Positions 1 to 21,343 of a stretch of 21,343 nt of DNA are shown in pieces. This DNA is from a virus. A program made the translations under genes and the position numbers. Numbering within the stretch: the stretch's first letter is position 1; the number at the start of each line of letters is the position of its first letter. Under the pieces are notes generated by a model, which made no database searches, had not been told where the DNA came from, and was given only the letters and a program-made list of their open reading frames with translations. The stretch is taken from positions 1 to 21,343 of IMG/VR virus record IMGVR_UViG_3300025646_000452. One strand, 5' to 3'.

Positions 1-14
1 TTAACGAAAATCAT
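1..14 (-). CDS. Possible start of a further gene cut by the left edge
   Basis: An ATG at 14..12 overlaps the TGA stop of the sigma-like gene in an ATGA arrangement, as at several other gene joints in this window. Only four complete codons (M-I-F-V) are present before the edge, so nothing can be said about the product. The call rests on the coupling pattern alone. Confidence 0.3.
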
Positions 15-445
15 ATCCTCTCTTTTATTGCCTTGCGTGAACGGTGCAAGCTGTGGTTTATTGTGTTTATGCTTATCCCGCTTTCGTGTGCTAACTTGGT
101 GAGATTCACACCGCTAATATACAACTCAAAGAGCAATCTATCAAACTCTGGGAGTAACCTCACCGCTTCGTCTATCTTTTCCCGATTGACGATTTTCTCT
201 GTGTTGAACTCCTCTGCAATATCGAAATTTAACTCTACCGTGTTGTCCTTTATTTTGCGGCTTAGTCGCTTTATTGTGGTGGTAAAGTAAACATCCGAAA
301 GGCGGTCGTTTATGTAAGTGAAGTTAGCTTCCACCGCTTTAATATACGCCTCGTGTACGATGTCCTCGCCTTGCTTGCTGTGCTTGTTTGCGTAGTCAAT
401 TAAGTAGTTTAACCGCCGTTCGATATATTGGTTTAGTGCATCCAC
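11..445 (-). CDS. Sigma-70/ECF-like transcription factor
   Basis: This 144-aa protein has the layout of a small sigma factor. Near the N-terminus (about residues 27-40) is E-D-I-V-H-E-A-Y, like the region 2 helix of ECF sigma factors (Q-D-x-x-Q-E/D-x-F). The C-terminus has a region-4-like part: R-L-L-P-E-F-D-R-L-L-F followed by a helix-turn-helix, L-A-H-E-S-G-I-S-I-N-T-I, and a basic tail. In sigma factors this part reads the -35 element. Region 2 looks short and diverged, so it could instead be a region-4-only activator. It is the last complete gene of the operon behind the promoter at 2387-2416, and its start lies 13 nt inside the 3' end of the secreted-protein gene. That placement would suit a late-gene switch. 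Sigma-like fold fairly likely; late-gene role inferred. Confidence 0.65.
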   Translation of the reverse strand: MDALNQYIERRLNYLIDYANKHSKQGEDIVHEAYIKAVEANFTYINDRLSDVYFTTTIKRLSRKIKDNTVELNFDIAEEFNTEKIVNREKIDEAVRLLPEFDRLLFELYISGVNLTKLAHESGISINTINHSLHRSRKAIKERI

Positions 446-882
446 AATCTAATTGAGCCATCCAAGTAAACTATTTCCACCCACCACGTTTTTAAGGGGC
501 AATCGAACTGTTCATCTATTACCGTGGGTTTGACAACGGCGAAATACGCGTCGGGGTAACTCGCCGGCCATCCCGACGACGCGATATATTCCACATCCAA
601 CAAACACGGGTCGAAGTCATAGTGTTGGCCGTACCCACTCAAAACCGAAGTAAGGTCTGTAACGTCAACCGCGCCGCTTCCGTTGAAGTCGTAAATAAGA
701 GGGCTTTCCAACCCATAACGGGCGAGGAATTTAAGTACGCCGCTGGCGTTAAAGTAAAACGTATTCACGCCGTTTTGCTCCACTCGGTAAACGTCGCCTG
801 TTCCTGTGCATTCGCACATATTAAACTGCGCTGTAAGGTTATAGCTTATCGCGATAAATAAGAAGAAGGTCGGCAATTTCAT
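433..882 (-). CDS. Secreted protein with dockerin-like calcium loop
   Basis: This 149-aa protein begins with a clear Sec signal peptide (M-K-L-P-T-F-F-L-F-I-A, cleavage likely after A18). Residues 65-76 form an EF-hand/dockerin-type loop with D65, N67, S69, A71, D73 and D76 at the calcium-coordinating spacing, followed by D-L-x-x-V-L-S-G-Y-G. A second, degenerate copy of the tail (K-F-L-A-R-Y-G, about 51-57) precedes it, as in the two halves of type I dockerins. Several cysteines (C23, C25 and others) suggest an exported fold. The signal-peptide codons overlap the 3' end of the NinG-like gene by 44 nt. Such a protein is unexpected between a recombination nuclease and a sigma-like factor. It may be a moron gene acting on the host envelope or on superinfection; the function is unknown. 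Confidence 0.65.
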   Translation of the reverse strand: MKLPTFFLFIAISYNLTAQFNMCECTGTGDVYRVEQNGVNTFYFNASGVLKFLARYGLESPLIYDFNGSGAVDVTDLTSVLSGYGQHYDFDPCLLDVEYIASSGWPASYPDAYFAVVKPTVIDEQFDCPLKTWWVEIVYLDGSIRLWMH

Positions 883-1201
883 GCTCGTGGAGTTTGGTAG
901 TTTTTTGGCTCTTGCGGTGCAATTCGTTTGCTTTTCCTTTGCCGTAAACCTCGTCCAACTTCACCCTGTACGCTTCTAAATTGCCGCCTAAATTTATATT
1001 GCAATGGCTGCATTGTGGGTGAACGTTTTCTTCATCCCACCGTGTAGCGGTGTAATATCTGGTTACGTAGTGTCCTGCGTGCATCACCTTCCAATGGTGT
1101 TTTACTCCGCACGTAAAACAGGCGACAAAACCTTTATGGTCTGCCGACGACTGCCGCACATATTGACTGAACACTTTGTCGAGAACGCTCTTTAATTTCA
1201 C
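839..1201 (-). CDS. ninG: NinG/Rap-like recombination endonuclease
   Basis: This 120-aa protein matches the lambda NinG (Rap) pattern. It has C28-x2-C31 in C-F-T-C-G, then H-A-G-H-Y-V-T-R (H41-R48), then D-E-E-N-V-H-P-Q-C with C64-x2-C67-N, and G-G-N-L-E-A-Y-R. The four cysteines and the AGHY histidine resemble a zinc-stabilised HNH-type centre. Lambda Rap is a structure-specific endonuclease acting on D-loops and Holliday junctions. It overlaps the small gene upstream by 68 nt and the secreted-protein gene downstream by 44 nt, so several joints here are overprinted. With the RecE-like exonuclease, VRR-NUC and NinB-like proteins it forms a phage recombination set. The family call is strong; activity is inferred from the motifs. 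Confidence 0.88.
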   Translation of the reverse strand: MKLKSVLDKVFSQYVRQSSADHKGFVACFTCGVKHHWKVMHAGHYVTRYYTATRWDEENVHPQCSHCNINLGGNLEAYRVKLDEVYGKGKANELHRKSQKTTKLHEHEIADLLLIYRDKL

Positions 1202-1367
1202 TTTGAACTCTCTGAATTTCTGCGAATATACGCTTATAGTTTCGCTCCGTCAACGGTCGAGTTTGGGTTATTAACTTATGTCCGTGGGCTGTAACGTATT
1301 CCGTTCTACCTGAATTTAACGTGTCGATAAGCCCTTGAAGGTAGGTTTCCATTTCTTGTTTGTTCAT
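1134..1367 (-). CDS. Small hypothetical protein in recombination operon
   Basis: I do not recognise this 77-aa protein. It is hydrophilic and mostly helical by composition (N-terminus M-N-K-Q-E-M-E-T-Y-L-Q-G-L-I-D-T-L, then R-N-Y-K-R-I-F-A-E-I-Q). Its ATG overlaps the stop of the preceding gene by 4 nt, which supports translation coupling. Its last 22 codons overlap the start of the NinG-like gene in another frame. No catalytic motif is visible. The start is well supported by the junction; the long 3' overlap leaves some doubt about the C-terminus. Confidence 0.6.
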   Translation of the reverse strand: MNKQEMETYLQGLIDTLNSGRTEYVTAHGHKLITQTRPLTERNYKRIFAEIQRVQSEIKERSRQSVQSICAAVVGRP

Positions 1368-1615
1368 ATTTTCGTGCTTGCTTTATCGGTTATATCATCC
1401 CATAATAAATTTACCACGCGTTCAATCGTTACGGTGTCGTTGTAAGATTTGTCCTGTCGGACGTTGTAAACCTCGTTACACTCGTATTCGCCGGTGAACT
1501 CGAAATCTTCATAGTATTGGGTGTGTTCATCCGCACCCCGTGAGTTAGTGAATTGGAATACCTCCACGCCAATTTCAAAACTCCATTCTTCGGTGTCTAT
1601 TTCGATGTAAATCAT
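1364..1615 (-). CDS. Small acidic hypothetical protein
   Basis: This is an 83-aa acidic protein rich in E, D and Y, with a beta-like start (M-I-Y-I-E-I-D-T-E-E-W-S-F). The start is placed at the ATG at 1615..1613, because that codon forms an ATGA overlap with the TGA stop of the exonuclease gene. An in-frame ATG three codons upstream (1624) is possible but would lie deeper in that gene. No family is recognised. The strong negative charge is compatible with a DNA-mimic or a partner of the neighbouring nuclease, but nothing in the sequence shows this. Confidence 0.6.
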   Translation of the reverse strand: MIYIEIDTEEWSFEIGVEVFQFTNSRGADEHTQYYEDFEFTGEYECNEVYNVRQDKSYNDTVTIERVVNLLWDDITDKASTKI

Positions 1616-2367
1616 TTCGCCCAATTTGGAGGGGTTAAAATCAAAGGTTTAGTTGCGTAGCCCTCGTAGCTGCCATCCCATTGTTTAAATGCTTCGCATA
1701 TCTCTTTAAGGAGTTTACGGCCTAAATGTAAGTATTCCGCGTCTATCTCGTACACCTGAACAATCGGTTCACTTATGGCTTCGATGGCTATGAACGCGAA
1801 GCGGTCAATCCCTGTCAACTCGCAATATACCGCCGCTTGCAAGTGGTACATATTATTGAACGCGCTGCGCTGAAACTCGGTAGGGTGTGCGCTTTGCGTT
1901 GTCTTCACGTCGGCAATAAAACCCTCGCCTATTATGTCGGCATACCCGATAAAGGGAACGCCGTAAATATCGCCCTTTAACTCTACTTCTTTTTTTGAGT
2001 TCACCAAATACGGGGCTGTTTGGTTGTTGCTGTACGCTTCCTCTTGTATCCTTTTTAAGATAGTGTATTCCGCACGGCTGTATACCTTCCGCTCCCCTGC
2101 TACCGCTTGGTGGTCGGTCATCCAATCTTTGTAAATCTTCGTTGCGCGGGGGTTCTTGTTTTCTGTGAGTTGCCCCAATATATCGCCCTCGTCAATGAAG
2201 TAGTACCGTTCTTCTACTTTGTCAGGTTCAAGAATGAAGGTGTGTACTGCCGTTCCCCATTCCATCGCTGGGGTTGGTGCGGTGTCGCGTAGCTTATACC
2301 GTAGGTAATGCGCTGGCGACTTGTGAAACTCCTTTGCGCTGGATGCGCTTAAATACGTCTTGTCCAT
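1612..2367 (-). CDS. PD-(D/E)xK exonuclease, RecE/exonuclease VIII-like
   Basis: This 251-aa protein shows the phage RecE-like (DUF3799-type) pattern. W-G-T-A-V-H-T-F with H42 lies near the N-terminus, Y-A-D with D144 follows, then A-D-V-K-T-T with D153 and K155, and Y-H-L-Q-A-A-V-Y supplies the trailing Q motif of the RecB/lambda-exonuclease family. Such enzymes resect one strand of double-stranded DNA ends to make 3' tails for annealing. It is the first gene behind the promoter at 2387-2416 and starts two nucleotides into an A-rich leader. No RecT-type annealing protein is recognised. The NinB-like gene just upstream or the OB-fold-like protein at 6307-6693 could handle the single strands. 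Confidence 0.85.
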   Translation of the reverse strand: MDKTYLSASSAKEFHKSPAHYLRYKLRDTAPTPAMEWGTAVHTFILEPDKVEERYYFIDEGDILGQLTENKNPRATKIYKDWMTDHQAVAGERKVYSRAEYTILKRIQEEAYSNNQTAPYLVNSKKEVELKGDIYGVPFIGYADIIGEGFIADVKTTQSAHPTEFQRSAFNNMYHLQAAVYCELTGIDRFAFIAIEAISEPIVQVYEIDAEYLHLGRKLLKEICEAFKQWDGSYEGYATKPLILTPPNWAK

Positions 2368-2383
2368 TGTTTGCTTGTTTGAT
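2366..2383 (-). repeat. 18-bp leader repeat, copy 1
   Basis: On the minus strand this reads ATCAAACAAGCAAACAAT, running into the ATG of the exonuclease gene. The same 18 bases occur without mismatch at 8041-8058, again just downstream of a promoter-like sequence. A diverged form stands before the gene starting at 7129. The A-rich, structure-free composition suits a Bacteroidetes translation-enhancing leader. Confidence 0.7.
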
Positions 2384-2386
2384 ATT

Positions 2387-2416
2387 CAAATATAAATATA
2401 TCTATATTACGTGCAA
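2387..2416 (-). promoter_or_regulatory. Bacteroidetes-type promoter for recombination operon
   Basis: Reading the minus strand, TTG (2416..2414) is followed by a 19-bp spacer and a perfect TAnnTTTG element, TATATTTG (2394..2387). The exonuclease ATG lies about 20 bp downstream. This agrees with the known Bacteroidetes -33/-7 consensus. The TTG element is overlapped by the inverted repeat at 2415-2429. Confidence 0.72.
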
Positions 2417-2429
2417 CACTTGAAGTGTT
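2415..2429. promoter_or_regulatory. Perfect 15-bp inverted repeat over the -33 element, possible operator
   Basis: The sequence AACACTTGAAGTGTT is an odd palindrome centred on 2422 with 7-bp arms. It overlaps the -33 TTG of the promoter for the recombination operon, a natural place for a repressor or activator. On the plus strand it is followed by eight T residues (2428-2435), so it could also act as a weak terminator for antisense transcription. No plus-strand gene is seen. Confidence 0.45.
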
Positions 2430-2434
2430 TTTTT

Positions 2435-2860
2435 TCAAAAAAATTCATTCGGGTCGGGAATTATTAGGTCGATGTTCTCGGCAGCCCATTGTTTTAACTC
2501 CTCTATGTAGGTCAAAAAATCGGTGTTGCTGAACGACCTATCCGATATGCCCTGCCAACGTGCTACCACTTCCCCCGTTGGGAGTATTACCTCGCGCTTC
2601 ATGGACGGTGCGAGGGTCTTAATGAATTGGTGTGTGTCCTCTTTGGTTAATTGGTGTCCTAATCTTCGGAACTCCGTCCGGTACATTTCGACCACCACGC
2701 CGAAGTAGTAACGCCGTAATGGGTCGCTCTTGCGTTTTATGGGCTTCACCGTTATATCGCACCGCGTATTGGGGTTGTCGGCGCAAAACTGCTGCCACAT
2801 TGCGCGTTCGAGTATCTTATAGTCGCCTTCGCCTATCTGTAACGTTCCTTCAAATGTCAT
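2435..2860 (-). CDS. NinB-like recombination protein
   Basis: This 141-aa protein has a basic centre with R-R-Y-Y-F-G-V-V-V-E-M (about 49-59) preceded by K-P-I-K-R-K-S-D-P-L. This resembles the NinB/Orf family core, where a basic loop before a helix contacts single-stranded DNA. The C-terminal half has F-L-T-Y-I-E-E-L-K-Q-W-A and an acidic end. Lambda Orf helps load recombinases or annealing proteins onto SSB-coated DNA. The gene is translationally coupled (ATGA) to the VRR-NUC gene upstream and is the last gene before the 2387-2416 promoter. Family assignment is from memory of the pattern and moderate. Confidence 0.6.
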   Translation of the reverse strand: MTFEGTLQIGEGDYKILERAMWQQFCADNPNTRCDITVKPIKRKSDPLRRYYFGVVVEMYRTEFRRLGHQLTKEDTHQFIKTLAPSMKREVILPTGEVVARWQGISDRSFSNTDFLTYIEELKQWAAENIDLIIPDPNEFF

Positions 2861-3198
2861 GTAATGTAATTTATTACTACCTCTTTAAACTGGTCGAAGG
2901 TGCGGCAAATGGTGTAAGTGTACCCCGCCTGCGTGTAGGTGCGTTGAAACCTTACTTGCGATTCACTTTGTACGCCCTTGGGTAGTTTCATCTCAATAAA
3001 TAGGGGTAACTTCTTTCCGAATGGGTCGAAAAATATAAGGTCTGCCACTCCTGCAAATGCTCCTTCCTTCTTCATCAACGCGCCCGTTTTGGCATCCCTC
3101 CTGCCGCCGTTAGGAACTGCAATGAGAAACGGCGCGGCGTAGGCGAATTGATACCTAAACCAACGAACGCACGTCTGTTGTAGTTGTGATTCGGTCAT
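2857..3198 (-). CDS. VRR-NUC domain nuclease
   Basis: This 113-aa protein is a stand-alone VRR-NUC domain. The pattern runs E3-x-x-L-Q at the N-terminus, A-V-P-N-G-G-R-R (27-34), G-V-A-D-L-I-F with D53, and F-I-E-M-K with E69 and K71, then S-x-x-Q and Y-T-I-C-R near the end. D53, E69 and K71 form the PD-(D/E)xK catalytic set. Phage VRR-NUC proteins are structure-specific nucleases, some resolving Holliday junctions. The length is normal for phage versions. It starts one base after the methyltransferase stop and overlaps the NinB-like gene by 4 nt, so all three are co-translated. Confidence 0.88.
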   Translation of the reverse strand: MTESQLQQTCVRWFRYQFAYAAPFLIAVPNGGRRDAKTGALMKKEGAFAGVADLIFFDPFGKKLPLFIEMKLPKGVQSESQVRFQRTYTQAGYTYTICRTFDQFKEVVINYIT

Positions 3199-3199
3199 A

Positions 3200-3808
3200 T
3201 CAAAATAGGGTTAGCTGCGCCTTGTACTCGTCGAACCGCTTCACGCTTGCGTCAAAATACTCCTTGTCAATCTCGTAGCCGTAGAACTCGATGTTGCCTT
3301 GCTTGTCTGCTGCGATGCGGTTGCTACCGCTTCCTAGGTGGGTATCGATAACCTTACCACCCTGAGGTAGGTAGTTCATGTATATCCATTCGTAGAGCTT
3401 GACGGGTTTTTGGCACATGTGTATTCTCGTTTCACTTGTGTTCCTCACGTGCTTGTAAATCTTTGCGTTTCTATCAAAAGAACTCCAAGCATATTCGCAA
3501 TCTGCTAAAGTGTCCATGTGAGCAACTTTGTCCCAAATAATAAAACATCGGGTTGGGGGTAATCCAAAGTAATTACCACCCCATACTATTTGGTTTTTTG
3601 AAACCCTAAACAACTCGACCCAATACTCTTTTTGAGGCGTGACGTCCCAGTCCGCATTACCCTTTGTGTATTTTGACGCCCACGTACCCCCCTGTGTCAA
3701 TTTATCTCCAAGCCCATAAGGCGGGTCAACCACGGCCAAATCAAAGAACCCATCGGGAAACGCCTTCATCGCCTCCATACAATCCATGTTGTAAACTCCT
3801 GATTTCAT
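3200..3808 (-). CDS. N6-adenine DNA methyltransferase
   Basis: This 202-aa protein contains the catalytic D-P-P-Y motif at residues 28-31, which comes before the SAM-binding motif D-T-H-L-G-S-G-S (155-162). This order is that of the beta-class N4/N6 methylase family. DPPY favours adenine-N6 methylation. The start Y-N-M-D-C-M-E-A-M and the end F-Y-G-Y-E-I-D-K-E-Y-F are typical of small phage enzymes. The target site cannot be read from the sequence. It overlaps the replication-region gene upstream by 4 nt (ATGA). No cognate restriction enzyme is seen, so an orphan role in protecting phage DNA or marking replication is likely. Confidence 0.9.
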   Translation of the reverse strand: MKSGVYNMDCMEAMKAFPDGFFDLAVVDPPYGLGDKLTQGGTWASKYTKGNADWDVTPQKEYWVELFRVSKNQIVWGGNYFGLPPTRCFIIWDKVAHMDTLADCEYAWSSFDRNAKIYKHVRNTSETRIHMCQKPVKLYEWIYMNYLPQGGKVIDTHLGSGSNRIAADKQGNIEFYGYEIDKEYFDASVKRFDEYKAQLTLF

Positions 3809-4641
3809 AGCTTCGGTCGTTTACCCGTCGGGGCGGTTAGTGGTTGCTTTTCTTGGTTGATGTAGTCCGCCATTACTTTGGGGTCAACGGTCAACTCCCG
3901 ACGGAGATTTGCGCTCAACTTGCTACTGTCAGGTCTTACCTTCTCTTTGGTGTACTTGTAAACCACGGGCGCGGCGAATTGCTTTGCGCTCATTACTACT
4001 CCCGTGTGTGGCTCTGTGGCGATGTCGTACACGTTGCCCTCGATATTGATATAACACTCATCCAGCTTCATGTCCTTACACTTGTCGGTGCGCAGCTTCC
4101 ATCCCCTGCGGGCTATCTCGGTGAACACGGCTTCCCATTGCTTACCCGACTTGATTACCACATCGTAGCGTTCTACCTTGTGCGCTGTTTCAAAGCACCG
4201 GATGCGTTCTTCGCTTGCTTCGTGTTGCCTGAATGCGTCGATGAACTCGGCGGCTTTCAATCGCTCGTAATACTTCCCGAACCGCCCGAATATGATACCG
4301 TCAAAAACGTCTTGCATTTCTTCTATTCGAAGGGTTGGGAACTGGCGGTAGATTTCGCGCCCTACTTCTTTGGCTTCGGTGGTATCGCGTATTGTTGTTT
4401 TGGCTTCCACCCGTTGAACGACGCGCATGATTTGTGTCGCCACCCACACGGCGAACTGGGTCGGGGCTTGGTTGGCTACGTGACGCATCATTGTACCACC
4501 TTTCACGGCTTCGGCCACGGGCAAACTACGCACCTTCAGCGAAGTTCCATCCGCCGTTAGCGATGTCGTCGGCGATATCTCGCATGATTTGCTCTGTAAC
4601 TGGCTGTTGTTTTCCATTGTTGTTGGGTTTGATGTAATCAT
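3805..4641 (-). CDS. Replication-region protein, possible helicase loader
   Basis: This protein is up to 278 aa. The centre (about 85-145) reads E-I-Y-R-Q-F-P-T-L-R-I-E-E-M-Q-D-V-F and F-G-R-F-G-K-Y-Y-E-R-L, a pattern I associate with a Bacteroidetes phage family (DUF6633-like) found next to initiator genes. The C-terminal half is basic, and about 165-235 looks globular. No Walker motif is visible. The start is uncertain. The ATG at 4641 makes a 116-nt overlap with the initiator gene, and the first 50 residues are low-complexity. The paired ATGs at 4491 and 4488, preceded by a GGTGG, would begin 35 nt after the initiator stop. Position next to the initiator suggests a primosome role; this is inference. 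Confidence 0.65.
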   Translation of the reverse strand: MITSNPTTMENNSQLQSKSCEISPTTSLTADGTSLKVRSLPVAEAVKGGTMMRHVANQAPTQFAVWVATQIMRVVQRVEAKTTIRDTTEAKEVGREIYRQFPTLRIEEMQDVFDGIIFGRFGKYYERLKAAEFIDAFRQHEASEERIRCFETAHKVERYDVVIKSGKQWEAVFTEIARRGWKLRTDKCKDMKLDECYINIEGNVYDIATEPHTGVVMSAKQFAAPVVYKYTKEKVRPDSSKLSANLRRELTVDPKVMADYINQEKQPLTAPTGKRPKL

Positions 4642-5311
4642 TTGAACGGCTTATCCATCCGGCGGCTGCGGACTTCCACTTCTGCATTTTGTTTTTACCC
4701 ACGCGCCACCCGTTTGAATCGTAGTAGTTGAAGAATTTAGACGCCTCTTGTGGGTAGCCCTGCGCTTGGAAGTATAGTTCGCACTCTTGCAAGGTAGGAG
4801 GAATAAATCGCGCCGCGCCACTTTGTTTTTTTTGAGGTGGGTTAATTGGTTCTCCTTCCGAATCGAACTCTTCGAGGTCATCCGCACTTGTGCGCCCCTC
4901 TCTATTCGATGTTCTATTCGATGTTCTATTATATTCTCTATTATGTAAGGGGGTGTCATTTTGCACTCCCACCAGTGCATTTTCACACTCCCCCCCGTGT
5001 AAATCTACACTCCCCCCAGTGCAATTTTGCACCACCCCCGTGGGGTAATTTTGCACCCCCTTCTCTGACATACTAATTTCTCGGCGGTTTCCATCCTCGA
5101 TGCGTATCTCAATTAACCCTTTTGCCGCTATTGTGCGCAGGTTCTTTTTGGTCTTGTCAACACTCCATCCGAGCAAACTCGCGAGGGTCGCGTTGGTGGC
5201 GAAACAGTAGCCCTGCTGTTGGCTCAATGAACCCAATACCACAAGCATAATTTTCTCGCTGTCGCTCAAATCTTTTCGCTCTATCATAATTTTTTCGGCT
5301 TTGTAGAACAT
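4526..5311 (-). CDS. Winged-helix replication initiator with embedded origin repeats
   Basis: This protein is 261 aa. Residues about 10-75 form a winged helix: D-L-S-D-S-E-K-I-M-L-V-V-L-G, then A-T-N-A-T-L-A-S-L-L-G-W-S, then L-R-T-I-A-A-K-G-L-I-E-I-R-I. This fits phage replication initiators that bind origin repeats. The C-terminal part (about 190-235) has F-F-N-Y-Y-D-S-N-G-W-R-V-G-K and W-K-S-A-A-A-G-W, a pattern shared with DnaD-like and replisome-organiser C-termini. Between them is a low-complexity linker (about 85-145) encoded by the DNA repeats at 4953-5061 and the AT-rich stretch at 4901-4947. A later ATG (M9, 5287) is an alternative start. The gene follows the structured leader and terminator at 5323-5410, so it is probably attenuated. 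Confidence 0.8.
   Translation of the reverse strand: MFYKAEKIMIERKDLSDSEKIMLVVLGSLSQQQGYCFATNATLASLLGWSVDKTKKNLRTIAAKGLIEIRIEDGNRREISMSEKGVQNYPTGVVQNCTGGSVDLHGGECENALVGVQNDTPLHNREYNRTSNRTSNREGRTSADDLEEFDSEGEPINPPQKKQSGAARFIPPTLQECELYFQAQGYPQEASKFFNYYDSNGWRVGKNKMQKWKSAAAGWISRSNDYIKPNNNGKQQPVTEQIMRDIADDIANGGWNFAEGA
4901..4947. repeat. AT-rich stretch with 12-bp direct repeats, candidate unwinding element
   Basis: The plus strand has two exact 12-bp copies of TCTATTCGATGT (4901-4912 and 4913-4924), a third partial copy starting at 4925, and then further TCTATT-like and TATT-rich sequence. It sits directly beside the iteron-like repeats, as the AT-rich unwinding region does in lambda ori. The repeats are in frame and encode a short R-T-S-N repeat in the linker. 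Confidence 0.55.
4953..5061. repeat. Five iteron-like repeats inside the initiator gene, candidate replication origin
   Basis: Five 14-bp cores start at 4953, 4975, 4997, 5019 and 5043 on the plus strand, with consensus GTGYA-AWTT-TRCAC followed by a C-run. Spacing is 22, 22, 22 and 24 bp, about two helix turns. Two cores are perfect dyads with different arms (GTGTA/TACAC at 4997-5010, GTGCA/TGCAC at 5019-5032), so the arms covary. Spacing of 22 shifts the reading frame by one each time. The repeat is therefore conserved as DNA rather than as peptide. This is the layout of iterons within an initiator gene, as in lambda O. Confidence 0.72.
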
Positions 5312-5322
5312 TCTTGAAAATT

Positions 5323-5366
5323 AAAAACCCCTGCAAGGTGCGGTGGCTGTCGCATCCCTGCAAGGG
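5323..5366 (-). terminator. Strong intrinsic terminator just before the initiator start
   Basis: In the minus-strand RNA, an 11-bp stem (5366..5356 with 5338..5328, two G-U pairs) is followed by one bulged A and a 4-bp stem UGCG/CGCA (5354..5351 with 5342..5339). The loop is ACAGCCAC (5350..5343). Five U residues follow (5327..5323). It lies between the promoter at 5413-5442 and the ATG at 5311, so it acts either as an attenuator or as the end of a small RNA. Confidence 0.8.
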
Positions 5367-5410
5367 TTTAGGGTCTTTACCCAGTTCTTTCCGTCGCAGC
5401 CACTCGACGG
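5323..5410 (-). ncRNA. Structured leader or small RNA with complementary hairpin loops
   Basis: Transcription from the promoter at 5413-5442 should start close to 5410 and would give an RNA of about 88 nt ending at the terminator. Hairpin 1 is CCGUCG/CGACGG (5410..5405 with 5396..5391) with loop AGUGGCUG. Hairpin 2 is GGGU/ACCC (5382..5379 with 5374..5371). Hairpin 3 is the terminator, with loop ACAGCCAC. Loop 1 contains GUGGCUG and loop 3 contains CAGCCAC, a perfect 7-nt complement. This suggests a kissing-loop contact within one RNA or between two copies. No known RNA family is recognised. Confidence 0.6.
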
Positions 5411-5412
5411 TT

Positions 5413-5442
5413 CAAATATAGTAATTTATCAATTTGGAGCAA
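5413..5442 (-). promoter_or_regulatory. Bacteroidetes-type promoter for leader RNA and initiator
   Basis: On the minus strand, TTG (5442..5440), a 19-bp spacer and a perfect TATATTTG (5420..5413) are present. The spacing is identical to the promoter at 2387-2416. It overlaps the 3' end of the acidic-protein gene and points directly into the structured leader. Confidence 0.72.
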
Positions 5443-5767
5443 CTGAATTATACGGTTTGTATAACTTTTTCATGTTCTCATTGATGTCGTCTTCATTGAC
5501 CATGTAACAATCAATTAAGTCAACTCCCCATAAAGCAAGGTCGTACAATTCTTCCTCGGTCAATACTGACGGGTCATCAAGTTTTACCAACAAACTGCAC
5601 GTTATGTTGTATGGAAATTTTTCTTCGTAGTGGTATTGTACGCCTGTAATTTTTGCGTCAAACCAAACTCCGTCATCGTCGTAATCTGGCTTTGGTGCGT
5701 TCTCAATATCGTACAATTTAACGGAGCATCTTGCTCCAATGAAATCTTCAAAATTATTACTAATCAT
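5429..5767 (-). CDS. Acidic hypothetical protein
   Basis: I do not recognise this 112-aa protein. It is acidic (several D and E runs, for example P-D-Y-D-D-D-G and E-E-E-L-Y-D-L-A), with alternating beta-like stretches such as W-F-D-A-K-I-T-G-V-Q-Y and C-S-L-L-V-K-L. No signal peptide or membrane segment is present. It starts 10 nt after the stop of the small helix-turn-helix gene and is the last gene of the operon from the 7147-7175 promoter. Its final codons contain the next promoter (5413-5442). Confidence 0.7.
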   Translation of the reverse strand: MISNNFEDFIGARCSVKLYDIENAPKPDYDDDGVWFDAKITGVQYHYEEKFPYNITCSLLVKLDDPSVLTEEELYDLALWGVDLIDCYMVNEDDINENMKKLYKPYNSVAPN

Positions 5768-5777
5768 AAAACTAAAA

Positions 5778-5993
5778 TTAACGGTTAATAATTACATCGT
5801 ACAATTCCTGCACACTTACTTTCGTGTGTTCGTGCAGTTCCGGTAGGTACTTCAATAAGTTGCGCCTTTGGTCGCGTTTCAAAATTAGGCGGCTCATTGT
5901 CATCTCGCTCAATCCTAAATCCCGCGCCGCTTGTCCTTGACTTCCGTAATGGTCGCGCAGTAAGATTACCAATTTATCTTTATGAAACCCCAT
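5778..5993 (-). CDS. Small helix-turn-helix DNA-binding protein
   Basis: This 71-aa protein has one clear helix-turn-helix: G-S-Q-G-Q-A-A-R-D-L-G-L-S-E-M-T-M-S-R-L (about residues 17-36), similar to Fis/XRE-type DNA-binding units. A basic segment follows (K-R-D-Q-R-R-N). There is no dimerisation or sensor domain beyond the last 30 residues. It overlaps the preceding helix-turn-helix gene by 28 nt. It may repress the early promoters or bind an operator such as 2415-2429; neither is shown by the sequence. Confidence 0.75.
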   Translation of the reverse strand: MGFHKDKLVILLRDHYGSQGQAARDLGLSEMTMSRLILKRDQRRNLLKYLPELHEHTKVSVQELYDVIINR

Positions 5994-6310
5994 AACAATT
6001 CTATTTTATTTCGTTTGTACTTCGGTTCGTTTGGCCGCACTTGCGCTGCGGGTTGTCGCTTGCGTTCTTGGATAAACTTCATCTTAGCTTGCTGAACGTG
6101 CAAGTAAGGTACGGCGCGTTGTATTTTTTGGTCCGTCTGTCCGTTTAAATATCGTTGATATGCCAAATGATATTTGTAAACGGTTATGTGGCTTAAATTA
6201 AACTTGTGCGCTATCTCGTAATGATTCACACCTCTATTTACCATGTCGTAAATAATTGGTAACGCTTCGGCTAATTGTTTGCCGTTCATTCTGTTTATTG
6301 ACTTTCTCAT
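5966..6310 (-). CDS. Helix-turn-helix DNA-binding protein
   Basis: This 114-aa protein has a helix-turn-helix at about residues 25-47: R-G-V-N-H-Y-E-I-A-H-K-F-N-L-S-H-I-T-V-Y-K-Y. It is followed by a long basic tail (K-R-K-R type residues between about 75 and 105). The pattern resembles transposase or replication-type helix-turn-helix domains that read short repeats. Its ATG overlaps the OB-fold-like gene by 4 nt and its 3' end overlaps the next helix-turn-helix gene by 28 nt, so the two regulators are made together. Confidence 0.7.
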   Translation of the reverse strand: MRKSINRMNGKQLAEALPIIYDMVNRGVNHYEIAHKFNLSHITVYKYHLAYQRYLNGQTDQKIQRAVPYLHVQQAKMKFIQERKRQPAAQVRPNEPKYKRNKIELLWGFIKINW

Positions 6311-6693
6311 TGCTCCAAAATATCGTGTTCACCAATTAACCATTTGTAAAACATTTCCGCTTCGATTATGACGCGGCTTGTTTCTACCTGCCGTTGTGCG
6401 TTGAACTCGACTGCCGCCTTTAACGCCGTTTGACGCATTATGTCTTTATCGCGTCCTGTTCGCTCGCTTGTGGTTGTTTCCGGCTTGCTGACCTTACCTT
6501 TTGCGCCGAACTTGGGGTCGTCGCTTAAAACTTGGTACTGCATCAAATCACCCACTTTGTACGGCGGTGTGTCGCTCTTTGCGTTTACTTCCAACGACTG
6601 ACCGTCCTCGAATGAAACTTTGAAGGAGTACATCTTCCCGTACTTACCTTCCCATGAACCACGCGGTTCGATTGCTGTTATTTTGCTTTGCAT
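6307..6693 (-). CDS. OB-fold-like protein, possible ssDNA binder
   Basis: This 128-aa protein begins with a beta-rich domain (residues 1-60): I-T-A-I-E-P-R-G-S-W, then G-K-M-Y-S-F-K-V-S-F-E-D-G, then Y-K-V-G-D-L-M-Q-Y-Q-V. This layout is like small OB-fold proteins found in Bacteroidetes phage early regions and often taken as single-strand DNA-binding. A charged linker (about 62-85) leads to a helical C-terminus that lacks the classic acidic SSB tip D-D-D-I-P-F. The early operon location supports a DNA metabolism role. The call rests on pattern memory, not on a diagnostic motif. Confidence 0.5.
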   Translation of the reverse strand: MQSKITAIEPRGSWEGKYGKMYSFKVSFEDGQSLEVNAKSDTPPYKVGDLMQYQVLSDDPKFGAKGKVSKPETTTSERTGRDKDIMRQTALKAAVEFNAQRQVETSRVIIEAEMFYKWLIGEHDILEQ

Positions 6694-6703
6694 TGTATAA
6701 AAT

Positions 6704-7129
6704 TTAAACGTGAATAATTACTTCAATACCGTTGCGTTCGCACGAACAAATGCGACCTAAATACGCTACGTCTTCTGCTGCGCTGCCTGTAAACTGCTCG
6801 GCTTGTTCTTGGTAGCCACGGGGAAGAACAACCGTTAGTTCGTTGTCTTGAATCCTTATGCTTATGAACTCCGAACAAAACGCTTCCAACTCATTGATAA
6901 CGTCAAAGTAGGGTTGGTGCTTTGGCTCGGATATTGCGCTCCACTTAACCGGCTCGGAGAACATCCCGCGTGTGTAGAACATCGACTTTGTCGACTGGTC
7001 AACGTATAAACCTTTGTCTGCCGGTTGATATACGTTTGCTTCGGCTACGTCGTGCGACCATTTGTAACCTTTTGCGAGTAGGTGCTGCGCACGCTGTTCG
7101 CTCTCTTGTTGAGTTCCTTGTATAAACAT
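6704..7129 (-). CDS. Hypothetical early protein
   Basis: This protein is 141 aa when started at the ATG at 7129. An in-frame upstream ATG at 7174 would lie inside the promoter at 7147-7175, so it is not chosen. No family is recognised. The C-terminal part has beta-like segments (I-S-I-R-I-Q-D-N-E-L-T-V-V-L-P) and ends I-E-V-I-I-H-V. There is no signal peptide or membrane segment. It is the first gene of a five-gene operon with the OB-fold-like protein, the two helix-turn-helix proteins and the acidic protein. Confidence 0.7.
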   Translation of the reverse strand: MFIQGTQQESEQRAQHLLAKGYKWSHDVAEANVYQPADKGLYVDQSTKSMFYTRGMFSEPVKWSAISEPKHQPYFDVINELEAFCSEFISIRIQDNELTVVLPRGYQEQAEQFTGSAAEDVAYLGRICSCERNGIEVIIHV

Positions 7130-7146
7130 TGTTCGTTTTGTTTGGT

Positions 7147-7175
7147 CAAATATACAAAAAAATACATTCGACAAG
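7147..7175 (-). promoter_or_regulatory. Bacteroidetes-type promoter for early operon
   Basis: On the minus strand CTTG (7175..7172), a 17-bp spacer and a perfect TATATTTG (7154..7147) are followed about 18 bp later by the ATG at 7129. The leader CCAAACAAAACGAACAATG resembles the 18-bp leader repeat found at 2366-2383 and 8041-8058. Confidence 0.72.
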
Positions 7176-7185
7176 TAAAAATGAA

Positions 7186-7539
7186 TTATTTTTTTTTAAG
7201 CCCATGAACGCGAGCAACGGGTTCGGTCTTTGGTTCGGGATAGTCTTCTTCATCCTCTACCTCTACAATGCCAACAGAATACTCCTGTCCTGTTAGGTTA
7301 TCGATGTACTCCCTGACCTCACCTACTTCGGTGGGTGGTATAAATAGATTTCCTTCCTTGTCTGTAAATCGGTGATGGTTTGTGAATTTGTTGTGGTACG
7401 AAAGGGTGGCAAATGGGTTATCGTCAGGATGTTCCAACTGCCTTGCTAATTTACTCCCATTCGGGAATACAAACTCTTCCAACGCTTCGATGCGTTTGGT
7501 GAGTTGGTCAATCATTTGACGTTCTGCAGTCTTCCTCAT
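7186..7539 (-). CDS. Hypothetical protein with N-terminal helix
   Basis: This protein is 117 aa when started at the ATG at 7539. A GTG at 7560 is in frame but would overlap the small gene upstream, whereas the ATG lies 11 nt after that gene's stop. The N-terminus (Q-M-I-D-Q-L-T-K-R-I-E-A-L-E-E-F) is a short heptad-type helix. The middle has E-G-N-L-F-I-P-P, and the end is acidic followed by K-K-K. No family is recognised. Confidence 0.6.
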   Translation of the reverse strand: MRKTAERQMIDQLTKRIEALEEFVFPNGSKLARQLEHPDDNPFATLSYHNKFTNHHRFTDKEGNLFIPPTEVGEVREYIDNLTGQEYSVGIVEVEDEEDYPEPKTEPVARVHGLKKK

Positions 7540-7550
7540 TGTGTTGTGTG

Positions 7551-7721
7551 TTATGCCCACGACCTTTCACAGCGCTCCTGCCGTGGGTTTTCATTGCGCC
7601 AAATCGCTGTCGTCAACTCCAATGAAGCGATATGTTCACGTGTTGCGTTTAACTCTTGCGTAATTGTTTCGCGCCACGTTTGGATGTTCTGCGATTGTAG
7701 GGGGGGAAGGGTTGTTTTCAT
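7551..7721 (-). CDS. 56-aa hypothetical protein
   Basis: An ATG at 7721..7719 opens a 56-codon frame ending in TAA at 7553..7551. The protein starts M-K-T-T-L-P-P-L-Q-S and contains T-W-R-E-T-I-T-Q-E-L-N-A-T-R-E-H-I-A, a probable amphipathic helix. It fills an otherwise empty gap between two genes of the same orientation, with its stop just before the next start. No homologue is recognised. Support is from layout only. Confidence 0.5.
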   Translation of the reverse strand: MKTTLPPLQSQNIQTWRETITQELNATREHIASLELTTAIWRNENPRQERCERSWA

Positions 7722-7761
7722 GGTGTTGAGTTTTTAAGGGCGACCGAAGCCGCGCCGTTGG

Positions 7762-8034
7762 TTAGTTACGTACAATTTCGCAAATGGCTGAATCATAAGT
7801 GAAACCTTCGCCGCCATTGTATCGGTCGTGGCTGCTTACCAAGTCTTCCATTTTCATCGAGTTAAACGCGTCGCGGATAGCTGCTTTTGCGGCTTTGATT
7901 GTTGGGAACTCGGCGGTGTAGAATGATTCACACCCTTGCGCATACTTGGCTTTATCAAATGACGTTGACCAGAAGTTGTTGCGGATTTTCGCTGCTGCGA
8001 ATACTGAACCTTTGATTGTTACCTGTGCTTTCAT
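7762..8034 (-). CDS. Hypothetical early protein (90 aa)
   Basis: The start is placed at the ATG at 8034. An upstream in-frame ATG at 8073 would fall next to the -7 element of the promoter at 8063-8093, upstream of the probable transcription start. The protein has K-A-Q-V-T-I-K-G-S-V-F-A-A-A-K-I at the N-terminus and T-I-K-A-A-K-A-A-I-R-D-A-F in the centre, suggesting a small alpha-beta fold. It is the first gene after the late-region terminators and thus opens the early block. No family is recognised. Confidence 0.65.
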   Translation of the reverse strand: MKAQVTIKGSVFAAAKIRNNFWSTSFDKAKYAQGCESFYTAEFPTIKAAKAAIRDAFNSMKMEDLVSSHDRYNGGEGFTYDSAICEIVRN

Positions 8035-8040
8035 AACTGT

Positions 8041-8058
8041 ATTGTTTGCTTGTTTGAT
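8041..8058 (-). repeat. 18-bp leader repeat, copy 2
   Basis: This is identical over 18 bases to 2366-2383 (minus strand ATCAAACAAGCAAACAAT). It lies between the promoter-like 8063-8093 and the ATG at 8034. The two genes that follow the copies are not related, so the identity belongs to the leader and not to a duplicated gene. Confidence 0.7.
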
Positions 8059-8062
8059 GGTG

Positions 8063-8093
8063 CTAAGATACATAAAATTATATAACTACCAAA
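8063..8093 (-). promoter_or_regulatory. Promoter-like sequence for the 90-aa gene
   Basis: On the minus strand TTTG (8093..8090), a 19-bp spacer and TATCTTAG (8070..8063, one mismatch to TAnnTTTG) are present. The position just after the late terminators and before the shared leader supports it. The -7 element is weaker than in the other three promoters. Confidence 0.5.
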
Positions 8094-8113
8094 CTTTTTC
8101 TAAATTTTTTTTG

Positions 8114-8146
8114 AAAAAAAAGCGACCCCCCCTTTGGAGAGCCGCT
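8114..8146 (-). terminator. Intrinsic terminator, distal of a tandem pair
   Basis: The minus-strand RNA has AGCG/CGCU (8146..8143 with 8124..8121) and an inner stem of seven pairs including G-U pairs (8142..8136 with 8131..8125). The loop is four bases, and a run of eight U follows (8121..8114). It ends the late/lysis transcript before the early promoter. Confidence 0.8.
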
Positions 8147-8148
8147 CA

Positions 8149-8179
8149 AACAAAACAAACAACAACCGCCGAACGGCGG
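8149..8179 (-). terminator. Intrinsic terminator, proximal of a tandem pair
   Basis: The minus-strand RNA has a perfect CCGCC/GGCGG stem with a GUUC loop (8179..8166) followed by a U-rich tract broken by G (8165..8149). It lies 20 bp after the stop of the u-spanin-like gene. It is followed at once by the second hairpin. Confidence 0.65.
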
Positions 8180-8199
8180 GTATTCCCCTCAAATATACG

Positions 8200-8616
8200 C
8201 TATTTAAGGCGATATAGGGCTATTAAAGTAAGAGCGACTATAACCAACCACCACGGGAACGAACGACCAACGGTGGGCTTTATTACGGTTCTCTCGGTGG
8301 TGTGTTCAACGTACACCGTGTCCGCTGGGCACAACACATCAACGTAAACCAATCTCTGCACGGTGTCAACCTTTGTGCGAATCCTGACCTTATCAACGTA
8401 GGTCGTAACGGTGTCAACACTCCAACGGTGAACCGTGTCAACCTGCAATTCAGGTATTGCTACCAATATCGTATCGGTGTGGTATTCAATGACCCGACCT
8501 TCCATTAATATAGTAGGGTCTTTGGCTATCGCTTTGCGAAGATACCAATCCGCCGTGCAACTACTTAATAGGGCAACCGTCGCAAGGGTAAGTGCGTAAA
8601 ACGCGGCGTATCTCAT
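8200..8616 (-). CDS. Lipoprotein with C-terminal membrane helix, u-spanin candidate
   Basis: This 138-aa protein has a type II signal with lipobox L-L-S-S-C (C20) and a membrane helix at the very end (W-W-L-V-I-V-A-L-T-L-I-A-L-Y, about 121-136) followed by R-L-K. The middle is beta-rich and has four V/A-D-T-V repeats. An outer-membrane lipid anchor at one end and an inner-membrane helix at the other is the layout of unimolecular spanins (T1 gp11 type), which fuse the two membranes after cell-wall breakdown. It is the last gene of the lysis cassette, starting inside the holin-like gene and ending before two terminators. Topology is clear; the u-spanin function is inferred. Confidence 0.65.
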   Translation of the reverse strand: MRYAAFYALTLATVALLSSCTADWYLRKAIAKDPTILMEGRVIEYHTDTILVAIPELQVDTVHRWSVDTVTTYVDKVRIRTKVDTVQRLVYVDVLCPADTVYVEHTTERTVIKPTVGRSFPWWLVIVALTLIALYRLK

Positions 8617-8848
8617 CTTCTAACTTGTCTACCTTTGTGCGAAGGTCGCTGTTCTCTTTGATAAGGTCTGTAACCTGAACGCGCAGCGATTCAATAATCC
8701 GATTATTGGTTTCGACGAAACTTTTGTAGTTCTCAAACTCAATCGACGAGGTCTGCGCCCTGCGCATCTTAGTTCCGGCAAACCAACCGACAACACCAGT
8801 TACTAAACCGACGATGACTTCTAAATACCCTTCCATGTCTTCGACCAT
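8561..8848 (-). CDS. Membrane-anchored coiled-coil protein, holin or inner spanin candidate
   Basis: This 95-aa protein (or 91 aa from the ATG at 8836) has one N-terminal membrane helix (V-I-V-G-L-V-T-G-V-V-G-W-F-A-G, about 11-25) followed by basic K-M-R-R. A long coiled coil follows (about 40-85) and then a cysteine pair in Y-P-C-D-G-C-P-I-K. Proteins of this shape are common next to the amidase in Bacteroidetes phages. It starts within the amidase gene and carries the start of the u-spanin-like gene near its own end. A holin, an i-spanin working with the lipoprotein, or an endolysin regulator all fit. Confidence 0.6.
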   Translation of the reverse strand: MVEDMEGYLEVIVGLVTGVVGWFAGTKMRRAQTSSIEFENYKSFVETNNRIIESLRVQVTDLIKENSDLRTKVDKLEDEIRRVLRTYPCDGCPIK

Positions 8849-9240
8849 TTAGTAACGTCAAAGCCGGGGCATTGCGTCGCGTTCAAATCTTTGTGTCCGT
8901 ACAATTTCGCTTCGGGGTAACGCTCTAACAAGTCTTTGAGTAAGTTAATTACGCTTGCTTCTTGCGCTTCGTTCATAGTGTTACTGCCTTTCTTGGAATT
9001 GCCCTTTAAACCACCGATAAAACAAACGCCTATGCTGTCGTGGTTGTGTCCTTTGGTGTGCGCTCCGACCATGTCTTCGGGGCGGCCTACCTCTACCTCA
9101 CCGCTTAATCTCACTACGTAGTGGTAGCCAATCATTCGCCACCCTCGGTTCTTGTGCCACTTATCTATTTCTTTGGCCGTGACGTCGTGGTCGTCCTTTG
9201 TCGCGCTGTAATGCAACACTATCTTTCTGATGGTTCTCAT
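8821..9240 (-). CDS. N-acetylmuramoyl-L-alanine amidase endolysin
   Basis: This 139-aa protein is a single Amidase_2/T7-lysozyme-type domain. The zinc ligands expected for the family are H10 (L-H-Y-S-A-T), H116 (G-H-K-D-L) and C124 (T-Q-C-P-G-F). Y39 in G-Y-H-Y is the catalytic tyrosine position. The lysine found two residues before the cysteine in T7 lysozyme is a threonine here (T122), as in many peptidoglycan recognition proteins. It lacks a signal peptide, so it needs a holin to reach the wall. It cuts the bond between muramic acid and L-alanine. It is first in the lysis cassette and overlaps the next gene by up to 28 nt. Confidence 0.93.
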   Translation of the reverse strand: MRTIRKIVLHYSATKDDHDVTAKEIDKWHKNRGWRMIGYHYVVRLSGEVEVGRPEDMVGAHTKGHNHDSIGVCFIGGLKGNSKKGSNTMNEAQEASVINLLKDLLERYPEAKLYGHKDLNATQCPGFDVTKWSKTWKGI

Positions 9241-9276
9241 TTATCCACTTTTTAAGCTTAACTAAATTCTCCCGTT

Positions 9277-9798
9277 TCATTGATTCCAACTCCACCCTAA
9301 ACGGCTTCCAATCTCGTACCCTGCTACGCTCATTACTTTCGTTTCTGCACACTTATATTCAGGGTAGCGCGTGCGGTTGTCCTTTAAATACCTTATTAAT
9401 TCATACGTAAAATGATGGCTATTTTGCCGCGCCATGTTCCGGATTGAATCAACATCGGTCTGACTTGCGGGGCTGGTTTCAGCCGGCGTGCGTGTAAGTA
9501 AACCGCCGTTGCTAATCTTTACTCTTAAAATGGGCATCATCTCAACCACCGTCCACCACGCGCAAGCCATTCTCACATAATTGTCTAATAGGTAACGGTA
9601 GTCGCTGTTTGACGGTTGGTTAATCGTTCCGGCTTCAATTAACCCTATAATGTGGTCGTATAGTTCCCGACCTAAATAGGGCTTGATGTTCTTTTCCTGC
9701 GCGGTGTAGGTAATTGCTGAAACGTCTAAATCCTCAACGCTTACATTCAAAGGAGTGAAGCGTTTAATAAACGCCGTATCTGTGAATAATACTGCCAT
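9277..9798 (-). CDS. Head-tail connector-like protein
   Basis: This 173-aa protein follows the portal by one base. It is mainly helical, with E-K-N-I-K-P-Y-L-G-R-E-L-Y-D-H-I-I-G-L-I near residues 35-54 and a later R-N-M-A-R-Q-N. It resembles Bacteroidetes phage proteins of the DUF6712 type, which sit next to portal genes and are compared with head-completion or connector proteins. No catalytic motif is seen. The C-terminus ends in a tryptophan-rich G-W-S-W-N-Q. The connector role follows from size, helical make-up and location. Confidence 0.6.
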   Translation of the reverse strand: MAVLFTDTAFIKRFTPLNVSVEDLDVSAITYTAQEKNIKPYLGRELYDHIIGLIEAGTINQPSNSDYRYLLDNYVRMACAWWTVVEMMPILRVKISNGGLLTRTPAETSPASQTDVDSIRNMARQNSHHFTYELIRYLKDNRTRYPEYKCAETKVMSVAGYEIGSRLGWSWNQ

Positions 9799-9799
9799 G

Positions 9800-11659
9800 T
9801 TAGTTTAGTTTACCACGGTTAGGTGTGTCTATTGGCCGCGTGCCGGCTTGGTTGTAATCGAGGTTTTCGTCGCGCATATCAAAGCCGTCCGAAAGGGCAT
9901 CGGCAACGCTCACGCGTTTGTCGTTTTCAAGCCCTTCGTTTGGAAGGAAACGCCCTCTGTCGCGCTTCCTAAACCACACTTGACGCACCCAGTAATGATG
10001 ACAGAAACAACCTCCTTTCCATAGCCAAATAGAATAACTACTTTCGCCGCGCGGGCTGAACTCCGTGTTCACTTGTCCTTCCATCGATTCAATATCCTCG
10101 AATCGGTAACTGACCCCGCCTTTTGAGTTCTCGACCATGTTCCGGCAAAACACGCGGCTGTTGTCTTTTAGCTGCTGTGAATATCTGTACCGTATCTTAT
10201 ACAACCCCGCATCCACTTGACTGCGTTCTTCGGGGTTGGCGAATCGCTTAAACAACTCCACCCTGCGTGCTTCTGATAAATGGAGTTTATATTCCCCTAC
10301 TGAATCTTTTACTTCCGATTCGTGCAGCAACTCCCATTCCTCGCTCATTACTTCGCCTTTGTCGCTAAGGTAGTCTAACCACGTTTGCCCCGTTGCATCG
10401 TCTAAGTCGGGCGTTTGTGCGCTCATCTGAATAGGTAAGGGAAGGGTGTCGTTTACCGCTTCGTCGCTGAAATTAAGCATATTCGATAGGAGCGAACGCC
10501 CTTGTTCTATTGTCAACTCACCAAGTTTCACACGCGTTAAGATGTCCATCGCTGAACTAATCTGAATTCCCGTGAAACTTTCTTTAACGTCGGGAGTTTC
10601 TTCGGCCATTGCGTTTTCAATTTCAACGGAATAACCGAGGTATTGCTCTACTTCTTTGAGCCATTCATTTATGATGCGCTGAAACGGCTCAATTACATCC
10701 TTGTTAAATATCCTTTTAGCTTCCTCCAATTCACTTGCTGCGCTCAACTGACCCGCCGTTTTTACACCAAACAAAGACGGTGTCGTAACGCGGTGTCCAA
10801 TCATTATTTTGTCGGTCGATTCTTGCGATATGAACTGGAACTGGTCGCTCAAATTGCTAACCTCGAAGGGCTTAATCTCGGGCGTTTGTTCGGGGCTGTC
10901 CGAAAAGGTCATCCAAAAACGACCGCTGTTTTCAGCCCCTCCTAACTGCTGTTCAATTTCTCTTCTTATTTCGTTGCGTTCCTCCTTCGGGGGAACTCCC
11001 GATTTGAAGTGAACGCTAAATCCAGGGTGCAACCCGTTTTGAATATTGTTATTGTGAAAGATGCTTACTTGTTTGTCTACTTCAATCCAGTTAACCGCGC
11101 CAATATAGTCGGGCTTTGGGTAGTACATCGAACCGACTGCGAAGGGCTTGCAGTAGATAATCTGCACCGCGTCGCCGCTTGCGGTTATCGGGTTGTACGC
11201 ATCCCATTCTGTAACCTCGAACTCGGTTTCCTTTGCCCAGTCGATACAATGGAAATAAGAATGAACGTTCCCTTCTTCGTCCATCGGAGCGGAACGCCAT
11301 TGTTCAAACGGCGAGTGTTTAATCTGAACAATCCTGTTGCCCTCGGGCGACCAATACACTTCCCAAACGAATCCTCCTTGTATCTTTAAGTCAAGGCACG
11401 TCTTGCGCAGTTGGTCGTCAATGTCAATCGCCTTTGCTCTGTCATCGGTGTAAGTCGCGCCCCTGCCGTAAATCATCGCGGCTATACTTGTCGTTAGGGC
11501 TGAATGCACCGCGCTCGAATTTAGCAAGCTTATGAGGTACTGCGGGAACAAGTTATCTACGCCGTAACTGACGTACTTGTTTCCCCTCTTGTGTTCCTCG
11601 TAGGTTTCGCGTTGGTGGTATTTTGATGCCGCTAACGCGACGATGTTCGCCTTACTCAT
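9800..11659 (-). CDS. Portal protein with C-terminal extra domain
   Basis: This 619-aa protein has a portal core: Y-G-V-D-N-L-F-P-Q-Y-L near the N-terminus, a crown/wing region with P-F-E-Q-W-R, and S-L-F-G-V-K-T-A-G-Q-L-S-A-A-S-E-L-E-E-A near 300-320. The last pattern is common in PBSX-type portals of Bacteroidetes phages. The portal is the dodecameric DNA gate of the head. Residues about 455-619 form an additional domain: S-R-V-F-C-R-N-M-V, Y-R-F-E-D-I, Y-S-I-W-L-W-K-G-G-C-F-C-H-H-Y-W. Its Cys/His arrangement recalls MuF-type minor head proteins. It overlaps the preceding gene by 8 nt. Confidence 0.85.
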   Translation of the reverse strand: MSKANIVALAASKYHQRETYEEHKRGNKYVSYGVDNLFPQYLISLLNSSAVHSALTTSIAAMIYGRGATYTDDRAKAIDIDDQLRKTCLDLKIQGGFVWEVYWSPEGNRIVQIKHSPFEQWRSAPMDEEGNVHSYFHCIDWAKETEFEVTEWDAYNPITASGDAVQIIYCKPFAVGSMYYPKPDYIGAVNWIEVDKQVSIFHNNNIQNGLHPGFSVHFKSGVPPKEERNEIRREIEQQLGGAENSGRFWMTFSDSPEQTPEIKPFEVSNLSDQFQFISQESTDKIMIGHRVTTPSLFGVKTAGQLSAASELEEAKRIFNKDVIEPFQRIINEWLKEVEQYLGYSVEIENAMAEETPDVKESFTGIQISSAMDILTRVKLGELTIEQGRSLLSNMLNFSDEAVNDTLPLPIQMSAQTPDLDDATGQTWLDYLSDKGEVMSEEWELLHESEVKDSVGEYKLHLSEARRVELFKRFANPEERSQVDAGLYKIRYRYSQQLKDNSRVFCRNMVENSKGGVSYRFEDIESMEGQVNTEFSPRGESSYSIWLWKGGCFCHHYWVRQVWFRKRDRGRFLPNEGLENDKRVSVADALSDGFDMRDENLDYNQAGTRPIDTPNRGKLN

Positions 11660-12047
11660 AGTAAATAAAATCTGGTGGTGTTGTTGGGTTGTTTGTCGTT
11701 ACATACGTGTTCGTGTCTACTATTAAGAGAACGCCTGTTTCAACCTCACCCACAACGCTCGCGTCGGTGGGGTCTAAATTGGTCGGGCTGTTCTGACCGT
11801 ACACTCGATATTCATATTGCCCTGCTCGCTCCAATAATACTCCGGTCAAACTAACCGCGTCCGTGTCAATCTCAACCACGGTATAACGGTCGTTGTCGGC
11901 AACGATTATAGGTACAATCGCTTGGGTAGCGTAATCAACCCCCGTAATAGTCATAAGATAGTGCGTAAACGTAGGTAGGTACTTACGCGCTTCAAACCAC
12001 GTGCAATAAAACTGCTGTGAAGGTGTTATCGGTTGAAGTGTTACCAT
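11652..12047 (-). CDS. Virion-type hypothetical protein
   Basis: This 131-aa protein starts at the ATG at 12047, right after the U-tract of the terminator at 12051-12083. The longer frame from 12104 would translate that hairpin and is not chosen. It is beta-rich: R-Y-T-V-V-E-I, then L-T-G-V-L-L-E-R-A-G-Q-Y-E-Y-R-V-Y, then N-L-D-P-T-D-A-S-V-V-G-E-V-E-T-G. This resembles a conserved small protein of Bacteroidetes phage structural regions. It may be a head decoration or tail-completion protein. Its end overlaps the portal start by 8 nt. Confidence 0.65.
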   Translation of the reverse strand: MVTLQPITPSQQFYCTWFEARKYLPTFTHYLMTITGVDYATQAIVPIIVADNDRYTVVEIDTDAVSLTGVLLERAGQYEYRVYGQNSPTNLDPTDASVVGEVETGVLLIVDTNTYVTTNNPTTPPDFIYYE

Positions 12048-12050
12048 AAC

Positions 12051-12083
12051 AAAAAAAAAGGGGCGAGGCATAACGCCTGCCCC
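12051..12083 (-). terminator. Intrinsic terminator between tail-tube and downstream genes
   Basis: The minus-strand RNA has GGGGC/GCCCC and AGGC/GCCU stems (12083..12075 with 12069..12060, one bulge at 12065), a five-base loop, and nine U residues (12059..12051). It lies within the head/tail operon. Partial termination would give more capsid and tube transcript than portal transcript. Confidence 0.8.
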
Positions 12084-12104
12084 CAGTTCGGTAAATTTAC
12101 ACAA

Positions 12105-12662
12105 TTAGTAGTTAGGCGATACAATCACCGCACCTGTGATGCCTTGTATTTCGCCTGTAATCGGGTCAGTATTGGTCGGGTCAAAGTCCAACAATGGAGC
12201 GGGAATACGTTCCTCGGCCATCCATACGTTTTCGTACCCGTTCATATCACCAACCGCCGTTCCAGTCTTCACACCTCCACCGTTCACTTCTGCGCCGCCT
12301 TGGTAGCCCATAACGTGCCAGTTGTCGTTATTATCTCGCACCAAAATCAAAAGACGGTTTTGCCACGCTCGGCGCATCTCGTCGTTAATTACGGCTTCGA
12401 TTTTTTGAAGGTTGAAAGAAAGATTCTGTTGGTAAAAGACAGTTCCGTTTTCCATCGACGACTGTACGTCTTGGTCGAACGTTCCGCTGTTGCGTGCAAT
12501 CTGCCAACGGTAGAATGTGAATGAAGACAATATATCGCTCAATTCACCGGCTACCAACGCATCAAACGTAACGCTGTTCCACGGTGCCCAAAGAATCTCT
12601 TTCACGCCGCCTATCGCGTCTTTACACGCAAATAGACGGCCTGTTGTTAAGTCGCAACTCAT
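12105..12662 (-). CDS. Putative major tail tube protein
   Basis: This 185-aa protein opens with C-D-L-T-T-G-R-L-F-A-C-K-D-A-I-G-G-V-K-E, a start I associate with conserved Bacteroidetes phage structural proteins. The middle has R-L-L-I-L-V-R-D-N-N-D-N-W-H-V-M-G and G-G-A-E-V-N-G-G, followed by G-T-A-V-G-D-M-N-G-Y. That beta-sandwich-like pattern resembles tail tube proteins. Size and its place directly after the capsid gene, before a terminator, fit a highly expressed tube subunit. A head protein cannot be excluded. Confidence 0.55.
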   Translation of the reverse strand: MSCDLTTGRLFACKDAIGGVKEILWAPWNSVTFDALVAGELSDILSSFTFYRWQIARNSGTFDQDVQSSMENGTVFYQQNLSFNLQKIEAVINDEMRRAWQNRLLILVRDNNDNWHVMGYQGGAEVNGGGVKTGTAVGDMNGYENVWMAEERIPAPLLDFDPTNTDPITGEIQGITGAVIVSPNY

Positions 12663-12672
12663 AGTCTATCAA

Positions 12673-13671
12673 TTAAGAAGTACGGCGAATTACCGCAATA
12701 TCTTCCGGTGCTACAATTTGTGTACCTGCGGTAAAGCGCATTGACAGACGTACGTTGTCGTCGCCTGCAATCGGAGTACGGTCAATTACCAAAACTTGGT
12801 TGAAGTCGTTGGTCAAATCCGTTCCGAAGTTGTAGTTGTCGCGGTAAGACAAGATGATAGTGTCATTCGGGAAACCTGCGGGGGTTACAATCGGGAAGCC
12901 CAAGAAGTTAGTTGGGCGAGGGTCGCCTACGAAGGTAGCTGAATAACCGCCTGATGTTACTGCCACTCCTGCCATTGCACGTTGTAGCAAGAACAACGAC
13001 TTGCGGCTCATGTAAATTGCCGAGTTGGTCATGTTCTGAATAGTGTCAGGGGCGTTCGCAACCAACGCGTCAAGGTGGGTAAGGATACCCGTTGTGGCGT
13101 TGTTGTCGGCGGTAAATGTACCCGCTACTTGACCGTCGTAACCGAGGTTTGCAGCTTGGAGAACAACGTTGCGCATAATTCCTGCGAAGTGTGATTCCGC
13201 TTGTCCGCCCACGGTAGTACCGTCGGTTTCGTTGTATAGTCCACGCCACAAAGTGCGTTCGATGGTTTCGTTTACTTTGCCTGCTGCGTAACCGAGTAGG
13301 AAGTTGTTGAAGTCCTCGGGAATGCGGTCGTTGATGAAACCGTTGCCTGTTGCGAGGGCTTGCCAGTCGTGGCGAAATTGCTGCTTACAAATCTCCTCGT
13401 TTACCATCAATTCAGTCGGTACGAGTGCAATCTCGGTCAACTCCATAGATGGGTCTTCCGGCAACGTCCAATCGCACCCAAACGGCTGCACGGTGAAGCC
13501 GTCAAGTTTCTTCAACACCAAACGGTGCTTAACGTTTTGACGGGTCAACACGAAGTTGTTGCGGATTGAATCTGCGCCCAAAATGGCGGCGGCTACATAA
13601 GGCAACGCGAGTTCGCCTGCGTAGGTACTCGATACAATGTCGAGTGATGAAAGTTTAAGGTTCTTAGACAT
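12673..13671 (-). CDS. Major capsid protein
   Basis: This 332-aa protein has the features of an HK97-fold capsid subunit. The N-arm comes first, then a central segment N-E-E-I-C-K-Q-Q-F and G-N-G-F-I-N-D-R-I-P-E-D-F, then E-R-T-L-W-R-G-L-Y (spine-like). Further on are A-I-Y-M-S-R-K-S-L-F-L-L-Q-R and F-L-G-F-P-I-V-T-P-A-G-F-P-N-D-T, the usual P-domain/A-domain pattern. The C-terminus is I-A-V-I-R-R-T-S. It follows a protease and a scaffold-like gene; its start overlaps the scaffold stop (TAATG). Protease, scaffold and capsid in that order support the call strongly. Confidence 0.88.
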   Translation of the reverse strand: MSKNLKLSSLDIVSSTYAGELALPYVAAAILGADSIRNNFVLTRQNVKHRLVLKKLDGFTVQPFGCDWTLPEDPSMELTEIALVPTELMVNEEICKQQFRHDWQALATGNGFINDRIPEDFNNFLLGYAAGKVNETIERTLWRGLYNETDGTTVGGQAESHFAGIMRNVVLQAANLGYDGQVAGTFTADNNATTGILTHLDALVANAPDTIQNMTNSAIYMSRKSLFLLQRAMAGVAVTSGGYSATFVGDPRPTNFLGFPIVTPAGFPNDTIILSYRDNYNFGTDLTNDFNQVLVIDRTPIAGDDNVRLSMRFTAGTQIVAPEDIAVIRRTS

Positions 13672-14351
13672 TAGTTCTTGAATTTTTCAATAATTGCAAA
13701 TGGTACTTCGGCGGCTGACAATTTAGTAATGTCGACCTGCTCTTGGGTTTTGGCTACGCGCCCGCGTGCTGGTTTGCTTACCGCAGCGAGTTTCACCTTT
13801 TGGAGTTCTTCTTCGTTTTCTTTTACCGCTTCTTGCATTTCTGCTTTCCACGCTTCAAGCGACTTCATCACGGCTTCTGTTACTGCTGCAACAATCGCGG
13901 CGGTTTCGTCTTCGGTCATGCGTGTACGTGGTGGCGTTGGTGCATCACCTCCGTCGCCTGTCGGTTCACTCTTGGCTGCGCCGTCGGTTTCGCCTGTGGT
14001 TTCGCCTGTGGTTTCACCTTTGGCTTCGCTTTTTGTTTCACCTTCGGCGGGAGCTTCTGCTGCTTCACCGCGTGCTGCTCTTACGTCCGCAATCTTACCA
14101 CCGCTTACGGCGATGACCTGACCGTTTTTTAAGGTTACTTCGCCATCCTCAACGGCAACGAGTTCGTCGTCTTCCTCTTTGAAGATGCTAACCCCTACGC
14201 CCCATTCGGCGGCGTCGGTGTAAATCATAGTGCCGTCGGCTAACTCGCCAGACGTCATGTCTTCGACTTGCATTTTTACCTCCTCGTCCGCACTCAATTT
14301 GGCGGTGTACTTGGAGATAATGTCGAAAACGTCTTTTAGTTTCTGATTCAT
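13671..14351 (-). CDS. Scaffold-like protein
   Basis: This 226-aa protein is very acidic and low in complexity in the middle (about 95-140: E, G, T, A and P with a T-G-E-T repeat). The N-terminus looks folded. The C-terminal part has a probable coiled coil (A-V-M-K-S-L-E-A-W-K-A-E-M-Q, about 165-190) followed by basic K-P-A-R-G-R-V-A-K. Scaffolding proteins of HK97-fold heads usually have this make-up and end in a basic capsid-binding helix. It lies between the protease and capsid genes, the standard place. The linker may be where the protease clears it. Confidence 0.72.
   Translation of the reverse strand: MNQKLKDVFDIISKYTAKLSADEEVKMQVEDMTSGELADGTMIYTDAAEWGVGVSIFKEEDDELVAVEDGEVTLKNGQVIAVSGGKIADVRAARGEAAEAPAEGETKSEAKGETTGETTGETDGAAKSEPTGDGGDAPTPPRTRMTEDETAAIVAAVTEAVMKSLEAWKAEMQEAVKENEEELQKVKLAAVSKPARGRVAKTQEQVDITKLSAAEVPFAIIEKFKN
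13986..14045. repeat. 12-bp imperfect tandem repeats in scaffold-like gene
   Basis: Five 12-bp units lie in tandem on the plus strand: GGTTTCGCCTGT twice exactly (13986-13997, 13998-14009) and three diverged units. They keep the frame and encode the G-E-T-T-like linker. Slippage in this repeat could change linker length. Confidence 0.65.
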
Positions 14352-14355
14352 AATA

Positions 14356-14367
14356 ATAAACGTTTAT
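14356..14367. repeat. 12-bp palindrome in the gap before the scaffold-like gene
   Basis: ATAAACGTTTAT is a perfect palindrome in the 27-bp gap between the protease and scaffold-like genes, one of the few gaps in the late region. No promoter element is recognised beside it. It may be chance. Confidence 0.3.
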
Positions 14368-14378
14368 AGGTTTAACTC

Positions 14379-14936
14379 TTATTTATTCAATACTGCCTTT
14401 AATTCGCTCAAAAATTCATCTACGATGTCCGTTTTTTGCTTCTTATCGATGAACATTCCCTCGATTGAAAACCCTTTTACGTTGCCCGTCTTTACCTGCT
14501 CGTTCCAGTACTTGTCCGACCCGACGTACATTCCCAACATCCACGTTCCCGCAGGCGGATTCAACCCCAACGCGGCGGCTTTGTCGTTTTCTCCCATCGT
14601 AATCCAACTTTCCACCACTACGTTCTGCTCCAAAGGAACTGCGTGTTCGTGGTTTGTGTTCATCAACCGCATTTCGCGCATAAATTTATACGCGGCTTTC
14701 TCGATAGTTTCACGCGAGAACGTTATGTAATATTCCTCATTCGCTTCCCTTCTGTAAACGGGTCTATCGGGAACAAGCGCAGCCCCATACAATAGGCGTT
14801 TGTCCTCGTCAATCGCTTGGAGTTTCAACTCCTTGGAAAGTGCTACCCACGTTTCTTCTATCGCGGGGTTTTCGACTAACGAAATCATGCTAACGCCATG
14901 CGTTTCGTCGTCAATAATCATCTCGTAAATTTTCAT
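14379..14936 (-). CDS. XkdF-like prohead serine protease
   Basis: This 185-aa protein matches the Peptidase_S78_2/XkdF pattern. It has L-L-Y-G-A-A-L-V-P-D (48-57) and the helix E-K-A-A-Y-K-F-M-R-E. H96/H98 follow in N-H-E-H-A-V, then V-V-V-E-S-W, G-T-W-M-L-G-M-Y-V and K-G-F-S-I-E-G with S157. The histidine and serine fit the catalytic pair of this herpes-protease-like family. It would trim the scaffold and possibly the capsid N-arm during head maturation. It is coupled to the tape-measure gene by an ATGA overlap. Confidence 0.85.
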   Translation of the reverse strand: MKIYEMIIDDETHGVSMISLVENPAIEETWVALSKELKLQAIDEDKRLLYGAALVPDRPVYRREANEEYYITFSRETIEKAAYKFMREMRLMNTNHEHAVPLEQNVVVESWITMGENDKAAALGLNPPAGTWMLGMYVGSDKYWNEQVKTGNVKGFSIEGMFIDKKQKTDIVDEFLSELKAVLNK

Positions 14937-17008
14937 AATACGGCTTGGTCTTGTAGAAGCTGGTTGGCTTGCTGTTGGTTGGTTACATTTTGGCTAATTA
15001 CGTACGCTTGTATCGCGTTCTCTTGACCGCCCTGACCTAAAAAGTCGAGGTTAATCGTTGGCGGTGTTGCTTCGGTCGTCGTCGTGGGGGTTGGTGCGCC
15101 CGCTCCACTCGGTGCGGTGGCAACTGGTGCGCCCCCTTTGTATTGTGTTTTGGCAATCGCGGCGACTTGTGCAGCACCCTGAATACCTGCGGCGGCGGCT
15201 GCTAAAAAACGAGTACCCGGTCCTACCCCATCTTTGGCCAACGCGTCTGTAATCGCTAACGCCGTGTTGACCGTGGCTGTTCCGAGTGCCATTGCTTTAC
15301 CGGCTTGGAACAATCCCTTGTTGTTGCGCTCTGAATCTTGCGCTAACTGCATCAAGGTATTACCAATCGCCCCTACCGATTGAGCGTTCATCGCTATCGT
15401 TTGGCGGGTGGCGTTTTGGCGGTCTTTTATCTCCTTATTTAACGCTGCCTTTTTAATCGCGGCAACCCGTTGCGCTGTTATTGCTTCGATGCGGGCGTAT
15501 TCCTCCGTGCCTTGTTCGGTTATGGCTAAAATCTTATCCCACTTTTCAACTTCCTTTAATATCTCTTGTTGTAACTTTAAATCTTCTTCCGATAGTTCTG
15601 CCAACCGGAGGGCTTGGCGTACTGCCGTGCGTTTTTCTTCCGCGTCGATTTGTTTATTACGGTCTTCCTCCCGTTTTTTGGCTGCTTCCTCGTCCTTCTT
15701 TTTTTGTGCTTCCGCTTCTTGGTCGTCGTACTTCTTGTTTATCGCAGCAATTTGCGCTCGGTATGCTTCTTCAATCGTTGCGGTGTCCTGTTTGCGACGA
15801 CGTGCCAACGCGACCATTTCTTTGTACTTGTCCTCGACCGCTTTTAATTCCTTCTCTTGTTCGCTTGCGAACGCTTGAAAATGGTAATCTTCTAACGTGG
15901 CTAAATCCTCTTGGAGTTTTTTGGCCGCTTCGAGTGCTGCCTGCCGCGCTGCTGCTACCCTTGCCTCCTCCTGTTGTCGAAGCGCGCTTAGTTGGGCAAC
16001 CATTTCTTTTCTTTTGTCCTCGCTTTCCTTTTCCAAGTTGATGACCGCCGCGGCGAGTTGGGCTTCTTTTTCCTTGTCCGCTCGCAAGTCCTTGCTTAAT
16101 TTCATGCGTTCACGCTGAATCCGGAGTTCCTCTTGCGCTAATGCTATGGAAGTCTGTAATTGTTGGGCTTCGATTTGTAGGGCTTTTTCAAGCGCGGCGG
16201 CTCGTTCCTCGATGCTCCTTGAAGTGTCGGCTGCGATTCCCTTTTGTTTGGCTATCTCCCTATTTTGCTCGGCTGTTACTACTGTGTTGGCTATCTGTGC
16301 ATCTTTAAGGGCGTTTTCCGCTTGCGTTAACTCATACGCTTTCTGCGCCGCTTCTGCCATTTCCGCTCCCGCTTCGGCTACTTTGCCGGCGAAATTATCA
16401 ACCCCCGTGGCGGTTTGAATCATAGCTTCACCGTAATCTTTTATACCTTGTTCAAGCGCGTCAAAGTCCAACGTAAACACGGCTTTGAGAATATCGCCCG
16501 TTGCTTTGGCTACATCAATCAACCCTGTAAAACGGTTAATGATATTTTCCTTAATAACATTCCATAAGTCTTTGACCGCTTGCTGCGGTTGCGTGAAAAG
16601 TTTAACAAGCCATTCACCCAACGGTGCAACAATATCCCCGACCCTTTCTAACACCGTGCCGAGTGCTGCGCTGCCTGCTTTGAACGCATCCTGTACGCCT
16701 TGTATCCTTTGGAACGCTGCGAACAATGTACCCGCCGCTACAACCAACGCACCAATTCCTGTACTTATCAACGCTGACTTGAATAACTGCAACCCACCGA
16801 CCGCGCTTCTTATCGCTTTAAGCCCGTTCATCATGCCGCTAACCAACCCCCCTGTAAATCGGTCGGCGATTCCAATTATACCTTCATAGCTTTGACCGAT
16901 GCCTTTTGCGCCCTCCTTTACTTTGTCCTGCGCCTCACTGACTTCGCCGAGTTTTTGTGTTACTTTGCCCGTTTCGGCGTCGTACTCTAAAATTATGGTT
17001 TGCTTCAT
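14933..17008 (-). CDS. Tail tape measure protein
   Basis: This 691-aa protein is dominated by long charged helices. Hydrophobic segments lie near 70-95 (G-L-Q-L-F-K-S-A-L-I-S-T-G-I-G-A-L-V-V-A-A), and a long coiled coil with K/E/Q-rich heptads spans about 215-530. A second hydrophobic alanine-rich segment is near 570-620, and the end is a glycine/threonine/proline linker with a conserved-looking tail I-Q-A-Y-V-I-S-Q-N-V-T-N-Q-Q-Q. This is the classic tape measure that sets tail length. At about 1.5 angstrom per residue the tail would be near 100 nm. It lies before the head genes in the transcript, which is unusual. Confidence 0.92.
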   Translation of the reverse strand: MKQTIILEYDAETGKVTQKLGEVSEAQDKVKEGAKGIGQSYEGIIGIADRFTGGLVSGMMNGLKAIRSAVGGLQLFKSALISTGIGALVVAAGTLFAAFQRIQGVQDAFKAGSAALGTVLERVGDIVAPLGEWLVKLFTQPQQAVKDLWNVIKENIINRFTGLIDVAKATGDILKAVFTLDFDALEQGIKDYGEAMIQTATGVDNFAGKVAEAGAEMAEAAQKAYELTQAENALKDAQIANTVVTAEQNREIAKQKGIAADTSRSIEERAAALEKALQIEAQQLQTSIALAQEELRIQRERMKLSKDLRADKEKEAQLAAAVINLEKESEDKRKEMVAQLSALRQQEEARVAAARQAALEAAKKLQEDLATLEDYHFQAFASEQEKELKAVEDKYKEMVALARRRKQDTATIEEAYRAQIAAINKKYDDQEAEAQKKKDEEAAKKREEDRNKQIDAEEKRTAVRQALRLAELSEEDLKLQQEILKEVEKWDKILAITEQGTEEYARIEAITAQRVAAIKKAALNKEIKDRQNATRQTIAMNAQSVGAIGNTLMQLAQDSERNNKGLFQAGKAMALGTATVNTALAITDALAKDGVGPGTRFLAAAAAGIQGAAQVAAIAKTQYKGGAPVATAPSGAGAPTPTTTTEATPPTINLDFLGQGGQENAIQAYVISQNVTNQQQANQLLQDQAVL

Positions 17009-17187
17009 AAGAACATTCTTAATATCATAACCAAAACACCGACGTATATTGTAAGATACAACGCGGTCAACAAGTAATCCAACGGCTTAACCCACCACGG
17101 TTTTTTCAACTTGTGGCGGTTATTTACTAAATAGCTTATTGCGGTCATTACGTTTTCACCGTCGTACGCTTCCTTTATCTGGTTCAT
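17005..17187 (-). CDS. Small membrane protein between baseplate and tape measure genes
   Basis: This 60-aa protein has a basic N-terminal half (N-N-R-H-K-L-K-K-P-W-W-V-K) and one membrane helix (L-L-T-A-L-Y-L-T-I-Y-V-G-V-L-V-M-I-L, about 39-56). Both ends are coupled by 4-nt ATGA overlaps, so it is a real gene of the tail operon. In the usual siphovirus layout the tape-measure gene is preceded by tail assembly chaperones; none is seen here. Whether it is a chaperone substitute, a holin or an exclusion protein is open. Confidence 0.65.
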   Translation of the reverse strand: MNQIKEAYDGENVMTAISYLVNNRHKLKKPWWVKPLDYLLTALYLTIYVGVLVMILRMFL

Positions 17188-20100
17188 ATTATCATCATGG
17201 TATAATTACCTTTACACACTATTCTGCACGTGTCCGTGTTACTTATATCGCTCGTTAATTGAACGTTGAATAACCCGTTGCCGAGGTTGTTAAGGGTCAT
17301 TTTTATATCTCCGGACGCACCACCTACGGACGCTACTGGATTAAACCCTCCCGTCGGCTGAACGGTAGTAACCCCTCCCACGTTTTGAACCGTGGCGAGA
17401 AACGTCCGTGCATACATTGCCGTCGGTGTGTGTGTGCTACCGACGGTAACGAAGTAATTGAACAACACATCGAAGTTCAGCATCAAACACGAATTGTCAG
17501 GAATCTGCAAACGGTTGCGCTCCACGCCACCGAGTAAAAGTTCAATCGTCGTGCCTTGATTGAAGCCGCCCTCGAAAACCCACGCAACCTCCCCAGTTTG
17601 GTTTTGGCCTAATTTCGTGTGTGGTGTTACCGAATCGTGGAACGACCCTACTCCCCTGTGTACTCCATTCTCGAATGCGTAGGTGTTATCGCCGTATGCG
17701 TAAACGCTCCGCAAATCTTTATCCGCAAGCGTTGTTCCGCCGTTGCTTTTGGCGACTTTGATATTGTTACCTACTGCAATGACGTTGCTCGCGCCGCTTT
17801 CCACTTCGATTTTATGCCCTCCAATTATGCCGGAAGTCGAACCCCCCGTGTTTACGTCGTCGCCGAAACCAATCGCGATGCCTGTGGAGTGCGTTCCGCT
17901 GCCGCCGCTTATCCCCCCTCCGGGGCTGTTTGGCGGTGTTACGGGGTCTTCGATAGGGTTGTATGGGTTCGTATCAATTATCTGGCTTACGCATTCTGCC
18001 CTATCAATTAACCACACATAACCGTATTCCTCACAGCACTCTTGCGTGGGTGAAACGGGGTTGCCTGCTGCATCCTCCCAAGTTATTACGCTGTTGATAC
18101 CTGCCAACACGGGAGTATAAGTACAGGACGGCGTATCGTAAAAGTCCTTTATCAACTTGACGCGAGCGAGGTCGGGCGCGTTCGGTATGTAGTTTAATTC
18201 CAAAACACGCCAGTAACTATCTCTTATGAAGATGCGGTCGTTGAAATTAAAGGTCGCAATATCTACGCTGTCGAGTTTTATTCGGCAATCCATGATTCGC
18301 GAATACTCGGAATAGAACTGACTAATGAACCGCCGCCAATACTGGTTATATAAGTTGTTTACGGGGTTGGCAATAATCTGATGTAGCGGTACATCCCCCA
18401 TGTAATTGAGGTCGCTGTCGCCGATGTTGGGAACGGGCGTGGAGTAGTTCCCGAAAAAGGGTACTTGCGTGTTGATGACGGTGCTTGTCGCGTCGTCGTA
18501 AAACTTCGCCGATGTGAACGCTACGTTTGTTCCGTAGCTGTAATCCATCAACCCACCCCAATATGCAACCTGCACTTTGGTTTCCTTCAATACGTTGCCC
18601 TCGGAATCGACCCCTTTGTGAATCAACCAAACGCGCTGCTGCACTTGATTAACTGGGTATGCCTTGAAGATACACTCGATGTTCTGTTCACCCGTTGCGA
18701 AGTCGTTTCCTACGTCCTCGATTCTGAACCGTCCAAACGTGCGGTTTTGGTTCTCTTGGTACGCCTTGTTTAGGATGTCATTTCCCGCGCTGTACTTCCA
18801 TTCGTATTTCTTTTTTTGTATGTCCGTGGTTGGCTTTATGGTTATTGCGGTGTTGTCTATTAGGTGCGTCCAATCAATCGTCGAACCCGATGCCATGTAA
18901 TCGCTCCACGGCTCTACCTTTATCTTATTCGGGATAGTTTTATCGGGAATGAAGACTAAATTGAACATTTGTTTTAACCCGTTCAGATAGTCCAATATCT
19001 TAATGTCCGGCGCGTTCAATCCCATATCGACTGTTATGCCGTCGGTCGGCACGTTATCGGGTAGCAACTCCCACCCGCTTCCGCTTTCCATTGTGCCGCC
19101 CGCGACGCTTATGTATAAGAAGTTCCCTGAACCGAACTGATAAGGCGAGTACTTCTGAACGCCCAATCGGTACACCTGACCCGCTTCTAACCAAATATAC
19201 GGTGTGGTGTCAGTCAACTGCACGTTGGTTACAATCGACCCGACGTTGTCATAAGCGGGTAGTTCGGTGTACTGCGCTTGCTGCCAAATTATATTGGGGT
19301 TTGAAGCAAGCCCCGTGAAGATGACAATCTTTGCCTCGGGTAGTGAACTGTACGTATCGGTGGCTTGGTCTTGACCTACGTTTGCCGCGACCTTGAACTT
19401 GAAGTAACCCGAATACGTGGGTTGAAAGTGTCCGTTGCTAATAATACCGCCCGTTTCATCGTAGGTGTTGCCCGCTCCTACTTGGGGCTCGACTTGTGTT
19501 ACTACCGTGCCTTGTGATGGTGTGCTTAAATCTGTCGTATTGCGTAGGGCTACAAACGTGTTCTTGCTTACTTGGTTTTGGTCTTGAATCGCCATCCCGC
19601 CGTTCCACCACGGTGTGTAAATATCTTCCGTAAAAAACGACGTGTCTAACTCGTGGTCGGCCGCGTTGAAGATTAGGCGCAAAATTGTAAACACCGATAA
19701 AAAGGGCGTGAACTCCCCACCGCGCAAAGGGTCGGAAGTCTGCACGAGTGAATAGGCGCGAAGCCCCTTATCAATCATTCCGTACCTTACATCCCCTGCG
19801 AATAACGTGCCGCTCCACGAGTTCAATACGTTAGTCGAGTTGAGCGCGTGGTTATACCCTGACCAGTCTAAATCTGCCAACTTACGGTCGCCTATCGCCT
19901 TTGCTAACTCACCGCTTTCGCCAAAGAACGCTACCGTGTATTCGTAGTTGTCATTCAATAGCGTTACTTCTTTTAGCTGAATATACCCTCTGACTATCGG
20001 TATCGTATTTACCGATATTACCGCCGCCATTCTCACCTTCGGGTTAATGGTCGGGTTGGTAACTGCGGGGCTGTCTGCAAAAACGTTTGCGTTGTGAATC

Positions 20101-20282
20101 TCGCCGAATACGCTTTGGTTGCTTAACGTGGCGGGAATCTTAAAGGTTTGCGTGAACGCGCTTGTGGCCTTGGTTATATCCTCAATATCGCTGTATTGAT
20201 ATTTAAGGTTAATCGGGTCGTTTTTATACAACTCCAAATAAACCAGTTCCCCGCGTTGGTTAGTTACCTCAATAGTCGTCAT
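17184..20282 (-). CDS. Baseplate/tail-tip protein with adhesin-like C-terminus
   Basis: This protein is 1,032 aa from the ATG at 20282; a GTG at 20291 is the other option, and both overlap the preceding gene. The N-terminal part (about 1-170) has I-E-D-I-T-K-A-T-S-A-F-T-Q-T-F-K-I-P-A and L-L-N-D-N-Y-E-Y-T-V-A-F-F-G-E, typical of Bacteroidetes phage baseplate proteins. Domains follow up to about 760. A proline/glycine linker (780-800) then leads to S-T-G-I-A-I-G and S-N-V-I-A-V-G-N-N-I motifs (800-875), like head repeats of trimeric autotransporter adhesins. The last 150 residues are a beta-rich tip domain. It probably joins the tail tip to the host receptor. Confidence 0.78.
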   Translation of the reverse strand: MTTIEVTNQRGELVYLELYKNDPINLKYQYSDIEDITKATSAFTQTFKIPATLSNQSVFGEIHNANVFADSPAVTNPTINPKVRMAAVISVNTIPIVRGYIQLKEVTLLNDNYEYTVAFFGESGELAKAIGDRKLADLDWSGYNHALNSTNVLNSWSGTLFAGDVRYGMIDKGLRAYSLVQTSDPLRGGEFTPFLSVFTILRLIFNAADHELDTSFFTEDIYTPWWNGGMAIQDQNQVSKNTFVALRNTTDLSTPSQGTVVTQVEPQVGAGNTYDETGGIISNGHFQPTYSGYFKFKVAANVGQDQATDTYSSLPEAKIVIFTGLASNPNIIWQQAQYTELPAYDNVGSIVTNVQLTDTTPYIWLEAGQVYRLGVQKYSPYQFGSGNFLYISVAGGTMESGSGWELLPDNVPTDGITVDMGLNAPDIKILDYLNGLKQMFNLVFIPDKTIPNKIKVEPWSDYMASGSTIDWTHLIDNTAITIKPTTDIQKKKYEWKYSAGNDILNKAYQENQNRTFGRFRIEDVGNDFATGEQNIECIFKAYPVNQVQQRVWLIHKGVDSEGNVLKETKVQVAYWGGLMDYSYGTNVAFTSAKFYDDATSTVINTQVPFFGNYSTPVPNIGDSDLNYMGDVPLHQIIANPVNNLYNQYWRRFISQFYSEYSRIMDCRIKLDSVDIATFNFNDRIFIRDSYWRVLELNYIPNAPDLARVKLIKDFYDTPSCTYTPVLAGINSVITWEDAAGNPVSPTQECCEEYGYVWLIDRAECVSQIIDTNPYNPIEDPVTPPNSPGGGISGGSGTHSTGIAIGFGDDVNTGGSTSGIIGGHKIEVESGASNVIAVGNNIKVAKSNGGTTLADKDLRSVYAYGDNTYAFENGVHRGVGSFHDSVTPHTKLGQNQTGEVAWVFEGGFNQGTTIELLLGGVERNRLQIPDNSCLMLNFDVLFNYFVTVGSTHTPTAMYARTFLATVQNVGGVTTVQPTGGFNPVASVGGASGDIKMTLNNLGNGLFNVQLTSDISNTDTCRIVCKGNYTMMII

Positions 20283-21343
20283 TACTTGCACTTACGGTTA
20301 TTGTTACGAATTGCGCCTTGCTGTAATTTTCGCCGAATGGCACGCTGCCCGATTTTAAATTGACGGGCTTCCAACCTCTGTAATAAAGGTAAATGTTCCG
20401 GCTTTTGGCTATGTTTGAAATCAACCGCTTTTCCAGTTCAGTTACATAACCACTCCGTAGGGTGTAGTCCTGCGACCGCTCAACGTAGTAATCTGTCGTA
20501 CCTCGGTCGAATGTGTTATAGGTAAACGGCTCTGTGGCTGCGTAGCTTCCTACCAACTTTTCGTAGGTCTTTGCCTTGCCGTTTGGCGTTGTAGTTATTC
20601 TGCCATCGAATCGAAAGTAATCCCACCCGCCCAAGTCGTTTGCCCAAACAAGCGCGGCGGGGTCGTGCTTACAAGGGTGGGGGGTGTTGGTTATTGTCAA
20701 CGGCTGACCCCACGGCACGCCAAATCCATCCGTAGGGCGTAACGTGTAGTGCGTCCACGTGTTCACGTTGGGAACGTTGGCGGGGGTCAACGGGCTATCC
20801 GCATCGCTTAAATTGTCCGGTAGAACTCCCATGTACGTTACTTTCCCGTCGGGGAAGAAGTTAGCACTGGGTAGTATTGTTCCGTTGGTGGTGTTTAGTA
20901 AAATGTTCTCCGTGGCTACTACCGTAGTATTGTTGTAAAGTGTGTATTCAATGGCAACCGCGTTGGCTGTGCCTAATGCTGCGTTTATGTTATTGATAAA
21001 TGCCATACACGCCCTGTCACCCTGCGCCGCTTTGATGGTTCTGCTATTGGTAAACCAAAACGCGTTATTGGAAGACGTGCTTCCGTAATCGGTGTAAAGG
21101 TCATACCCTGCGCCCAAACTTACGGGTGTCATTCCGTCAATTACTACGCACTTTTCTTTTTGCTCGGTTGCGGGGTCAACCGCCGGCGGCGTGCCGTAAT
21201 ACTCAAATACGTTGATGCTGTAATCTTTGAAGTTCTTGGAACTCTTACCGAATATGAAATTGACTTGCGTTGGTAGGTCGTGCATAAATCCAACCCCGTT
21301 TACGTTGGCGTCGTCCACTTGCACGCGGTCGCCGATTGCCCCT
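20269..21343 (-). CDS. Dit-like distal tail protein, cut by the right edge
   Basis: The frame is open to the window edge, so the N-terminus is missing; the in-frame GTG at 21324 is probably internal. The last part has A-L-V-W-A-N-D-L-G-G-W-D-Y-F-R-F, then Y-Y-V-E-R-S-Q-D-Y-T-L-R-S-G-Y-V, then E-L-E-K-R-L-I-S-N-I-A-K-S-R-N-I-Y-L-Y. This pattern recurs in tail proteins encoded next to baseplate genes in Bacteroidetes phages and is often compared with distal tail (Dit) proteins. Its TGA overlaps the baseplate ATG by 14 nt. The structural role is fairly safe; the Dit label is moderate. Confidence 0.65.
   Translation of the reverse strand, partial: GAIGDRVQVDDANVNGVGFMHDLPTQVNFIFGKSSKNFKDYSINVFEYYGTPPAVDPATEQKEKCVVIDGMTPVSLGAGYDLYTDYGSTSSNNAFWFTNSRTIKAAQGDRACMAFINNINAALGTANAVAIEYTLYNNTTVVATENILLNTTNGTILPSANFFPDGKVTYMGVLPDNLSDADSPLTPANVPNVNTWTHYTLRPTDGFGVPWGQPLTITNTPHPCKHDPAALVWANDLGGWDYFRFDGRITTTPNGKAKTYEKLVGSYAATEPFTYNTFDRGTTDYYVERSQDYTLRSGYVTELEKRLISNIAKSRNIYLYYRGWKPVNLKSGSVPFGENYSKAQFVTITVSASNDDY

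Follow-up and report, generated by a model that had tools for sequence, protein, structure and literature searches.

The replication initiator gene of a 21,343-base virus record (the whole stretch of DNA analyzed here, referred to as the window) is preceded by a short leader RNA in which the loop of the first hairpin and the loop of an intrinsic terminator are perfectly complementary over 7 nt. We found that this complementarity is kept, with changed letters, in two further leaders of a closely related phage. The leader probably represents a self-cognate transcription attenuator of the replication initiator gene with a changeable 7-nt code, a reading to which we assign a probability of roughly 0.6. 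It combines the elements of attenuators in general, namely a promoter, an alternatively pairing leader, an intrinsic terminator and a downstream gene in the same direction. The plausible genes of the window are all encoded on the minus strand, among them genes for tail, portal, recombination and replication functions. Nothing in these 21 kb indicates a temperate phage, and no integrase was noted among the genes.

The features of the leader are given in Table 1. The promoter motif TTG-N19-TATATTTG is found twice in the window against 0.32 matches expected by chance. The -7 box of the leader promoter is perfect and its -33 element is GTTG instead of TTTG; the promoter, described as perfect in the first-pass annotation, is thus good rather than perfect. 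The -7 box of Flavobacterium psychrophilum has been mapped at -12 to -5 (PMC9723704), and by the same geometry G5408 would be the +1 position. An RNA of about 86 nt would result that begins inside the stem of hairpin 1, leaving 4 bp of this stem from the first base on. The three hairpins proposed earlier were also given by RNAfold, and the five U of the terminator are present, but its stem comprises 18 bp with one bulged A rather than 15 bp. The minimum free energy of the leader is -43.7 kcal/mol, compared to -26.8 +/- 3.7 kcal/mol in dinucleotide shuffles (z = -4.6, RNAfold). For two random 8-nt loops of matched composition, the probability of at least seven contiguous matches is about 0.0015 per loop pair. 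Given three hairpin pairs, the 7-nt match in this one sequence, which had been reported from the first reading, is suggestive rather than decisive.

Table 1. Leader and downstream gene in the window, and loop pairs of the window leader and of the two leaders (copies A and B) of the related phage.
Feature	Position	Strand	Sequence or description	Basis
Leader promoter, Bacteroidota-type	5442-5413	(-)	TTG-N19-TATATTTG	Motif matches
Hairpin 1	5410-5391	(-)	CCGUCG/CGACGG (DNA CCGTCG/CGACGG)	RNAfold
Loop 1	5404-5397	(-)	8 nt, AGTGGCTG = A-GUGGCUG	RNAfold, alignment
Hairpin 2	5382-5371	(-)	Small, middle; GGGU-AAAG-ACCC	RNAfold
Intrinsic terminator hairpin	5369-5325	(-)	18 bp and one bulged A	RNAfold
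Loop 3 (terminator loop)	5350-5343	(-)	ACAGCCAC = A-CAGCCAC, complement of loop 1	RNAfold
Terminator U-tract	5327-5323	(-)	Five U	Sequence
Replication initiator gene	5311-4526	(-)		HTH_36 N-terminus; O-like/DnaD-like phrogs
Loops 1/3, window			AGUGGCUG/ACAGCCAC; pairing GUGGCUG/CAGCCAC	
Loops 1/3, copy A			AGUGGUCG/ACGACCAC; pairing GUGGUCG/CGACCAC	
Loops 1/3, copy B			GGUCGCAG/ACUGCGAC; pairing GUCGCAG/CUGCGAC	

A search of IMG/VR with the initiator yielded one close relative only, contig 3300025646_001435 (L006), the initiator of which has an N-terminus 94% identical to that of the window. Comparison with the window revealed a second leader-like stretch in this contig. Copy B precedes the initiator. 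Copy A has a 71-aa HTH gene on one side and, on the other, a 125-aa gene that is unrelated to the initiator and absent from the window. In the window, an unrelated 112-aa gene sits between the HTH gene and the single leader. All three leaders lie immediately 5' of a start codon (in the window, the initiator ATG follows the G-run of the terminator by 16 nt), and two unrelated genes are served. The 112-aa (window 5429-5767) and 125-aa (L001 4462-4839) genes occupy the same slot adjoining the leader and are mutually unrelated; neither has a Pfam match over the cut-off or a PADLOC match.

In each of the three leaders, positions 2-8 of loop 1 pair perfectly and in the same register with positions 2-8 of loop 3. 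Pairs were counted in an alignment of the three leaders (A1) with the kissing helix entered as a pseudoknot. The kissing cells are all paired (21/21, 100%) and three of the seven columns show a double-sided change: one from G-C to C-G, one from C-G to U-A, and a third in which U-A, C-G and A-U all occur. Over the structure as a whole, neither the observed percentage of paired cells nor the covariation score is reached in any of 500 shuffles, and sliding by 1-3 columns abolishes the covariation signal. Because the sample consists of three sequences from two closely related phages, and relatedness inflates shuffle tests, we base the claim of covariation on the double changes themselves. Two random changes in loop 3 would hit the right positions and letters with a chance of about 1/189 per comparison with the window (our own arithmetic; two comparisons). 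It is very likely that the loop-loop pairing is a selected function of the leader RNA. A check of the covariation of loops 1 and 3 in relatives had been proposed in the first-pass annotation; it turned out positive in both further leaders, and no relative was found that has the hairpins but lacks loop complementarity.

The -7 box and the stem of hairpin 1 are common to the three leaders, except for one outer C-G pair of this stem that is lost in copy A. Loop 1 of copy A is partly taken up by a weak inner pair. The promoter of copy B is the full consensus TTTG-N19-TATATTTG, while copy A has TTG-N21-TATATTTG. The middle hairpin of copy B is UGGC/GCCA, and its terminator has the same form with most of the stem sequence replaced. 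A third, degenerate leader was suspected near position 7810 of the relative, which on checking was not a leader. We also observed a short ATG frame (MRQPPHLAGVF..., window 5284-5355, minus strand) that starts in GATGCGA within the 5' arm of the terminator. This heptamer is common to all three leaders, though the stem of copy B differs, but a conserved leader peptide encoded by the frame in all three leaders is too near the terminator to convince.

The window and its relative share about 87-93% DNA identity across long stretches. The leader blocks have 40-46 identical positions out of 60, versus 53-59 out of 60 in the initiator, with the pairing kept. The protein p114 (5966-6310, minus strand) is 72% identical between both phages, compared to 94-98% for its neighbors, and the divergence is concentrated in the N-terminal, HTH-like half (an HTH assignment below the Pfam cut-offs). 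As far as two phages can indicate, a joint switch of regulator and RNA code would correspond to the pattern of an immunity region.

The predicted energies of the cognate loop duplexes range from -11.0 to -11.8 kcal/mol. Five out of six non-cognate duplexes have energies between -3.4 and -6.4 kcal/mol, the exception being loop 1 of copy B with loop 3 of copy A, which reaches -9.0 kcal/mol in a different register. By this measure of duplex energy, the two leaders of the related phage are largely, not fully, orthogonal. A structural scan without sequence anchors, covering 572 kb and 70 loci (many overlapping), found the combination of promoter, matched loops and terminator in these three leaders only, together with three other loop-matched hits that have no promoter.

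Pattern scans of viral contigs anchored on hairpin 1 and on the terminator gave no leader beyond the relative; 14 other matches of a hairpin 1-anchored scan are without leader structure. A scan of genome contigs gave a single match, attributed to chance, which falls within the coding sequence of a dnaB-like gene from a Helicobacteraceae MAG. Protein searches with the initiator, the portal protein, p128, HTH71 and the 125-aa gene product did not yield a third phage with the leader. More distant initiators (L002, L003, L051-L058, G003) mostly share the C-terminal domain, and no such leader accompanies them. There was no match for the leader in a phage collection (blastn) or for the initiator among plasmids. 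We did not find the arrangement described in the open-access literature, which is weak evidence of absence as most subscription papers fall outside this scope.

Another TATATTTG promoter is present at window 8197-8115 (minus strand); the 80 nt or so after it hold a hairpin capped by UUCG and a strong terminator with a U-tail. This element is conserved in the related phage, with TATCTTTG, and its loops are not complementary to each other; it is possibly a small RNA or the end of an operon. The window also encodes a NinG/Rap-like protein (839-1201, minus strand) and, at its end, a Sigma-70 region 4-like protein (11-445, minus strand; weak Pfam match, phrog_1740) that is perhaps a late regulator.

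The order in which the leader may fold was followed in growing prefixes, using the minimum free energy as a crude stand-in for kinetics. In all three leaders, hairpins 1 and 2 form first, and at an RNA length of 72 nt the best fold is a long-range duplex between loop 1 and loop 3 (-23 to -24 kcal/mol). At this length, loop 3 has already been made and the 3' arm of the terminator has not, hairpin 1 is open, and loop 1 is paired with loop 3, as is a neighboring CG. The terminator fold prevails only from 78-84 nt. In the mature fold both loops are mostly open, with an unpaired probability of about 1.0 for loop 3. The prefix folds and the free loops of the finished RNA suggest an antiterminating intermediate and a released RNA that competes in trans.

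We therefore propose the following model. Transcription, whether initiated at about 5408 or running in from upstream early genes, would produce hairpin 1 and then the 5' arm and loop of the strong terminator. As long as the 3' arm of the terminator has yet to be made, the nascent loop 1 and its 3' flank would pair with the segment of loop 3, and this would delay or block the terminator so that the initiator is transcribed. When transcription stops instead, an RNA of about 86 nt would be freed with both loops open. Its loop 3 could occupy loop 1 of a later nascent RNA (or its loop 1 a nascent loop 3), by which the nascent pairing would be lost and termination favored. Replication initiation would thereby be braked in a dosage-dependent manner, and cross-regulation would take place between phages that have the 7-nt code in common but not between those with different codes.

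The likeliest mechanism is a self-cognate replication attenuator with at least some action in trans, somewhat better than an even proposition in our judgment; the trans step taken by itself is an even one. An influence of the pairing on termination, the direction of this influence, and an action in trans in addition to that in cis are predictions of the model, and the effect could also be restricted to cis or could favor termination instead. Against the attenuator stands the finished terminator (about -42 kcal/mol for the whole RNA), which far outweighs the long-range duplex, so that antitermination would require fast kinetics or an additional factor. The first-pass annotation had suggested an attenuator, a trans-acting small RNA, or both. 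This proposal is compatible with all evidence and is kept as the preferred frame, in which we infer termination, readthrough and trans action.

Among the alternatives, a folding switch that operates in cis only survives best, although we consider it rather unlikely. Loop 1 would pair with loop 3 of the same RNA, as a kissing interaction or a long-range duplex, and set the efficiency of the terminator without any trans RNA; a ribosome, a protein or the speed of the polymerase might modulate the outcome. The passage of the nascent folds of all three leaders through the loop duplex fits this switch, as do the fixed spacing of the loop segments (54-55 nt) and the largely orthogonal codes that one phage carries in its two leaders, which could reflect a requirement that each leader respond to itself alone. 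However, such a switch could work with unchanged pairing letters, codes that vary being more typical of specificity between molecules, and by our own estimate kissing within a single molecule looks sterically tight given a stem of 18 bp and a short linker.

It is improbable that the element is a stand-alone small RNA gene with another target and that the downstream gene is fed only by leaky readthrough. The terminator ends just 5' of the start codon in all three leaders, which makes the downstream gene always dependent on readthrough, and the changes in each loop have been seen to be followed only by its partner loop within that RNA; elsewhere in the window, the loop 1 sequence has no further copy on the minus strand and three on the plus strand. 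These points weigh against the short distance between promoter and terminator (only about 86 nt) and the occurrence of the element in two gene contexts, both of which would suit a small RNA gene.

An element acting at the DNA level, either an inverted repeat to which the initiator or an HTH regulator binds or a hairpin-extruding replication origin, would agree with the position next to the replication initiator and with the near-palindrome CCTTGCAGGG that is present twice in the arms of the terminator. Yet a protein site is expected to be alike in the copies of one phage, whereas copies A and B differ in exactly these letters. The match always comprises loop positions 2-8 and ends at the loop edges, and the promoter is positioned to transcribe the leader, which makes this explanation very improbable. 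A mutational artifact, whereby template switching between imperfect inverted repeats keeps the loops matched without selection, draws on the resemblance of the loop regions of hairpins 1 and 3 to weak inverted copies but is the least credible, as the matched segments are only 7 nt long and 47 nt apart, the flanks are not homogenized, and copy B still has matched loops after a wholesale exchange of its stem 3.

The self-cognate attenuator can be compared with known systems. In the satellite phage P4, CI RNA pairs with seqA and seqC, leading to premature termination by which the replication genes are kept off (PMC4825925). Common to P4 immunity and the window are a short hairpin leader with an intrinsic terminator and RNA-RNA pairing of the same strand; the window leader likewise has complementary segments and a terminator before replication genes (initiator by phrogs). 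Read by eye, GUGAGAA and UUCACAGG of isrK/seqA face UUCUCAC and CCUGUGAA of CI. P4 has its antisense on an RNA of its own, which is processed and lies downstream of seqA, whereas in the window both target and antisense loops belong to one RNA of about 86 nt and the antisense loop is the terminator loop. Relatives of CI and seqA are detected by the C4 and isrK profiles (PMC10111431). There is no gathering match to Rfam in the window or in L006, and C4 (RF01695) and isrK (RF01394) are absent among the Rfam matches of the leader to E = 5, while P4, as a positive control, matches them with 74.9 and 60.8 bits in the same search. Weak matches of the leader to Ysr224, rli38 and the trpB motif are far below the cut-offs and attributed to chance. 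As far as Rfam profiles go, the leader is outside the C4/isrK family; it plausibly works like P4.

Attenuation of the pT181 type is similar in that an attenuator precedes a replication initiator and its state is set by loop-loop contact. The antisense RNA of pT181 is counter-transcribed, unlike in the window leader, where no RNA from the opposite strand is required; on that strand of the leader, read by eye only, no Bacteroidota-type promoter was noted. Engineered orthogonal versions of pT181-type attenuators exist (PMC3753616). Replication attenuators based on RNA pairing are known already, in two-RNA or processed-RNA forms, in some plasmids and in P4-like satellites. If our reading holds, the leader would be a very small attenuator with both partners in one RNA and with natural, largely orthogonal versions in one phage. 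It would then offer a ready-made natural set of orthogonal attenuators and, for Bacteroidota, a model of RNA-based phage incompatibility that can be tested directly. More tentatively, a single leader may be sensor and antisense effector at once, with the terminator loop as effector, and constitute a minimal single-RNA system of immunity and copy control, in which cross-regulation among phages or gene cassettes would depend on a freely changeable 7-nt code and a phage may hold two largely orthogonal copies.

In ColE1, kissing loops of RNAI and RNAII, fully paired over about 7 nt, control replication, and changes of the code define compatibility. The likeness to ColE1 drawn at first reading is functional only, since the two RNAs of ColE1 come from opposite strands and the target of control is a replication primer, with neither a terminator nor an initiator protein involved. 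P4 CI/seqA and pT181-type attenuation are closer to the leader than ColE1.
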